DNA from: Anaerococcus sp. Marseille-P3915
Lineage (GTDB): Bacteria > Bacillota > Clostridia > Tissierellales > Peptoniphilaceae
Assembly: GCF_900258475.1 (NCBI RefSeq)
Contig: NZ_LT984888.1
Location: 208,639-272,638 of the forward strand
DNA length: 64,000 bases
Direction: 5' to 3'
Made by a program: the position numbers and the translations under genes
Notes under the pieces: model-generated
The model's input: the letters and a program-made list of their open reading frames with translations, nothing else
What the model was told of the DNA's origin: nothing
Databases searched by the model: none
Shown here: positions 1 to 64,000 of the stretch, piece by piece
How the letters are laid out: every line of letters begins with the position of its first letter
Numbering within the stretch: the stretch's first letter is position 1

Positions 1-440
1 ATAAAGAAAACACCCACCTACCATATGCTCCAGAAAATGATGAGAAATATGCTATCGAATACAGAAAAATCTTAGATGATTTTGGCCAAAGAGATATTCA
101 AATCCTAGGTCTTGGACCAAATGGCCATATAGCCTTTAATGAGCCTGCTGATAAATTAAATAGACGCGCATCTATTATAAAATTAACAGATTCTACTATC
201 GAAGCCAACTCAAGATTTTTTGAAAATGAGGATGAAGTTCCAAAATACGCCCTTTCAATGGGGGTTGAAGAAGTATTTGATGCCAAGACCCTAATAGTAC
301 TTGCTAGTGGCAAGAGCAAACATGAAGCTGTAAAAAGACTCTTAAATGATGATACAATTTCAACAGAGCTTCCATGCTCTCTTCTAAACCTTCACCCAAA
401 TGTTTATCTATTTGTAGATGAAGAAGCTTATAATGGCTAA
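1..440 (+). CDS. nagB: glucosamine-6-phosphate deaminase, 3' part
   Basis: Converts glucosamine 6-phosphate to fructose 6-phosphate and ammonia in the cytoplasm (amino-sugar use). The gene enters from the left edge; the open frame starts at base 3 and reads about 145 residues to TAA at 438-440. The family hallmark GLGPNGHIAFNEP is encoded near bases 111-150, followed by the usual C-terminal half ending LFVDEEAYNG. The start and N-terminal active-site part lie outside the window. An intrinsic terminator follows 28 bp downstream, so this is the last gene of its transcript. Confidence 0.93.
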   Translation, partial: KENTHLPYAPENDEKYAIEYRKILDDFGQRDIQILGLGPNGHIAFNEPADKLNRRASIIKLTDSTIEANSRFFENEDEVPKYALSMGVEEVFDAKTLIVLASGKSKHEAVKRLLNDDTISTELPCSLLNLHPNVYLFVDEEAYNG

Positions 441-467
441 AACTTTATAGTTTTATTTAAAAAATCA

Positions 468-518
468 CCTCTATTAGCTGATGCTTATTTTTCCATTTGC
501 TAATAGGGGCGTTTTTTT
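468..518 (+). terminator. intrinsic terminator after nagB
   Basis: An 11-bp stem (CCTCTATTAGC at 468-478 pairs with GCTAATAGGGG at 499-509, one G-T pair) is followed by GC and a run of seven T. Confidence 0.85.
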
Positions 519-558
519 CATTTTTATTTGCTTTTCTTTATAATTTTTAGATGGTTTA

Positions 559-1485
559 CTACTGATTAGTTTTTCTGTAGGAACTTGGGCTTAGGCCTGT
601 GAAATCCTTGAAGGCTCTGGTAAAGTTGGATGGATTTTTGAAATTAAGGTCATTGCTTATTTCAATAATGCTTAAGTTACTTTTTAGAAGTAGTTCTTGG
701 GCCTTTATTAATCTTAGTCTTTGTATATATTTCATAGGTGTGTATTGAAAGGTTTTGGTAAATTTATCATTTAGACTTGATTTTGAAATTTTAAATTTCT
801 TTGAGATTTCTTCTAAGCTTATATCATTATCAAGATTTTCTCTCATATATATTTCAATTTCATTAACGAGTTCAGTATGATTTATCTTAAAATAGTTCAT
901 CTTATTTGGATTCATTCCTATTTTTCCAATCCTATAAATTAGCTCTAGGGTTAGCAATTTTATTAGTAAAAAATCTTCACTTTTTAGGGCTAGAATTAAG
1001 TTGTTGGCAAGATTTATTAGGCTTTTTTCTCTCATTACATAACCCATATTCTTAATATTTTTAAAGTTATAGAGGAATTTGCCAATGTAAGGGAAGAGCT
1101 TGGAGTTTTTATCTAGGACTTTATCTAAGATTATAATATTAAAGGCCCTAGTTCTGTGGCTAGTTGTGAAGGAAAATTTCGATTCTGGTATAGATCTTCC
1201 TATAAAGAGTTCATTAGTTGTTATTAAGACCTTTGAATCTTTTATATAGGTAAAGTAGTTTCCCTCATAGCAATAGCCTATCCTATAACCTAAGCTGCCT
1301 TTTGAGGCTGAATTTTTGGCTTCATATTTTTTGTCAAGGCTAATATATAAGACAAAGACGCCAGGTATAAGCTCATAAGAAGTCATCTTATTTTCGGCAT
1401 TTTCTATGCCCATGTATTTTATAATCCTAGGATCACTTGTTGGGAAGGATTCAAAACCCCAAGATTTTAATCTAGTATCTTTCAT
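559..1485 (-). CDS. AraC-family transcriptional regulator
   Basis: 308-residue DNA-binding regulator. Residues about 203-308 form the double helix-turn-helix AraC domain (DISLEEISKKFKISKSSL, then SIIEISNDLNFKNPSNFTRAFK and the closing GLSPSSYR). The N-terminal 200 residues are an unrecognised sensor region. It is the last gene of the minus-strand transporter operon: its ATG (1485) overlaps the end of the double-ATPase gene by 14 bp and has a GGAG ribosome site. The placement resembles YbtA next to the yersiniabactin ABC pair YbtPQ, so it probably senses the imported ligand; that role is inference. Confidence 0.9.
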   Translation of the reverse strand: MKDTRLKSWGFESFPTSDPRIIKYMGIENAENKMTSYELIPGVFVLYISLDKKYEAKNSASKGSLGYRIGYCYEGNYFTYIKDSKVLITTNELFIGRSIPESKFSFTTSHRTRAFNIIILDKVLDKNSKLFPYIGKFLYNFKNIKNMGYVMREKSLINLANNLILALKSEDFLLIKLLTLELIYRIGKIGMNPNKMNYFKINHTELVNEIEIYMRENLDNDISLEEISKKFKISKSSLNDKFTKTFQYTPMKYIQRLRLIKAQELLLKSNLSIIEISNDLNFKNPSNFTRAFKDFTGLSPSSYRKTNQ

Positions 1486-2875
1486 TTATAAACTCCACTA
1501 TATTTTCGTCAGTATTTTTTATAAATTCATAATCGTGGCTTATGATTATTATAGTTTTTCCGGCAATTTTCATTTGCTTTATTATGTCTATAAGTCTTTG
1601 CATATTTTCGTAGCAAAGACCAGATGTTGGTTCGTCTAGGATGGCTATTTCTTTGGGACTTGCCATAGCAAGACCTAGGGCGAGCCTTTGTTTTTCTCCG
1701 CCAGATAGCCTTTGGGGATGGCGGTCTTTTTTGTCGGCTAAGTTTAAAGCTAATAGGCTTTTTTCTATTAGACTCTTATCATCGCTTACAATTGCCATCT
1801 CCATTTCAACTGATTCTGTAAAAAGCTGATAGTTTACATCTTGCATGACAAGGGAAATATAGGCTCCATGATTTTTTATAAGCTTATTTTTATAATAGAT
1901 TTTTCCATTTTGTTTTTTATTTAGACCGCATAGGTTTCTAATAAATGAGCTTTTGCCTATACCATTAGCCCCAATTATAAAATATATACCAGGCTCAAAA
2001 GAAATGGAAAAATCAAAAATTTGGGGAGAGTCTTTGTAGGCACAAGAAAAATCCTTGCATAATAGACCTTGCGTATTATCACAATTTTTGTCAAAGAGAT
2101 TTTTTATTTGGTACTTATCAGACTTTAGGTCTTCTTTTCTTATTTCATCAAGAGTCCTTAATTTGTGTTCTTTTATGACTTTAGGAGTCAGTTGTTTTTT
2201 TGTGTATGTGATGGACTTTTTATTTTCTATTACTATTAGCTTATCCAAAATGTTTTTAAGATAAAATAGCCTATGTTCAGCTATGATTATAATTTTGCCC
2301 ATGCTTTTTAGGACCTCTAAGCATGAGGAAAGGTTTTTTATCGACTCTTTATCAAGGGATGCTGAAGGCTCATCAAAGATATAGACCTCATTATCCATAA
2401 CAGCTACAGAAGTTATTGCAATTAGCTGTTTCTGACCACCTGATAGGGTGAATAAATCTTTATCAAGTAGGCTATCACTTGAAAGAAGCTTGCTATAGTA
2501 AGAAATCTTCTTATATATATTATCCCTAGGCTCATTTCTATTTTCCAGAGCAAAGGCTATTTCATCAAGAGAATTAACAGCATAAAACTGGTTTTTAGGA
2601 TTTTGAAAAACTGTTGCTATGAAATTTGATCTACTACTTATATCCTTGTCCAAAAGTGACTTGCCATTTAAGAGTAAGTCTCCAGCAATTTTTGCCTTAT
2701 CAATTTCTGGTATTATTCCATTTATGCTTTTAATTAATGATGATTTGCCAGCACCTGATTTTCCGGTGATGACATTTATTGTTCCTTTTTCAAATTTAAT
2801 ATTTATTTGTTCGAGTATCTTATTTTCCTTGCCATTTTCACTAAAGCTTAGGGAAAAATTTTTAAATTCTAGCAT
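1472..2875 (-). CDS. ECF transporter ATPase with two fused ABC domains
   Basis: 467-residue cytoplasmic ATPase with two complete nucleotide-binding domains in one chain, standing in for the EcfA/EcfA' pair. Domain 1 has Walker A GKSGAGKS at 38-45, signature LSGGQKQ and Walker B YIFDEPSASLD. Domain 2 has Walker A GANGIGKS near 302-309, signature LSGGEKQR and AILDEPTSGL. It powers the membrane pair encoded just upstream (T component, overlap 7 bp; S component before that). ATG at 2875 follows AAGGAT. Substrate is not shown by the sequence. Confidence 0.93.
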   Translation of the reverse strand: MLEFKNFSLSFSENGKENKILEQINIKFEKGTINVITGKSGAGKSSLIKSINGIIPEIDKAKIAGDLLLNGKSLLDKDISSRSNFIATVFQNPKNQFYAVNSLDEIAFALENRNEPRDNIYKKISYYSKLLSSDSLLDKDLFTLSGGQKQLIAITSVAVMDNEVYIFDEPSASLDKESIKNLSSCLEVLKSMGKIIIIAEHRLFYLKNILDKLIVIENKKSITYTKKQLTPKVIKEHKLRTLDEIRKEDLKSDKYQIKNLFDKNCDNTQGLLCKDFSCAYKDSPQIFDFSISFEPGIYFIIGANGIGKSSFIRNLCGLNKKQNGKIYYKNKLIKNHGAYISLVMQDVNYQLFTESVEMEMAIVSDDKSLIEKSLLALNLADKKDRHPQRLSGGEKQRLALGLAMASPKEIAILDEPTSGLCYENMQRLIDIIKQMKIAGKTIIIISHDYEFIKNTDENIVEFINERY

Positions 2876-3564
2876 AATTTTATCCTTATAAATAAGCTTA
2901 TTATAAATATTCCAAAGGCAAGAAGTATATAGTCTATGCTTCTTAGCTGAGCCCTTGAAATTGATGATCTCTCGCCATCTACTTTCATTCCCCTGGTCAT
3001 GGCTGATATAGCGACATTGTCGGCAGTTTGGGATGTAATCATAAGCAGCGGAACAAACTTGTATTCGATAAACCTTGATGGGTTTTTGAAAAAACTTTTT
3101 AGGGTTAAATCGTGCATATACATGGCTTCTCCTATGATTTTGTAATCTTGCTTGATGGAGTAGAAAAACCTAAACATGACAGAAATGGGGATTATGATTG
3201 TATTTGGAAATTTTATCTTTTGAAGGGAGTAAACAAGGTCACTCATCTTTGTGGTGGTCATAGTATAATAACCCATAATAACTCCTGGTAGTATCTTAAT
3301 TACTATGCCGGCATAGAGATTTAAAATCATTGCCCAAAAGCTATTTGGGAATTTTTCCATGATATTTTGCCCAAGAAAGGCCAAGCCAGTATAAAAAATA
3401 CCCTTGGAGACAAGGGATATTTTTCTATCATATAGGGCAAAAAGATAGGGAAGGAGCGCTAGGAAGATACCCAGATAGTAGTATCTCCTAGCTAGTGAGC
3501 CTTCCATAGTGCTTATACCTATTATTAAGGTCAAAAAGAACTTGGTCCTAAAATCAATTTTCAT
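2869..3564 (-). CDS. ECF transporter T component (EcfT-like)
   Basis: 231-residue integral membrane protein of the CbiQ/EcfT type that couples ATP hydrolysis to movement of the substrate-binding S protein. Several hydrophobic segments lie between residues 10-110, then a cytoplasmic loop, and a final membrane segment (IDYILLAFGIFIISLFI). The coupling-helix region holds the expected SAMTRGMKVDGER-like A-R-G motif near residue 190. Starts in a TAATG overlap with the S component, which implies translational coupling. Confidence 0.88.
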   Translation of the reverse strand: MKIDFRTKFFLTLIIGISTMEGSLARRYYYLGIFLALLPYLFALYDRKISLVSKGIFYTGLAFLGQNIMEKFPNSFWAMILNLYAGIVIKILPGVIMGYYTMTTTKMSDLVYSLQKIKFPNTIIIPISVMFRFFYSIKQDYKIIGEAMYMHDLTLKSFFKNPSRFIEYKFVPLLMITSQTADNVAISAMTRGMKVDGERSSISRAQLRSIDYILLAFGIFIISLFIRIKLC

Positions 3565-4145
3565 TAAGCCATACCTGCTTTTTTGAAATGTTTATTTAAT
3601 ACCTTTATTCCTATGGTGCAACCCAGATAGCCACCAATCATTCCTAAGATTACAACAGGTAGGAAGGACCATGTAGGCATTACTGAGAGTAATTTTTCTA
3701 CATAAGCTTCTCCATATCCTTGGTCTATTAGGGATTTAGCATAAGAATCTCTAGCTAGATACATAGGAATTAGATTTGCGGCTGCAAACATCATAAAGAC
3801 TGTATAGGTAACTCTTGCGGTTTTGATTGACTTATAGGAGCCAGTTTTTAAGATAAATTCACAGATTATTGATAAGATAATTATGGCTGGTAGGACAATT
3901 GCACCATGGCCAGACATAGAAAATACAAGGCCAAAAATTATACCCATAATCAAAACCATGCCAAACTTATTTATCTTTGTAGAATAAAGCATAAAGACAG
4001 GACCTGAGACTAAGCCACAAGCAAAAGGGACAAGAGGCATTAAGACTGGCACAAAGCCAATCATACCTCCGCACCAAGTGGCCATTACAGTAAGTAGTGA
4101 AAAGACTCCTGCATTTACTAAATCACGTATTCCAAATTTATTCAT
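3564..4145 (-). CDS. ECF transporter S component, Trep_Strep/MptD-type
   Basis: 193-residue membrane protein with five to six hydrophobic segments. It resembles the Trep_Strep (TIGR02185, MptD-like) group of putative ECF substrate-binding proteins: N-terminal RDLVNAGVFSLLTVMATW, a glycine-rich second segment and a central MSGHGAIVLPA. It should capture the ligand for the T and ATPase subunits encoded next. Excellent AGGAGG site before ATG 4145; 9 bp after the ABC gene. The substrate of this S family is not established to my knowledge; iron-complex or metallophore is inferred only from the Fur box and neighbours. Confidence 0.8.
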   Translation of the reverse strand: MNKFGIRDLVNAGVFSLLTVMATWCGGMIGFVPVLMPLVPFACGLVSGPVFMLYSTKINKFGMVLIMGIIFGLVFSMSGHGAIVLPAIIILSIICEFILKTGSYKSIKTARVTYTVFMMFAAANLIPMYLARDSYAKSLIDQGYGEAYVEKLLSVMPTWSFLPVVILGMIGGYLGCTIGIKVLNKHFKKAGMA

Positions 4146-4154
4146 TATTTCCTC

Positions 4155-5876
4155 CTAGTAGATAAATTCTTCTGATTTTTTGGAAGATTCTATCATTTTT
4201 TTATAAGTTTTGCTGTTTTTAAGAAGCTCATCGTGCTTGCCGAATGCTTCTATTCTGCCATCATTCATAACAATTATCTGATTGACATTTTCTATTGATT
4301 TCATCCTGTGAGATATAATTATTACTGTCTTATTTTTTGTCAATTTGTTAAGGGATTCTTGGATATATTTTTCATTTTCTACATCAAGGCTTGCTGCTAT
4401 TTCATCTAAAAGAATTATTTCTGCGTTTTTTAGAAAGGCTCTGGCTATTGATATTCTTTGCCTTTCTCCTCCAGATAGCTTGCTGCCATTTTCCCCTATT
4501 TCTGTTTGGTAACCATCCTTAAGCTTGTTTACAAATTCATCACAATTTGCAAGCTTAGCGGCTTTTAATACTTCTTCATCACTAGCATCAGCTTTTCCTA
4601 TTCTAATATTATCCATGACAGAACCATTAAAGAGAATTACATCTTGAAATACCATGGAAATATGCTTGAATAAATCAGCTGTATCTGTAGTTTTTATATC
4701 CTTATCACCAATAGAAATTATTCCTTTATCATAGTCGTAGAGTCTAGCTATCAGCTTTATTAGGGTAGATTTACCACAACCAGATGGGCCAACTAGGGCG
4801 CTTGTCTTATCTTGAAGGGCATTAAAGGAAATCTTATCTATTACCTTTTTATCATCAAGGTAGGAAAATTCCACATCTTTTCCTTCAATATCAAATGATT
4901 TTATATCAGCCCTATTTCCTTTTTTGATTTTTTCATTCCTAAGGGCCTTAATTTTCTCTATAGGGCTATCCATATACATTAATTCCCCGTAGGCTTGGTT
5001 AAAGGCTGCCACTCCGTCAATAAGTCTTGCTCCTGCAAACAAGTAGCCTGCAAAGTATAAAATATTAATTTCTCCTGCCATAAGCTGTCCAAGTCCGACA
5101 AATATTACAAGGGCTATGGATAAGTTTGCAATAATAGTAGCTGATACTATCGGTATAATTTGTCCTAGTTCAGTCTTTATATGCTTTTTTTCAAGGTCTT
5201 TTACAAAGGTTGTTGCCTGTTTTTCCTTTTCATCTGATAGCTTGTAGGATTTGATTTCTGTAGACAAATCAATTAATTCTTGAAAAATTTTTGAGGACTT
5301 TCTTTGCTCTTGGTAATAGGTCCCGGTCGCCTTTATTTGCATTTTCCTTGAAAATAAATTTAAAATAATTGAAAAGCCAATAGGAATAATAACAGCAAGG
5401 CCTAGTTTGAAATTGCCAAGTAAAAGTAATATGGAAATAAGAGCGAAATTGATCAAAAATCCATAAAAACTAGGTAGAGAATGACTAAGGCCATGCTCAA
5501 TTGTATCTACATCCTTCATAATGGTTTGAGAAAGATCGGTTATATCTCTTCTTGAGTAGAAGGAAAGGGGTAATTCCTTGATGATTTCTATAAGCTCTAT
5601 CCTTAGATTTGCTGATTCCTTGTAGGTTTCGTTGTAGGTTGTGATATAGTCCTTATTAATTATAAAAAGCATCACTAGGCCTATTATGAAAAATGCTAGA
5701 ATTGAAATTGCTAGCTTCATATCACCAAGACCAAGCAAGCCCTGGAGGACATACATCAAAAGCATAATAGGTAGCATGTAGGAAAGGCTTTTGAGTGTTG
5801 AATATTTAATTGCAACTAGAGCTCCTTCTGCACCCTTATCTGTTAGAGCGAAGCGGTTTTTAAGATATTTTTTCAT
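4155..5876 (-). CDS. ABC half-transporter (membrane plus ATPase), IrtB/YbtQ-like
   Basis: 573-residue type IV exporter-fold half-transporter: six membrane segments in residues about 20-310, then an ATPase domain with Walker A GPSGCGKST near 362, signature LSGGERQR and IILLDEIAASLD. It pairs with the preceding gene as a heterodimer. An in-frame ATG at 5891 exists, but it contains the GGAGGG ribosome site of the ATG at 5876, which forms a TAATG overlap with the upstream stop; I therefore start at 5876. Similar pairs (YbtPQ, IrtAB) import ferric siderophores despite an exporter fold; direction here is inference. Confidence 0.88.
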   Translation of the reverse strand: MKKYLKNRFALTDKGAEGALVAIKYSTLKSLSYMLPIMLLMYVLQGLLGLGDMKLAISILAFFIIGLVMLFIINKDYITTYNETYKESANLRIELIEIIKELPLSFYSRRDITDLSQTIMKDVDTIEHGLSHSLPSFYGFLINFALISILLLLGNFKLGLAVIIPIGFSIILNLFSRKMQIKATGTYYQEQRKSSKIFQELIDLSTEIKSYKLSDEKEKQATTFVKDLEKKHIKTELGQIIPIVSATIIANLSIALVIFVGLGQLMAGEINILYFAGYLFAGARLIDGVAAFNQAYGELMYMDSPIEKIKALRNEKIKKGNRADIKSFDIEGKDVEFSYLDDKKVIDKISFNALQDKTSALVGPSGCGKSTLIKLIARLYDYDKGIISIGDKDIKTTDTADLFKHISMVFQDVILFNGSVMDNIRIGKADASDEEVLKAAKLANCDEFVNKLKDGYQTEIGENGSKLSGGERQRISIARAFLKNAEIILLDEIAASLDVENEKYIQESLNKLTKNKTVIIISHRMKSIENVNQIIVMNDGRIEAFGKHDELLKNSKTYKKMIESSKKSEEFIY

Positions 5877-7621
5877 TAATTTACCCTCCATTCGTTTGCA
5901 GTCTCATATAGGTCTACGAAGTTCTTGTATTTACCATTTTCTTTTATCAAGTTATCATGACTAGATCTTTCTACAATCTTGCCATCTTCTACAAGGAGAA
6001 TTTCGGAAGCTCCTCTAATAGAAGAAAGCCTATGGGCAATCATGATTGTAGTCCTGTTTTTAATTAGAGATTTAAAAGCGATTTGAAGTTCGTATTCATT
6101 CTCTGGGTCGGCAGCAGCTGATGCCTCATCTAAGATAATAATTTTAGGGTTTTTTAGGAAAATCCTTGCAATAGATATCCTTTGTTTTTCACCACCAGAT
6201 AAGTTTATCCCATCTGCACCAATAATTGCATCATACTTATCCTTAAATTTTTCTATAAAATCATCGCATCTTGCAAGCCTTAAAGCCTCATAAACTTCAT
6301 CCTTGCTAGCATCTTTTTTTGCTAGCCTTACATTATCAAAAATTGAAATGCCAGAAAAAAGTTGAGGATTTTGGAAAACTATGCCTATCTTATCCATTAA
6401 GGCATCTTTTTTATAAGAAGAAATATTTTTGCCTCCTATAAGAATTTCCCCGCAATCAACTGGATATAGGCCTGAAATAAGCTTAGCTATTGTAGACTTA
6501 CCAGATCCAGAAGAACCAACCAGTGCATAGACCTTATCTTGGTCAAATTTGACAGAAAAATCCTCGAGGATTTTATGAGAGCCGTCATAAGAAAAATCTA
6601 CATTTTTAAATTCTATATCGTAGGATGAAAAGTTTTCTTCCTTGCCAAAAGAGATTTCTTTGATTTTCATTTCTTCAAATAAACTCTCAAGATTGTCAAC
6701 TGCAGAATTTGCTTGGAATATGTACATGGATACATACATAATTTTCATAGTGTTAGCAAAATACATCCCCATAAAAAGGGTGAAAAATAAAATTTTAGCC
6801 GCCCATATATGAGGATCTGCTCCCTTGCTTACCATAAAAATTGCAAGAAAAACTGGACTTATGATGAAAATATTTAAAATCCATTGGAATAAGACGAAGG
6901 GAATCCTGCAAGACATAGAATATTTGTAGACCATATCCTTGTAAGTAAGGATTGATTGGTGAAGTTTCTTAAAACCTACAAGAGGGGCGTTAAAAATTTT
7001 GACAACTGGCATATTTCTAACATATTCCACAGCTCCTGCATTCATTTGATCAAGCTTATCCATATAAATCTTCATAAAAGATTGGTCACCCATCATATTT
7101 TTGATTAGAACTAAGGATATGCCTATAATGATTAGGAAAAATATTCCCAAATACATATCGATAATAAAAGTTAAAATAATCATAAAGATGGGAGTGAGTA
7201 TTGCACAAGTCTGATCTGGTATAAGGTGGGCAACAATCATATGGGTCTGTTCGACATTGTTGTCAATGATTTTTCTGACCTGGCCAGAATCGTGGGTGTC
7301 AAAAAAGCTATTAGAAGCCTTTAACAAATGTCTTATTCCCTTTTCACGAAGGCGAGTTTCAAGCCTAAAACCAGCTAAATGACTCATCCATGTACCGGAA
7401 AAATAAAAAATTCCATAGCTGATAAATAGGATTAAGATTTTAGTAGGAAAATTTGCTAAGTTTTTCAAATCTTGTCCAATAAAAACGTTTTTTAGCAAAA
7501 TCCAAATGAGGTAATAAGCGTAAAATTCTAAGACTATGCCAAAAGCTGATAATATCACAGCTAATAATCCGTGGAATTTTCGCTCAGGCATATATGAAAA
7601 TAATTTTTTATATAAGGTCAT
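5876..7621 (-). CDS. ABC half-transporter (membrane plus ATPase), IrtA/YbtP-like
   Basis: 581 residues: six membrane segments over residues about 15-300, then an ATPase domain with Walker A GSSGSGKST near 368, signature LSGGEKQR and ILDEASAAADPEN. First gene of the six-gene minus-strand operon (two half-transporters, S, T, double ATPase, AraC). ATG 7621 is preceded by AAAGGAG, and a Fur-type box lies 19 bp upstream. The likely job is uptake of an iron complex, by analogy with YbtPQ and IrtAB, but a multidrug or peptide exporter cannot be excluded from sequence. Confidence 0.88.
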   Translation of the reverse strand: MTLYKKLFSYMPERKFHGLLAVILSAFGIVLEFYAYYLIWILLKNVFIGQDLKNLANFPTKILILFISYGIFYFSGTWMSHLAGFRLETRLREKGIRHLLKASNSFFDTHDSGQVRKIIDNNVEQTHMIVAHLIPDQTCAILTPIFMIILTFIIDMYLGIFFLIIIGISLVLIKNMMGDQSFMKIYMDKLDQMNAGAVEYVRNMPVVKIFNAPLVGFKKLHQSILTYKDMVYKYSMSCRIPFVLFQWILNIFIISPVFLAIFMVSKGADPHIWAAKILFFTLFMGMYFANTMKIMYVSMYIFQANSAVDNLESLFEEMKIKEISFGKEENFSSYDIEFKNVDFSYDGSHKILEDFSVKFDQDKVYALVGSSGSGKSTIAKLISGLYPVDCGEILIGGKNISSYKKDALMDKIGIVFQNPQLFSGISIFDNVRLAKKDASKDEVYEALRLARCDDFIEKFKDKYDAIIGADGINLSGGEKQRISIARIFLKNPKIIILDEASAAADPENEYELQIAFKSLIKNRTTIMIAHRLSSIRGASEILLVEDGKIVERSSHDNLIKENGKYKNFVDLYETANEWRVN

Positions 7622-7639
7622 ATCAAGCTCCTTTCATAC

Positions 7640-7654
7640 TGATAATCAATATCA
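7640..7654 (-). promoter_or_regulatory. Fur-type operator
   Basis: TGATAATCAATATCA matches 13 of the 14 fixed positions of the 7-1-7 Fur box TGATAATnATTATCA. It lies 19 bp upstream of the first ABC gene, where repressor binding would block initiation. The G at position 2 favours Fur over PerR. Confidence 0.75.
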
Positions 7655-7829
7655 TTATATAAGAAATTAAAAGTTTTGTCTTATCATAAAAAATAAATAT
7701 GTCATAAATTTCAAAGAATATAGGATTAGTTAAAGAAAATAAGACTAAGTGCAAGTATTCTTAATTTACACTTGTAAGAAGAATATAGTGAACCTAGTAA
7801 TTTCTAAGTGAATTTTAGTTTTTAAGGCT

Positions 7830-7856
7830 TAAAAAAAGAGAACAAATGTTCTCTCA
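7830..7856 (-). terminator. probable terminator downstream of the K+ channel gene
   Basis: On the minus strand the palindrome AGAGAACATTTGTTCTCT is followed directly by a run of seven T, an intrinsic-terminator shape. It lies about 250 bp beyond the channel gene stop. Confidence 0.55.
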
Positions 7857-8103
7857 TAGTATAGCTTTATTAGTATATTTTTAAATACTTATATTTGTAA
7901 TCCTGAATTCATGGGATTCTTCCTTACTTCGTTCGTCTGAATGACATCAGAAAATGATTTTGTCGATGGCTCGAGAGAACATATGTTCTCTTTGTATTGA
8001 TTATTAAATTTTATTTAAGGCTCATCTTGTATTAAGCAAGTGAAAATAAGCTCATAGTTACAGATTTTAATATGTTTTTTAAAAATATAATAATTTTAAG
8101 TTT

Positions 8104-9111
8104 CTATTTTATCTCATCTCCCAAGTGCCTTAGTTTTTCTACTTGCTCTTCGTGGCCTAGGACTATTAGGACATCGCCAATCTTAAAGCTATAGTCTATA
8201 GGTGGATTAAAGAGCATTTTATTGTCTTCTTTCTTTTTTATAGCAAGGATGGTAAGGCCTGTTTTGTTTGGGATTTGGGCTTCAAGGAGATTTTTATTTT
8301 CTAGGTAGGATCCCTTGTGGACTATTACTTCTTCTAGGTCTAGCTCTAGATCGCCCACCTTGGTTACTACATCCAAAAAGGCCATTATATTTGGCTTGGT
8401 TATGAGAGAGGCCATCCTCTTTCCGCTTATTTCTATGGCTGAGATGGTCTTGTTTGCACCGACTTTCATTAGCTTCTTGCTGCCTGATTTTGTGATGGCA
8501 TTTGAGATTATATAGATATCCTTATTCATGTGTCTAGCTGTAAGGACTGTTACAATATTATCTACCTCTGTATCAAGGGTTGAAATTAGGCCCTTGGCCC
8601 TAGCTATCCCTGCCTGGTCAAGGATGTCTTCTTCTGTAGATTGGCCCTCGATTACGAGGATATCGTGGTGACTGTAATCGTCTAGGTCCGCATGATCATT
8701 TGTTATTACAACGAAATCCTTATTTTTCTTTATAAAATTATCTATGATAACTTCTGCTAGCTCCCCTGAACCGCATATTATGTAGTGGTCCTTTAGGGCC
8801 TTGATTTTCTTTTCCATCTTATTTCCCTTCCATAAATCTCCGATTTTTCCTTCTACAAACATGGCTACAACTGTTGTGAAGGTGTAACCGACTATACCTA
8901 CTCCCATAAAAATCATAAATATCGAAAATAGCTCAGAGGCATCATTTGTTGTGCCCACCTCGCCAAAGCCTACTGTAGATATAGTTATAACTGTCATGTA
9001 AAGGGCATCTATCATGTCTACCTTGGATAGGGACATATAGCCTGTAACCCCTACAATTAACAAGCTTATGAAGGCTATTATTATAAGCTTGAGTTTCCTT
9101 TTCTCATCCAT
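8104..9111 (-). CDS. potassium channel with RCK domain
   Basis: 335-residue two-helix K+ channel subunit. Membrane helices lie at about 8-28 and 70-90, with the pore filter TVGFGE at 46-51. From about residue 107 a TrkA-N/RCK Rossmann domain follows (IICGSGELAEVI), then a TrkA-C domain to the end (YSFKIGDVLIVLG). It would pass K+ under control of a ligand bound by the RCK ring. ATG 9111 follows AAAGGAGAG. Single-gene transcript; the divergent gene pair at 9207 shares its upstream region. Confidence 0.93.
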   Translation of the reverse strand: MDEKRKLKLIIIAFISLLIVGVTGYMSLSKVDMIDALYMTVITISTVGFGEVGTTNDASELFSIFMIFMGVGIVGYTFTTVVAMFVEGKIGDLWKGNKMEKKIKALKDHYIICGSGELAEVIIDNFIKKNKDFVVITNDHADLDDYSHHDILVIEGQSTEEDILDQAGIARAKGLISTLDTEVDNIVTVLTARHMNKDIYIISNAITKSGSKKLMKVGANKTISAIEISGKRMASLITKPNIMAFLDVVTKVGDLELDLEEVIVHKGSYLENKNLLEAQIPNKTGLTILAIKKKEDNKMLFNPPIDYSFKIGDVLIVLGHEEQVEKLRHLGDEIK

Positions 9112-9206
9112 AAGAACCTCTCCTTTATTTGATTATAGTATATTTTTAAACAAAAAGCTAGAGGAGGAAGTTTTTGGGTATTAATTAGTAAAAGAGAGGT
9201 GCATTT

Positions 9207-9524
9207 ATGAAAAATTTTAAAAAGATGCTTCCATATTTATTAATCGATGCTGTGGCATTTTATATATCACCAAAGCTTATGATTGATACAGGCTCTGCCA
9301 TGTTTCTTTTGCTCTTGGTAATACCGCTAATTTGTCTTTTTACAGCTCTAATTTATAGCTACAAAAATAATTTTTCTTGGGCATATCCGATTCTTGTCAT
9401 GGTGCTTTTTGTCCCATCAGTCTTTATTGATTATAATGACAGCGCCTTTATTTATACCTTTATTTTTGGTGGGATAAGTTTAATAGGTTCATTTATTGGC
9501 AAGCTTTTTAATAAGTATAAATAA
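9207..9524 (+). CDS. small hypothetical membrane protein
   Basis: 105 residues with about four hydrophobic segments (LLIDAVAFYIS, AMFLLLLVIPLICLFTALIY, AYPILVMVLFVPSVF, FIYTFIFGGISLIGSF) and a basic C-terminus. I recognise no family. Start supported by AGAGAGGTG seven bases before the ATG. Transcribed divergently from the K+ channel and followed after 30 bp by another small membrane protein, probably as one transcript ending at the 9750 terminator. Confidence 0.72.
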   Translation: MKNFKKMLPYLLIDAVAFYISPKLMIDTGSAMFLLLLVIPLICLFTALIYSYKNNFSWAYPILVMVLFVPSVFIDYNDSAFIYTFIFGGISLIGSFIGKLFNKYK

Positions 9525-9554
9525 CACATAAGGATGGTAAATTAGAGAGTTTTT

Positions 9555-9746
9555 ATGAAAAGAAAGGGCATATCAGCTGTAGCTATGTCTACCCTAGTAG
9601 GAGTATCAGCTTCTGTGCCAATGCTTATGGCAGGGTCAAATCCAGAACTTGTCCCTTACGCAGGATTAGCTGCTGCCATAGTGAGCCTTTGCGTGGTCTT
9701 ATCGGCTATAATTAGCCCAAGCCTTGCCAAAAAACTTCATAAATAA
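9555..9746 (+). CDS. small hypothetical membrane protein
   Basis: 63 residues, basic N-terminus (MKRKG) and two hydrophobic segments, residues about 7-27 and 33-55, ending KKLHK. Looks like a two-helix membrane peptide; no family recognised. The ribosome site is weak (AGAGAG). The codon use and position just before a strong terminator make it believable. Confidence 0.6.
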   Translation: MKRKGISAVAMSTLVGVSASVPMLMAGSNPELVPYAGLAAAIVSLCVVLSAIISPSLAKKLHK

Positions 9747-9749
9747 GCA

Positions 9750-9786
9750 AAAAAATAACCTCTAGCTAAGCTAGAGGTATTTTTAT
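9750..9786. terminator. bidirectional terminator between convergent genes
   Basis: Stem ACCTCTAGCT/AGCTAGAGGT at 9758-9778, preceded by an A run and followed by ATTTTTAT, so it can serve both the small-protein transcript and the AbgT gene. It overlaps the last codons of the AbgT gene. Confidence 0.8.
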
Positions 9787-11324
9787 ACAAATAAGCTTGC
9801 TCCTGGTCCTAGTGGAATTTTGAAAATCATCCACACTATTAATAGGATGGTCCAGAAGATTAAAAATGCTATGGAATAAGGAAGCATGGTTGATATTAGG
9901 GTACCAAGGCCTCTTTCCTTATCGTATTTTTGCATGAAGACTACAATCATGGCAAAGTAGCTCATTAGCGGGCTTATGATGTTGGTTGATGAGTCTGCAA
10001 TCCTGTAGGCCATCTGGCTAAGCTCTGGTGATAGGCCCAGGCCATAAAACATTGGCACAAAGATTGGAGCCATGATTGCCCATTTGGCTGAGGCCGAACC
10101 TATGAAGAGGTTGATAAAGGCTGATAGGATTATAAATAAAATTATAAGTCCAATGCCTGATAGGCCGATTGATTCCAAAAATTCTGCACCCTTGACAGAT
10201 AGGATGGTACCAAGATTAGTATAGGCGAAAAATGCCACAAATTGAGCTGCAAAGAAGGAGAGTACCAAGAAGCTTCCCATAGATTCCATGGACTTACTCA
10301 TTGATGCCACTAGGTCTTTTGAGTTGTTGATTTTTCCTACAGTCTTACCAAAGATATAACCAGGTATTAAAAACATTAGGAAGATCGCAGCAATTAGCCC
10401 CTTTGATAGGAAGGCATCTAGGGTCATCTTGCCATGAGCGTCAGCTTCTCTTAAGATAGCCCCTTGTGGGATTGTCAAAAATCCAAGGACTAACAAGAAA
10501 ACCCCAAGGCCTATAAGAGAATTTTTGAGTGCCTTTTTTTCAAGGTCTGTAAGAGGGGCATCTTCGTGGACATAGTCTCCTGTGTAGGTGCCCAGGTTTG
10601 GTATTACGATTTTTTCTGTAACGACAGTTCCTACTATAGTTAGGATAAAGGTTGAAACAAGAAGGAAATACCAGTTGCCAGCCACATCCACGCTTGCAGA
10701 AATATTGGCCGCCCTTAGGGCCTCGTTGGTGATGCCTGAAAGAAGGGCATCGGTTGGTCCAAAGATGAGGTTGGCTGAAAAGCCTCCAGAAACACCTGCA
10801 AAGGCAGCAGCAAGACCTGCAATTGGGTGCTTGCCAGCTTGGGCAAAGATCATAGCTCCAAGAGGGATTACAACTACATATCCTGCATCAGATGCGATAT
10901 TTGATACTATTCCTGCAAAAACAACAGCCCCTGTAAGGATGAGGGATGGGACATTTGATAGCATCCTTCTAAGACCTGCATCAAAAAATCCTGCATCTTC
11001 AGCCACACCTACCCCAAGCATAGCCACAAGGACAATTCCAAGGGGTGCAAAGGATGTGAAGTTTGGCACAAGTGATGAGAACATATAGCGGATGCCCTCA
11101 GGAGTTAAGAGGCTTACAGCTGCAATAGTTGCCTCGCTTTCTGCCTTGGCATCATAATAATTCACGGTAACTCCCGCAGATGCACAAATTTGTGCAATCA
11201 CTGCAAGAATTGCAATCATGATTACAAAGATAATAGCCGGATGGGGAAGAGCGTTGCCCACTCTTTCTATCCTAGCTAAAATCCCGCCCGATTTCTTTTC
11301 GGGTGTATTTTTTATTTTAGTCAT
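9783..11324 (-). CDS. AbgT-family transporter
   Basis: 513-residue membrane protein of the AbgT (p-aminobenzoyl-glutamate transporter) family, with about 11-13 hydrophobic segments. Family-typical stretches are the N-terminal RIERVGNALPHPAIIFV, the central GVSGGFSANL and NLFIGSASAKWAIMAPIFVPM. Members import p-aminobenzoyl-glutamate or export antifolates such as sulphonamides; which applies is not visible. ATG 11324 follows GAAAGGAAA. A possible degraded amidohydrolase fragment lies just upstream, which would fit a lost abgAB-like partner. Confidence 0.92.
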   Translation of the reverse strand: MTKIKNTPEKKSGGILARIERVGNALPHPAIIFVIMIAILAVIAQICASAGVTVNYYDAKAESEATIAAVSLLTPEGIRYMFSSLVPNFTSFAPLGIVLVAMLGVGVAEDAGFFDAGLRRMLSNVPSLILTGAVVFAGIVSNIASDAGYVVVIPLGAMIFAQAGKHPIAGLAAAFAGVSGGFSANLIFGPTDALLSGITNEALRAANISASVDVAGNWYFLLVSTFILTIVGTVVTEKIVIPNLGTYTGDYVHEDAPLTDLEKKALKNSLIGLGVFLLVLGFLTIPQGAILREADAHGKMTLDAFLSKGLIAAIFLMFLIPGYIFGKTVGKINNSKDLVASMSKSMESMGSFLVLSFFAAQFVAFFAYTNLGTILSVKGAEFLESIGLSGIGLIILFIILSAFINLFIGSASAKWAIMAPIFVPMFYGLGLSPELSQMAYRIADSSTNIISPLMSYFAMIVVFMQKYDKERGLGTLISTMLPYSIAFLIFWTILLIVWMIFKIPLGPGASLFV

Positions 11325-11433
11325 ATTATTTCCTTTCTATTATTATAAAAATTATTGAATAAATTCATACCCTTCTTTATACCAGTTATTAGCCTTTATG
11401 TCAATCTATTAGAATGTTTGGTAAATTTAGTTA

Positions 11434-11462
11434 ATAAAAAACAAGCCCCGAATGGAGCTTGT
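11434..11462 (-). terminator. intrinsic terminator, minus strand
   Basis: Minus-strand stem of nine pairs (arms 11441-11449 and 11454-11462, one mismatch) followed by TTTTTT. It sits just after the amidohydrolase-like remnant. Confidence 0.65.
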
Positions 11463-11496
11463 CATCTTATAAATTTAGGCATATTTGGTCAGCCTC

Positions 11497-11586
11497 TCAC
11501 AAATCCTTGCCAAAGTCTACAAAGACACCATCTTCCACAAGGATTTCACTAGCATCCTCATGGCCATAAATTACTGCATTTATAAA
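11497..11586 (-). pseudogene. remnant of an amidohydrolase-like N-terminus
   Basis: A 29-codon minus-strand frame reads INAVIYGHEDASEILVEDG and then VFVDFGKDL before a stop. This pattern is typical of the first beta strands of amidohydrolases such as dihydroorotase, cytosine deaminase or imidazolonepropionase. No start codon or ribosome site is present, and the rest of the enzyme is missing, so I call it a gene scar. Its position upstream of an AbgT transporter, a family often paired with hydrolases, is suggestive. Confidence 0.4.
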
Positions 11587-11636
11587 TTTTTTTTAATTAA
11601 ATCAATCTATGTAAAATATTTATATATTTATTATAT

Positions 11637-11665
11637 CAAAAAAGAGCGAGTCTATGCTCGCCCCT
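11637..11665 (-). terminator. terminator of the hydrogenase operon
   Basis: Minus-strand stem GCGAG/CTCGC with a six-base loop (11646-11661), followed by TCTTTTTT, twelve bases past the hydA stop. Confidence 0.8.
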
Positions 11666-11676
11666 TTCTTTGAGAT

Positions 11677-13419
11677 TTAATATTTTGGCCTAGCCTTATA
11701 AGAAGTGTGTAAAAGCTTGTGGGCCTTTTCTGAGCCTGGCTTTTCTAAGAATTCTTGGTAGAGGATTTTTATGGATGGGTTTTCGTGAGACTTTCTTAGG
11801 GTCTTTTTCCTATCGATTCCATAAAGGCCCTCGGCTCGTTTTTTGATAATGCTTAGATCACCCTTGTGGAAAGGCTGGCCGCCCCCTGCTACGCATCCTC
11901 CAGGACAAGCCATAACTTCGATGGCATGGATATTTTCCTCGCCAGCTCTTATCTTTTCTAAAAGCCTTCTGGTATTGCCCAGACCGCTTACTACCGCTAT
12001 GTTAAGCTCTTTTTCGCCGATTTTTACGCTAGCCTTCTTACTTCCCCTAAGACCTCTGAGGTCTTCAAATTCAACTTTTTCAAGAGATTCGCCTGTGATG
12101 GTGTCGGCAGCAGTTCTTAGGGCTGCTTCAATCACACCACCGCTTGCTCCAAAGATGGTTCCTGCTCCTGTTGATTCTCCCAAAGGATTATCAAAGTCGT
12201 CTTCGTCTAGATTTACAAGGTCAATCCCGCTTTCCTTGATCATGCCCGCAAGCTCTCTGGTACTTATGACTATATCAACATCAGAAAGGCCCTCGTTATA
12301 AAGCTCATCCCTCTTTGCCTCGTATTTTTTGGCTATACATGGCATAACTGAGACAACTGTCATGTTTTCAGGCCTTATTCCGATCTTCTTAGCATAATAG
12401 GATTTAGCAATGGCCCCAAACATTTCGTGCGGACTCTTGCAGGATGATGGGATGTCGATTAGGTCTGAAAATTGGCTTTCCATGAAATTTACCCAGCCTG
12501 GACAGCAAGAGGTAAGGATTGGGAGCTTGCCATGACCATTAAGCCTTTCGACAAGCTCGTTGGCTTCTTCCATGATGGTTAAGTCTGCTGCAAAATTTGT
12601 ATCAAAAACCTTGTCAAAGCCTAGTTTTCTGAGAGCTGTGACCATTTTTCCTGTCATAGGTTTGCCGGGTTCTTCTCCAAATTCTTCTCCAAGAGCCACT
12701 CTAACAGCTGGAGCCACCTGGACAATGACCATCTTCTCATCATCCTTCTTATGTAAGATTTTCCAGAGGTCGGCCACATTTGACTTTTCTGTAAGGGCAC
12801 CTGTTGGGCAGACTGCCAGGCACTGGCCGCAGAAGGTGCAGGTTGTCTCAAACATTGGTCTGTTAAAGGCAGAGCCCACATGGGTCTTAAAACCACGGCC
12901 AATTTCTGCAAGGGCGCCCACAGTTTGGACCTCGTTGCACATGTTCTCGCAGCGCTTGCAAAGGATGCACTTGTTTGGGTCCCTGACTAGGGAATAGGAA
13001 GAGGCATCTATTGGTAGGTTTTTCTTCTCGCCTGGATATTTTATCTCCCTTATATTTAAGTCGCTTGCAAGCTTTTGGAGCTGGCAATTGAGATTTTTGG
13101 CACATTTTAGGCAATCATTTGGATGGTCAGAAAGTAAAAGCTCGACAATTACCCTCCTAGCCCTGACAACTCTGCTTGAATCTGTAGAAATTTCCATCCC
13201 GTCCTTAACAAAGGTCGCACAGGAAGGTACTAGCTTATCTTTTTTCAAATCTTCCACCAAACACACCCTGCAGGAGGCGATTTTATTTATGAAATTCACT
13301 CCGGATAAATCCATGTGGCAAAGGGTAGGAATCTTTATATTTAGCCTTCTAGCGGCCTCTAAGATTGTGGTTTTTTCTCTGACTTCTATTTCTTTATTAT
13401 TGATTAAAATCTTTGGCAT
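11677..13419 (-). CDS. hydA: [FeFe] hydrogenase catalytic subunit (HydA/HndD type)
   Basis: 580-residue cytoplasmic subunit that reduces protons to H2. Order: ubiquitin-like [2Fe-2S] domain (Cys 34, then ASCRVC near 48-52 and a fourth Cys near 67), a His/Cys cluster segment (DHPNDCLKC), two [4Fe-4S] sites (CILCKRCENMC and CTFCGQCLAVCP), and the H-cluster domain. L1 is TSCCPGW near 303, L2 MPCIAKKYEA near 357 and L3 VMACPGGCVAGGGQP near 500; the large and small hydrogenase regions are complete. Last gene of a three-gene NAD-linked hydrogenase operon. ATG 13419 has an AGGAGG site. It disposes of fermentation reductant, possibly by electron bifurcation with NADH and ferredoxin. Maturation genes hydEFG are not in the window. 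Confidence 0.96.
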   Translation of the reverse strand: MPKILINNKEIEVREKTTILEAARRLNIKIPTLCHMDLSGVNFINKIASCRVCLVEDLKKDKLVPSCATFVKDGMEISTDSSRVVRARRVIVELLLSDHPNDCLKCAKNLNCQLQKLASDLNIREIKYPGEKKNLPIDASSYSLVRDPNKCILCKRCENMCNEVQTVGALAEIGRGFKTHVGSAFNRPMFETTCTFCGQCLAVCPTGALTEKSNVADLWKILHKKDDEKMVIVQVAPAVRVALGEEFGEEPGKPMTGKMVTALRKLGFDKVFDTNFAADLTIMEEANELVERLNGHGKLPILTSCCPGWVNFMESQFSDLIDIPSSCKSPHEMFGAIAKSYYAKKIGIRPENMTVVSVMPCIAKKYEAKRDELYNEGLSDVDIVISTRELAGMIKESGIDLVNLDEDDFDNPLGESTGAGTIFGASGGVIEAALRTAADTITGESLEKVEFEDLRGLRGSKKASVKIGEKELNIAVVSGLGNTRRLLEKIRAGEENIHAIEVMACPGGCVAGGGQPFHKGDLSIIKKRAEGLYGIDRKKTLRKSHENPSIKILYQEFLEKPGSEKAHKLLHTSYKARPKY

Positions 13420-13427
13420 ATTTCCTC

Positions 13428-15005
13428 CTATCCTAGGCTAATGGCAGAAACTGGACAGTTGGCCATACAAGTTCCACACTTGATGCAGACATCTTGGTTG
13501 ATTACATGCTTAGTCTTTTTCTCTCCACTAATAGCTTCTACAGGACAAGATCTAGCACACTTGCCACAACCGATGCACTTATCTGTGATATGGTATTTTA
13601 AAAGGTCCTTGCACCTGCCAGCAGGGCAAGTTTTATCGCCCGTAACATGGGCAAGGTATTCATCGTAGAAATAGTGGAGGGTAGATAAGACTGGATTTGG
13701 ACTAGCTTGGCCAAGGCCGCAAAGGCTAGCATCAGAGATAATTTCTGATAATTCCTTAAGCTTATCTAAAGTTTCGACACTTGCCTTACCAGATGTGACT
13801 AAATCAAGCATCTCAAGGAGTCTTTTGTTTCCAATCCTACAAGGGGTGCACTTGCCGCAAGATTCATCGCAAGAAAATTCTAGGAAAAACCTTGCCACAT
13901 CGACCATACAATCAGTCTCATCCATTACAACCATGCCGCCAGAGCCCATGATTGAGCCGATGGCCTTGAGAGATTCAAAGTCACAAGCTGTATCAAAAAG
14001 TCTTTTCGGTATGCAGCCGCCAGATGGGCCACCGGTTTGGACAGCCTTAGCCTCCCTGTCATCGGTGATTCCACAGCCTATGTCATAGACAATGGTCCTA
14101 ATAGGAGTGCCCATGGCTACTTCTACCAGGCCAGAATTCTTGACCTTGCCTGAGAGGGCAAAGACCTTAGTGCCTGGAGAATTTTCTGTCCCGTAGGCTC
14201 TGAAATAATCTGCTCCCCTTAGGATGATTTGTGCCACATTGGCAAGGGTTTCGACGTTATTAATTACAGTTGGCTTTCCCCAAAGACCCCTGACTGTGGT
14301 CCTATATTCCTTATTTCTAGGCTGGCCACGCTTGCCTTCGATTGATTCCATAAGGGCGGTACCTTCGCCGCAAACAAAGGCCCCAGCCCCTAGTCTTAGC
14401 TCTATATCAAAGGAGAAATCAGAACCCATTATATTATCTCCCAAGAGATTTAAGTCTTTAGCAGCCTTGATGGCTATATCTAGAGCTTTGACAGCCTTTG
14501 GATATTCTGCCCTAACATAGATAAAGCCCTTATTTGACCCCACAGCGTAGCCGGCTATGGCCATAGCTTCAAGGACGGAGTGGGGGTCATATTCAAGGAC
14601 AGACCTATCCATAAAGGCACCAGGATCGCCCTCATCGGCATTGCATATTATGTATTTGGTAGGGTTATCTTGCCTAAAGGCTGTATCCCATTTGCGACCA
14701 GCTGGAAAACCAGCCCCACCACGACCCCTTAGGCCAGAATCTGTAATGACCTGGATAATTTCTGCCCTATCCATTTCAAAAAGTGCCTTGGCAAGGGCAA
14801 AATAGCCATCACGGCCTATGTATTCTTCAATGTCAGCAGGATTGATTATGCCGCAGTTTCTAAGGACAAGCCTTACTTGCTTTTCGTAAAAATCTCCCCT
14901 AAGCCTTATATCTTCGCCATTTATTTCGTAAGAGTCATCGTCTTTTATCCTGGAAATAAGCCTAGCAAGGCCTCTTTCTTTTATTTTATTAAGGTCAACT
15001 TTCAT
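13428..15005 (-). CDS. hydB: NAD-linked hydrogenase flavoprotein subunit (NuoF-like)
   Basis: 525-residue NADH-oxidising subunit. FMN/NADH site GLRGRGGAGFPAGRKW near residue 98, ICNADEGDPGAFMD, GAGAFVCGEGTAL, then SLBB-like and the cluster-binding ESCGKCTPCRIG, and two C-terminal [4Fe-4S] motifs (CIGCGKCARSCP and CIKCGTCMANCP). A frame extends upstream to TTG 15029, but GGGGGA stands seven bases before ATG 15005, which I take as start; it overlaps hydC by 11 bp. The N-terminal thioredoxin-like [2Fe-2S] domain found in longer HydB proteins is absent. Passes electrons from NADH towards HydA. Confidence 0.94.
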   Translation of the reverse strand: MKVDLNKIKERGLARLISRIKDDDSYEINGEDIRLRGDFYEKQVRLVLRNCGIINPADIEEYIGRDGYFALAKALFEMDRAEIIQVITDSGLRGRGGAGFPAGRKWDTAFRQDNPTKYIICNADEGDPGAFMDRSVLEYDPHSVLEAMAIAGYAVGSNKGFIYVRAEYPKAVKALDIAIKAAKDLNLLGDNIMGSDFSFDIELRLGAGAFVCGEGTALMESIEGKRGQPRNKEYRTTVRGLWGKPTVINNVETLANVAQIILRGADYFRAYGTENSPGTKVFALSGKVKNSGLVEVAMGTPIRTIVYDIGCGITDDREAKAVQTGGPSGGCIPKRLFDTACDFESLKAIGSIMGSGGMVVMDETDCMVDVARFFLEFSCDESCGKCTPCRIGNKRLLEMLDLVTSGKASVETLDKLKELSEIISDASLCGLGQASPNPVLSTLHYFYDEYLAHVTGDKTCPAGRCKDLLKYHITDKCIGCGKCARSCPVEAISGEKKTKHVINQDVCIKCGTCMANCPVSAISLG

Positions 15006-15495
15006 AAACTTCCCCCAAGGTCTCCGCAATTATTTCATCTGCCATAGATGGGTCAGCCTGGCTAATAATCCTGTCATTGTCGATGCTAACAACAGGTGCC
15101 TTGCCGCATTCGCCAATACATCTGGCCTCCACAAGCGAAATCTTGCCATCAGGTGTAGTCTCGCCCACTCCTATGCCAAGTTTTTTAGAAAGCTCTGCCA
15201 AAATCTTATCAGAACCTTTGACATAGCAGGCTGTGCCTAGGCATACACAAATCTCATGGTCTCCCTTAGGGATTAGAGAAAATTGAGAATAGAAGGTTGC
15301 AACTCCGTAGATTTCTGAAGAGTGGACCCCCATCTTAAGGGCCATCATGTCAACGATTTCTTCAGGTATGTAGGTAAAAAGCTCCTGGGCCTTTTGAAGG
15401 ATTGGCATAATAGCTCCCTTCCTATCCTTGTTATCTTCTAAGAAGGTTAAAAACTCATCGAGCTTAGCCTGATCTTTTTTTAAACAAAATCCCAT
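14995..15495 (-). CDS. hydC: hydrogenase [2Fe-2S] subunit (NuoE-like)
   Basis: 166-residue thioredoxin-fold electron-transfer subunit. N-terminal helical part (AIMPILQKAQELFTYIPEEI), then the [2Fe-2S] ligands in ICVCLGTACYVKG and ARCIGECGKAP. First gene of hydC-hydB-hydA. The frame opens at TTG 15501, but AAAGGAG is spaced seven bases from ATG 15495, so I use the latter. A TACAAT-like minus-strand -10 near 15530-15540 may be the operon promoter, but no clear -35 is seen. Confidence 0.93.
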   Translation of the reverse strand: MGFCLKKDQAKLDEFLTFLEDNKDRKGAIMPILQKAQELFTYIPEEIVDMMALKMGVHSSEIYGVATFYSQFSLIPKGDHEICVCLGTACYVKGSDKILAELSKKLGIGVGETTPDGKISLVEARCIGECGKAPVVSIDNDRIISQADPSMADEIIAETLGEVYES

Positions 15496-15811
15496 AGACA
15501 AACTCCTTTCATCATATTCTTAATTTCATTGTATCATATTAAAAGTCTTATGAAAACTATTTCATTATATATTATTTTAATCACTAGGATTGTTATTATA
15601 ATAGAACCTTAGAATACATAGATAAATAAATAACGATTTCATAAAAGGAAAAGAAAAAAGCAGGATAACTCCTGCTTTGATTTAAGTTTAAATTGTTTGT
15701 AATAGATTTCTCCGCTCGCTTTGCTCGGTCGAAAAAAGGGGTGTGGTGCTTTGCTTGGTCGAAAAATGATTTTTAGTTTATTTTTATAAAGTTATTTACT
15801 TCTCTATATCT
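15496..15811. other. 316-bp intergenic stretch
   Basis: Contains the hydrogenase upstream region, the aminopeptidase terminator at 15652-15680 and, at 15710-15770, a short duplicated segment (TTTGCTCGGTCGAAAAA and TTTGCTTGGTCGAAAAA) of the repeat type seen elsewhere in the window. No gene. Confidence 0.6.
15652..15680 (-). terminator. terminator of the M29 aminopeptidase gene
   Basis: Minus-strand AAAGCAGGAGTTATCCTGCTTTTTT: a seven-to-eight-pair stem with a short loop followed by T residues. Confidence 0.8.
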
Positions 15812-17041
15812 TTAAGCAAAATTACCATTCACAAAGATTGGGTATTCTTTTCCGTCCTTGTATCCTTTTATTTCTAGATCGCTTGTTCCTACCATGAAGT
15901 CTTCGTGGATTAGGGAATCATTTAGGCCGGCGCTTTTTACCTCATTATCAGCTAATTCTGTTCCTCCCTTAACGCAGGTAGGGTAGGCCTTGCCTAGGGC
16001 GAAGTGGCAGGAGGCATTTTCGTCAAATAGGGTGTTGTAAAATAAGATATTTGAGTTAGAAATTGGGCTATCATAAGGCACTAGGGCGATTTCACCTAGG
16101 TATTTTGAGCCCTCATCAGAATCTAGCATCTTAGCTAGGGTATCCTTGCCTTCCTTAGCATCAAAATCAATAACCTTTCCATCTTTGAAGGTAAATTCAA
16201 AATTATTTATAACTACGCCATTATAAATAAGTGGCTTAGATGCGACAAGTCTGCCGTCTACGCCGTCATATTGTGGGGCTGTAAAGACTTCTTCTGTTGG
16301 CATATTTGGTATGAAGGCATCTCCCTTGGCATTGGTAGATCCTGCACTCATCCAGATGTGGTCTTTTGGTAATTTAACCTTAAGATCTGTGCCATTGGCT
16401 GCCTTATAGGTCACATAGTCAAATTGGTGGCTGTTTAAAAATTCTGCCTTTTCATTTAAAGTAGCTATGTGATTTTCCCAATTGGCCTTTGTTTCTTCCC
16501 AAGAATCAGCTACTCTAGACACATCAAGGATGACTTCCCAAAGCCTATTTACAGCTTCTTCACCCTTAAGGTCAGCAAAGACCTTTTCTGCCCATTTTAC
16601 TGATGGAACAGAGATAACAAGCCAAGATACAATGTCATTCATGGTGTATTTTACAAAGTCTTTCATCTTTAGGGAACGAGATCTGATAGCCTCAGAAATC
16701 TTTGCCTCATCAAGGCCAGCCAAGAGGTCTGGGTCTTCAGAAACTATAGATATCCTATTTGACTTCTTCTCAGCTATCTGGTAGCGGCTCTTTTCAACCA
16801 CCCAGTCAGGCACTTCGTTAAGAGTCTCCTGGCTTTCATATTCGTAGGAAAGTCTAGTAAGGGTATCATCAACCCAATTTATAGACACCTTGCGAGCTCC
16901 CTTTTCATAAGCAGCCTTAGTCATAAGACGGGCAAGTTCAGGTGCTTCCACAGGGCTAGTAATTAAAACATCCTCGCCCTCTTGCACATTAACACCAAAC
17001 TCAACAGCAAGCCTGGCAAAATTTTCAATTCTTTTATTCAT
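15812..17041 (-). CDS. M29 family aminopeptidase (AmpS/PepS type)
   Basis: 409-residue cytoplasmic metallo-aminopeptidase of the thermophilic aminopeptidase T family. Typical N-terminus (NFARLAVEFGVNVQEGEDVLI), the central LPKDHIWMSAGSTNAKG segment, metal-site region MPTEEVFTAPQYDGVDG, and the C-terminal LGEIALVP with HFALGKAYP. Releases N-terminal amino acids from peptides, feeding amino-acid fermentation. Monocistronic, with its own terminator. ATG 17041 follows AGGAGAA. Length is normal for the family. Confidence 0.95.
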   Translation of the reverse strand: MNKRIENFARLAVEFGVNVQEGEDVLITSPVEAPELARLMTKAAYEKGARKVSINWVDDTLTRLSYEYESQETLNEVPDWVVEKSRYQIAEKKSNRISIVSEDPDLLAGLDEAKISEAIRSRSLKMKDFVKYTMNDIVSWLVISVPSVKWAEKVFADLKGEEAVNRLWEVILDVSRVADSWEETKANWENHIATLNEKAEFLNSHQFDYVTYKAANGTDLKVKLPKDHIWMSAGSTNAKGDAFIPNMPTEEVFTAPQYDGVDGRLVASKPLIYNGVVINNFEFTFKDGKVIDFDAKEGKDTLAKMLDSDEGSKYLGEIALVPYDSPISNSNILFYNTLFDENASCHFALGKAYPTCVKGGTELADNEVKSAGLNDSLIHEDFMVGTSDLEIKGYKDGKEYPIFVNGNFA

Positions 17042-17105
17042 AATCTTCTCCTAACATATTAATCTAATCTAACTATACCTTTTCTAACATGGATATGGGA
17101 AGCCT

Positions 17106-17598
17106 CAAGACAAAGCCCAAATCCATCCCACTCATCTCGAACGAAGTGAGAGAACTTATGGGTATCTATATCAAAGGTTTTGTAAGTTCATCGTCATTAG
17201 CAATGTCCTATCACACAAAAAAGACGAGCGTAGGGGCTCGTCTTTTTTTGGTTGAGACCATGCAATATTCTTGGAATTCATGGTTGATGTTAATATACCA
17301 ACATTTAAGAAAAATTAAATAACAAAGTCGATTAGAAAAACCATCCCCATCTCCCAGACAAAGCCCAAAGCCCGCCCACCCATCTCGAACGAAGTGAGAG
17401 ATCTCATGGTTATCTATATTAAGGGTTTTGTAATTACATCGTCATTAGGAATATATCGAAAATTCTAAAAATTATCCTCAATCAATAATCAAACCCTATC
17501 TCCCAAAACAAAGCCCAAAGCCCGTCCACCCATCTCGAACGAAGTGAGAGATCTCATGGTTTTTTATATCAAGGGTTTTGCAATTACATCGTCATTAG
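17106..17598 (+). repeat. three direct copies of a ~95-bp intergenic repeat
   Basis: Copies at about 17106-17200, 17355-17448 and 17505-17598 share ACAAAGCCCAAA, CATCTCGAACGAAGTGAGAG, a TATCTATAT stretch and end in TTACATCGTCATTAG (first copy TTCATCGTCATTAG). The 3' part is related to the 200-bp tandem repeats at 60.2-61.8 kb. Confidence 0.8.
17217..17249. terminator. strong hairpin terminator inside the intergenic repeats
   Basis: AGACGAGC/GCTCGTCT stem with a six-base loop, flanked by A and T runs, so usable on both strands. No gene ends next to it; it could cap an unannotated transcript. Confidence 0.65.
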
Positions 17599-17710
17599 CT
17601 CACTACTTCCTACAAAAAACCTTTTAATAGTAAAAATCTTTATCAAAGCCAAGAAAGGGATATAATATAAATAACTTAGAAAAGATTTATTAGGTAAATT
17701 TTAAAAGGAA

Positions 17711-17755
17711 GGTAATCTTTTTGCTAATAATGCTCCTATTCGTCGCGTCATTAGC
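17711..17755. repeat. inverted repeat, left partner of 19993-20030
   Basis: The reverse complement of this segment matches 19993-20030 over about 38 bases (shared core GACGAATAGGAGCATT, then AAAAAGATTAC). The segment itself also folds (TTTTTGCTAAT with ATTAGCAAAAA). Confidence 0.65.
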
Positions 17756-17845
17756 AAAAAATTACATAAGGTTTCTCATTTGTTTTTCTTCGCACTTCGT
17801 GCTTGATAAACTGTGAGAACCATAAAAATTTTACCTATAAAACAA

Positions 17846-17872
17846 AGCACCCCAGCTAGGGCTGGGGTGTAA
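17846..17872. repeat. GC-rich perfect hairpin upstream of pepF
   Basis: CACCCCAGC and GCTGGGGTG pair around TAGG. On the minus strand it is followed by CTTTGTTTT, so it may terminate leftward transcripts; on the plus strand no T run follows. Confidence 0.5.
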
Positions 17873-17983
17873 GGAACGTAATGTTTCTCATCAATCTAGT
17901 CTTCGTGCTTCGCACTCGACTATATTGTGAGAACCATAAAAATTTTATCTATAAAATTTTTATTACCATTAAGGAGGATTAAC

Positions 17984-19783
17984 ATGAAAAAAAGAAACGA
18001 AGTTGACCCAAAGGAAATTTGGGCTATTGAAGATTTATATGCTACAGATGAAGCCTTTTATGCTGATATAAAAAAACTTGGCGATATGGCTGATAAATTC
18101 AAGGAAGATTTCAAAGACCTAAAGACTGCTGATGATGTTTATAAGTCCCTTGAGGCCTATGCTGAGATTTCTGGCCTTACAGATAGGCTTGGCACTTTTT
18201 CTGGAATTTCTAAGGAAACAGACGCCACAGATGATGCCATGGCCAAAAGAGATGCCAAATTTGGCAGCGAATATGCAAAAATTGCGGCCACACTCTCTTT
18301 TTATGATTCAGCCTTAGTCAAGGTTGACCCAAAAATCCTAGACCAAGTGGCCAAAGACCACCCAGGCTATGAATATTACCTAAAAAGAGTGAAGGATGAG
18401 GCCAAATACCTATTAGATGAGAAGACAGAAGCAGCCCTTGCAGCCCTTGCCCCAACCTTTGATGCCCCATATGTAAACTACAATGACATGCGCTATGGGG
18501 ATATGGAATTTGAAAATATAAATTACAAGGGCGAGGAAGTTGTCCTAAACCACAACACCTTTGAGGAATACCTAGAAGGCGAGACCGACACAGAGCTTAG
18601 ACGTAAGGCCTTTGCAGATTATCACAAGGTCCTAGGAGCCTATCAAAACGCAGACGCATCAGTCTACAACACCCTTATCCAAAACGAAAAAATCATGGCA
18701 GACCTTCGTGGTTACAAGTCAGTTTTCCATTATCTCTTAGCTCGCCAAGATGTGGACTTTGATATTTATGAAAACCACATCGACATAATTATGGAAAAAC
18801 TTGCCCCAATCATGAGAAAATATGCTACAATCATCAAAAATCACTACGGCCTAGATGAAATGACCTATGCAGACCTAAAACTAGCTATAGACCCTGAATA
18901 TGAGCCACAGGTATCAATTGACCAGGCTAGAGATTATATAGTGGATGGCCTATCACCACTAGGTGAAGAATACATCGGCTACATGAAAAAGGCCTTTGCC
19001 GATAAGTGGATAGATTATTCACAAAACATAGGCAAGAGAACCGGTGCCTTCTGTGCATCCCCTTATGGATCCCATCCATTTATCATGACTACTTACAACA
19101 ATTCCATGAGCCAAGTCATGACCCTCGCCCACGAACTAGGTCACGCAGGCCAAGGAATTTTGTCAAATGACAATCAAAATGCCCTATCAAATGACATGTC
19201 CATGTACTTTGTAGAAGCTCCATCCACAGCCAATGAAATAACCATGGAAAGATACCTCCTAAAGAAGGCAGAAGACGATAGGGAAAAACTTTGGGTCTTA
19301 GCCACAATGATAGGTAAGACCTACTACCACAATTTCGTAACCCACTACCTCGAGGCAGCCTTCCAAAGAGAAGTCTATAGGAGAGTAGATAGGGGAGAAA
19401 GCCTAGGAGCAGAAGACTTTAACACTATCTTTAGAGAAAAACTAGAGGAATTCTGGGGGGATTCTGTAAAACTAAACGAGGGAGCAGAACTCACCTGGAT
19501 GAGACAGCCTCACTACTACATGGGTCTTTACTCCTTCACCTACCAAGCAGGCCTTACAGTAGGAACAGCCATCTCAGAAAAAATAGTCCACGGAACAGAA
19601 GAAGACAGAAAAACCTGGCTAGAAGTCCTAAAAATGGGCGGCTCACGTGGTCCAATAGAGCTAGCCAAAGCTGCTGGAGTAGATATGTCCACAACCAAGC
19701 CAATAGAAGATGCCATCGACTTTATCGGGGAAATTGTTGATCAGATAGATGAATTGATGGGTAAGCTTGATATGTATAAATAA
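17984..19783 (+). CDS. pepF: oligoendopeptidase F
   Basis: 599-residue M3B zinc metallopeptidase cutting short oligopeptides in the cytoplasm. The zinc motif HELGH is at residues 383-387, with the downstream third ligand region in EAPSTANEITMERYLL; the C-terminal PIELAKAAGVDMSTTKPIEDA is family-typical. A GTG-started frame begins at 17927, but AAGGAGG at 17971-17977 places the start at ATG 17984. The leader contains the second copy of a duplicated 70-bp segment with a TTCTCA/TGAGAA hairpin. Single-gene transcript with structured flanks. Confidence 0.96.
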   Translation: MKKRNEVDPKEIWAIEDLYATDEAFYADIKKLGDMADKFKEDFKDLKTADDVYKSLEAYAEISGLTDRLGTFSGISKETDATDDAMAKRDAKFGSEYAKIAATLSFYDSALVKVDPKILDQVAKDHPGYEYYLKRVKDEAKYLLDEKTEAALAALAPTFDAPYVNYNDMRYGDMEFENINYKGEEVVLNHNTFEEYLEGETDTELRRKAFADYHKVLGAYQNADASVYNTLIQNEKIMADLRGYKSVFHYLLARQDVDFDIYENHIDIIMEKLAPIMRKYATIIKNHYGLDEMTYADLKLAIDPEYEPQVSIDQARDYIVDGLSPLGEEYIGYMKKAFADKWIDYSQNIGKRTGAFCASPYGSHPFIMTTYNNSMSQVMTLAHELGHAGQGILSNDNQNALSNDMSMYFVEAPSTANEITMERYLLKKAEDDREKLWVLATMIGKTYYHNFVTHYLEAAFQREVYRRVDRGESLGAEDFNTIFREKLEEFWGDSVKLNEGAELTWMRQPHYYMGLYSFTYQAGLTVGTAISEKIVHGTEEDRKTWLEVLKMGGSRGPIELAKAAGVDMSTTKPIEDAIDFIGEIVDQIDELMGKLDMYK

Positions 19784-19811
19784 AGGGGTTTTCCCATCCG
19801 AGATAATGGTA

Positions 19812-19951
19812 GTAAAAACTTTTACTAAAGTATCAGACCTTCCATCAATTTGATTTCATCAAATCGGGATAGGACTTCAGTTTGCAAAGTTTTTACGGTT
19901 TTCAAAATTTCTCAAGGTGCAATGCACCGCAGAAGAAATTTATGAAAAACC
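19812..19951 (+). repeat. two consecutive long stem-loops after pepF
   Basis: Perfect 11-bp arms GTAAAAACTTT (19812-19822) and AAAGTTTTTAC (19886-19896) enclose a second hairpin ATTTGAT/ATCAAAT. A further long hairpin runs 19897-19951 (GGTTTTCA with TGAAAAACC, inner GGTGC/GCACC). May act as pepF mRNA 3' structure or be a small mobile-type repeat. Confidence 0.55.
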
Positions 19952-19992
19952 TTATTTAATTTTGAACTAGCCCGTCCGGCTCGGGGAGGACC

Positions 19993-20030
19993 GATGTGAC
20001 GAATAGGAGCATTGATTGTAAAAAGATTAC
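19993..20030. repeat. inverted repeat, right partner of 17711-17755
   Basis: About 38 bases matching the reverse complement of the left copy, so pepF sits between inverted repeats. Confidence 0.65.
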
Positions 20031-20089
20031 GTTCTCTACAAAATTTTCTCGAAAATTTTGCGTTTATTTGTTTTTAATAACAAATTCTA

Positions 20090-20390
20090 TATCTTTTATA
20101 TGTTTGCTTTATTTACAATTGAATCTTCGTTTCTAGGGGAGGCCCAAGGACCCTTCCGCATGGGTCCTCATCGGACGGAAACCCGTTTGCTACGCAAACT
20201 TCTTCGTGCTACCTCACTATGTTTCCGGCATAAACGCCCCAAATCAAGGGGCGTTTATGTCCCCCTTACACCCCCACTTCGCTACACCCTCCAAGCGGCC
20301 CCTTGAGCGGGGAGCATGAGCAGATGTTTGCCTTTGGCAAACTCTCGTTGGATTTGTGGATTGGTCTTCGGAGTTTATGCTAAATTCTGA
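20090..20390 (+). repeat. GC-rich dispersed repeat, copy A
   Basis: Shares TATTTAC-ATTGAATCTTCGT, then CTTCCGCATGG, GCGGCCCC, AGCGGGGAGCAT and GTTTGCCTT-GGCAA with 50.17-50.34 kb. This copy carries an extra hairpin ATAAACGCCCC/GGGGCGTTTAT (about 20230-20260). Base composition is far richer in G and C than its surroundings. Confidence 0.75.
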
Positions 20391-20544
20391 AAGTGTGTTT
20401 TATTAGGCTTTTTAAGAATGTATTTACTTTTACAATGTTTAATAAAGAAACACTTATATTTTTTTGTCATTCTGACGAATGGCATAAGGAAGAATTTCAT
20501 ATAGGCTAGTCATGTAAGCTATTAGTAAAAATAAACATTATCAA

Positions 20545-20585
20545 AATCTTGCCTCCCTTTTTTTGGGAGGTTTTTGTTTTTTTAA
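20545..20585 (+). terminator. intrinsic terminator of an unassigned transcript
   Basis: GCCTCCC, a seven-T loop, GGGAGG, then TTTTTGTTTTTTT. No gene ends nearby on the plus strand, so it may end a non-coding RNA or read-through from the repeat region. Confidence 0.7.
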
Positions 20586-20797
20586 AAATCTTTTTATTTC
20601 TTTTAATTCTCTACAACAAAACTTAGAGTAGTATGATAAAAAACTTGTCAATATCTTTAAAATTTGAAAATGGTGTGTTTAGCTCTTTTTCTTGCTTTTT
20701 GGTAAAGATGTTCAATAAAACTAAAAAGATATTGAATTAGTGAATTAAAGCGATTGTTAAATTCGTGTTAAGTATTGAAATTAAGAGGGTTTGGTCC

Positions 20798-20826
20798 TTG
20801 AATTGTTTTCCTAATTCCGGTATGAT
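20798..20826 (+). promoter_or_regulatory. sigma-A-type promoter of the surface protein gene
   Basis: TTGAAT, 17-bp spacer, TATGAT; initiation near 20833 would give a 66-base leader ending in the GAAAGGAAA ribosome site before ATG 20900. Confidence 0.65.
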
Positions 20827-20899
20827 ATTTAACATGTAAATTTAGAATTATTTTAATATATATTGCAATAATTAAATGTAGATAAAAGAAAGGAAAGCT

Positions 20900-23800
20900 A
20901 TGAATAAGAAACAAAACCTCCTAGCCATAGCCATATCCGCCTCCTTTATTATAGGTGGGGCAAATGTGGCTCAAGCTAGTGAAAACACGACTGCTCCGGT
21001 TGTTGAAGAAAACATTACTAGTCAAAACACTCCTAGTGCTGTAAATCAAGATAATCAAGCAGCAAATGTAAATACTCCTCAAGGAAATGATGAAAAAGAG
21101 GAAGAAAAGGAAGAAAAACAGACTCCAAATATCAAGCAAGATGCCCAGACCGAAGAAGAAGCTTTTGACATGTCTGATGCAAGTCTTGTTGATGCCCAAG
21201 GAGCTGGAGAAGGTGAAGCTGCTAAAGAAGAAGATAAACATATCCAAAAAGCAACTGACCCAAATTATGGTGAAGATGAAGGAAAAATAAAGGACTACAA
21301 TAAATCTGAACGTTATAAGGAAACGGACCTACAGCCGGGAGATACAAATCAAGAAAGTAATATAACCGATCAAGGTGAAGCAAAAGATGGTTTAGAATTT
21401 AATACTAAGAACCCATCCGCAGATACCTCAAGTAAGACTGAATATGGTTACCAAATTACCATAGACAAGAAGACAGGTCAAAGAACCTATACTAAGGTTT
21501 ATGTTACGGATTCTGGTCTTATACCTGTTGATGAAGGCGAAAAACAAATGATGGACAAAGGGGAGAAATTAACTTCTGAATCTCCTGATGTAACCTATAA
21601 GCCAAATGAAAATACAAAAATTACGGCTTCTAGGTCACAAAGAAATTTGAATTATGAGGCCAGTGAAGAAACCTTAAAGCATATAAATAACAAGGATAAT
21701 GACTTCACTTCTCTTGGCTTTGAAGATAATTACACATCAGACAATCCAAGAGTGAAGTTTTTTAAAGGCAGCTTTGCTTTAGGTTACAAGGTAAACCCAT
21801 GGCCAAATGAAAATGATAAGCTTGAGCAATTAAAATTAAATGGCCAGTACAATGAAAAGGTCTTTGTCCAAGGTCAAGAAATCGATACAGGTATAAAGGT
21901 AGATAATATAGATGAAAGTGCCAAGGAAAGACTAGTCGGTCAAGTCTATAACCCTATTACAGGAAAAGTTGTTCCGGGAGCAAGTGCCTATATTAAAAAC
22001 GGAACTATCCATATCCAGATGCCAGAAGGCGCCCTAAAGAAGGATAAATCTGGCAAGACTGTTATCAATGACGATTCTATCTTCAATACAGATGACTACA
22101 AGGCCCTTCAAAACCTTGATGTCAAATTCTTTGCCCGTCCAAGAACAGCTGAAGAATTTACAAAGATAGCAGAAACACCAGACGAATTTGGTGAAAAAGG
22201 AACATACACAGGCTCAGAAGCTGGTACTGCCGACATCAATCATAAGGGAAAAAATGTCACAATCGACAAGCAAGGCATAGACCGCTACGACCACTACAAC
22301 CTAATTGGTGGATTTAAGCTAAACCTAGATGATACAAGATACTATGACCAATCTTTTGAAGATGAAGACGGAAAAGGTACAGAAGGTAGAACTTATTTAG
22401 ACGTAAAGCCAGGCAAGGATTTTACAGTTAAAATGTCTAAGCCAACCAAGCCAAGTGAAACTGATAAGTCTGCGGAAGAGATGAATGAAGCTGATAAAAA
22501 GGGAGAAGCTTCCGGTAGAATCATTATGGACTTCATCAACAAGGAAAATGAAGGCAAGGCAGAAAAAGATAAGTGGAAATTAGAAGTTGACCCCCATGAT
22601 ATTTCTAAATTTACAGTTAAACCTCCGAAATCCGCCAAGGCTGGAGACTTTATCGCTGTTCCTGTAGAATACACTTACACAAACGGCTCAAAGGACGTTC
22701 ACTATTTCCATTTTGTAGTTAAAGAATCGACTTATATCAAGCCGGAATACGACGCCCAAGTAAACTTCCCAGTAAATGAACAAACATCAGAGGCCACAGT
22801 AGCACAAGATACTAAGAGAATTTCACCGGACCACTATACGCTTCCGGATACTCTAGAAACTGACGAAGCGGGTAACAAGCTAGCTACAGATGATAAGGGA
22901 AATAAATGGACTGTAAAAGTTGATGAAAAAACAGGTAAGGTTACTGCGAAACCAGTGGACCCTACAGCATTTGATGGTGGTGAAAAACTTACAGTACCTG
23001 TAATATCTCATTATGTAGATAAACAAAAGCCGGGAGAAGACATCACCGAAGAAGCTAATGCCTACTTCGTAATCGAAGAAAAGGCAAATATGACCCCTCG
23101 CTACAATGCCAGGGCAGGTAAATCAGGAGATAAGCTTTCTTCAGATGTTATCTTAAATACAGAAGATAAGTACAACAGAAGACCAGGCAAGTACACCCTA
23201 GATTCTCCAACATACACAGACGATAAAGGCAATACTTGGAATGTATCTATAGATGAAGAAACAGGTAAGGTAACAGCAACTGTACCAAATGAAGAAGAAG
23301 GAAAGAAAATCGACGGAGCCCTCCTAAATGTACCAGTAACAGCCCACTACTATGAAGAAGACGCAGAAGGAAACAAGGTTGAAGCTGGCACAAAGACAAC
23401 AGAAGTCCAATTTGTGGCCTATGGTACAAATGGAAAAGTTGAAAAAACTGAAGAGATTCCGTTTGACACTATAGTTAAAAAAGATCCTGAACTTAAAAAA
23501 GGCGAAATCAAAGTCATAACCGAGGGTGAAAAAGGATCTAAGAAAGTAACCTACACTATCGAAGATTCAAAAATTACAGATACTAAAGAAGAAGAATTAA
23601 AAGCACCACAAGAACGCTTAATCCATGTAGGTGAAGGTGTAGCAGATGGCAACCATGAAATAAAAGAAAGTTCAGAAATTGCATTTGAAACAGAAATCCA
23701 ATTTGATGACTCCTTAGCTCCAGGTGAAACAAAAGTTGAGCAGGAAGGAGAGCTAGGAAAGAAAACTAGGACTACAATAATAAATATTCAAGATGGTAAT

Positions 23801-26353
23801 GTCACAAGTACTGTAGTTGGGGACTATATAGTTAAAAAAGAGCCTGTTAAAAAGATTATCAAAGTAGGTAGAAATACCGAAGGCAAGGTAGAACACAAGG
23901 AAGAACTACCATTTAAATATAAGGTTGAAGAAGTAGATACACTTAAAAAGGGTGAATACAAGATTGTAAAACCAGGTAAGGTTGGAACAAAGACAACAAC
24001 TTGGACAATTAAAAACTCCAAAGTCGATGGTGAACCAACTGTCACAGAAGTTGGCGCAGAAGATGCCCTAATCCAAGTAGGTAAGGGAACTAACGATGGC
24101 ACTCACGAAGTAAAAGAAAAGAAAAATATAGATTATAAGACAATAATCGAATACGATGAGAACCTAGATGCTGGTCAACAAGAAGTTGTCAAAGAAGGAA
24201 ATCCAGGAGAACAAGAAAGAACAAATACACTTGTAATCAAGGATGGTCAAGTAACCGAAACTAAAGAAGGCGAATTCAAGACAACTAAGGAAGCAACCGA
24301 CAGGGTTGTAAAAATCGGTACAAAGCCTATTACCAAGGTAGTAGAAAAACCATTCAATACAGAATATGTCTATGACGAAAATATGGAAGCTGGTAAAACT
24401 GAAGAAGTAACACCAGGTAAGAATGGCAAGGTTACTATTACAACATCTTATGATAAGGACCAAAAGAAGGTTGTAACTTCTGAAACAGAAGAAGCTGGCC
24501 AAAATAGAGTTGTTAAAATCGGTGGAAAGACTAACGGAACTGAAAAAGTTAAGGAAGAGATTCCATTTGAAGTAGAAGTTAGAAAAGACCCATCACTTAA
24601 GAAGGGCGAATGGAAATACGCCAAAGATGATGAAGGCAATGAATTAAGAGGAGAAAAGGGAGAGCAAGAAAAAACTCTAACTATAGAAAACTCCAAGGTT
24701 ACAAAGACATCTGAACCAACAGTAACTAAAAAAGCTAAAAATGCAGTTGTCTTAGTTGGTGAAGGAACAAATGACGGTACTCATGAAATCAAAGAAAAGA
24801 AAGAATTACCTTTCGAAACTAGATATGAATACGATGACTCATTAGAACCAGGCGAAGAAAAAGTTGCTCAAGAAGGTAAGCCAGGACTAAAAGAAAGAAC
24901 AAACACTCTTGTAATCAAAGATGGCAAAGTTGTTGAAACTAAAGAAGGCGAATTTAAAACTATAACAGAGCCTGAAGAAAGAATTGTAAAAATCGGTAGA
25001 AAACCAACCGAAGGTGAAACTACAAAGACAATTGAAAGAGAAATCCCTTATGAAACTAAGGTAATCTATGACGAAAACCTTGAAGCTGGATTCCAAAAGA
25101 TTGAAAACGAAGGTAAGCCAGGCAAGGAAGAAGTTACAATTACCCAAAAGATAAAAGATTCTAAACCAGATGGAGAAGCAACAGAAACTACAAAAACTAT
25201 CACAGAAAAAGAAGATAGAGTAGTAAGAATCGGTGTTAAGCCAGTTGTTAAGGAAACTGAACTTGGTCATAATACAGAATACAGACACAACCCAGAGCTT
25301 AAAGCTGGCGAAGAGAAGGTAATCGAAGAAGGATCTAAGGGATCTGTAAAATATACCACAACCTTCAATAAGGAAACAGGTAAGCTTGAAGTCAAAGAAG
25401 AAAGAACTGAACCAAAGAACAAGGTTGTAGAATATGGTTCTAAGACTGACGGTGAGTTCAAATACGAAAGCGAAAAAGCTTACGACATCATCATTAGAGA
25501 AAATCCAAATCTTGAAGCTGGAAAAACTAATGTAATCCAAGAAGGTAAGCCAGGAAAAACTGAAACTACTGTTAAGATAGAAAATAGTAAGGAAGTATCT
25601 AGGGATACTAAGACAATCACAGAAAAACAAGATAAGATTATAGAAATCGGAACAAAGAACGTCTGCGAAATCCCACCTGCAAAACCTGATCCAAAAGACC
25701 CAAAACCAGAAGAAGATCCAAAGAATCCTCAACCAGAAGGACCAGAGGATCCAAAAAATCCAAAACCAAATGAACCAGGCACACCAGGCGGAAACAAGCC
25801 AAACGAACCAGGCACACCAGGTGAGAAACCAAACAAGCCAAATGAACCAGGCACACCAGGTGAGAAACCAAACAAGCCAAACGAACCAGGCACACCAGGT
25901 GAGAAACCAAACAAGCCAAACGAGCCAGGCACACCAGGTGAAAAACCAAACAAACCAAACGAGCCGGGCACACCAGGCGAGACACCAAACAAGCCAAATG
26001 AACCAGGTACTCCAGGTGAAAAACCAAACAAGCCAAATGAACCAGGCACACCAGGTGAAAAACCAAACAAGCCAAATGAACCAGGCACACCAGGCGAGAC
26101 ACCAAATAGGCCAAATGAGCCAGGTAAGCCAGGTGAATATCCTAAGACTCCACAAGGTCCAAAGGAAGATCCAAAGACTGAGGAAAAAGGAGAAGTAAGT
26201 ACTCCAGTTGATGATGAAAAACTTTCTAAGAAAGAAAACAAGTCAACAAATCCAAAAACAGGTATAGGATCAGTTGCACCAATAGTCACAAGCATGGGCA
26301 TATCAATAGCTGGACTTCTTGCAACTAAGAAAAAGAAAAAAGAAGACGAATAA
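20900..26353 (+). CDS. large wall-anchored surface protein with ten G5 domains
   Basis: 1817 residues. Signal peptide about 1-27 ([22 protein letters not shown]), an acidic spacer to about 150, a 700-residue N-terminal region with two similar modules near 615-840 (each with DDKGN-W-V-D-TGKVTA), then ten G5-type repeats of 68-80 residues over about 840-1590, each ending in a V-x-x-G signature such as RLIHVG or RVVKIG. A proline-rich stalk follows (about 1595-1760, 13-residue units [13 protein letters not shown]), then the sorting signal NPKTG near 1784 with a hydrophobic segment and KKKKKEDE tail. G5 domains occur in wall proteins and can bind zinc, N-acetylglucosamine or matrix polymers; adhesion or biofilm is the likely role. 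Own promoter and terminator. Confidence 0.93.
25770..26140 (+). repeat. 39-bp tandem repeat encoding the proline-rich stalk
   Basis: About ten units; units 2-9 are nearly identical and encode [13 protein letters not shown], with ETP variants in two of them. In-frame 39-bp periodicity makes the stalk length prone to change by slippage or recombination. Confidence 0.9.
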
Positions 26354-26359
26354 GTTTTC

Positions 26360-26401
26360 GATTAAAAAAGTAGGTAGGCACTAAGCCTCCTACTTTTTTT
26401 G
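26360..26401 (+). terminator. terminator of the surface protein gene
   Basis: GTAGGTAGGC and GCCTCCTAC pair around ACTAA, flanked by A and T runs (AAAAAA before, TTTTTTT after). Confidence 0.85.
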
Positions 26402-26529
26402 CGTGGAAATTATTAAATTATAAAGCTAAGATCCCCTTTCATTCCGACAGAAAAGCCGCTAGTCTTTGACGAAAAATCTCATAGATATAAGTTTGTAATG
26501 GAAAAATCTAAATAATCCCAAATATTCCC

Positions 26530-26573
26530 ACAAAAAATCAGCCTCCAAGCATTTGCCTGGGGCTGATTTTTCT
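26530..26573 (-). terminator. terminator of the signal peptidase operon
   Basis: Minus-strand AAAATCAGCC with GGCTGATTTTT around an inner AGGC/GCTT pairing; it ends in a T run. Confidence 0.75.
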
Positions 26574-27128
26574 TTAGTAGGTTTTTATTTTGTTTAGTGG
26601 GTAGATTCTCATGATGGCTTCGCCCACGAAGTTATCTTTGGAGACTGGGCCGAAGTTTCTGGAGTCGTTGGATTTAACCCTATTATCTCCTACTAGGAAA
26701 TACTCATCATCTCCTACAAACCAACCTGTCATTTCGCTTGTAGCTTCTGTTTCCATGCCCTCATCTAGGTAGTCTTCTTCTAACTTCTCATCATTTATAT
26801 AAAAGCTTCCGTCTTTGATCTCGACCATATCTCCTGGTAGACCGATCACTCTTTTGATATAAAGCTTCCAAGGCTCGGTTGGGGAGTGGAAGATGACTAT
26901 ATCGCCTCTCTTATAGCCTTTATTTAGGCTTTGTGGTAGCTTATTTACGACCATGATATCACCTGTGGCGAGTGTGTGGTCCATGGAATGACCTGATACT
27001 GCTGTAAGGCCTAGGACGAAGAATTTGATGGCAAAGACTATTAGAAAGATTGCCGCAAAGCTTTTGTAAAATTCCCAAATTCTGCTAAGTAAGCCTTGTT
27101 TATTTTTATTATCTTTATTATTTTCCAT
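26574..27128 (-). CDS. lepB: signal peptidase I
   Basis: 184-residue membrane-bound protease that removes signal peptides from exported proteins such as the adjacent surface protein. One N-terminal membrane helix (about 23-42), catalytic serine in GHSMDHTL (Ser48), catalytic lysine in YIKRVIGLPGD (Lys92), and the C-terminal box FLVGDNRVKSNDSR. ATG 27128 follows TAGGAGA, 9 bp after the aminopeptidase stop, so the two genes form one transcript. Short length is normal for Gram-positive SipS-type enzymes. Confidence 0.96.
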   Translation of the reverse strand: MENNKDNKNKQGLLSRIWEFYKSFAAIFLIVFAIKFFVLGLTAVSGHSMDHTLATGDIMVVNKLPQSLNKGYKRGDIVIFHSPTEPWKLYIKRVIGLPGDMVEIKDGSFYINDEKLEEDYLDEGMETEATSEMTGWFVGDDEYFLVGDNRVKSNDSRNFGPVSKDNFVGEAIMRIYPLNKIKTY

Positions 27129-27137
27129 ATTTGTCTC

Positions 27138-28157
27138 CTATCTTTGGATGAAGTCAACTAAGAGGTCAAATAGGCCCTTGATTGCCTTCTCGTGAGTCCT
27201 CTCATAGCCGTGGCTTGCTGCTACACCGCATCCCACTAGGGCGTGCCTATAGTCATAATCACTTGCTACAGCAGCTGATGCATCAGATCCGTAGAATGGG
27301 TAAATATCTACTCCGTAGTCTATGCCGACCTTTTTGGCAGTGGCTATTAAATCATTTGTTAGGTCATAATTATAAGGACCTGACGAATCCTTGGCACAAA
27401 TTGATACCTTAAGCTCATCGCAGGTTAGGTCATCATGGACTACTCCCATATCGACTGCGACCATATCAGAAATGCCAGCAGGGTGTCCAGCACTTGCCCC
27501 ATGGCCTACTTCTTCATAGACTGTAAACATCATGTATAAAGGACGGTTTATCTTTATATCCTTATCCTTAATTTCCTTGGCTAGGGCAAGGAGGATGCCT
27601 GCTGAGGCCTTATCATCTAGGTGGCGGCTTTTGACAAAGCCATTGTCTATCCTAAATCTAGGGTCAAGGGAGATGAAGTCACCATTTTCTATGCCTAGGG
27701 CCTGAGTTTCTTCCGCAGAATGGGTGATGGCATCTATTACTACTTCCATGGTTGTGTCATCACGTTTGGCCTCTCTTGGGTCAGATGAGCCGTGGACTGC
27801 AGGATTATTTAACCTGCATACTCCTGTGTATTCCTTGCCAGATCTGGTGTGGATTTTGACATTTTCAAATTCTACAAAATTATAAGGAAAACCACCTATT
27901 GTAGTTAATTTTAGGGCGCCATTGGCCTTTATTGACCTAACCATAAGGCCTAAAGTATCGACATGGGCTGATAAAAGTAGGCCATTATTTCCTTCCATTT
28001 CATTTATTGGGACTATGACATTGCCCTTATTATTTGTGTAAGGCTTATAGCCTAGCTTTTCAAACTCATCGCAAAGGTATTTTGTGGCCTTCATGGTAAA
28101 GCCTGTTGGTGATGGGGTATTTACTAAATCTTTTATATAATTTGTGATTGTATTCAT
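27138..28157 (-). CDS. M42 family metallo-aminopeptidase
   Basis: 339-residue cytosolic dinuclear metal aminopeptidase (glutamyl aminopeptidase/FrvX group). Metal-site motifs: SAHVDTLG (His65, Asp67), DDKAS, and the catalytic EEVGHG, with late SDASAA and ASHGYERTH. Trims peptides delivered by PepF-like enzymes. Upstream of and co-transcribed with lepB. ATG 28157 follows AAAGGAAG. Confidence 0.94.
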   Translation of the reverse strand: MNTITNYIKDLVNTPSPTGFTMKATKYLCDEFEKLGYKPYTNNKGNVIVPINEMEGNNGLLLSAHVDTLGLMVRSIKANGALKLTTIGGFPYNFVEFENVKIHTRSGKEYTGVCRLNNPAVHGSSDPREAKRDDTTMEVVIDAITHSAEETQALGIENGDFISLDPRFRIDNGFVKSRHLDDKASAGILLALAKEIKDKDIKINRPLYMMFTVYEEVGHGASAGHPAGISDMVAVDMGVVHDDLTCDELKVSICAKDSSGPYNYDLTNDLIATAKKVGIDYGVDIYPFYGSDASAAVASDYDYRHALVGCGVAASHGYERTHEKAIKGLFDLLVDFIQR

Positions 28158-28235
28158 ATTCTTCCTTTCTTTTCTCGGGTATAATCTAATATAAATACTA
28201 TATTATAAATTGCGATAAAACCAAAGGAGTTTTAT

Positions 28236-28742
28236 ATGAAAAAATACTATTTTAAGGAAAAATTTTTCAAAATCACTGACAAATATTGGATTATGGATGA
28301 AAATAATGACAAGGCCTTTTATCTGGACCAAGATTTTACCTTTTTTGGCTACAGGTCAAGGGTTTATGATAGGGATATGAAGGAGGCCTTTAAGGTTGAG
28401 AGAAAAATCTTATCCTTTTTGCTTACTTATTTTGTAGATTTTAAGGATGGAAGCCAAATGACTATCAAGTCTAGGCTAAGTTTTTTGAGAAGGAAGGTCG
28501 ATATAGAGACAGATTTTGGGACCATTAATCTTAAGGGATCTATTTGGGATTATAATTTTGATATAAGTCTTGATGGGAAAAAGATTGGGGAGATTTCTAA
28601 GGTATTTTTCGCCATGACTGACCAGTACGAGCTAAGGGTCCTAGATGAAGCTTACACAGAAGCTATGCTTGCCCTTGTCATTTGCCTAAATAATATCAAG
28701 GATAGCGAAGCTGCTGCAGCTGCAAATTCTGCTAATAACTAG
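28236..28742 (+). CDS. LURP-one-related family protein
   Basis: 168 residues with the Tubby-like LURP-one barrel pattern: YYFKEKFFKITDKYWI, then YLDQDFTFFGYRSRVYD, FGTINLKGSIWDYNF and ISKVFFAMTDQYEL. Members are cytoplasmic, possibly lipid or phospholipid-associated; bacterial function is unknown. Start supported by AAAGGAG. Followed after 8 bp by the next gene, so it is probably the first of a two-gene transcript. Confidence 0.85.
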   Translation: MKKYYFKEKFFKITDKYWIMDENNDKAFYLDQDFTFFGYRSRVYDRDMKEAFKVERKILSFLLTYFVDFKDGSQMTIKSRLSFLRRKVDIETDFGTINLKGSIWDYNFDISLDGKKIGEISKVFFAMTDQYELRVLDEAYTEAMLALVICLNNIKDSEAAAAANSANN

Positions 28743-28750
28743 GAGGACTT

Positions 28751-29206
28751 ATGATATTTATCTTAGCGGGGGTTTTTGCCCTCTTAGGTCTTTATAACCT
28801 CTATCTTTTTTCTGGGATTGAAATTAGGGTCAAGTTTACCAAGGTGGACCTTGCAGTCTATCTAATGATGATAGTCATGTTTGCCATCTACCAGTGGGTT
28901 TTTAAGCCTTATATTATAAACACCCTAGCCATTGGCCTTGCCATAATTTTTTGGAACTATTCGGGCATAATTGCCAGGGGTTTTAGCAAGGATTTTCTTT
29001 ATACCAATAAGCTTAATCCCTTTCTTAATAAAAAAGTAAAGCTTGATGAGATTAAGTCTGTGACCTTATCAAGGGCTGAGAAAAACCTCCTCTTGATAGT
29101 AAATTTCAAGGAGGCCAACGCCCAGGATAATATGAGATTTGCCTATAAGAAGGAAAAGGACCTTATTAAGCTTCTTAAGGGGCAAAAAGTAAATGTGATT
29201 AATTAG
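28751..29206 (+). CDS. hypothetical membrane protein
   Basis: 151 residues with three hydrophobic segments in the first 80 (FILAGVFALLGLYNLYLF, VYLMMIVMFAIYQWVF, LAIGLAIIFWNYSGI) and a soluble C-terminal part resembling a small PH-like or YcxB-type domain (VKLDEIKSVTLSRAEKN). Family not recognised with certainty. ATG has an AGGAGG site 8 bp after the LURP-one gene. Confidence 0.75.
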   Translation: MIFILAGVFALLGLYNLYLFSGIEIRVKFTKVDLAVYLMMIVMFAIYQWVFKPYIINTLAIGLAIIFWNYSGIIARGFSKDFLYTNKLNPFLNKKVKLDEIKSVTLSRAEKNLLLIVNFKEANAQDNMRFAYKKEKDLIKLLKGQKVNVIN

Positions 29207-29212
29207 AAAAAC

Positions 29213-29262
29213 AAAACACCTAGAAGGAGCAAAGTCCTTAGCTAGGTGTTTTTGTTTTGAAT
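29213..29262. terminator. bidirectional terminator
   Basis: AAAACACCTAG and CTAGGTGTTTT pair, with an inner GGAGC/GTCC region; A and T runs on both flanks fit the convergent gene ends on either side. Confidence 0.8.
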
Positions 29263-29263
29263 T

Positions 29264-30967
29264 TTAGCGGCCGCCGCCACCTCCACCACCGAAGGATCCG
29301 CCTCCTCCGCCTACTGATGTGGCACCTCCAAAGCCTGCATTTGAAAAGCCGGTAGCCTCACCATAAGATTGGTTGATGGATTTTGAAAAACCTCTGGAGT
29401 TTGAAAATAAATATGGGTAGTAGATGAAATTATTCATATAATAGTCATCTCTTTCTACTATTTTTTCAAAGCTTTCACCAAGGCTTAGGATTTGGGCATA
29501 GACTAGAAAGCCCTTCCACTTAGGCATCTCTGCTTGGCTTTTTTCTCCAACAAGCTCGTAGTTTGCAAGATAGTTTTTAAACTTGCATAGGTCTTCATAA
29601 AGTTCGATGCCCTTTTGGGTCAATCTTAGCTCTGTCCCTGTCCTTGATGAAGATAGGAAGGTCTTTTCGTACTCATAGTCTTCGATGTAGCCCTTTTCCT
29701 TGAGGGTCGCAAGAGAAAGGTCTTCTAGGTCCTCATAGAAATTATCGAGGACGTCCTTATTTTTTTCTAGGTATTTTTGGTAGGCATAATCTGTAAGGAA
29801 GCCATCATGGCTTCTTAGACTTGCCTTATAGAGAGTGTCGAAATATTTGCCCTCAAGGGCTCCCATGTTGTCTGGTCTTTCTAGGATTTTGATTTTCTTT
29901 TCACTAACTAGTCCATACTTATCCTCGCCCAGGTCGATTTTTTTAGCAAGGGCCCATTTGAGGATAAAGGCATTTACATAGTCTTCGGCTAGACTTATGG
30001 AATTGATGTAGGTCTTTTCTATAATAAAGGCCAAGTCTTCGATGTGGCCATCATAAGGGATGTTTTTTAAATATTCCCTGCCAAAGTCCTTTGGCTTTCT
30101 AAGGTCTTTAAGATTTACTATTCTTTTTTCAGAAAATGATAACTTAGAGGCACGAATTCCTGCAAAGGCTCCTGCTAATCCAAGGGCACTAGCAAGACCT
30201 ATTAGAATTTTAGCCCAAACTGGCATTGGTGGCTTGTAGGCCTTGCCTTGGTTTTCTTCCCATTTAGACCCCTTCACAGCCTGGTCGGCATAATCTTTGA
30301 AATTCTTATCTTCCCTGTAGGAAGTAGCAAAAGTCCCTTTTGGAAATTTGATCATGACTGTGGCATAGTCAATGCCTCCAGTAGAATTAAGTTCTATGAC
30401 CCCGTCCTTATTTTCTATATGACCCCTAAGGCCAAAGCCCCAAAACTTCACATCCCTTTCTATTGGCTTGTAGGAGGTGATTTTGATATTTACTTTTTCT
30501 GGCATGGGATCAAAGTCATCTCCCACAAATTTGAAAAAGACCATGTCAGCATCATTTAGGCCGATAGCTAGGGGGCTTATCTTGTATTTTAGGTCGTAGA
30601 CATTATCCTCATACTTGCTTATGCCCCAGCAAAGCTCGTATCCATCGTCTTTTTGGACTGTGCCGTAGCGGAAGGCCTTTTCTTCAAAGGACTTGTCAAT
30701 ATCCCAAGGGTCGGCTTTTTCAAAATCCTTGCCAAAGGCTGAGACGGAAAAATCTTCGATTTTAAGGCCCCTTAAGTTATTTATGGCCTTGTATCTTTCT
30801 GTATAGTCTGTGTCATTTTCTTCTATATGCCAAGTTTCTTTTATAGAGCCGATTCCCTTTTCATCGAGCTTTGCCTCTATATTTATTTCCTTAAATTCAT
30901 CTGCCAAGGCCTCTTTGGGCAGGAAAATCATTAGGCTCATGGCAATTATTGTAAGTAGCTTTTTCAT
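29264..30967 (-). CDS. DUF2207 domain membrane protein
   Basis: 567 residues: signal peptide about 1-22 (LLTIIAMSLMIFLPKEALA), an extracytoplasmic DUF2207 domain to about 240 (TERYKAINNLRGLKIEDFSV), a membrane segment near 253-272, a cytoplasmic region of about 270 residues, and a glycine-rich tail (GGGGGSFGGGGGGGR). This architecture is widespread in Firmicutes and has no assigned reaction. ATG 30967 follows AAAGGACG. Divergent from the potassium transporter genes. Confidence 0.9.
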   Translation of the reverse strand: MKKLLTIIAMSLMIFLPKEALADEFKEINIEAKLDEKGIGSIKETWHIEENDTDYTERYKAINNLRGLKIEDFSVSAFGKDFEKADPWDIDKSFEEKAFRYGTVQKDDGYELCWGISKYEDNVYDLKYKISPLAIGLNDADMVFFKFVGDDFDPMPEKVNIKITSYKPIERDVKFWGFGLRGHIENKDGVIELNSTGGIDYATVMIKFPKGTFATSYREDKNFKDYADQAVKGSKWEENQGKAYKPPMPVWAKILIGLASALGLAGAFAGIRASKLSFSEKRIVNLKDLRKPKDFGREYLKNIPYDGHIEDLAFIIEKTYINSISLAEDYVNAFILKWALAKKIDLGEDKYGLVSEKKIKILERPDNMGALEGKYFDTLYKASLRSHDGFLTDYAYQKYLEKNKDVLDNFYEDLEDLSLATLKEKGYIEDYEYEKTFLSSSRTGTELRLTQKGIELYEDLCKFKNYLANYELVGEKSQAEMPKWKGFLVYAQILSLGESFEKIVERDDYYMNNFIYYPYLFSNSRGFSKSINQSYGEATGFSNAGFGGATSVGGGGGSFGGGGGGGR

Positions 30968-31047
30968 GGTCGTCCTTTCTTTGTGTCTTCTTATATATTA
31001 TTTTACCCAGAATGAAAATTTTTGTATTAATTTTTAACAAATAGCCT

Positions 31048-31075
31048 TTGACAAATCTATAAAAAACTGTAGAAT
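31048..31075 (+). promoter_or_regulatory. promoter of the trkH-trkA operon
   Basis: TTGACA, 16-bp spacer, TAGAAT. The 50-base leader contains a CCCTTTT/AAAAGGGG hairpin followed by TTTGTTT, which could act as an attenuator. Confidence 0.65.
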
Positions 31076-31130
31076 TTAGCTAGTTACTCCCTTTTCTTTT
31101 TATAAAAAGGGGCTTTGTTTAGGAGTTAAT

Positions 31131-32477
31131 ATGGAAAAGAATTTTTTATCCAAAATATATGACAATATAACCCACAACCCGCCTATGGTCCTTACCTTGG
31201 GCTTTGCCATTGTGATTACAATCGGAGCTTTGCTATTAAGGATGCCATTTTTTTCTCGTAGTGGTAATGAAACGAGCCTTATTGATGCCTTATTTGTGGC
31301 AGCTTCTGCTTCTTGTGTTACAGGCCTTACCCCTGTCAATACCTTAGAGCATTGGAATTCTTACGGTCATCTTCTACTTATTGTCCTTATCCAAATTGGA
31401 GGCCTGGGGGTGATGAGTATTACCTCGATGATTCCTCTAATTTTGGGCAAGAAAATTGGCCTAAGTTCTAGGCAAATTCTAAAAGAACAGCTCAATGTCG
31501 AAAGTCTGGAGGGCATGATTGCCTTATTTAAGTATGTGCTTTTCTTCTCTTTTGGGGTGGAGCTAATCGGGGCTATGATTTTAGCTATCAGATTTGTGCC
31601 GATTTTTGGCCTTGCTAAGGGCCTATGGGTTTCTATTTTTCACTCTATATCAGCCTTTTGTAATGCTGGCTTTGATATTTTGGGTGATAGTATCTATCCT
31701 TTTAGGGATGATTTGCTTGTAAATTTCACCCTGGATGGCTTAGTTATTATCGGTGGTCTTGGCTTTGTGGTTACAAGTGAGCTTTTTAGGAGGAGGTCTT
31801 TTGAAAAGATTTCAACCCACTCTAAGCTTGTCCTAAGCCTTACAGGCATCCTTCTAGCTGTGGGTACCCTTGGATTTTTCATCCTTGAAAAGGACGGGGG
31901 AGTCCTTGTTGGGGAGGGCCTTGGAGCATCTCTTACAGAATCCTTCTTCCAATCCACTGTAGCAAGGACTGCAGGCTTTTATTCGGTTAAGCTTGAAAAT
32001 ATCAAGGATTCTACAGCCCTTCTTTTGGCAGGCCTTATGTTTATAGGTGGATCTCCAGGATCTACTGCAGGGGGAATCAAGACTACAACCTTTGGCGTCC
32101 TCGTCCTTTCAACTATTGCCGTTATTAGGGGTGAAGATGAGCCGGTTTTATTTAAAAGACACATAGGAGAAGAAACAGTAAGAAAGGCCCTTGCTATCTT
32201 TGCTGTTTCTGTGACAATTATCATTTCTGTAAGCTTTATCCTTACCATTACAGAAAAGGCAGGCCTTGTGGAAATTTTCTATGAGACCGTATCAGCCCTT
32301 GCCACAGTAGGAGCCAGCATGGGAATAACCTCGAATCTTTCAAATATTGGCAAGATTTTAATAACCATTTGTATGTACCTAGGCAGGATTGGCCCAATGA
32401 CCATGGCCTTTGCCTTTGGCATGAAGACTAGAAAATCACTAATCAGATATCCAGAAAGTTTTATATCTATAGGATAA
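31131..32477 (+). CDS. TrkH/KtrB potassium uptake membrane subunit
   Basis: 448-residue K+ translocating protein with four pore repeats. Filter-region signatures include SCVTGLTPVN, FCNAGFD, ARTAGF and ATVGASMG. Works with the cytoplasmic RCK protein encoded 10 bp downstream to import K+. ATG 31131 has an AGGAG site. Length fits the KtrB/TrkG group. With the channel at 8.1 kb it gives the segment two separate K+ systems. Confidence 0.95.
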   Translation: MEKNFLSKIYDNITHNPPMVLTLGFAIVITIGALLLRMPFFSRSGNETSLIDALFVAASASCVTGLTPVNTLEHWNSYGHLLLIVLIQIGGLGVMSITSMIPLILGKKIGLSSRQILKEQLNVESLEGMIALFKYVLFFSFGVELIGAMILAIRFVPIFGLAKGLWVSIFHSISAFCNAGFDILGDSIYPFRDDLLVNFTLDGLVIIGGLGFVVTSELFRRRSFEKISTHSKLVLSLTGILLAVGTLGFFILEKDGGVLVGEGLGASLTESFFQSTVARTAGFYSVKLENIKDSTALLLAGLMFIGGSPGSTAGGIKTTTFGVLVLSTIAVIRGEDEPVLFKRHIGEETVRKALAIFAVSVTIIISVSFILTITEKAGLVEIFYETVSALATVGASMGITSNLSNIGKILITICMYLGRIGPMTMAFAFGMKTRKSLIRYPESFISIG

Positions 32478-32487
32478 AGGAGTAAAT

Positions 32488-33141
32488 ATGAAAAATGTTA
32501 TCGTACTAGGCCTAGGCAGGTTCGGATCTGCCCTAGCCCGCAAGCTATCAGAAAAAAACATAGAGGTCATGGCTGTAGATATGGACTATAACAAGATCCA
32601 AAAGCTAGCAGACGATGTGGCCTATACCGCCCAAGCAGACATCACAGACCCTGATGCCCTAAATGAATTGGGAATCAAAAACTTTGATATAGCTATAATT
32701 GCTACAGGATCAAATCTTGAATCAAGTATAGAGGCGACCCTTATTTGCAAGGATGCCGGTATTGAAACTGTAATTTCTAAGGCTACATCCCTTGTTCAGG
32801 CTAGAATTCTTAAGAAAATTGGGGCAGACAGGATAATTTTCCCGGAAAGAGACAGCGGAGAAAGGCTTGCAAGGCTCATTTCTGGATCAAATCTTATGGA
32901 ATTTATCCAATTTTCAAATAAATTTTCTATGGCCGAGGTCAAGGCTCACGAGACTTGGGTTGGCAAGAGTCTAAAGGATTTGGACTTTAGAAATAAGTTT
33001 GACCTAAATGTGGTGGCCTTTGAGAGAAATGGCGATATGATCGTATCTCCTCGCCCTGATGAGGTCATAGAAGAATATGACCTCCTTGTAATAATTGGAG
33101 AAAATAAAGACATAGAAAAAATCGAAGAATGTGATAATTAG
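32488..33141 (+). CDS. TrkA/KtrA potassium uptake regulatory subunit
   Basis: 217 residues: RCK_N Rossmann domain (IVLGLGRFGSALARKL, with the acidic AVDMD at the end of the second strand) and RCK_C domain from about 135. It forms the nucleotide-gated ring on the TrkH/KtrB pore; RCK_C domains of this group often bind c-di-AMP. Ribosome site AAAGGAG. Same operon as the membrane subunit. Confidence 0.95.
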   Translation: MKNVIVLGLGRFGSALARKLSEKNIEVMAVDMDYNKIQKLADDVAYTAQADITDPDALNELGIKNFDIAIIATGSNLESSIEATLICKDAGIETVISKATSLVQARILKKIGADRIIFPERDSGERLARLISGSNLMEFIQFSNKFSMAEVKAHETWVGKSLKDLDFRNKFDLNVVAFERNGDMIVSPRPDEVIEEYDLLVIIGENKDIEKIEECDN

Positions 33142-33203
33142 GAAAACGAAAGCTTTTATGCAAAGAGCATGGATTAAATGTGAAAAAAAATTCATGAAAT
33201 AGT

Positions 33204-33231
33204 TTGCATAAGATAAAATTTGTGTTATAAT
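33204..33231 (+). promoter_or_regulatory. promoter of a possible small RNA
   Basis: TTGCAT, 16-bp spacer, TATAAT, initiation near 33238, with no coding region before the hairpin at 33324-33348. Confidence 0.55.
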
Positions 33232-33237
33232 AATAGC

Positions 33238-33350
33238 AGCTATCAAATTAGCTAGGTTTTTCATTATTAATTCCTTTATGTTTTCCCTTATGAAAACAAG
33301 GACTAACTTATTCTTTTCTATGTGAAGGGGCCCTATGGGTCCCTTTTCAT
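33238..33350 (+). ncRNA. possible ~110-nt small RNA
   Basis: Runs from the promoter above to a GC-rich hairpin (GAAGGGGCCC with GGGTCCCTTTTC) ending in four T. Internal stem AGCTA/TAGCT near the 5' end. A separate TATAAT at 33386-33391 precedes the DUF3842 gene, so this segment is not needed as its leader. No known RNA family recognised. It could instead be an attenuated leader. Confidence 0.35.
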
Positions 33351-33421
33351 ATTGAATAAATCTTTTAAAAAACATTTTCTTATGTTATAATAATATCGTA
33401 ATCTTCTATTAGGGGGAATTT

Positions 33422-33826
33422 ATGAAAATACTTGTAATAGATGCCCAGGGCGGAGGTCTTGGCAAAGAGCTTATAACAAAATTAAGGGCCCGCCACAAAG
33501 ACCTTGATATAACTTGTGTTGGGACAAATTCTCTAGCCACAAGCGCCATGCTAAAGGCTGGGGCAAATAGGGGAGCTACTGGAGAAAACCCAGTAGTGGT
33601 AAATGCCGCCAAGGCTGATATAATCCTAGGACCGATCGGGATTATGCTTACCAATTCCCTATATGGAGAAATCACAGAAAAAATAAGTCAGGCTGTATCC
33701 TTATCGCCTGCTATCAAAATCCTAATTCCCTTTAGGCATGATGACAATATAATAGTCGGAATTTCTGACTATTCGATCAAAAAACTTGTCGACCTTGCCA
33801 TGATAGAAGTTGAAAAGAATTTATAA
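33422..33826 (+). CDS. DUF3842 family protein
   Basis: 134-residue small Rossmann-like cytoplasmic protein (MKILVIDAQGGGLGKELI at the start, GANRGATGENPVVVNA and DIILGPIGIMLTNSLYGEIT in the middle). Function unknown. It stands directly upstream of a Nik/Opp-type ABC importer, separated only by the structured leader at 33825-33966; a link to metal transport is inference. ATG has an AGGGGGAA site. Confidence 0.85.
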   Translation: MKILVIDAQGGGLGKELITKLRARHKDLDITCVGTNSLATSAMLKAGANRGATGENPVVVNAAKADIILGPIGIMLTNSLYGEITEKISQAVSLSPAIKILIPFRHDDNIIVGISDYSIKKLVDLAMIEVEKNL

Positions 33827-33966
33827 AATGCAGGAAGCATTTTAGGTCGCAGAAGTGGCCGGGATAAGAATATCCAAACTCCCTCGCTAAAGAGGGGCAA
33901 ATATTTAAGCAATTATACTAAGAAGGTATAGGAAACTCAGACGGGCTACCTATGCCTATTTTTATT
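33825..33966 (+). promoter_or_regulatory. riboswitch-like transcription attenuator of the ABC importer operon
   Basis: About 140 bases folding into a row of stems: AAAATGC/GCATTTT (33825-33843), GGTC/GGCC, GGATA-AGAA-TATCC, CCCTC-GCTAAA-GAGGG. Two mutually exclusive stems follow: TATAC/GTATA (33914-33930), and GGTATAGG/CCTATGCC (33925-33956) with TATTTTTATT after it. The last is terminator-like and 16 bases before the importer ATG. No known riboswitch consensus recognised. Confidence 0.5.
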
Positions 33967-33981
33967 GTAAAAGGAGAAGAA

Positions 33982-35628
33982 ATGAAGAAAATACTAGGAA
34001 AAGTCGTAGGTCTTTTGGCCCTAACCCTTGCACTCACAGCTTGTGGGGCTTCTAAAGATGAAAGTAAGACTGAGACAAAGACAGAAACAAAGACACAAGT
34101 AGAAACAAGCCATCCAAAGGATGAACTAATACTTGGCATCGGCTCTGAGCCAGAAAAGGGCTTTGACCCAATCCATGAGGCAAGCCATTCATCAAGCTTA
34201 CTTTTCCACTCATCCCTACTTAAGAGAGATTTGGACCTAAATATAGTAAATGATTTGGCAGAAGATTATAAAATCTCAGATGATAAGCTTACATACACAG
34301 TCACCCTCAAGGACGGTCTTAAATTTTCTGACGGTACAGATTTAACAGCTGATGATGTTGTCTTTTCCTACAACAAGGCCAAGGAAGAAAATACTGCTGG
34401 CATCAACCTCACCCGTTTCGTAAAGGCTGAAAAAGTCGATGATAAGACCCTTAAGCTTGTCCTAGAAAAACCAGACATTTCCTTTACAACCACTATGGCA
34501 TCTCTTGGAATTGTAAGCAAGGACAAATACAAGGACGGCTATGGGCAAAATCCTGTAGGCTCTGGTCCCTTTAAGCTTGTCGAATGGAAAAAGGGCCAAG
34601 AGATGATAGTAGCGCCAAATGAATATTATTATGGGGATAAGGTTCCATTTAAAAAGTTGACTTTCATTTTCTTTAAGGATGATGACACAGCCCTTGCCAC
34701 AGCCAAGGAGGGCCTTTGCGATATTATTAGAATCCCTTATACAGCCAAAGATATGAAAGTAGAAGGCTTCCACCAGCTTTCAGTCAAAACCGTAGACAAT
34801 AGGGGAATCTCCCTTCCGGTTGTGCCAGATACAGGCGAAGTTACAGATGATAAGACCCTAGCACCAGGCGCACCAATTGGAAATGACGTTACAAGCGATA
34901 TAGCCATAAGAAAGGCTCTAAACATAGCCATGGATAGGCAAAAGATAATTGATCATGTCCTAAATGGCGAGGCTACCAAGGCTACATCCATAGCAGATGG
35001 TCTTCCTTGGTATAATGAGGAGACTGCTGATATAAAAGATGGAGATACAGAAGCTGCCAAGCAAATCCTAGACGAGGCAGGTTGGAAAGAGGGCACTGAC
35101 GGTATCAGGGAAAAGGACGGTATAAAGGCCAAATTTGACCTCTACTATGCCTACCAAGATAGGGAAAATCTCGCAGTTTATTTTGCTGAGAAGGCCAAAG
35201 AAATTGGCATCGATGTAAATCCGATCTATGGAGACTGGGACTTTTTTGCAGATAAGATGTATAGCCAGGCAGTCCTCTTTGGTTGGGGCGGCTACGACCC
35301 ACTAGATATGTATTATTCTTATGCTTCAAAATTTAGGGGCTATGACTATTACAATACCAATTTCTATGCCAACGAAAGGGTTGATAAATATTTTGAAGAT
35401 GGGCTTTCAGCAGATAACTTGGAAGACTTTTATGATAATTTCAAAAAGGCCCAATGGGATGGAGAGAATGGATTTTCTTGGAAGGGCGATTGTCCTTGGG
35501 TATGGCTGGTAAATGAAAACCACTTATATCTTGTAAGAGATGGCCTAGAGCTTGGCAAGACAAAGATTGAGCCACACTCATCCCGCTATACCCTTATAGA
35601 TTCTATAGCTAATTGGAAATGGGAATAA
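33982..35628 (+). CDS. Nik/Opp-type ABC importer, substrate-binding lipoprotein
   Basis: 548-residue SBP_bac_5 family solute receptor. Lipoprotein signal with lipobox LTAC (Cys21), a Lys/Thr/Glu linker, then the binding domain: LLKRDLDLNIVNDLAEDY, FSDGTDLTADDVVFSYN and NPVGSGPFKLVEWKKGQ. The early LLKRDLDLN pattern resembles clostridial nickel-type receptors, but oligopeptide is possible. The open frame begins at 33952; AAAGGAGAAG places the start at 33982. First gene of a five-gene importer operon behind the attenuator. Confidence 0.93.
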   Translation: MKKILGKVVGLLALTLALTACGASKDESKTETKTETKTQVETSHPKDELILGIGSEPEKGFDPIHEASHSSSLLFHSSLLKRDLDLNIVNDLAEDYKISDDKLTYTVTLKDGLKFSDGTDLTADDVVFSYNKAKEENTAGINLTRFVKAEKVDDKTLKLVLEKPDISFTTTMASLGIVSKDKYKDGYGQNPVGSGPFKLVEWKKGQEMIVAPNEYYYGDKVPFKKLTFIFFKDDDTALATAKEGLCDIIRIPYTAKDMKVEGFHQLSVKTVDNRGISLPVVPDTGEVTDDKTLAPGAPIGNDVTSDIAIRKALNIAMDRQKIIDHVLNGEATKATSIADGLPWYNEETADIKDGDTEAAKQILDEAGWKEGTDGIREKDGIKAKFDLYYAYQDRENLAVYFAEKAKEIGIDVNPIYGDWDFFADKMYSQAVLFGWGGYDPLDMYYSYASKFRGYDYYNTNFYANERVDKYFEDGLSADNLEDFYDNFKKAQWDGENGFSWKGDCPWVWLVNENHLYLVRDGLELGKTKIEPHSSRYTLIDSIANWKWE

Positions 35629-35629
35629 G

Positions 35630-36604
35630 ATGGGGAAGAAAATTTTAAGGGAGATTGTCACCTTTATTCTTTTCATTCTGGCAGTATCTTTTATAAGTTT
35701 TTTGCTCTTAGACCTATCACCAATTGACCCTATAGCATCCTTTGCAAGGGCTAAGGGAAGTGGGCTTGACCAAAGCCAAAAGGCAGCCTTAATTGCCAAG
35801 TGGGGTCTTGATAAGCCCCTTTTTGAAAGATACCTAAGCTGGCTTGCCAATCTTGTTAGGGGCGACTTGGGGATTTCAAATATTTATAATAGAGAGGTCA
35901 TTGCCATAATAAAAGAGGGCTTTGCCAATTCTTTTGTGCTGATGGCCCTAGCTTGGATTTTGCAAGGGGTCTTGGGTATTTTCTTGGGCCTTGTGGCAGG
36001 GGCAAATATTGGAAGTCTAAAGGATAAATTTATCAAGGCCTATGCCATAATTTTTGCATCGACCCCTAGCTTTTGGCTGGGCCTGGTCTTGATTATGGTT
36101 TTTTCCCTTAAGCTTAAGCTTTTTCCAGCCTCTATGGGATCTCCTGCAGGAGTTTTGACAGAAGATATCAGCTTTGCTGATAGGCTCTACCATATGGTCC
36201 TTCCTTGCCTTTGCCTAAGCCTGGTGGGATCTTCAAATATCATCCTCCACACCAGGGCTAAGACTGAAGATATCCTAAATGAAGACTTTATCACCTATGC
36301 CAAGGCTCGTGGGATGAAAAAAAGAGAAATTATTAGCAAGTACGCCCTTAAAAATTTGATTTTACCAGGTCTTAGTTTGCTCTTTACGTATTTTTCGGAG
36401 CTTTTTTCTGGGACAATATTAGTCGAAAATGTCTTTTCCTATCCAGGTCTTGGGTCCCTGACTGTAGAAGCTGGCCTTAGGTCTGATGCACCGCTGCTTT
36501 TGGGCCTTGTCCTTTTTTCGTCGATTTTTGTCTATCTGGGTAATAGGCTTTGGGATTTAATCTTGCCAAGGCTAGACGTAAGACTAGGAGGGGCCTATGA
36601 GTAG
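35630..36604 (+). CDS. Nik/Opp-type ABC importer permease 1
   Basis: 324-residue NikB/DppB-like inner membrane permease with about six membrane segments. It has the binding-protein-dependent loop with AKARGMKKREIISKYALKN near 225-243, which contacts the ATPases. Begins one base after the receptor stop and overlaps permease 2 by 8 bp. Confidence 0.94.
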   Translation: MGKKILREIVTFILFILAVSFISFLLLDLSPIDPIASFARAKGSGLDQSQKAALIAKWGLDKPLFERYLSWLANLVRGDLGISNIYNREVIAIIKEGFANSFVLMALAWILQGVLGIFLGLVAGANIGSLKDKFIKAYAIIFASTPSFWLGLVLIMVFSLKLKLFPASMGSPAGVLTEDISFADRLYHMVLPCLCLSLVGSSNIILHTRAKTEDILNEDFITYAKARGMKKREIISKYALKNLILPGLSLLFTYFSELFSGTILVENVFSYPGLGSLTVEAGLRSDAPLLLGLVLFSSIFVYLGNRLWDLILPRLDVRLGGAYE

Positions 36605-37442
36605 GAAATTAATCGGAAAATCTCCAATGAGCCTTAGAAAAAAGACCTTGATAGAGATTGGCCTTGCCATATTTTTTGTGGCCTTTATCTTTATCAGAGG
36701 GGCAATGATTAATGAAGGAGACCTATCAATTGATTTTGCAAATAAATTACAAGGGCCGAGCCTTTCCCACATTTTTGGGACAGACCAAACTGGCAGGGAC
36801 ATGTATTTAAGGACAATCAAGGGCCTTGCTACTTCCATACAGATTGGCTTTTTGGGTTCTCTTTCAGCTCTTCTTGTGGCAAGTGTCTTTGCTCTTTTCT
36901 TAAGCTTTGGCAATAAGTATCTGGATAAGGTCATTAACTTTATAATTGACCTAAGCCTTTCCATTCCCCACATGATGGTCCTAATCCTTGTGGCAATAGC
37001 AGCTGGCAGGGGCCTTAGGGGCGTGATTTTAGGAATTGGTCTTACTCACTGGACAGGCCTTACCAGGCTTTTGAGGGGAGAAATCCTTGCTCTTAAGGAT
37101 GAAAATTATATAAAGATATCAAGGGCAATGGGTAAGTCGAGGCTTTATATTTTTAAAAACCACATTCTGCCAAAGATTTTCCCGCAGATGCTTGTAGGAC
37201 TTATTTTGCTCTTTCCCCACGCCATCCTTCATGAGTCAGCCATTTCCTTTCTGGGCTTTGGCCTTTCCCTATCAAGCCCATCCATAGGAATAATCTTATC
37301 AGAATCGATGAAATACCTCATAGGTGGATCATGGCATCTGGCCTTTTTCCCAGGGCTTTTGCTTTGCTTTTTGGTTTTTGCCATAAATAGGCTGGGTGAA
37401 GATGTCAAACATTTGCTAGATCCTTACTCATATCACAGGTGA
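36597..37442 (+). CDS. Nik/Opp-type ABC importer permease 2
   Basis: 281-residue NikC/DppC-like permease. Typical N-terminal HIFGTDQTGRDMYLR, the coupling loop ISRAMGKSRLYIFKNHILPK, and the near-terminal ISFLGFGLSLSSPSIG. Ribosome site AGGAGGGG inside the upstream gene. Confidence 0.94.
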   Translation: MSRKLIGKSPMSLRKKTLIEIGLAIFFVAFIFIRGAMINEGDLSIDFANKLQGPSLSHIFGTDQTGRDMYLRTIKGLATSIQIGFLGSLSALLVASVFALFLSFGNKYLDKVINFIIDLSLSIPHMMVLILVAIAAGRGLRGVILGIGLTHWTGLTRLLRGEILALKDENYIKISRAMGKSRLYIFKNHILPKIFPQMLVGLILLFPHAILHESAISFLGFGLSLSSPSIGIILSESMKYLIGGSWHLAFFPGLLLCFLVFAINRLGEDVKHLLDPYSYHR

Positions 37443-37446
37443 TTTT

Positions 37447-38238
37447 ATGAATATATTAGAAGTTAAAAATTTAAAGGTGTCATTTTACCAATACACCAGG
37501 GGCCTTAGGCGAAGAAGGCTTGATATAATAAAAAATCTGAGCCTAGATGTAAGGGAAGGAGAGATTATGGCAATTTTTGGGGCATCAGGCTCTGGGAAAA
37601 GCCTCTTAGCTTCCGCCATCCTCGGACTTTTGCCCTACAATGGCTTTAGTGAGGGAGAAATCTTTTATAAGGGGCAAATCTTAGACCAAGATCTTTTGGA
37701 AAAAGTCAGGGGCAGGGAAATATTTTTCATTCCCCAGTCAATCACATCCCTTAACCCACTTTTAAAAACCAAGGACCAGGCAAGGATGACCCTAGCAAGG
37801 GATGATTATCATAAACAAAGACAGGTCTACCAGTCCTTTGGCCTGGGGAGTGATGTTGATGATATGTATCCAAGAGAGCTTTCTGGTGGCATGGCTAGGA
37901 GGGTTCTTGTAAGTGATGCGATCTTAAGCGGGGCAGATTTTATAATTGCAGATGAGCCGACCCCTGGCATGGATAAGGAGGCTACTGATGAGATTGTCAG
38001 CTATTTTAAAAAGATGAAGGAAGCTGGCAAGACCATCCTTCTTATAAGCCACGACATAAATATGGCTTTGTCATGTGCCGATAGGATTGGGATTTTTTAT
38101 GATGGAGAGATTATAGAAGTTGGGGATAGGTCCGCCTTTGCTAATAAGGGGGCAGGTCTAGCCAATCCCTATTCTAAAAGGCTCATAAGGGCCCTGCCTG
38201 AAAATGGCATGGACTTAGATAGGATAGAAAATGATTGA
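37447..38238 (+). CDS. Nik/Opp-type ABC importer ATPase 1
   Basis: 263-residue NikD/DppD-like ATPase: Walker A GASGSGKS near 49, Q-loop in FFIPQSITSLNPL, signature LSGGMARR and Walker B FIIADEPTPGMD. Four bases after permease 2, overlapping ATPase 2 by 8 bp. The signature differs slightly (GGMARR rather than GGMRQR). Confidence 0.93.
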   Translation: MNILEVKNLKVSFYQYTRGLRRRRLDIIKNLSLDVREGEIMAIFGASGSGKSLLASAILGLLPYNGFSEGEIFYKGQILDQDLLEKVRGREIFFIPQSITSLNPLLKTKDQARMTLARDDYHKQRQVYQSFGLGSDVDDMYPRELSGGMARRVLVSDAILSGADFIIADEPTPGMDKEATDEIVSYFKKMKEAGKTILLISHDINMALSCADRIGIFYDGEIIEVGDRSAFANKGAGLANPYSKRLIRALPENGMDLDRIEND

Positions 38239-38857
38239 AGTAAAGAATTTGTCCTTTTCCTATGATGGGAAGAGGGATATTATAAAAAACTGTAGCCTCA
38301 CGCTAGAGAGGGGTGAGGTCTTGGGCCTTGTGGCCCCATCAGGTTATGGCAAGTCGACTCTTGGTAAACTTATGGCAGGCTACATAAAAGCCCCAAGGGG
38401 GACTGTTCTTGTGGATGGCAAGGACATCAGAGACCTTAAGGGCTTTCTGCCAGTCCAGATGGTCCACCAAAATCCAGAGAAAAATGTAAATGTCACTTGG
38501 AAGGTGGGAAAGATTTTAAATGAAGGCTGGCAAGTGACTGGCGAAATAAAAGAGGCCTTTGGCATCAGGGAACAGTTTCTAGACAAGTTTCCCGTAGAGC
38601 TATCAGGCGGCGAACTCCAAAGGATTTGCCTGTCAAGAGTCATGGGAGATTCTTGTAAGTACCTAATAGCAGATGAAGTCACAAGTATGCTAGATACTAT
38701 AAACCAGGCTGAAATTTGCAGGATTTTGCTAGACTTTGCTAAAAATAAAAAGGTTGGAATCCTCTTCATTTCCCATAATAAGGCCCTTCTAGACCTAATT
38801 GCCGACAGGATAATCGACCTTAGAGATATAAATAAGGAAAGCTACGACAGAAAATAA
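38231..38857 (+). CDS. Nik/Opp-type ABC importer ATPase 2
   Basis: 208-residue NikE-like ATPase, short for Opp/Dpp proteins but usual for NikE. Walker A APSGYGKST (first residue Ala instead of Gly), Q-loop MVHQNPEKNVN, signature LSGGELQR, Walker B YLIADEVTSMLD. The C-terminal oligopeptide-type extension is missing, which supports the Nik-like subgroup. Last gene of the importer operon. Confidence 0.92.
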   Translation: MIEVKNLSFSYDGKRDIIKNCSLTLERGEVLGLVAPSGYGKSTLGKLMAGYIKAPRGTVLVDGKDIRDLKGFLPVQMVHQNPEKNVNVTWKVGKILNEGWQVTGEIKEAFGIREQFLDKFPVELSGGELQRICLSRVMGDSCKYLIADEVTSMLDTINQAEICRILLDFAKNKKVGILFISHNKALLDLIADRIIDLRDINKESYDRK

Positions 38858-38970
38858 GATGTTGTGGCTTTTTTTATGATTTAAAAGGCAATTAAAAAAA
38901 TACTGCAAAGTTTTAAAAAATATGTTAAAATATAGTTAATAAAACTTTATGGACACAAAAGGAGTAAATT

Positions 38971-39963
38971 ATGGCAAAAAATTTCAGAGGCAAATCATTT
39001 CTAAAACTTCTTGATTTCTCATCAGCAGATATCAGATACCTTTTAGACCTAGCAAAAAACTTCAAAGACATGAAAAGAGCTGGAGTTCCTCACAGATATC
39101 TTGAGGGCAAAAATATAGCAATCATCTTTGAAAAAACATCTACAAGGACCAGATGTTCTTTCGAAGTAGGGGCTTATGACCTAGGCATGGGAGTAACCTA
39201 CCTTGATCCAACAGGTTCACAAATGGGCCACAAGGAATCTGTTGCCGATACAGCCAGAGTCCTAGGCAGAATCTATGACGGTATAGAATTTAGGGGCTTT
39301 AAGCAAGAACACGTCGAAGAGCTTGCAAAATACTCAGGAGTCCCAGTATGGAACGGTCTTACTGACCAGTGGCACCCAACCCAAATGCTAGCCGATGTCC
39401 TAACAATCGAAGAGCATTTTGGTTATTCTAAGGGCCTTAAGTTCGTATATTTCGGCGATGCTAGAAATAATATGGCAAATTCCCTAATGGTAGTTTGTGC
39501 AAAACTAGGTATAAATTTTGTAGCCTGCGCTCCAAAAGAGCTCTTCCCAGAAGAATGGCTAGTTGAAGAATGCAAGAAAATTGCGAAAGAAAACTTCTCA
39601 ACAGTTACCCTTACAGAAGATGTCAAAGAAGCAGCTACAAATGCTGATGTAATATACACAGATGTCTGGGTATCAATGGGTGAGCCAGCTGAAGAATGGG
39701 AAAAGAGAATCAAAATCCTTAAACCTTACCAAGTCACTAAAGAGATCATGGCCATGGCAAACAAAGAAGCCATCTTCCTCCACTGCCTACCAGCCTTCCA
39801 CGACAAGGAAACCAAGGTCGGCAAGGAAATCTTTGAAAAATATGGTCTTGACTCAATCGAAGTTACAGATGAAGTCTTTGAATCAAAACAATCCCTAGTC
39901 TTTGACGAAGCAGAAAACAGGATGCACACCATAAAAGCAGTAATGTATGCAACACTTTGCTAG
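38971..39963 (+). CDS. argF: ornithine carbamoyltransferase
   Basis: 330 residues. Carbamoyl-phosphate site KTSTRTR with a Cys following (near 55-62), HPTQMLAD, and the ornithine-site HCLPA at 271-275. Interconverts ornithine plus carbamoyl phosphate and citrulline. No arcA or arcC is seen beside it, so a catabolic (arcB) or biosynthetic role cannot be decided, but the downstream ornithine-type genes favour amino-acid breakdown. A TAAAAT-like -10 lies near 38925. ATG has an AAAGGAG site; followed by a strong terminator. Confidence 0.96.
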
Positions 39964-39971
39964 CTAGCAAA

Positions 39972-40015
39972 AATCACCTGGCCCTAGGATGATCCTAGAG
40001 CTGGGTTTTGTTTTA
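39972..40015 (+). terminator. terminator of argF
   Basis: CACCTGGCCCTAGGAT with ATCCTAGAGCTGGG, a long stem with one-base loop, followed by TTTTGTTTT. Confidence 0.85.
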
Positions 40016-40150
40016 AGAAACTTAGGAAGAGTCTTTAGCTAATTTTCCTAGTTTTTGGCCATATGATTGGTATGGTAGAAGTAGTCTAATAAATTTAAAA
40101 GAGAATAGACGATAATAATCGTTAATTAAACCTCTACATAAGGAAATAAG

Positions 40151-41311
40151 ATGGACAAGCTTGATGTAAATAAAAATATAAAAAAAGATATAAGCGCCGA
40201 GGTCTTTATATTTTTGGGCCTCTTTCTGGGACTTTTTATCTATATGGCAAATATAATGGGTGGGACAAACATGGTCAAGACCATGATGCTCACCTCCTTT
40301 GACCTCTTGATGAATGTATGCTTCTACCTGATGGCGGTGGCAGTACTTGCAGGGGGCCTATCAGCAATTTTTTCAGAATTTGGGGTAATTGCCCTGGTAA
40401 ATAAAATCCTTTCTAAGCTCATGGGTCCTATTTATGACCTACCAGGAGCAAGCTCTCTAGGAGTTTTATCCTGCTTTATGTCTGATAACCCAGCCATCCT
40501 CACCTTGGCTAGGGATGATAATTTTAGGATGTATTTTAAAAAATACCAGATGCCAGCCCTAACCAACCTAGGCACAGCCTTTGGCATGGGCCTTATCACA
40601 GTCACATCTATGATGGCACTGCCTGTTGAGGCCTCCCTAAAGGCGGCCATGGTAGGCCTACTGGGGGCAGTTTGCGGATCAGTTGTATCGGTAAGGCTTA
40701 TGATTAGAAAGACCAAAAAATATTACGGGACAGAAGAGATGGTAGAAACCAAGTCGGTCAAAGCCATCCCTGCTGGCTTTAGGCAGGTAAGAGAGGGCTC
40801 TGTCGGCTCTAGATTTATCACAGCCCTCCTTGATGGGGGCAGGGTCGGAGTAGACATGGGAGTGGCTATAATTCCTGGAGTTTGCCTAATCTGTACCCTA
40901 GTAATTATGCTAACAAATGGGGCAGGAGCAAATGGCTATACAGGCGAGGCCAACCAAGGCATAGCCCTCTTGCCAGTAATCGGTGAGAAATTATCCTTTA
41001 TAATAAATCCAATTTTTGGCTTTAAAAGCCCAGAAGCCATAGCCGTTCCAATCACAGCCCTAGGCTCAGCCGGTGCTGCCATAGGTCTTGTAGCAGATAT
41101 GGCAGGCAGGGGAATAATTTCAGGCAATGACATAGCAGTTTTCACATCTATATGCATGTGCTGGTCAGGCTATCTATCAACCCACATAGCCATGATGGAT
41201 GCTCTAGATACCAAGGAAATGACAGGCAATGCCATAATTTGTCACACCATAGGCGGTCTATGTGCAGGATTTTTTGCCCATTTGCTTTGGACTTTGCTTG
41301 CCTTCTTGTAA
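40151..41311 (+). CDS. CD0519/CD1768-type membrane transporter
   Basis: 386-residue integral membrane protein with about nine to ten hydrophobic segments and a nucleoside-recognition/Gate-like core (GASSLGVLSCFMSDNPAIL, VGVDMGVAIIPGVCLI). It resembles the CD0519/CD1768 family of clostridial membrane proteins, whose substrate is unknown. First gene of an operon with two LOR/SDH-domain enzymes (37 bp gap), so an amino-acid substrate such as ornithine is a reasonable inference. ATG 40151 has AAGGAAAT. Confidence 0.8.
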   Translation: MDKLDVNKNIKKDISAEVFIFLGLFLGLFIYMANIMGGTNMVKTMMLTSFDLLMNVCFYLMAVAVLAGGLSAIFSEFGVIALVNKILSKLMGPIYDLPGASSLGVLSCFMSDNPAILTLARDDNFRMYFKKYQMPALTNLGTAFGMGLITVTSMMALPVEASLKAAMVGLLGAVCGSVVSVRLMIRKTKKYYGTEEMVETKSVKAIPAGFRQVREGSVGSRFITALLDGGRVGVDMGVAIIPGVCLICTLVIMLTNGAGANGYTGEANQGIALLPVIGEKLSFIINPIFGFKSPEAIAVPITALGSAGAAIGLVADMAGRGIISGNDIAVFTSICMCWSGYLSTHIAMMDALDTKEMTGNAIICHTIGGLCAGFFAHLLWTLLAFL

Positions 41312-41348
41312 GATTGACGTTAAATTTTAAAAATAAAAAGGAGTAGAC

Positions 41349-42455
41349 ATGGAATTTAAACTAGCAGAACTTGCCTTGCCAGATTTTTCTAAGGAAGAAT
41401 TTACCAAGGCAGAAAATATTAAAACATGCCCAGCAGAAGCTGATGGCATAGCCCCAGATGGCTTTTACCTTACCCACCACAAGCCTACATTTTATAAGGT
41501 AGATGGCAAGTTTATCCTACCAGACCACAACAGCCTCAACTGTGTGGCAAGTCTTGTTGATGGAAAAATTTTAATTAAGGAAATCAGGGAAATAAAAAAG
41601 GGCGATAAAATAGTTTTAGGCAGGGATGGAAATCTAGATGAAGGGATTTTTGTCGATGAAAATGCCTTTGGAGCCGATGCCTACTCCAAGCCAGGCAGGT
41701 CCGTTGAGACTTCTTCTTCAAGAGACTATGACTATTTATTTGAACTTTTAAAACATGAAAGAGATTCTGAAGATGGCTATATAGTTTGGGTCCTAGGCCC
41801 TGCAGTAGTCTTTGACTATGATACAAGAAATGCCCTAAATGCCTTGGCTAAAGAGGGCTTCATAGATTGCCTCTTAGGCGGCAATGCCATGGCAACCCAC
41901 GACCTTGAGGGTGGTTATTTAAATACAGCCCTTGGCCAAAATATCTACACCCAAGAAAACCAACCAATGGGCCACTACAACCACCTAGACCTCTTAAATG
42001 AAGTAAGGATAGCAGGCTCTATCAAAGAATTTATCAAAGAAGGCCATGTCAAAGACGGCATCATCAAAACCCTATCAGCCATGGATGTACGATTTGTCCT
42101 TTCAGGTTCAATTAGAGATGACGGCCCACTTCCAGAGGTCATCGGCGATACAGATAAGGCCCTTACAGAGACTAAAAAAGAGCTAGATAAGGCCACAGTT
42201 ATAATTTGTATAGCAACCATGCTTCACTCACTTTCAGTGGCAAATATGGCCTCATCTTACAGAAAAAGAGCCGAAGGCAAGGTTTCTCCAGTCTACCTAT
42301 ACTCTGTCGATGTTACTGAAAATGTCGTTCACAAGGTAGAAGCAGCCAGGGAAAACCTCGCAGTAGTGCCAATGGTGACCAATGTCCAAGACTTTGTAGT
42401 CAACCTCCAAAAGGCCCTAGTAGATGATAAAAATAGCCAGGAAGGAGAAAAGTAA
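41349..42455 (+). CDS. LOR/SDH-domain protein, ornithine cyclodeaminase-like
   Basis: 368 residues resembling the LOR/SDH conserved domain (TIGR00300-like), as in archaeal ornithine cyclodeaminase and the C-terminal part of cyanobacterial AgrE/ArgZ. Visible family motifs: GGNAMATHDLEGGYLNTALG, GSIRDDGPLPEV near 253-264 and MLHSLSVANM, ending VTNVQDFV. It likely binds NAD and acts on ornithine or a related amino acid. It lacks the arginine dihydrolase N-terminal domain. ATG has an AAAGGAG site; it ends in a TAATG overlap with its paralogue. Confidence 0.75.
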   Translation: MEFKLAELALPDFSKEEFTKAENIKTCPAEADGIAPDGFYLTHHKPTFYKVDGKFILPDHNSLNCVASLVDGKILIKEIREIKKGDKIVLGRDGNLDEGIFVDENAFGADAYSKPGRSVETSSSRDYDYLFELLKHERDSEDGYIVWVLGPAVVFDYDTRNALNALAKEGFIDCLLGGNAMATHDLEGGYLNTALGQNIYTQENQPMGHYNHLDLLNEVRIAGSIKEFIKEGHVKDGIIKTLSAMDVRFVLSGSIRDDGPLPEVIGDTDKALTETKKELDKATVIICIATMLHSLSVANMASSYRKRAEGKVSPVYLYSVDVTENVVHKVEAARENLAVVPMVTNVQDFVVNLQKALVDDKNSQEGEK

Positions 42456-43549
42456 TGAGCCTAGAAATGCCAAAATACCATCATCCAGATTTTGATCAGG
42501 ATTTTCTAAAAAATGCTCCAAATGTGACCCTAGAGGAAGTTACAGTTGATGGCCTAAGTCCTAGAAACTACCACGCCCTATCAGTTTATCCAGAATATTT
42601 CAAGATAAATGGCAAGTGGGTTCTAGCCGGCCAATCAAGAATGGATACAGTCTGTGTAGCAAATGACACAGAGGGCGGGGAGAGCGTGGATATAGTCGAA
42701 TTTAGAAATCTTAAAAAAGGCGATAAGGTGGTTATCGGCCGCACTGAAGACGCTTCTGAGGGAATTTATGTGTGGACAGAGGGCTTTTTAGAGCCAGATG
42801 AGCACGTTGATACCTTCGCCTTTAGGGCTGGTAGGTCTCGTGAAACAGCCTTCTCCATGGATTATGACAATCTTTATGAAGTCCTAAAACACGAAAAGGA
42901 AAATGGGGGCTATGTGACCCTAATTGTCGGCGCTGCCCTAGCCTTAGACCGCGATTCAAGACTTGCCCTAGAAAGACTAATAAGAAATGGCTATGTAAAT
43001 GCCATCTTTTGCGGCACAGAAACAGCAGCCTTTGACCTAGAAAAGGGAATCTATGGCACATCTTGGGGCCAAGAACATTTTGAAAAAGAACAAAATACAA
43101 CCAGAAACCTCTTTGAGACAATCAACCTTGCCAGAAAATATGGGTCAACCAAGGCCCTTGTAGAAAGCGGACTTGTCAAGGATGGCTTTATGAAGGCAAG
43201 TGTGGAGATGGATATACCTGTTGTAATTGCAGGCACCATCAGGGATAGGCTTGGTCTACCTGAGACAATTAACAATGTCTACCAGGCCCAAAATGAGATG
43301 AGAAAGCACGCCAGAAAGACATCTACAATCATAATGATGTCTGCGATTCTTTATACAATCGCCACAGGCAACATGACCCCATCTTATAATATCTTTGATG
43401 AAAAGGTCAGACCTGTTTATATGTATACCATCGATATCCAAGAATTTGCTGTAAACAAACTCTCAGACAGGGGTACAGTCACAGCAGTATCCATGGTAAC
43501 AAACGTCCAAGATTTCATCAGAAACGTGGACAGGGCCCTTAATTTATAG
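42455..43549 (+). CDS. LOR/SDH-domain protein, second paralogue
   Basis: 364 residues, same fold and length as the preceding gene (FCGTETAAFDLEKGIYGTS, FETINLARKYGSTKALVESG, NVQDFIRNVDRAL). Key motifs have drifted: THDLE is now AFDLE, and GSIRDDGPLP is GTIRDRLGLP (near 259-268). Translation is coupled through TAATG. The pair probably forms a heteromer in which this chain is structural or has a different substrate; that is inference. Confidence 0.75.
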   Translation: MSLEMPKYHHPDFDQDFLKNAPNVTLEEVTVDGLSPRNYHALSVYPEYFKINGKWVLAGQSRMDTVCVANDTEGGESVDIVEFRNLKKGDKVVIGRTEDASEGIYVWTEGFLEPDEHVDTFAFRAGRSRETAFSMDYDNLYEVLKHEKENGGYVTLIVGAALALDRDSRLALERLIRNGYVNAIFCGTETAAFDLEKGIYGTSWGQEHFEKEQNTTRNLFETINLARKYGSTKALVESGLVKDGFMKASVEMDIPVVIAGTIRDRLGLPETINNVYQAQNEMRKHARKTSTIIMMSAILYTIATGNMTPSYNIFDEKVRPVYMYTIDIQEFAVNKLSDRGTVTAVSMVTNVQDFIRNVDRALNL

Positions 43550-43582
43550 AAAATTAGCTAGGATAATCTAATTCAGACAATA

Positions 43583-43754
43583 GACAAAATCCAAAAACGC
43601 TTATCCGACTACAGAAATTTAGAAATTCTAAATTTCATAATCCTGTAAATCGCAAACTCGCTTACGCTCAAACAGTGCGATTTACGGGCGGATTATTTCA
43701 ATTTGAATTTCTTGAAATTTCTTCCGAACGGAACGCTTCCTTTTGGATTTTGTC
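43583..43754. repeat. 172-bp imperfect palindrome
   Basis: Outer arms GACAAAATCCAAAA (43583-43596) and TTTTGGATTTTGTC (43741-43754) are perfect inverted repeats, extended by ACGCTT/AAGCGT-type pairing. The centre holds a perfect ten-pair stem GTAAATCGCA/TGCGATTTAC (about 43646-43686), flanked by AAATTT hairpins. Resembles a small non-autonomous repeat element. Confidence 0.7.
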
Positions 43755-43820
43755 ACTTTATCAATAATCTAAGCCGGTATAATCCGGCCTTTCTTTTGCC
43801 TTAAACTTCCTTGAAAACTT

Positions 43821-43850
43821 TTGCATTATCATGGTAATTAATGCTATAAT
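43821..43850 (+). promoter_or_regulatory. promoter of the sucrose operon
   Basis: TTGCAT, 18-bp spacer, TATAAT; initiation near 43857, just ahead of the operator-like palindromes. Confidence 0.65.
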
Positions 43851-43863
43851 TATTACAAGAGAT

Positions 43864-43905
43864 AATATTTATAAATTTTTATCATTATTAAGATTTATAA
43901 ATATT
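43864..43905. promoter_or_regulatory. paired operator-like palindromes before the sucrose PTS gene
   Basis: AATATTTATAAAT (43864-43876) and its exact reverse complement ATTTATAAATATT (43893-43905). Each contains the palindrome ATTTATAAAT, with centres 26 bp apart. Lying downstream of the -10, they fit a repressor site. No regulator gene is adjacent. Confidence 0.5.
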
Positions 43906-43931
43906 GTTCAACTTTTACGAAAGGAATTATT

Positions 43932-45889
43932 ATGAACAATCAAGAATTGGCGAAAATTATCGTCGACAAGGTTGGCGGCAAGGATAATATAATATCCTAC
44001 CAGCACTGCGCCACAAGACTTAGGCTAGTCTTAAGGGACTTTGATAAGATTGACAGAGATTTTATCGATGACCTAGAAGGTGTTCAAGGCACAAACATTG
44101 CAAATGGCCAATACCAAGTCATCTTAGGACCTGGCAAGGTCAACCTAGTTACAGGAGAGGTTGGAAAAATCGTTGGAGAAAGCGGATCGGCCCAGGATAG
44201 CGATGAGCCTAAGGGCAATATCCTCCAAAGAGGGGTCAAGGTTTTATCAGATATATTTGTTCCAATCATTCCAGCTATCGTTGCTGCCGGTCTTTTGATG
44301 GGTATCAATAATATCTTAACCAGTCCATTTTTTAATGGCAGGACAGATTCGATTATTAGCCTATATCCACAAATAGCAGACCTTGCTAATATGATCAACG
44401 TCTTCTCATCAGCAGCCTTTGCCTTCCTACCAGTTCTTATAGGCTTTTCTGCAACTAAGAAATTTGGAGGCAATCCATTTTTAGGAGCTGCCATGGGTAT
44501 GATTATGGTCCACCCAGAGCTTTTAAATGCCTATGCCCTAGGTACAACAGCCCCTGCTGATGTGCCTGTTTGGAATATTTTAGGCCTTGCTATACCAGCA
44601 GTTGGCTATCAAGGAACAGTTTTACCAGTTCTTGCCGTATCTTGGATACTAGCAAAGATTGAAAACTTCCTCCACGATAAGACCCCAATCTGGCTAGATA
44701 ACCTAACAACCCCACTTCTAGCGACCCTAATTACAGGTTTTATTACCTTTATCCTAGTAGGTCCAATCATGAGAAACGCTGGTGATATGCTTACAAATGC
44801 CATCACCTTTATCTACACCAAACTTGGTTTTGTGGGCGGGGCAATCTTTGGTCTTCTTTATGCACCAATTACCCTTACAGGTATGCACACCACTCCTTTA
44901 TACCAATTGAGACCCAACTTATTGCAAATCAGGCTGTGTCAGGCGGATCCTTTATCTTCCCAACAGCATCAATGAATAACGTTGCCCAAGGAGCTGCTGT
45001 TATAGCTGTTCTTCTTACAACAAAGAATGAAAAAATGAAATCAACCGCTGCCGCATCAGGTGTATCAGCCATGCTTGGAATCACAGAGCCTGCTATGTTT
45101 GGTATTACCTTAAGGCTAAGATATCCATTTATTGCTGCAATCATTGGTTCTGCAGCAGGATCTGCCTATATTGCCCTAAGACATGTACTTGCCATTGCCC
45201 TAGGAGCTGCAGGTATCCCTGGTATCATCTCAATTAGACCAGAAAATTGGCTAGACTTTATAATCGGCCTTGTAATTGCAATGGTTGTTGCCTTTGGTCT
45301 TACAATTTTCTTTGGCAAGTCAAATATGTTTGCAGCAAAGGAAAAGCCAGCCCCAAAAGCTGAGCCTAAAAAGGATGAAAAAACAGAAGAAAAACTAGTA
45401 GAAAAAGAAGAAGTTAAAGCCGCACCAGCTAAAAAGGAAATAATCGAAATCTTTAACCCTGTAAAGGGAGAGGTCTTTAATGTCAGCCAATCAGTTGACC
45501 AAACCTTCGCATCAAAGATGATGGGCGATGGGGTTTGCATCAATCCAAGCGAGGGAAGAGTATATGCCCCATTTGACGGTGAAGTTGCATCAATTTTCCC
45601 AACAGGCCACGCCGTAACCCTAACTTCCGCTGATGGCATCAATGTCCTAATCCACATTGGCGTAGACACAGTTTCCCTAGATGGTCAGGGTTTCACTAAA
45701 CATGTAAAAGATGGCGATAAGGTAAAAACAGGCGACCTACTAATCGAATTTGACCCAGACCTTATCAAATCCAAGGGCCTATCTGACCAAACCATGGTAA
45801 TTATAATGGATTCAGATGATATGGATATCAAATTTAAACAGGGCCTAAGAGATAAGGCTGCCAAGATAATGGAGATAAAAAATGCTTGA
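43932..45889 (+). pseudogene. scrA: sucrose-type PTS transporter IIBCA, frameshifted
   Basis: Two overlapping frames (43932-44975 and 44936-45889) together encode one PTS permease. IIB domain residues 1-80 with phospho-cysteine in YQHCATRLR (Cys26), IIC membrane domain to about 460, then a Lys/Glu/Ala linker and a glucose-type IIA domain with active HIGVDTV. The break is at 44885-44892: the first frame reads GMHTT, whereas the second frame reads HHSFIPIE, the family sequence being GMHHSF. Two extra bases (AC in CACACCAC) explain it. The frame carrying IIA joins scrB in an 8-bp overlap. Either a true inactivating or phase-variable mutation, or a sequence error; without it the gene would make about 650 residues. 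Confidence 0.88.
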
Positions 45890-47276
45890 TAGGAAAATCT
45901 ACCAAGAAAATTACGGGAAATTACAAAAAATGAAGGAAGAAGTGGAAAAAGATCCGCTTCTTCTAGCTTATCACATCTATCCAGAGACAGGTTGGCTAAA
46001 TGACCCAAACGGTCTCTGCCAGAAAGATGGGACCTATCATTTTTATTACCAAGCCTCACCCCTTGATGAAAATAGGGGAGATATAGGCTGGGGCCATGTT
46101 TCAAGTCCTGACCTTATAAATTATAAGAGAGAAGATTTTTTTATCTTTCCAGATAGTAAGTATGACAAGTATGGTGCCTACTCAGGTTCAGCCTTCATAG
46201 AAGATAATAAGCTTTCATTCTTTTATACAGGCAATGTAAAATACCCGGGCGACTTTGATGGCATCAACGAAGGTAGAGAACACAACACCTTAAAGATAGA
46301 TTCTGATGCCTACAGCTATGGTGAAAAAATCCTCATAATGGATAATGACGACTATCCAGCAGACATGACCAAGCACGTAAGAGACCCTAAAATCTACAAA
46401 AAAGATGGGGCCTATTATATGTTTTTGGGAGCCAGGTCCAAGGCTGACAAGGGCATGGTTTTAGTTTTTAAATCAGAAGATTTAAGAGATTTTACCTACC
46501 ATATGAGGATAGATACAGATTATGATTTTGGATTTATGTGGGAGTGTCCAGATTTTTTTGACCTAGATCATAAGCAAATCCTAATCTGCTGCCCACAGGG
46601 CTTAGCAAGTGAGAAATACAAATTTCAAAACATCTACCAGTCAGGATATTTTTTCATAGACCTAGATTTAGAAAATAAGACCTACAAGCTGGGAGATTTT
46701 GAAGAGCTTGACTACGGTTTTGACTTCTACGCCCCACAGACCTTTGAGGATGAAGCTGGCAGAAGAATCCTTGTAGGCTGGATGGGAATCCCAGATGCAG
46801 ACTACACCAACCCATCAGTCAAATACAAATGGCAACATGCCCTAACTATACCAAGAGAGCTAAAAATTAAAAACCAAAGACTAGTCCAAGAACCAATCAA
46901 GGAATTAGAGGCCCTAAGAGGCTCAAAAATAGACCTAGAAAAAGGCAAAGTATATGAAGAATTGACATTTGAAGCTTCCGCTTACAATATAAGTGGCGAT
47001 TTTAAAATATATTTAAGAAAAGATGTGACTTTATTCTACAAAGATGGAATTTTATCCTTAAAAATGGGCAAGTCCGGTTCGGGAAGAGATGAAAGGCTCA
47101 TAAAAATAGATGAAATCACAAGCTTAAGAATATTTTCAGACAGGTCATCCCTAGAAATCTTCATAAACGACGGCGCCTACGTCATGACAAATAGGGTCTA
47201 TGCCAAAGAAGGATATTTCAAATCAGAAGACCTAGATTTAGCCATCTATCCTCTAGGTGCCTTTACATTTTCTTAA
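45882..47276 (+). CDS. scrB: sucrose-6-phosphate hydrolase (GH32)
   Basis: 464-residue cytoplasmic invertase that splits sucrose 6-phosphate from the PTS into glucose 6-phosphate and fructose. GH32 motifs: WLNDPNG with the nucleophile Asp41, RDPKIY near 166-171, and ECPD near 221-224 with the acid/base Glu. The C-terminal beta-sandwich ends LEIFINDGAYVMTNRVY. It overlaps the IIA coding end, so the operon is scrA-scrB. Terminator follows at 47286. Confidence 0.95.
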   Translation: MLDRKIYQENYGKLQKMKEEVEKDPLLLAYHIYPETGWLNDPNGLCQKDGTYHFYYQASPLDENRGDIGWGHVSSPDLINYKREDFFIFPDSKYDKYGAYSGSAFIEDNKLSFFYTGNVKYPGDFDGINEGREHNTLKIDSDAYSYGEKILIMDNDDYPADMTKHVRDPKIYKKDGAYYMFLGARSKADKGMVLVFKSEDLRDFTYHMRIDTDYDFGFMWECPDFFDLDHKQILICCPQGLASEKYKFQNIYQSGYFFIDLDLENKTYKLGDFEELDYGFDFYAPQTFEDEAGRRILVGWMGIPDADYTNPSVKYKWQHALTIPRELKIKNQRLVQEPIKELEALRGSKIDLEKGKVYEELTFEASAYNISGDFKIYLRKDVTLFYKDGILSLKMGKSGSGRDERLIKIDEITSLRIFSDRSSLEIFINDGAYVMTNRVYAKEGYFKSEDLDLAIYPLGAFTFS

Positions 47277-47283
47277 AATCAAG

Positions 47284-47315
47284 CAAAAGCTCCCAGCTGG
47301 GAGCTTTAATTCTTA
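47284..47315 (+). terminator. terminator after scrB
   Basis: AAAGCTCCCAGCTGGGAGCTTT is a perfect palindrome followed by AATTCTT; the T run is weak. Confidence 0.6.
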
Positions 47316-47325
47316 AAGGAGATTT

Positions 47326-47970
47326 ATGGAAACTTATACAAATAAATTTCACTCAAAGAACCTCTACATAAAAATAAAAGACATGAGTCAAATAAAGCCA
47401 GAAGACTTTGATAAGCTAATAAACAAATCCGGCAAGGCTTTGCAAATAGGCCTTTATTCCAATCAGACAGATGTCATAGCTTTTTTAAAAATGTGTGGAT
47501 TTAGCCTAAGGCGAATAACCTACGAATTAGAAGTAGGAAAAGCCGACCTAAAAAATCCACTCATCGATAAGGGACTAAAGCTTAAAAAGACCACAAAGGG
47601 CCAAAAATCCTACCATATTTGTCTAAAGCTTCTTTATGATTATTACAAAAAAACTCACCAAAGCATAAACCCCCTAAGCGTGGGCCTAGAAGAATTTGCA
47701 AGGACAATCCCAGAAAATGCCCTATATTATGAAGAAAAAGGTCAAATTATCTTTGCAGCCTTCCTAGAAGCTGACGAAATAGCCTATCTAGCAGGCTTTG
47801 ACCTTAAAAATCCAAAAGATTTAATAGGGGCCACCCTTCTAGAAGCTTACAAAACAAATGATAAAATCTTCTTCGAAGCAGACACGACAGACCCCTTGGC
47901 AAGCATGCTGAAAGACTTCTTCAAAGAAAACTCAGAGCCTACTTATGAAACTTATGTAAAGTGTAAATAA
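47326..47970 (+). CDS. acetyltransferase-like hypothetical protein
   Basis: 214 residues. The layout (two halves, with IGLYSNQTDVIAFLKMCGFSLRRI early and IIFAAFLEADEIAYLAGFDLKN late, then GATLLEAYKTNDKIFFEA) suggests a GNAT N-acetyltransferase fold, but the acetyl-CoA loop is not clear. AAAGGAG precedes the ATG. It may be expressed by read-through from scrB. Confidence 0.65.
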   Translation: METYTNKFHSKNLYIKIKDMSQIKPEDFDKLINKSGKALQIGLYSNQTDVIAFLKMCGFSLRRITYELEVGKADLKNPLIDKGLKLKKTTKGQKSYHICLKLLYDYYKKTHQSINPLSVGLEEFARTIPENALYYEEKGQIIFAAFLEADEIAYLAGFDLKNPKDLIGATLLEAYKTNDKIFFEADTTDPLASMLKDFFKENSEPTYETYVKCK

Positions 47971-47971
47971 A

Positions 47972-48015
47972 AATCTCCAAGCGAGAATCCTTAAAGATTC
48001 AAGGCTTGGAGATAA
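47972..48015. terminator. bidirectional terminator
   Basis: ATCTCCAAGC with GCTTGGAGAT around an inner AGAATCCTT/AAGATTC stem, flanked by A and T residues; serves the convergent genes at 47326 and 48018. Confidence 0.75.
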
Positions 48016-48017
48016 TT

Positions 48018-48893
48018 TTATTTAAAGATATCTTTAGATATTTCTGCTCTCATGGTCATATTTGGGTTTACCACTTGGCAAGAGATTAGGTCCACTGCCA
48101 TGGTCATGAGCATATTTGTGTCATAGAAATCTAGGTCGGTTTTTTTCATGATTAGGTCAGCCATATTGGAAAGGGCAAGGTCACTTGCTTCATCTATTGT
48201 TTTTCTAGATCCAATGGTGATATATTTATTATCCACATCTATCATTGGAGTTTTATAGGCAAAATCCTTCACCACTTCTACCTTAAGCTCAACTGCCCCA
48301 TTGATTTCAAGGGCACAACCGCCTACTTCTCCATCACCCATAGCAGCGTGGAGGTCGCCTAGGGCAAGGAGAGCTCCTTCTACATTTACTGGTAGGTATA
48401 AAATAGCCCCTTCCTTAACCTGGGTACAGTCCATATTTCCACCGTGATCGTGTGGTGCACCTGTTGGTATGGCTTCTCCTGCTGGAGCTGTTCCAATTAC
48501 ACCAACCATCTTATTTAGAGGAAAATCTAGTCCCCTAAAATAAGCCCTATCTCCCTTCACATCGACCATCCTAGCCTTAGGCATGTCAATCTTATCACCA
48601 AGTCTACCAAGGCCCTTTTCAACCATGGAAAGACCTTGGTCCACCACTTCGATTTTGTCAATAGTCACCTTTAAGACATCACCAGGCATGGCTCCTTCAA
48701 CAAAAAGTGGACCTGTGGCAGGATTTACCTTGTCAAAATCAACCCCACTAAGCTCTTGATCTTCGCTAGTTACCTCGCATGAGAAACAATCAAGAGTTTC
48801 AAAACGAACCCTGTCCCCACTTTTAGCCCTAGCAGCTTCCTTATTATCCTTATCCATGGCATAAATTACCATGTTAGTATCTATTTTAATCAT
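48018..48893 (-). CDS. acetamidase/formamidase family protein
   Basis: 291 residues of the FmdA_AmdA family, which hydrolyses short amides to ammonia and the acid. Typical pieces: GDRVRFETLDCFSCEVTSED, NPATGPLFVEGAMPGDVLKV, GAPHDHGGNMDC, LGDLHAAMGDGEVGGCALE. A frame extends upstream to 48998, but AAAGGAGAAAGC before ATG 48893 marks the start, and the extra residues are hydrophobic non-family sequence. A minus-strand TATAAT near 48925 with TTGTTT 16 bp upstream is the probable promoter. Confidence 0.92.
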   Translation of the reverse strand: MIKIDTNMVIYAMDKDNKEAARAKSGDRVRFETLDCFSCEVTSEDQELSGVDFDKVNPATGPLFVEGAMPGDVLKVTIDKIEVVDQGLSMVEKGLGRLGDKIDMPKARMVDVKGDRAYFRGLDFPLNKMVGVIGTAPAGEAIPTGAPHDHGGNMDCTQVKEGAILYLPVNVEGALLALGDLHAAMGDGEVGGCALEINGAVELKVEVVKDFAYKTPMIDVDNKYITIGSRKTIDEASDLALSNMADLIMKKTDLDFYDTNMLMTMAVDLISCQVVNPNMTMRAEISKDIFK

Positions 48894-48975
48894 GCTTTCT
48901 CCTTTGAAAATAATATTGTAAATATTATACCACATTAAAGAACAAAAACAAAGAAGAAAATGTATATACAAATGT

Positions 48976-49003
48976 TTTACAAAAATCCCTTTTGTCATAT
49001 AAT
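48976..49003 (+). promoter_or_regulatory. promoter of the relB-like gene
   Basis: TTTACA, 16-bp spacer, TATAAT, about 12 bases before the AAGGAGG ribosome site. Confidence 0.6.
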
Positions 49004-49022
49004 AAGAAAAAAGGAGGAAATC

Positions 49023-49318
49023 ATGGCCAAGACATCAAACCTAGTTGTAAGACTTGAACCAGAAATAAAAGAAAAGGCTGAGGCCATCTTTAAAAAGATG
49101 GGAATTTCTGCATCCACAGCAGTCGACATGTTCTACAGGCAGGTAATAGTAGATGGGGGCATGCCCTTTGCAGCCAAGGTCAAAAAGCCGGTAGACCTAG
49201 CTGACCTTAGTAGGGATCAGTTAGGTGAATTTCTTCTTGATGGCGTAAGATTAGCTGAAAGGGAGAGCTTACAGATTTAGACACAGCTTTTGAAGAAATC
49301 TTCGAACAGGCTAAATAA
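49023..49318 (+). pseudogene. RelB/DinJ-type antitoxin, frameshifted, no toxin beside it
   Basis: The frame from ATG 49023 (AAGGAGG site) encodes a ribbon-helix-helix antitoxin: SNLVVRLEPEIKEKAEAIF, then MGISASTAVDMFYRQVIVDG-GMPFA. It stops at 49280 after RLAERESLQI. Removing one frame step in GCTGAAAGGGAG (about 49254-49262) continues as GELTDLDTAFEEIFEQAK to TAA at 49316-49318, the C-terminus expected for the family. So one A has probably been lost. No RelE/YafQ-like toxin follows; the next gene is a peptidase. Could still act as a DNA-binding protein. Confidence 0.8.
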
Positions 49319-49354
49319 GTTAATTAATTATAAAAAATAGAAAGGGAGATAATT

Positions 49355-50056
49355 ATGTATCCATATGGATTTTATTTTGACAAGACTATGATTTTAGTCC
49401 TCATAGGTTTTGTTATTTCAATGCTTGCCCAGGCAAACATACAAAGCAAATATAGAAAATACGAGAAAATTAAATCAAAAAAAGGCATAACTGGAGCAAG
49501 GGCTGCCCAGATGGTCCTAGATTATAATAATTACAATGACATCACAATCAAAAGGGTGAGGGGATCACTTTCTGATTACTTCAACCCAGTCACAAAGGAA
49601 GTAGCCTTATCAGATGGGTCCTTTACCGATTCATCAATAGCAAGCCTTGCCGTAAGCCTACACGAAATAGGCCACGTTATCCAATATAAGGAAGGCTATT
49701 TGCCTTTACAAATAAAATCCTTCATAGTCCCAGCAGTAAACTTAGGATCAAGACTATCCATGCCAGTTTTAATAGGAGGCTTAATCCTATCCATGCCAAA
49801 ACTAGTAAGCATAGGCCTAGTATTATTTTCATTAACCCTCATATTTCAACTGATAACCCTACCGGTAGAATTTAACGCCAGCAAAAGGGCCCTAGCAGTA
49901 TTAGAAAGGGCAAACATCCTAGAAGCAAGCGAAATACCAGGAGCAAAAGAAATGCTGGGTGCAGCTGCGCTTACTTATGTGGCAGCTACTATAACAACTG
50001 CTTTGCAGTTTTTAAGATTGGTATTATTGTTTGGTAATAATAGAAGAAGGGATTAA
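49355..50056 (+). CDS. YugP-like neutral zinc metallopeptidase
   Basis: 233-residue membrane protein: an N-terminal membrane helix (KTMILVLIGFVISMLAQA), a soluble part with the zinc motif HEIGH at residues 103-107, two membrane segments at about 125-168 and a C-terminal LALTYVAATITTALQFLRL helix. Substrate unknown. ATG has a GGGAG site, and the gene ends in a strong terminator. Confidence 0.9.
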   Translation: MYPYGFYFDKTMILVLIGFVISMLAQANIQSKYRKYEKIKSKKGITGARAAQMVLDYNNYNDITIKRVRGSLSDYFNPVTKEVALSDGSFTDSSIASLAVSLHEIGHVIQYKEGYLPLQIKSFIVPAVNLGSRLSMPVLIGGLILSMPKLVSIGLVLFSLTLIFQLITLPVEFNASKRALAVLERANILEASEIPGAKEMLGAAALTYVAATITTALQFLRLVLLFGNNRRRD

Positions 50057-50092
50057 GGGAGTGGCTCCCTTAATAATCCCTTTTTTTATCCT
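50050..50092 (+). terminator. terminator of the YugP-like gene
   Basis: ATTAAGGGAG/CTCCCTTAAT stem with TGG loop, followed by AATCCCTTTTTTTA. Confidence 0.8.
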
Positions 50093-50108
50093 AGATAATA
50101 ATATTTTC

Positions 50109-51040
50109 TTTATTATCCAAGATAATGGTATTATAGACTTTATTTCTTCGTTATCTTATCATGTAATTAATATTTTTATTTACTATTGAATCTTCGTCTC
50201 AAGGGGGAGCCCCAAGGGACCTTCCGCATGGTCCCTCATCGGGCTCCCCCTTGCACCCCCTCCCCGTTACACCCCCAGGCGGCCCCTAAAGCGGGGAGCA
50301 TAAACAGAAGTTTGCCTTCGGCAAGCCACTCTTTGTAGACAGATCTCTTCGTAAAAGCTAGACCAATTCAAGCTGATTTTGACATTCCGATGTCTAAAAA
50401 TCTCAATCTAGCCCAAATATTTATTTTGTATACACTCTACATCTCAGTAGTTACAGACTCTTTATTTGTACTCGTGCGTCAGGAAATTTTCTTAACGGCA
50501 TCTCCATTTACAAAATCTCCCGACCTTGGGAGAATTATTCTGTATTCTGAGAGAATCTGGACGTCAAGGTAGACCTAAGGCTCGTTTGCCTTTGCAAACA
50601 TCGCGATGAGTTGGTATAAGATACTAATCTATGGGTAGATTTAAAAGCAGAAGTCACCGTTAAGAAAATCACACTGACAACCATACTTAAATAAAAATAT
50701 TGTAGTTACTAAGACAGTAAGTAAGTATAAAAAGCTTAGTTGGACTAGATTGTGATTTTTAGGGGACTTATGATTTTAAATCTGTAAGAATAAGGATAGT
50801 TAAATACGAAGTAATCCGTCATACTAAAGAAGATTTTTGAAAAAAATCTTCCTATTCTGCACTCCGCTTTAGGAGCCGAGAGGGGGTGAAATGGGGAGGT
50901 TTAAGGAGGGGCATGAGGGGGCATCGGCCGCCCCCTTCGCCCCTCCTTTAGTCGAAGTCATCAGCTTGATGACAACAATTCATCATGAGATGACAATACG
51001 AAGAATTAAAGTAAATAATAATATTATCTTGGATAATAAA
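50109..51040. repeat. 932-bp imperfect palindrome made of two GC-rich repeat copies
   Basis: The ends are perfect 18-bp inverted repeats (TTTATTATCCAAGATAAT at 50109-50126; reverse complement at 51023-51040). Left arm (to about 50520) and right arm (from about 50650, inverted) align throughout: for example ACTTTA-TTCTTCG, CCCTCAT, CACCCCC, CCTAAAGCGG, and CTAGATTG-GATTTTTAG near the centre. The left arm also matches copy A at 20.1 kb. No transposase gene; looks like a non-autonomous element or two head-to-head copies. Confidence 0.8.
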
Positions 51041-51080
51041 AAGGGGGTTTTAGGGGAAACACCCCTAAAATATTTTTATC
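51041..51080 (+). terminator. hairpin terminator at the edge of the palindrome
   Basis: TTTTAGGGG (51048-51056) pairs with CCCCTAAAA (51062-51070), followed by TATTTTTAT. Would insulate the ctsR operon from upstream transcription. Confidence 0.65.
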
Positions 51081-51092
51081 TTGGATAAAAAA

Positions 51093-51120
51093 TTGTAAAT
51101 TCCTACTTATCTAGTATAAT
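51093..51120 (+). promoter_or_regulatory. upstream promoter of the ctsR operon
   Basis: TTGTAA, 16-bp spacer, TATAAT. A hairpin AGAAGC-AAGT-GCTTCT lies just after the expected start. Confidence 0.55.
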
Positions 51121-51160
51121 TTACCTAAGAAGCAAGTGCTTCTTTTATTTAACAGATGAT

Positions 51161-51177
51161 GGTCAGGGATAGTCAGT
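51161..51177 (+). promoter_or_regulatory. CtsR operator
   Basis: GGTCAGGGATAGTCAGT is a direct heptad repeat matching the CtsR box pattern (GGTCAAA-NAN-GGTCAAA) at the core RGTCA positions with a three-base spacer. It lies between the two promoters and indicates autoregulation by the first gene product. Confidence 0.7.
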
Positions 51178-51206
51178 ATCTTTTGGCCTTTACTAGGATC
51201 TTAATT

Positions 51207-51234
51207 TTGCCATGATTAAGATTTTATTTATAAT
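51207..51234 (+). promoter_or_regulatory. proximal promoter of the ctsR operon
   Basis: TTGCCA, 16-bp spacer, TATAAT, ending 24 bases before ATG 51259. Confidence 0.6.
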
Positions 51235-51258
51235 ATTAGAAAGATTGAAGGTGATTTT

Positions 51259-51720
51259 ATGGCTGGTCTTACTAATCAGATTGAAAGATTTTTGAAACTC
51301 ATGCTTGAAGATAGCGTCGATGGGGCTCTTGAGATTGGGCGAAATGACTTGGCTAGTAGGTTTGATTGCTCGCCTAGTCAGATAAATTATGTCTTATCTA
51401 CTAGATTTACCCCTTATAATGGCTATCTTATCGAAAGTAAGCGTGGTGGTAATGGTTTTATTAAGATTATAACCATTGTCGAAGAGGATGATTATATAAG
51501 TTATTTGTCAAAGAATCTTAAGAAGGAAATGAGTCAATCCAATGCTTATAGCTTGTTTGATGATCTTTTTGAGAGGGAGTATTTGACTGAAAATGAACTT
51601 TTGATGGCAAAATATGCCACTAGCGATAAATCTTTGGTCGATATAGAGCCAAGGGGTAGAAATAAAGTTAGATCAAGTATTGTAAGAAGCCTTCTTCTAA
51701 GTATACTTGCGAGGAGTTAA
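51259..51720 (+). CDS. ctsR: CtsR transcriptional repressor
   Basis: 153-residue repressor of class III stress genes. The winged HTH occupies the first 75 residues (RNDLASRFDCSPSQINYVLSTRF, with the wing YLIESKRGGNGFIKI), followed by the C-terminal dimer domain. First gene of ctsR-mcsA-mcsB-clpC. A CtsR box lies upstream. Confidence 0.96.
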   Translation: MAGLTNQIERFLKLMLEDSVDGALEIGRNDLASRFDCSPSQINYVLSTRFTPYNGYLIESKRGGNGFIKIITIVEEDDYISYLSKNLKKEMSQSNAYSLFDDLFEREYLTENELLMAKYATSDKSLVDIEPRGRNKVRSSIVRSLLLSILARS

Positions 51721-51722
51721 TT

Positions 51723-52307
51723 ATGAAATGTGATAAATGCGGAAAAGATGCGACTGTAAGCCTTAAGGTGATTTTTAATGGCAATAGTCATGACATCCAC
51801 CTCTGCCAGGATTGCGTTAAAAAATACGCCAAGCTTCCTAAGGATGAGGATGTGAGCCAGATTCCTGCTGAAAATCTTAATTTTGATCCCAAGGCTCTTG
51901 AAGGCCTTATCAAAAATTTCGTTCCTAGTCTTGATGAAGTGATTAATTCTTATTATGAATATAAATTTAATCAAAATAACAAAGATTTAGAATATATTAT
52001 GAACCTTGATGACAAGGCCTGCCCTTATTGTGGCAATCTTGAGTCAAATATCAGGGAGGGAATCTTTGGTTGCCCTCATTGCTATAATCTGAATAAAAAT
52101 TTAACTGAAAAGGTCCTTAAGACCTACAATAATTTATCAGAATACAAGGGCCGCTTTCCTAAGGCAGAAAGAGAATTTAGACAGGTCGCTGAAAGGATTA
52201 AAGACCTTTCCCAAAAGCTTGCCGAATCGGTTGAAACAGAGGATTACGAGCTTGCAGCCAATATAAAAGAAGAAATTGAACAACTAAATATGAAGGTGAA
52301 AAATTGA
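51723..52307 (+). CDS. mcsA: McsA, zinc-finger activator of McsB
   Basis: 194 residues. Two pairs of CxxC zinc motifs (CDKCGK with CQDC; CPYCG with CPHC) and a C-terminal UVR-type coiled coil (ETEDYELAANIKEEIEQL). In Bacillus it activates the arginine kinase McsB and modulates CtsR. All zinc ligands are present. Two bases after ctsR. Confidence 0.93.
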   Translation: MKCDKCGKDATVSLKVIFNGNSHDIHLCQDCVKKYAKLPKDEDVSQIPAENLNFDPKALEGLIKNFVPSLDEVINSYYEYKFNQNNKDLEYIMNLDDKACPYCGNLESNIREGIFGCPHCYNLNKNLTEKVLKTYNNLSEYKGRFPKAEREFRQVAERIKDLSQKLAESVETEDYELAANIKEEIEQLNMKVKN

Positions 52308-53284
52308 AAGAATTTAGCAAAGATATAATAATTTCTTCCAATCTTTCTCTAAGGAGAAATCTCAAAGGTTATGATTTTCCAACAACTATGACCTATGACG
52401 AGAGCCTGGTTATTCTTGATATCTTTAAAAATATCTTTTATGACAAGCTCCTTCTCCTAAGCGACCTTGACGATGAAACAATCGATAGTTTAATTGACCA
52501 GATGATCTTAAGCGAGGATGCCACAGACAAGCTTGCCCAAATCGGAGTGGTTTTTGAGGGAGATACGACCCTGGTTATTAATGACAGGGACCATCTTTCT
52601 ATAAATATTTCAGGCTTTGACTTGGATCTTAACTCAGCCTATATGAGGGCAAATGAGATTGAAAAGGTCCTTGATGAACATTTGGATTTCGCCTTTTCTG
52701 GCGAATATGGCTACCTTACCAGTGGGGCGAGAAATTCTGGAAATGGTCTAGAAATAGCCATAAAGGCCTTCCTTTTTGGCCTTATTGACAATTCAAAGAC
52801 CTACTTTGGTTTTAAGCAAGCCATGGTCTATGCTGGCATGTTCCCAAGACATTACATCCCTAAGGGCCTAAAATCATACGCAGATAAGGTCTATCTGCTT
52901 AAAAACTATGGCAATTATAGGGAAGATGTCTATTCATATCTAGCAAGTGTGGAAAATGACTTGGCTAGCATTGTCAAAAATGAGAGAAGATTTAGAAGAG
53001 ATTACAAGATTTTAAACAATATAGACGATAGAAAAGTAAGAGAAGAAATAAAAATAATTGAAAACCAACTAGCAAATAATTTAGTAGAATCAAGGGAAAA
53101 TCTAGCTCAAAACCTCTATGACCTTAAGAAATACAGGATTTTAGAGTATGATACATCTCTTGACAATGACCAAATCGACTATTTGCTAGCAAATATAAAT
53201 AGTCACAAGTACAAGGATAATTTCGACCAGGAAAGGTCAGCATTTTTAAAGAAATATATGGGAGAGCATTATGGAAAACAATAG
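52304..53284 (+). CDS. mcsB: McsB homologue lacking arginine-kinase catalytic residues
   Basis: 326-residue member of the ATP:guanido phosphotransferase family, recognisable from NLSLRRNLKGYDFP, AFSGEYGYLTSG, and from its place between mcsA and clpC. Compared with Bacillus McsB from memory, the ATP-binding SSRIR has become SSNLS (11-15), NEEDHIR has become NDRDHLS (93-99), and the catalytic-cysteine loop LTSCPTNVGTGLR has become LTSGARNSGNGLE (138-150). Kinase activity is therefore unlikely; an adaptor role for ClpC or CtsR is possible. Start is TTG 52304 in a TTGA overlap, supported by AAGGTG. It is about 30-40 residues shorter than usual. Confidence 0.88.
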   Translation: MKEFSKDIIISSNLSLRRNLKGYDFPTTMTYDESLVILDIFKNIFYDKLLLLSDLDDETIDSLIDQMILSEDATDKLAQIGVVFEGDTTLVINDRDHLSINISGFDLDLNSAYMRANEIEKVLDEHLDFAFSGEYGYLTSGARNSGNGLEIAIKAFLFGLIDNSKTYFGFKQAMVYAGMFPRHYIPKGLKSYADKVYLLKNYGNYREDVYSYLASVENDLASIVKNERRFRRDYKILNNIDDRKVREEIKIIENQLANNLVESRENLAQNLYDLKKYRILEYDTSLDNDQIDYLLANINSHKYKDNFDQERSAFLKKYMGEHYGKQ

Positions 53285-55709
53285 ACTTAATAGACTTACC
53301 CAGCAAGCAAGACGTGAGTCTTATGGCCTAAACCATGATTATATAGGCACTGAACACCTCTTGCTTGCCCTAATGAAGACAGGTTCAGAGGCTAGCAAGG
53401 CCCTAGAGGCGGCTGGCGCTAATTACGAGCTCCTTCGCTCAATAGTCATAAATAATATAGGCAAGGGCACAGCCATAAGGCCAGCCACAGAATATAGCAA
53501 AAAGGTAAGAAAAACCTTGGAAACTGCGAGGTTTTATGCCAAGCAAAGAAGGGATTTGACCACAAGCGAGGAAGATGTCCTCCTAGCCATCATAAATGAT
53601 GAGGATTCCTTCACCAATATCATGTTCCTCCTATCTGGAGTGGATAAGGAAGAAATCAAGAAAAACCTAAGGGACTTAAGCAAACAGGCCAAGCAAGGTG
53701 AAAAATCAAATTCAGCCTTTAGCGAAAATATAACTAAATTTACCACAAATCTCAATGAGATGGCAGAAAATGGAAGGATTGACCCGGTTATAGGCAGGGA
53801 TGATGAAATAAAAAGAATTGTCCAAATCCTAATGAGAAGGACCAAAAATAACCCAATCCTAATCGGCGAGCCAGGTGTAGGAAAAACAGCAATCGCAGAA
53901 GGCCTTGCAGCCCAGATTGTCGAAGGCAAGCTTCCAGCCATCATGAAGGATAAGACCATCCTATCACTTGATATGGCAAGCATGATCGCAGGCACCAAAT
54001 ACAGGGGAGACTTTGAAGATAGGCTTAAAAAGCTCTTCGAAGAAGCTGCCCAATCTGACAATCTCATCCTCTTTATAGATGAGTTTCACATGGTCCTAGG
54101 GGCAGGAGCCGCAGAAGGATCAATGGATGCAGCCAATATCCTAAAGCCAATCCTTGCCAAGGGCGATATCCAGATAATAGGGGCTACAACCATTGAAGAA
54201 TACAGAAAACACGTCGAAAAAGACTCAGCCCTTACCCGTCGTATGCAGCCAATCCAAGTCGATGAGCCAAGCGTGGAAGATGCTAAAAAGATAATCCTTG
54301 GGCTAAAGGATAAGTACGAAGACCACCACGATGTCAAAATCACAGATGAGGCAGTAGATGCGGCAGTGGACCTATCAGATAGGTATATCACTGACAGGTT
54401 CCTCCCAGATAAGGCCATCGACCTCATAGATGAGGCAAGCTCAAAGGTGAGGATTGCAGCCTTTAAGGAAAATCCTCAAGAGGAAGACCCAGAAGATACC
54501 CTAGAAGAACTCAAAAATCAAAAGGACCAAGCAGTAGCTGACCAAGATTTTGAAAAGGCAGCCAAGCTTCGTGATATAATCAACCAAAAGAAATTCGACC
54601 TAGAAAATAAAGAGGAAGAAGAAGTCTCAGAGGCCCTAGCCATAGGCTATGAAGATATAGCAAATATAGTCGCTAGCTGGTCCAAAGTCCCAGTAGAAAG
54701 GCTAACAGAAGATGAAAAGGCCAAATATGCAAAGCTTGATACAAACCTAGAAGGAAGAGTCATCGGCCAAAATGATGCCATAGAATCTGTAGCCCACGCC
54801 ATAAAAAGGGCAAGAGTCGGCCTTAAAAATCCAAACAAACCAATAGGATCTTTCATCTTTGTAGGCCCAACCGGAGTCGGTAAAACCTACCTAGCCAAAA
54901 GCCTAGCCAAGGAGCTCTTCGGTTCTGAAGAAAACCTAATCAGGATGGACATGAGTGAATACATGGAGAAATTCGCAGTCTCAAGACTAGTCGGCTCTCC
55001 TCCAGGCTATGTAGGCTATGAGGAAGGCGGCCAGCTTACAGAAGCAGTCAGGACCCACCCATACTCAGTAATCCTCTTTGATGAAATCGAAAAGGCCCAC
55101 CCAGATGTCTTCAATCTCCTCCTCCAAATCCTAGATGACGGAAGGCTCACAGACGGTCAAGGCAGGACAGTAGATTTCAAAAATACAATTATAATCATGA
55201 CCTCAAATGTCGGTGTAGCAAGCCTTAACAAGTCCACATCCATAGGCTTTAGCCTAGCAGAAGATGAAGAGGCAGCTGACAATGAAAAGGCCAAGGAAGT
55301 AATAGGCCAGGCAATAAAAGATTCCTTCGCTCCAGAGTTTTTAAATAGATTAGATGAAGTAATCATGTTCAATGCCCTAGGCAAGAAGGACATCAAGGAA
55401 ATCACAGGCCTCATGCTAGAAAAAAACAGGGAAAGACTCAGGGAAATCGGCATAGAAATCGTCTATGACGAGAAATTAGTCGACCTTCTAGCCAAGGAGG
55501 GCTTTAACAGCGAATACGGAGCAAGACCACTAGAGCGCCACATCACAAAGATGATTGACGATAGACTAGCAGAAGATATCCTAGATAATAAGCTAGATAA
55601 GGACATGACAATCAGAATATCAGTCAGAAATGACAGTCTAGTCTTTATAAATATAAGCAATACCAAGGTCGCAGAAAAAATCAAAAAAGAGGCCTTAAAA
55701 GTCAAATAA
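53271..55709 (+). CDS. clpC: ClpC AAA+ unfoldase
   Basis: 812-residue Clp ATPase that unfolds substrates for ClpP. Two N-terminal Clp repeats ([13 protein letters not shown] in the first; the second drifts to [11 protein letters not shown]), first AAA+ with Walker A GEPGVGKT near 199, a middle UVR-like coiled coil ([18 protein letters not shown]), second AAA+ with GPTGVGKT near 532 and sensor [12 protein letters not shown] lies inside mcsB with GGGAGAG before it. Last gene of the CtsR operon. Confidence 0.96.
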
Positions 55710-55711
55710 AT

Positions 55712-55754
55712 TTTAAAAGCAGCCCTAAAATTTCGGGACTGCTTTTATTTTGCC
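55712..55754 (+). terminator. terminator of the ctsR-clpC operon
   Basis: AAAAGCAGCCC with GGGACTGCTTTT around AAAATTTC, followed by ATTTT. Confidence 0.8.
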
Positions 55755-55822
55755 AATATAAGGGCCAAATCCTTTAGTTATGGGCCCTACTTGTGGTATA
55801 ATAATTAGAATGAGAGGCTTTT

Positions 55823-56269
55823 ATGATTATTAATAACTTAGAAGAATTAAAGAAATTTGCAGATAAGCTTGCCCCAATCCTTGAGGATGGGGATGTTATA
55901 AATTTGAAGGCTGATATGGGAGCTGGCAAGACTACCCTAGTTACAGCCATTTGCAATAATTACGGAATCTACGACACCTCATCACCAACCTTTGCCTTAG
56001 TAAATATTTATGAGGGCGATAGAACAGTCTACCACCTAGACCTTTACAGGTTTGAGGATCCTGATGAGATTTTAGATATAGATTTTGAAACTTATTTTTA
56101 TCCAGAAGGCGCTATCACCTTCCTAGAATGGGCAGAAAATGTAAGCGGATACCTGCCAGATGATATGATTGATATAGAGATTAAAAAGCTTGATGAAAAT
56201 AGACGAGAGATAAAGATAGCTGATTCGACAGAAAGGGCGAGGAAGATTAATGAATTACTTAGCAATTGA
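55823..56269 (+). CDS. tsaE: TsaE, tRNA t6A biosynthesis ATPase
   Basis: 148 residues with P-loop DMGAGKTT, SSPTFALVNIYEG, HLDLYRFEDPDE and FLEWAENV, all family hallmarks. Assists TsaB-TsaD in making threonylcarbamoyl-adenosine at position 37 of ANN-decoding tRNAs. First gene of tsaE-tsaB-rimI-tsaD; a TATAAT at about 55797 may be its -10. Confidence 0.95.
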   Translation: MIINNLEELKKFADKLAPILEDGDVINLKADMGAGKTTLVTAICNNYGIYDTSSPTFALVNIYEGDRTVYHLDLYRFEDPDEILDIDFETYFYPEGAITFLEWAENVSGYLPDDMIDIEIKKLDENRREIKIADSTERARKINELLSN

Positions 56270-56933
56270 TACATCCACAATGATTTCAACTGTGACCATA
56301 GCCGATGATAAGGAAATCTTGGGGGACTTTAATGTCAACCAACTAAAGACCCACTCAGAAAGCTTGGTCCCAATGATTGAGACCCTTCTTAATCTTCTTG
56401 GTATGAAGGTTTCAGATATAGACACCTTTATCATCGCCCATGGTCCAGGCTCTTTCACAGGCCTTAGGATAGGCATGACCATTGCCAAGACCCTAGCCCA
56501 GGTGGAAAATAAGGACCTACTTACAATTTCAACCCTAAGAGCCATGGCAGCTGGCTCTACTTCAAATAAATTTAGGGCACCGATGATAGATGCCAGGTCT
56601 ACCAGGGTTTATGCAGGTCTTTTTGATGAAAATCTCAATGAAATCATCAAGGAAGACCTTTACGAAATCGATGATTTTGCAAGGCTTGTCAATGACAAGG
56701 GCCTTGAGGTAGAACTCATTGGCCTTCTTAATGATAAATACTTTGATAAATTTGAAAGGGCAGTTAAGGCTCCAATCAACCTTAATACCTGCATTGGTGG
56801 CGGCCTGATAAGACTGGCCCAGACAGGAGATTATAAGCCAAGGCCTCTTTTTGAGATAGGTCCAAATTACCTTAGAAAGAGCCAGGCGGAAAGGGAATTT
56901 TTGAAAAATGATAAGAGAAATGACTGTAAATGA
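56250..56933 (+). CDS. tsaB: TsaB, tRNA t6A biosynthesis
   Basis: 227-residue ASKHA-fold partner of TsaD: LAIDTSTMISTVTI, AHGPGSFTGLRIGMTIAK and the DARSTRVYAGLF segment. Overlaps tsaE by 20 bp and rimI by 26 bp. Confidence 0.94.
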   Translation: MNYLAIDTSTMISTVTIADDKEILGDFNVNQLKTHSESLVPMIETLLNLLGMKVSDIDTFIIAHGPGSFTGLRIGMTIAKTLAQVENKDLLTISTLRAMAAGSTSNKFRAPMIDARSTRVYAGLFDENLNEIIKEDLYEIDDFARLVNDKGLEVELIGLLNDKYFDKFERAVKAPINLNTCIGGGLIRLAQTGDYKPRPLFEIGPNYLRKSQAEREFLKNDKRNDCK

Positions 56934-57348
56934 TACAGATAGGGTTTATCAAATAGAAAATGACTCCTTTTTTGAACCATGGACCAAGAAACAGCTCCTC
57001 AAAGAATTTGAAGACAACTCATTTCTAAAACACATAGTCTATGAAAAGGACGGGGAAGTGGTAGGTTTTTATATAGTTAGCCATATCCTTGATGTGGTTG
57101 AAATCTTCACCATTGCGGTTGATAAGGATTTCAGGGCAGAGGGGATTGGAACAATCCTTTTAGACGATATTATAAAAAGAAGCGAAGCGAGCGATGTAAA
57201 TGAGATTTGGCTAGAAGTGTCTACCAAAAATACAGCCGCCATCAAGCTTTACAAGAAATTCGGCTTTGTAAGCCAAAAGATTAGAAAAAATTACTACCAA
57301 AAGACAGGCGAAGATGCCTACAACATGATAAGGAAGATACATGAGTGA
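56908..57348 (+). CDS. rimI: RimI-like ribosomal protein alanine N-acetyltransferase
   Basis: 146-residue GNAT enzyme: VDKDFRAEGIGTILLDDII is the acetyl-CoA loop, WLEVSTKNTAAIKLYKKFGF and RKNYYQKTGEDAYNM are RimI-typical. Proposed to acetylate the N-terminus of ribosomal protein S18. Usual neighbour of tsaB and tsaD. Confidence 0.93.
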   Translation: MIREMTVNDTDRVYQIENDSFFEPWTKKQLLKEFEDNSFLKHIVYEKDGEVVGFYIVSHILDVVEIFTIAVDKDFRAEGIGTILLDDIIKRSEASDVNEIWLEVSTKNTAAIKLYKKFGFVSQKIRKNYYQKTGEDAYNMIRKIHE

Positions 57349-58351
57349 TTTTTATACCTTGGCCATAGAGACATCTTGCGATGATTCCTCTGTAGCCATC
57401 CTAAAAAACGAAAGAGAATTATTAACCAACCTCATCTCAAGCCAGATAGATATCCATGCGCTCTTTGGTGGGGTTGTGCCGGAGATTGCCTCTAGAAAGC
57501 ACCTAGAAGCCATAAATCCCCTTATAGAAAAGGCTCTAAGAGATGCAGAACTTTCCTACGATGATATAGACTTGATTACTGTAACCAAGGGTCCAGGTCT
57601 AATAGGCTCTCTCCTTGTTGGAATATCAGCAGCCAAGGCCCTAGCCTTAGCCACTGGTGCCCCACTTGTAGGAGCCAACCACATGAAAGGCCACATCTGT
57701 GCTAACTATCTATCAAACCCAGACCTTAAGCCACCTTTCATCTGCCTAGTCGTATCAGGCGGTCACACCTATCTTTGCAAGGTCAAAGATTACACAGATA
57801 TAGAAGTAGTCGGTACCACCAGAGATGATGCAGCCGGCGAATCTTACGATAAGATAGCAAGAAAGATTGGATTAGGCTATCCAGGCGGCCCAAAAATTGA
57901 TAAGCTAGCCAAAGAAGGCAATGGAGCAGCAATTGATTTTCCAAGAGTCATGCTGGAAAAAGACTCCTACGACTTCTCCTTCTCAGGCCTAAAGACAGCA
58001 GTTCTAAACTATGCCAACCAAGAAGAGCAAAAGGGAAGAGAAGTCAACAAGGCAGACCTTGCGGCAAGCTTCCAAGAAGCAGTAGTAGATGTCCTAGTCG
58101 CCAAATCTCTAAGGCTTCTAGAAGAAACAGGCTATAAAAACTTCGCCATATCAGGGGGAGTTGCAGCCAATTCTAGACTAAGACAGAGATTTGAAGAAGA
58201 GCTAGGCAAGAGAGAGATCGGATTTTATTATCCAGATCCGATATTATGTACAGACAATGCAGCCATGATCGCAATGGCAGGCTACCTGGACTACCAGGCA
58301 GGCATAAGGGATGACAACTTTATGAAAGTATATCCCAACCTAGACTTATGA
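57341..58351 (+). CDS. tsaD: TsaD, tRNA t6A threonylcarbamoyltransferase
   Basis: 336-residue ASKHA enzyme that transfers the threonylcarbamoyl group to tRNA. ETSCDDSSVA at the N-terminus, metal-binding HMKGH (His114, His118), FICLVVSGGHT, and the late SGGVAANSRLR with CTDNAAMIA. Full length. Overlaps rimI by 8 bp. Confidence 0.96.
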   Translation: MSDFYTLAIETSCDDSSVAILKNERELLTNLISSQIDIHALFGGVVPEIASRKHLEAINPLIEKALRDAELSYDDIDLITVTKGPGLIGSLLVGISAAKALALATGAPLVGANHMKGHICANYLSNPDLKPPFICLVVSGGHTYLCKVKDYTDIEVVGTTRDDAAGESYDKIARKIGLGYPGGPKIDKLAKEGNGAAIDFPRVMLEKDSYDFSFSGLKTAVLNYANQEEQKGREVNKADLAASFQEAVVDVLVAKSLRLLEETGYKNFAISGGVAANSRLRQRFEEELGKREIGFYYPDPILCTDNAAMIAMAGYLDYQAGIRDDNFMKVYPNLDL

Positions 58352-58352
58352 T

Positions 58353-58700
58353 ATGAAAAGAAGAAAGAAAAATTCGTCATTAAAAAAATATAATAAACTA
58401 AACAAAATTTCAAGCCTAATCTGGGTCCTAGCCGGTTTAGGCATATTTGGCTTTGGAATATATTATATGGAAATCTTTGAGAAAATATTTGGAGTCTTAG
58501 CGGCGATTTATGGACTTGTCAGCTTATCCACAAGCAAGAGCCCAGCTGCAATCAAAAAATCCGAGCAAGGAAGACTTGCCTTTTTAGGTCTTCTTCTAAT
58601 AATCTATTCCCTAGTCAACCCACTGGGAAATATAGCCATCCTCTTTGACATCTACAAGAGAGACTGGGTCATAAGAGGAGGCCTAGATGAGAAGAAGTAA
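58353..58700 (+). CDS. small hypothetical membrane protein
   Basis: 115 residues: a very basic N-terminus (MKRRKKNSSLKKYNK), two close membrane segments at about 20-60 and one at about 78-100. No family recognised. One base after tsaD and overlapping the S41 peptidase gene by 14 bp, so translationally linked; no clear ribosome site of its own. Confidence 0.7.
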   Translation: MKRRKKNSSLKKYNKLNKISSLIWVLAGLGIFGFGIYYMEIFEKIFGVLAAIYGLVSLSTSKSPAAIKKSEQGRLAFLGLLLIIYSLVNPLGNIAILFDIYKRDWVIRGGLDEKK

Positions 58701-60078
58701 AAAGCTAATCTTTCTAGCTCTCCTAATATTAATAGGCCTAAGCTCCACATCTTGTGTCAAAAGAAGACTGGCAAGCCTTGAAAAATCAAGGGTGGAAAGA
58801 GACATGCAAGAAAATATAGGCCCTTTAACAGAAAGCTTCTATCCAGACAAAATCGCAGAATTTAGCGAAGAAAAATACCTAAAGTGGTTCAAAGCCCTAA
58901 AAGGTCCAGCCAAGCTCAAACTCCCAGCCCCACAAGAGCCCAAAAAACTCACCAAGGCCGAAATGGTAGAAGACTTTGAATACCTATTTGCAGAATTAAA
59001 GGAAAATTATCCTTTCTTTGGTGTCCTAGATAGGAAATATGATATAGACTTTCTAGCCAATCACGATATCTACTTAGCAAGGATAAAGGCCTGCGAAAAC
59101 GACCAAGACTTCATCGATGCCATAACAGACATCATGGGAGAGCTTCATAATTACCACGCCAAAATCGCCGACAGGGCCTATGTACAGACCACCCTCAGCT
59201 ATTATTCACAAAATTGGAACCAACCATCGATCTACTATGAATTTATCAACCTAAATAGGCAAGCAGTCAGAAACAGGTATGACCTAGAAGGCTTTCAATC
59301 CAGGGCCAACTCAGGCAAAATAAGAAGGAAAAAATCAGGCGATGCCAAAACAGCTGCTAACCTCAGCCTAACCAGCGAAGGTGACCTAGCCATCCTCAAA
59401 GTAAGCCAGATGCTAGATGATAAGTCTATCGAAAAGGATGAGGAAATCCTAGACGAATTCTTAAGAAACAAACACATGTACAAGGGCCTAGTCATAGACA
59501 TAAGAGACAATGTAGGCGGCAACATGGAATATTGGAAAAACTTCCTCTTGCCAAAGCTAGTCACAGAGCCAAAACAAGTCACAAACCACATGTTCTTCAA
59601 AGACTCAGCCAAGACCAGACTTCTCTTATCAGATGACACCATAAATGTCGAAAAACTCTTAAACGTCGACATCACAGGCATAAAACTAGACCATGCAGAA
59701 GATTTAAAAGACTTCGCCTACTACATCAAAGACATCGTAGCTATAAACCCAGACGAAAGCAAAAAAGACAACGGCTACGAAGGCAAAATCTTCCTCCTAG
59801 TCGACAAAGACGTCTTCTCAGCAGCCGAAGGCTTCGCATCCTTCATCAAGCACACAGAGCTAGCCACCATAGTAGGCAGCCAAACAGGAGGCGACGGGAT
59901 AACACTTGGAGTAATAAACTCAGTCCTCCCAAATTCAGGTCTAGTCTACACCTACACCAACACCCTAGGCTATGCCCCAGACGGCACCATCAACGAAGAA
60001 AACCCAACCACCCCAGACATAGAAACAGGCACCTACAGACAATCCCTACAAAGCATAGAAAGCCAAATACAAAACTAA
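58687..60078 (+). CDS. S41-family peptidase lipoprotein
   Basis: 463 residues. Lipoprotein signal with lipobox SSTSC (Cys23), then a tricorn/CtpA-like S41 fold: IMGELHNYHAKI, LVIDIRDNVGGNMEYW and the nucleophile region VFSAAEGFASF (Ser near 378), then SQTGGDG. No PDZ domain is obvious. An extracytoplasmic protease of unknown target. Last gene of the tsa transcript or its own unit. Confidence 0.88.
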   Translation: MRRSKKLIFLALLILIGLSSTSCVKRRLASLEKSRVERDMQENIGPLTESFYPDKIAEFSEEKYLKWFKALKGPAKLKLPAPQEPKKLTKAEMVEDFEYLFAELKENYPFFGVLDRKYDIDFLANHDIYLARIKACENDQDFIDAITDIMGELHNYHAKIADRAYVQTTLSYYSQNWNQPSIYYEFINLNRQAVRNRYDLEGFQSRANSGKIRRKKSGDAKTAANLSLTSEGDLAILKVSQMLDDKSIEKDEEILDEFLRNKHMYKGLVIDIRDNVGGNMEYWKNFLLPKLVTEPKQVTNHMFFKDSAKTRLLLSDDTINVEKLLNVDITGIKLDHAEDLKDFAYYIKDIVAINPDESKKDNGYEGKIFLLVDKDVFSAAEGFASFIKHTELATIVGSQTGGDGITLGVINSVLPNSGLVYTYTNTLGYAPDGTINEENPTTPDIETGTYRQSLQSIESQIQN

Positions 60079-60079
60079 G

Positions 60080-60104
60080 AGACCAGCAAGGGTCTCTTTT
60101 TTCA
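60080..60104 (+). terminator. terminator after the S41 peptidase gene
   Basis: GAGACC-AGCAAG-GGTCTC followed by TTTTTT. Confidence 0.85.
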
Positions 60105-60122
60105 TAGCAAAAGCCAATTATA

Positions 60123-60149
60123 AATATTAATTATCATTATCAATGGGTG
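60123..60149 (-). promoter_or_regulatory. Fur-box-like repeat 1
   Basis: Minus strand reads GATAATGATAATTAATATT, 16 of 19 identical to GATAATGATAATCATTATC. Same 27-base block (ending GGTG on the plus strand) recurs at 61870 and 62109. No gene is placed to be controlled by it. Confidence 0.4.
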
Positions 60150-60753
60150 TGGGCTGGTAATCTAAAATATAAACTTAATAATATTTAAGGAATTTACATA
60201 AAGGGAAAGTTTATACATAGTTTTTATCTATATCTAACAAGCCCCCTTGCACACTTTATCCCGAGCAAAGTCGAGGGAAGCAAATTCGAGAAGCCTATTA
60301 GGCTCGATAAGTCGGAAGCCTTTACTCACAACAAAAATAAACCTTGTACCACAGCACCCGTTTCGACCACTTGTGATTGCAAGCCAGTCCGGCTCTGTGA
60401 GAACTTCTAGGATCAGCATATCAAGGAATCTGTATCTACATTGTCTTTAAAAGCTTATCCATCAAAGCTCCCTTGCTTCGAGCAAAGTCGAGAAGCCTAT
60501 TAGTCCTACTAAGACGGAAGGATTTACTCCATAACAAAAATAGACTTATCTTCACAATCCCCATTTCGAGCTCTTGCTATTGCAAGCCCATCCGGCTCAA
60601 AGAGGACCTCATAGCACGAGTGTATAAAGGATTCTGTACCTACATCGCTCTTAACTACATTACTTAATCTCCCTTGCTTCGAGCAAAGTCGAGAAGCCTA
60701 TTAGAACCGCCAATCTAATAAGCATCACTCAAAACAAAATCAAAACCTTCATC

Positions 60754-60783
60754 TAGAAAAAATAAATTAGAAAGCAGTATAAT
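60754..60783 (+). promoter_or_regulatory. toxin mRNA promoter of the par-like module
   Basis: TAGAAA, 18-bp spacer, TATAAT; start near 60790. The leader folds as GTTAC/GTAAC (60790-60810), with CTCC in the loop able to pair with the GGAG of the ribosome site. Confidence 0.6.
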
Positions 60784-60830
60784 AAAGAAGTTACTATCTC
60801 CATACTGGTAACAGGAGGGAGGTGTCCAAA

Positions 60831-60938
60831 ATGATAGATCCATTCAAGGATTTACTCTATTCTTTAATACTTGCTATCGTGGCAAATGTAATTAGTCACT
60901 ACATTTGCAAATGGCTAGATAGCAAAGAAGACAAATAG
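60831..60938 (+). CDS. small hydrophobic toxin, Fst/Ldr-like (type I toxin-antitoxin)
   Basis: 35 residues: MIDPFKD, a membrane helix LLYSLILAIVANVISHYICK, then WLDSKEDK. This is the Fst/Ldr shape: one helix followed by a short charged tail with a W-L-D type boundary. Strong ribosome site GGAGGGAGG. The start codon lies within a 14-base direct repeat (60822-60835) repeated beyond the terminator at 60985-60998, the layout of the pAD1 par locus, where an antisense RNA pairs with both. Expected to depolarise or disturb the membrane when unrepressed. Too short for ordinary gene calling. Confidence 0.78.
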   Translation: MIDPFKDLLYSLILAIVANVISHYICKWLDSKEDK

Positions 60939-60950
60939 TAACTAGCCATA

Positions 60951-60984
60951 AAAAAACTGGAGTACCCACATACTCCAGTTTTTT
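60951..60984. terminator. shared bidirectional terminator of the par-like module
   Basis: Perfect 14-pair stem (AAAAAACTGGAGTA with TACTCCAGTTTTTT) around CCCACA, with T runs on both strands, so it can end the toxin mRNA and the convergent antitoxin RNA. Confidence 0.88.
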
Positions 60985-61018
60985 GTGTCCAAAATGATTG
61001 GACTCTATTCTTTTAGTC
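60951..61018 (-). ncRNA. predicted antitoxin RNA, about 68 nt
   Basis: Driven leftward by the promoter at 61025-61053. It would start near 61018, cross the second direct repeat (so it is complementary to the toxin start region) and end in the shared terminator. Size is close to the 65-nt RNA II of pAD1 par. Inferred from layout; not shown by expression. Confidence 0.65.
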
Positions 61019-61024
61019 ATAATC

Positions 61025-61053
61025 ATTATACATCTTAATAAATGAAAATACAA
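61025..61053 (-). promoter_or_regulatory. antitoxin RNA promoter
   Basis: Minus strand TTGTAT (61053-61048), 17-bp spacer, consensus TATAAT (61030-61025). Stronger than the toxin promoter, as expected for an antitoxin RNA. Confidence 0.75.
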
Positions 61054-61869
61054 TAAAAGAAAATCATGCAAGAATATATCACACCAATAAAAACCCAATT
61101 TTTATTTACATAAAGAGCTTTAGTAAATATATCGTCCTTATGTAAATTTGTCAGTTCCTCTTTCACACTTAATCCCGATCGAAGTTGAGGGGAACCTTGT
61201 GGAGAAGCCCACTAGAACCGCCAAGATAATAAGCGTCAATAAAAACAAAAACAAACTTATCCCCGCAGCTCCCATTTCGAGCAGAGCGAGAAATCTCGTA
61301 ATTCCTTTATATATAGAGCTATGTTAATACATCGTCTTTAAGCTTATCCGTCAAAATTCCCTTGCTTCGAGCAAAGTCGAGAAGCCTATTAGACCTACAA
61401 AGACGGAAGGACTTACTCCACAACAAAGATAAACTTATCACCACAACCTCATTTCGAGCACTTGCGATTGCAAGTCAGTCCGGCTCTGTGAGGACCTCAT
61501 GGTTATACTTATCTAGAGTTCAGTATTTACATCGTCCTTACCTAAATCTCTCAGTCACCCAATCAGATTTTATTCCTAGCAAAGTCGAGAGAACCTTGTG
61601 GAGAAGCCTACTAGAACCGCCAAGATAATAAGCATCAATAAAAACAAAAAACAAACTTATCCCCACAGCTCCCATTTCGAGCAGAGCTAGAAATCCCATC
61701 GTTACCTCTATATAGGGTTCAGTATCTACATCGCTATTATGTATTTTCGTCACTACACCCTTGATTCGACCTTGTGGAGAAGTCTATTACTACCGCTGGG
61801 CTAATAAGCCATAACAATAACAAAAGCGAGGCCATTTTATAAAAATGATTTAAAATCATCAAGGCTTAC

Positions 61870-61896
61870 AATATTAATTATCATTATCAATTGGTG
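61870..61896 (-). promoter_or_regulatory. Fur-box-like repeat 2
   Basis: Same block as 60123-60149, differing in one base; minus strand GATAATGATAATTAATATT. Confidence 0.4.
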
Positions 61897-62026
61897 CTTG
61901 CTAGTAGGCTTTATAAAATGAATCATTTATATCGTTAGGGAATACATTAGGTTTTATTGGATTAATTACATTCGTATAGTTAAAGACGATTTGAGAAACT
62001 TGTGTAATATTTCAACAAAATCCCAC

Positions 62027-62100
62027 ACAAAAATCCCAAGGTGATTGCCTCGGGTTGTGGCTTTATTTCTTGTTTTGGTTTTTTGTTCTGCCTATAGGGA
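62027..62100 (-). pseudogene. leftover 3' end and terminator resembling those of the 62.3-kb gene
   Basis: Minus strand reads a short frame ending TKNQNKK-stop, followed by a CCCGAGG/CCTTGGG hairpin with a T run. The same order (NKNKDKK-stop, then a GCCTGAGG hairpin) closes the 433-residue gene about 240 bp to the right. The body of any gene is missing, so this is a weakly supported scar; the terminator itself is clear. Confidence 0.3.
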
Positions 62101-62108
62101 GTGATTAA

Positions 62109-62135
62109 AATACTAATTATCATTATCAATTGGTG
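62109..62135 (-). promoter_or_regulatory. Fur-box-like repeat 3
   Basis: Third copy of the block, minus strand GATAATGATAATTAGTATT, 16 of 19 to the Fur consensus. Confidence 0.4.
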
Positions 62136-62261
62136 TATACTGCTAGTTTCATTAAATATTACTATGTTTAAATTCATATATAACAAACTGATTGTATATT
62201 TCTACCTTAATTTAAAATACTGAGGATATATTTGATAAAATTCACAAAACTCATCTACAAA

Positions 62262-62305
62262 ATCCCCAAGCAAAAAGCCCGAGTTTAGATCCTCAGGCTT
62301 TGGTT
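62262..62305 (-). terminator. terminator of the 433-residue surface protein gene
   Basis: Minus-strand AAAGCCTGAG with CTCGGGCTTTTTG around GATCTAAA. Confidence 0.8.
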
Positions 62306-63607
62306 TTATTTTTTGTCTTTGTTTTTGTTTAGGATTGCATAGGCTCCTAGGGCTATTACTAAGATTATTCCGACATAGGCGATGCTTTTTATACCTGTTT
62401 TTACGTAGGATGTAGATGAGGTATTGGTTGGGGCATCTTTTTTGTCGTCTGCATTTTGTGACTTATCTTCTGCTCCGCCTATGGTCACTGTTTCTGGTGT
62501 GCCGCTGATTGGGTTTGGGGCGGTGCTTGCAGTTTGGCTATTGTCTGTGACTGTACTTGTCGCAGGTGTGGAGCTTGTTTGGTCTGTAGTACTTGTTTGG
62601 CTTGAGTCAGAGGCTTTTACTTCGCTTTCTAGGAATTGTTTGATAAAATTATTATCATCTAGAGGGAGGGTAAATCTTCCGTCTTTCTTGATTTCTTCTT
62701 CACTGATATAGTCGTTGTTATCAGTGTTCATATTATCAAGCTCTTTTCTTTGATCAGCTGATAATTTTTCGTAAGCCTCCTTAATCTTAGGATTGCTAGA
62801 CTTGTAGAAGGCGGAATTCTCGTTAATCTTATCCTCGCCCACCTTCATCTCATTGCCGCTAGATAGGTAGCTAGGGTTTCTAAGAGATGTAGACTCGTGT
62901 TTGAGAGGCTTGGCGGTATTTGTTTTAACTACTTGGTCAAGCTTTTTGTATAAGTCCTCTATACTTGCCTTATCAGCTTCACTTAAAGCCTCGCCATTTT
63001 TAATATTCTCATTGGCAGAGGTCAAATATTCATAGACTTGCTTAAAAATATCATCATAGGATTTTCTTGCTTCGCCAGATGTATTCTTGTAATAAAGCGA
63101 ATTGATAGCTGCTTCATAATAGGCATGGAGGGTGTTAAGGTCGGTCTTATCAAGCTTATCAGCATAGAAAAGCTCGCCTTTAATGATATAATCATTGACC
63201 CTAGCCTTTATAGCTGCAATATCAAGGTCCACTGCCACCTTTTCACCACTAGCATCCATAAGCTTGGTCAAAGAATCAAGCCCAGCCGCAAGAGCCTCCT
63301 TATCAGCGGATTTGGTATTTACAAGTTTGACATAATCAGTTAAATCAAGGCTTGGGATATTTCTAGCCTCTTCAATCTTAGAAAGAAGGGCAAACCTAGC
63401 ATCAAACTCCTCAATATAGAGAGGATCCTTAGCAAAATCCACCGTAAGTTCAGTATCTTCATCATCGCTAACCACATCACTTGCAAGAATTTGAAATAAT
63501 GAATTAGCCACTTTATCATCATCACTAGCAAAAGATTGGCCACAAAGCCCCACAAAGAGCCCCAAAGCCATAAAAGTCGCTAGTGTTTTCTTAAAATTAA
63601 TTCTCAT
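62306..63607 (-). CDS. secreted, probably wall-anchored protein with one EF-hand-like loop
   Basis: 433 residues. Signal peptide about 1-27 (TLATFMALGLFVGLCGQSFA-SD), an alpha-helical domain to about 240, a calcium-loop-like NTDNNDYISEEE near 300-311, a Ser/Thr-rich linker (about 335-395), then YVKTG, a hydrophobic helix and KNKDKK. YVKTG is not canonical LPXTG but sits exactly where a sorting motif belongs, so sortase anchoring or simple membrane tethering are both possible. Family not recognised. ATG 63607 follows AAAGGAAG; own terminator. Confidence 0.8.
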   Translation of the reverse strand: MRINFKKTLATFMALGLFVGLCGQSFASDDDKVANSLFQILASDVVSDDEDTELTVDFAKDPLYIEEFDARFALLSKIEEARNIPSLDLTDYVKLVNTKSADKEALAAGLDSLTKLMDASGEKVAVDLDIAAIKARVNDYIIKGELFYADKLDKTDLNTLHAYYEAAINSLYYKNTSGEARKSYDDIFKQVYEYLTSANENIKNGEALSEADKASIEDLYKKLDQVVKTNTAKPLKHESTSLRNPSYLSSGNEMKVGEDKINENSAFYKSSNPKIKEAYEKLSADQRKELDNMNTDNNDYISEEEIKKDGRFTLPLDDNNFIKQFLESEVKASDSSQTSTTDQTSSTPATSTVTDNSQTASTAPNPISGTPETVTIGGAEDKSQNADDKKDAPTNTSSTSYVKTGIKSIAYVGIILVIALGAYAILNKNKDKK

Positions 63608-63709
63608 AATATCTTCCTTTACTCATATAGATATATTATATAGAAATATAGGGAAAAATCAACAAGAAAAGCCTTAAAAAGCTGGCGGTTTTGTGGGAAA
63701 TTGGGCCTT

Positions 63710-64000
63710 TTACAAAGAAGTATAAAAAGAGCAGACCTCTATAGCCTGCTCTTTGATATTGATATTTTTTTGAACTATTAGGAAATTCCTAATAGTTGGA
63801 TTTATATATAGTTCCTCGTCGTCATAGATTTTCTTAAGATGTTCATTTATAGTAGAAATACTCACATTGTAGAGAGTGGCCATCATCTTTTGAGTCAGCC
63901 AAATATTTTCATCTTCATATCTTATTTCAATAGCATCTTCATCATTTCCTGTGGCAGCTATATAGGTCAAATATTCAGCAGCAGAAGATCTAATTTGCTT
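63710..64000 (-). pseudogene. RhuM-family protein, truncated, running off the right edge
   Basis: The minus-strand frame is open to the window end and reads SSAAEYLTYIAATG, YEDENIWLTQKMMATLYNVS and INEHLKKIY, the usual N-terminal HTH-like region of RhuM-type proteins. After TIRNFLIVQ the family sequence stops and only about 20 unrelated residues follow to the stop, whereas intact members continue for some 200 residues. I infer a broken gene. The N-terminus is outside the window. RhuM genes are typical accessory-island cargo of unknown function. Confidence 0.65.
63722..63758 (-). terminator. terminator of the RhuM-like fragment
   Basis: Minus-strand AAAGAGCAG and CTGCTCTTTTTA pair around GCTATAGAGGT; overlaps the last codons of the fragment. 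Confidence 0.6.

Follow-up and report, generated by a model that had tools for sequence, protein, structure and literature searches.

The leader RNA at 33825-33966 of the window (the whole 64,000-nucleotide stretch of DNA that was analysed), flanked by a DUF3842 gene on its 5' side and a Nik/Opp-type importer on its 3' side, looks like a genuine structured switch, for which conservation in relatives is stronger evidence against chance than comparison with shuffled sequences. Judged from sequence, it appears to combine a new RNA motif with a candidate new regulator in an attenuator that depends on a protein. We consider it reasonably probable that transcription attenuation here depends on a protein, most likely DUF3842, which would sense the status of the nickel-pincer nucleotide (NPN) cofactor. 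NPN is a modified pyridinium mononucleotide that LarB, LarE and LarC make from NaAD, according to PMC11796402. Our reading builds on a conserved and covarying element, a terminator that is exclusive with part of it, the kind of genes that lie downstream, and co-occurrence with DUF3842.

A broader reading, which we put forward tentatively, is that DUF3842 founds a new class of cofactor-sensing, RNA-binding antiterminators. DUF3842 would measure NPN and act via hairpins with GAA loops. In some Clostridia it would control nickel uptake together with de novo NPN synthesis; in those that lack LarC and keep LarA-type enzymes, it would control an as yet undescribed salvage of NPN (an ECF S-component importing the nucleoside and a kinase re-phosphorylating it). 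If true, a single RNA motif would flag genes for NPN and nickel throughout Clostridia and give DUF3842 a function, new transport and salvage genes would be named, cofactor borrowing from neighbours by LarC-lacking bacteria would become testable, and a second loop-recognising design of antitermination would stand alongside ANTAR. The word DUF3842 was absent from the open-licence literature that was searched, and no RNA-level control of NPN and no NPN salvage was found in the titles and abstracts of that literature.

The leader RNA of the window

The original prediction described five hairpins ending in two exclusive structures, a TATAC/GTATA hairpin and an 8-pair terminator, with a run of T 16 bases before the importer start. 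All of these are present (Table 1), and the last T of TATTTTTATT lies 16 positions upstream of the importer ATG at 33982. At the other end of the leader, H1 overlaps the stop codon of the DUF3842 gene.

Table 1. Hairpins, terminator and flanking genes of the window element (loops in square brackets)
Feature	Position	Strand	Basis or remark
DUF3842 gene (PF12953), candidate trans-acting RNA-binding sensor	33422-33826	+	Pfam E 5.9e-47
H1 hairpin AAAATGC[AGGAA]GCATTTT, pentaloop AGGAA	33825-33843	+	sequence and folding; helix covaries in relatives
H2 hairpin GGTCGC[AGAA]GTGGCC, tetraloop AGAA	33845-33860	+	sequence and folding; covaries in relatives
Additional hairpin GGATA[AGAA]TATCC, tetraloop AGAA	33862-33875	+	not in conserved model; within linker of model alignment
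Hairpin CCCTC[GCTAAA]GAGGG	33881-33896	+	variable linker; not in conserved model
H3 antiterminator hairpin TATACT[AAGAA]GGTATA	33914-33930	+	sequence and folding; conserved, covarying in relatives
Intrinsic terminator GGTATAGG..CCTATGCC, 8 outer pairs	33925-33956	+	5' arm doubles as the 3' arm of H3
T-rich run TATTTTTATT of terminator	33957-33966	+	sequence
SBP_bac_5 lipoprotein-like solute-binding protein, Nik/Opp type; first gene after attenuator	33982-35628	+	
Importer permease, NikB/OppB type	35630-36604	+	
Importer permease, NikC/OppC type	36597-37442	+	
Importer ATPase, NikD/OppD type	37447-38238	+	
Importer ATPase, NikE/OppF type	38231-38857	+	

The 148 nt from 33825 to 33972 fold at -45.2 kcal/mol, against -30.1 +/- 3.9 kcal/mol for shuffled sequences (z -3.87; none of 200 shuffles was as good). 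The computed energies are -12.1 kcal/mol for the terminator alone versus -2.3 for H3 alone, and -45.2 for the leader region when free versus -36.8 when H3 is forced. Since the free fold lies below the H3-forced fold, the terminator is the default state in the folding calculation. The terminator begins at the first base 3' of the antiterminator loop, so terminator and H3 are mutually exclusive.

A Nik/Opp-type importer does lie downstream, as had been predicted, with an SBP_bac_5 protein, two permeases and two ATPases. NCBIfam models of nickel importers all scored below their cut-offs in the window (e.g., NikA 133.8 vs 393 bits; Opp2B 219.4 vs 350), and we call the importer "Nik/Opp-type", with nickel as a plausible substrate as far as its sequence goes. 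After the importer come an ornithine carbamoyltransferase (38971-39963) and a membrane protein of the CD0519/CD1768 family (40151-41311).

Rfam covariance models gave no match at gathering score in the 64-kb window, and on 14 related loci their only two matches, to a T-box and to an sRNA, lie outside the element. This agrees with the earlier failure to match the leader to the cobalamin, NiCo, yybP, M-box, lysine or SAM consensus. The top low-threshold match in the region, a preQ1-II look-alike at 33909-33984, was rejected (16.7 bits against a gathering score of 47; E 2.5).

Conservation of the element in relatives

Importer orthologues are few: a strong intact match was found in 3 of 31 genomes of the genus, window included, and the element was seen by eye in just 2 of 14 regions upstream of importer orthologues. 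A pattern search with two mismatches was discarded (62 of 249 genomes matched, many probably by chance, and a reversed control pattern also matched many). With DUF3842 as the anchor, the same kind of hairpins was found directly 3' of the gene in several relatives, and in some relatives the gene that follows DUF3842 is larE by sequence motif. Other members of the window's genus have a DUF3842 gene with a DGQGG motif, on whose 3' side no such element was seen by eye.

A DUF3842 scan of 84,980 species genomes yielded 80 loci, the best 80 of 544 relatives. Many of these best 80 carry H1 with a pentaloop (AGGAA or ATGAA, for example), H2 with a tetraloop (AGAA, TGAA or CGAA) followed by a variable linker, and H3 with a pentaloop such as ATGAA and a 3' arm that is the start of the terminator. 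When 14 elements were aligned with MAFFT by sequence only (alignment A5), the three helices were paired in 88.8% of cells, versus 28.6-43.6% with partners slid by 1-3 columns. Changes on both sides were seen in 16 of the 20 pairs, and the covariation score of 0.611 was reached in none of 500 shuffles. These compensatory changes bear out the prediction of a transcription-attenuation switch, which a lack of covariation in related genomes was to have refuted. We prefer the A5 test to a loop-anchored test of H3 on 39 rows, where rows L138, L177 and L180 seem to have picked up the wrong terminator and the counts are brought down by bulge variants.

The same changes bear on one alternative, namely an unregulated intrinsic terminator that just lowers read-through from the DUF3842 gene. 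The terminator is indeed strong and favoured as the default fold, but H3, in which the same bases fold differently, has been kept through compensatory changes, and so have H1 and H2, which play no part in the terminator. We therefore regard this explanation as highly improbable.

A covariance model of H1, H2 and H3 only, R1, was built from the 14 elements, and no training record was named Anaerococcus or Peptoniphilus. One locus, L103, was left out of training since MAFFT had misaligned its H1-H2, and R1 later recovered it. With R1 the window element scores 42.5 bits (E 8e-6 in 817 kb), and in the window's own genome this is the sole significant match (E 2.2e-5; next E 4.9). At E<=0.01, R1 matches 39 of the 80 DUF3842 loci, 14 of the 39 being its own training set. 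The element also occurs in records named Erysipelotrichaceae and Acidaminococcus.

Because R1 ends one base after H3, the terminator is an independent test. In 17 of 21 R1 matches (20 genome-wide and the window), a terminator stem sets in directly behind the last base of the H3 loop, where 0.09 such matches are expected with the downstream bases shuffled. Three matches have no such terminator (L218, L220 and L222), and there the H3 5' arm can pair with bases before the T-run (10, 8 and 5 pairs, respectively); in L207, no alternative partner for the H3 5' arm was found before the T-run. Antiterminator and terminator are thus mutually exclusive, and both are conserved.

Loops ending in GAA are found in 69 (H1), 60 (H2) and 67 (H3) of the 74 rows fitted to the model, with ANGAA in 49 rows for H1 and 51 for H3, and NGAA in 60 for H2. 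All 20 pairs show changes on both sides in these 74 matches, a count to be read with the alignment's leaning towards the model. Conservation stays at or below 0.75 in those columns of the flanks and linkers that are filled in half or more of the 74 rows, and linkers vary widely in length and sequence across relatives. No conserved ligand-binding core of a standard kind was found in junctions or internal loops of the 74 model-aligned rows, where the near-invariant unpaired columns are hairpin-loop positions. With conserved GAA loops and unconserved linkers, each hairpin is seemingly read by its loop, so the conservation seems to mark a repeated protein-recognition site more than a folded pocket.

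This pattern weighs on the reading of the element as a true riboswitch, in which the RNA itself would bind NPN, a precursor or Ni2+, the hairpins would pack as an aptamer, and DUF3842 would be an accompanying protein of the pathway or of cofactor handling. The target genes suit a metabolite or metal signal, and in the predicted folds of some relatives H1 and H2 are enclosed by a long stem, giving a three-way junction. That stem is absent from the window fold, however, and the near-invariant unpaired positions lie only in hairpin loops while the linkers vary, so we judge a riboswitch unlikely. The enclosing stem is predicted in the leaders of L079, L082 and L085; a three-way-junction aptamer was rejected as the general form of the element.

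A known system with a similar layout is that of the ANTAR proteins EutV and NasR. By the definition in PMC3369931, their targets are a pair of hairpins whose hexanucleotide loops carry A in position 1 and G in position 4, and protein binding there leads to antitermination. Like those targets, the element consists of small hairpins in tandem, their loop residues conserved and the last one overlapping an intrinsic terminator (in 17 of 21 matches, with 0.09 expected). Unlike them, its loops are mostly ANGAA or NGAA (AGGAA, AGAA and AAGAA in the window), an H1-H2 pair is followed by H3 beyond a linker of variable length, and the linked protein is DUF3842. An ANTAR target RNA was rejected as an identification, since the loops in the 74 rows do not fit the hexanucleotide A1/G4 definition.

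The shared logic of small conserved-loop hairpins in tandem, one overlapping the terminator, would suit binding by some other protein, e.g., an ANTAR-type antiterminator, with DUF3842 unrelated. We consider this quite improbable: most loops have five or four bases with GAA at the end, whereas ANTAR targets have hexaloops that carry A1 and G4. A search for ANTAR-domain proteins was negative in the window genome, as it was in all 14 control genomes.

Co-occurrence with DUF3842

The AF2 model of DUF3842 (pLDDT 92.4, pTM 0.89) predicts an alpha/beta fold of the common Rossmann-like type, which weakly matches those of Rossmann-like proteins and enzymes that bind nucleotides. No clear sequence relative was found among solved structures (best E 0.41), and Pfam and fold matches gave no recognisable RNA-binding domain.

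Co-occurrence was assessed for DUF3842 and LarC in 393 genomes of the class (completeness of at least 90% requested; R1 at E<=1e-3, strict filters that lose some weak matches) and for LarA in 80 genomes. LarC was searched as PF01969 and LarA as PF09861, whereas the LarB and LarE labels rest on motifs. R1 gave 21 matches in 20 of the 393 genomes, spanning 17 genera. DUF3842 is present in 140 of the 393 and in all 20 element genomes (element x DUF3842 table 20/0/120/253; p 4e-10 by Fisher's test, which here and below ignores relatedness). LarC is found in 183 genomes at E<=1e-3 (182 over cut-off), yet in just 11 of the 20 element genomes. Where LarC is present, the element occurs in 11 of 83 genomes with DUF3842 versus 0 of 100 without; where LarC is lacking, these counts are 9 of 57 versus 0 of 153. 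The element tracks DUF3842, not LarC, and does so beyond adjacency; across the 20 genomes, element and DUF3842 lie within 160 bases of each other in 10, within 2 kb in 3 and on different contigs of draft assemblies in 7. The training elements of R1 lie next to DUF3842, a possible source of bias in what the model detects.

That the element was found in none of the 100 LarC-containing genomes without DUF3842 is a further point against the riboswitch, though one to be read with that training set in mind. Taken together, GAA-loop conservation and detection only alongside DUF3842 make an RNA-binding protein a better fit than an aptamer. The leader had originally been called "riboswitch-like": the switch stands, while sensing by the RNA alone has become less likely, given conserved unpaired bases that are GAA loops and an element found only in DUF3842-containing genomes of the 393-genome sample.

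DUF3842 could be a pathway protein that merely accompanies the switch, as co-occurrence does not prove partnership. Among the 140 genomes with DUF3842, 120 have no R1 match at E<=1e-3. At E<=0.1, R1 has a match in 19 of those 120 DUF3842 neighbourhoods, and a wider model, R2, has one in 16 of the 120, 9 of the 16 being among its own training rows. DUF3842 may have further roles, or many elements may have been missed.

Some individual loci depart from the window's arrangement. In Peptoniphilus indolicus (L102, near 5360-5378), and also in L085, the DUF3842 frame ends early relative to relatives, as if shifted near the C-terminus, and the element still follows. Anaerococcus degeneri (L104, 5413-5500) has DUF3842, the element and the terminator, as do L082 and L087, but the gene called next in L104 is on the opposite strand, and the switch there may be an orphan left by a lost importer. 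In five LarC-lacking genomes with DUF3842 (L263, L264, L271, L275 and L298), no element was found; behind DUF3842 come two unnamed frames, the first of 514-537 codons, and then a solute-binding-protein-like gene, a possible further DUF3842 context.

Proposed mechanism, target genes and salvage

We propose that the leader would display separate hairpins with pentaloops or tetraloops ending in GAA. A protein on the GAA loops would hold H3, making its 3' arm unavailable to the terminator, and the importer would be transcribed; with the protein absent, the more stable terminator would form and transcription would end. Because the terminator is favoured by default, a factor should be required to hold H3 for read-through. 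H1 and H2, which have similar loops, may load or multimerise that factor.

The sensor of NPN status would be DUF3842, binding the RNA in its cofactor-free form and releasing it when cofactor-bound. In the window, DUF3842 would be transcribed ahead of the terminator and so escape its own attenuation. The cofactor-free form would turn on nickel import in the window and NPN synthesis (larB/C/E) elsewhere, and in genomes without LarC the switch would turn on an ECF importer, mostly together with a nucleoside kinase, for a proposed cofactor salvage. We propose the apo form as the antiterminator, and the opposite sign is possible.

PyrR, a relative of phosphoribosyltransferases, promotes termination on pyr operon RNA. 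The pyr attenuators resemble the window in that the regulator gene comes first and the attenuator after it, so that the sensor there is unattenuated; PyrR differs in promoting termination, in binding a different RNA and in controlling other genes. RNA control is likewise tied to nickel and cobalt genes in the NiCo (czcD) and other metal or cobalamin riboswitches. NiCo switches control export, however, whereas the element precedes import and cofactor genes and has no Rfam match in the window. In Lactiplantibacillus plantarum, the lar operon has a DNA-binding regulator, LarR; both it and the element would control lar genes, with the element's control lying in the transcript.

Gene clusters around DUF3842 (best 80 of 544 loci) include LarB in 21, LarC in 21, LarE in 19 and a Nik-type binding protein in 14; labels such as LarB/C/E, CbiM and FecCD are our own assignments from sequence motifs. 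Two small unnamed proteins (MACF.. and MTLLTTVFAA..; e.g., 3463-3885 and 3152-3463 on the minus strand of L204) recur at the heads of lar operons. Their clusters cover 11 and 13 of the best 80 of 544 loci, and they have no Pfam or NCBIfam match. Assigned by similarity, the genes downstream of the 21 R1 matches are lar genes in 7, nik-type importers in 3, an ECF S-component in 9 and, in the other 2, the small unnamed gene of lar operons called "MACFIV". An opposite-strand open frame is called between the element and the nik genes in L208, and likewise before larE in L209.

The nine ECF-S targets are exactly the LarC-lacking element genomes (p 6e-6), and a kinase-like gene follows the ECF-S gene in six of them. 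Two of the nine ECF-S proteins were scanned, and both pass PF12822. Two kinases were scanned as well: one passes PF00485 (uridine kinase family), and the other has a sub-threshold deoxynucleoside-kinase match. The fold of the modelled kinase matches uridine-cytidine kinases, and the kinase profile matches phosphoribulokinases, uridine kinases and, weakly, nicotinamide riboside kinase. Among 120 further genomes with DUF3842, an ECF S-component lies near DUF3842 in 26 of 48 without LarC versus 7 of 72 with LarC (p 2e-7).

These targets also help to choose between signals. The same protein-dependent attenuator might respond to nickel itself, with DUF3842 or a partner sensing Ni2+, which would suit the nickel-type importers among the targets (in the window and some others). 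It does not readily explain why all nine LarC-lacking element genomes target an ECF S-component, six with a nucleoside-kinase-like gene next, and we think a nickel signal somewhat unlikely. The level of NPN would be the one signal that fits all targets, while nickel alone explains ECF-S and kinase poorly. A vitamin-type importer, a nucleoside kinase and a LarA-type protein without the last step of NPN synthesis together suggest that the cofactor may be salvaged as a nucleoside.

LarA provides moderate evidence for salvage. Of the 80 genomes in which it was sought, the 20 lacking both DUF3842 and LarC came from the top of a randomly ordered list, and the 25 with DUF3842 but without LarC or element were the first 25 of 48 by handle. 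LarA (PF09861 over cut-off) was found in 8 of 9 LarC-lacking element genomes versus 4 of the 20 lacking both DUF3842 and LarC (p 9e-4), in 15 of the 25, in 4 of 15 with LarC but without DUF3842, and in 6 of 11 LarC-containing element genomes (barely so in one, G547). For strong LarA (at least 100 bits), the corresponding counts are 6 of 9 versus 4 of 20 (p 0.03), 7 of 25, 3 of 15 and 2 of 11. Strong LarA does not differ between LarC-lacking genomes with DUF3842 overall (13 of 34) and those without it (4 of 20; p 0.23), and this failure to separate the two groups slightly lowers the odds of the broader reading with its new class and salvage route. In the window genome, LarC has two matches, and no match to larB/C/E near larA was found in the stretch searched.

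One kinase-like protein, encoded at 2328-3419 on the minus strand of L220, has an N-terminal part of ~180 residues without a Pfam match, which is predicted with good confidence except for its first residues and one loop.
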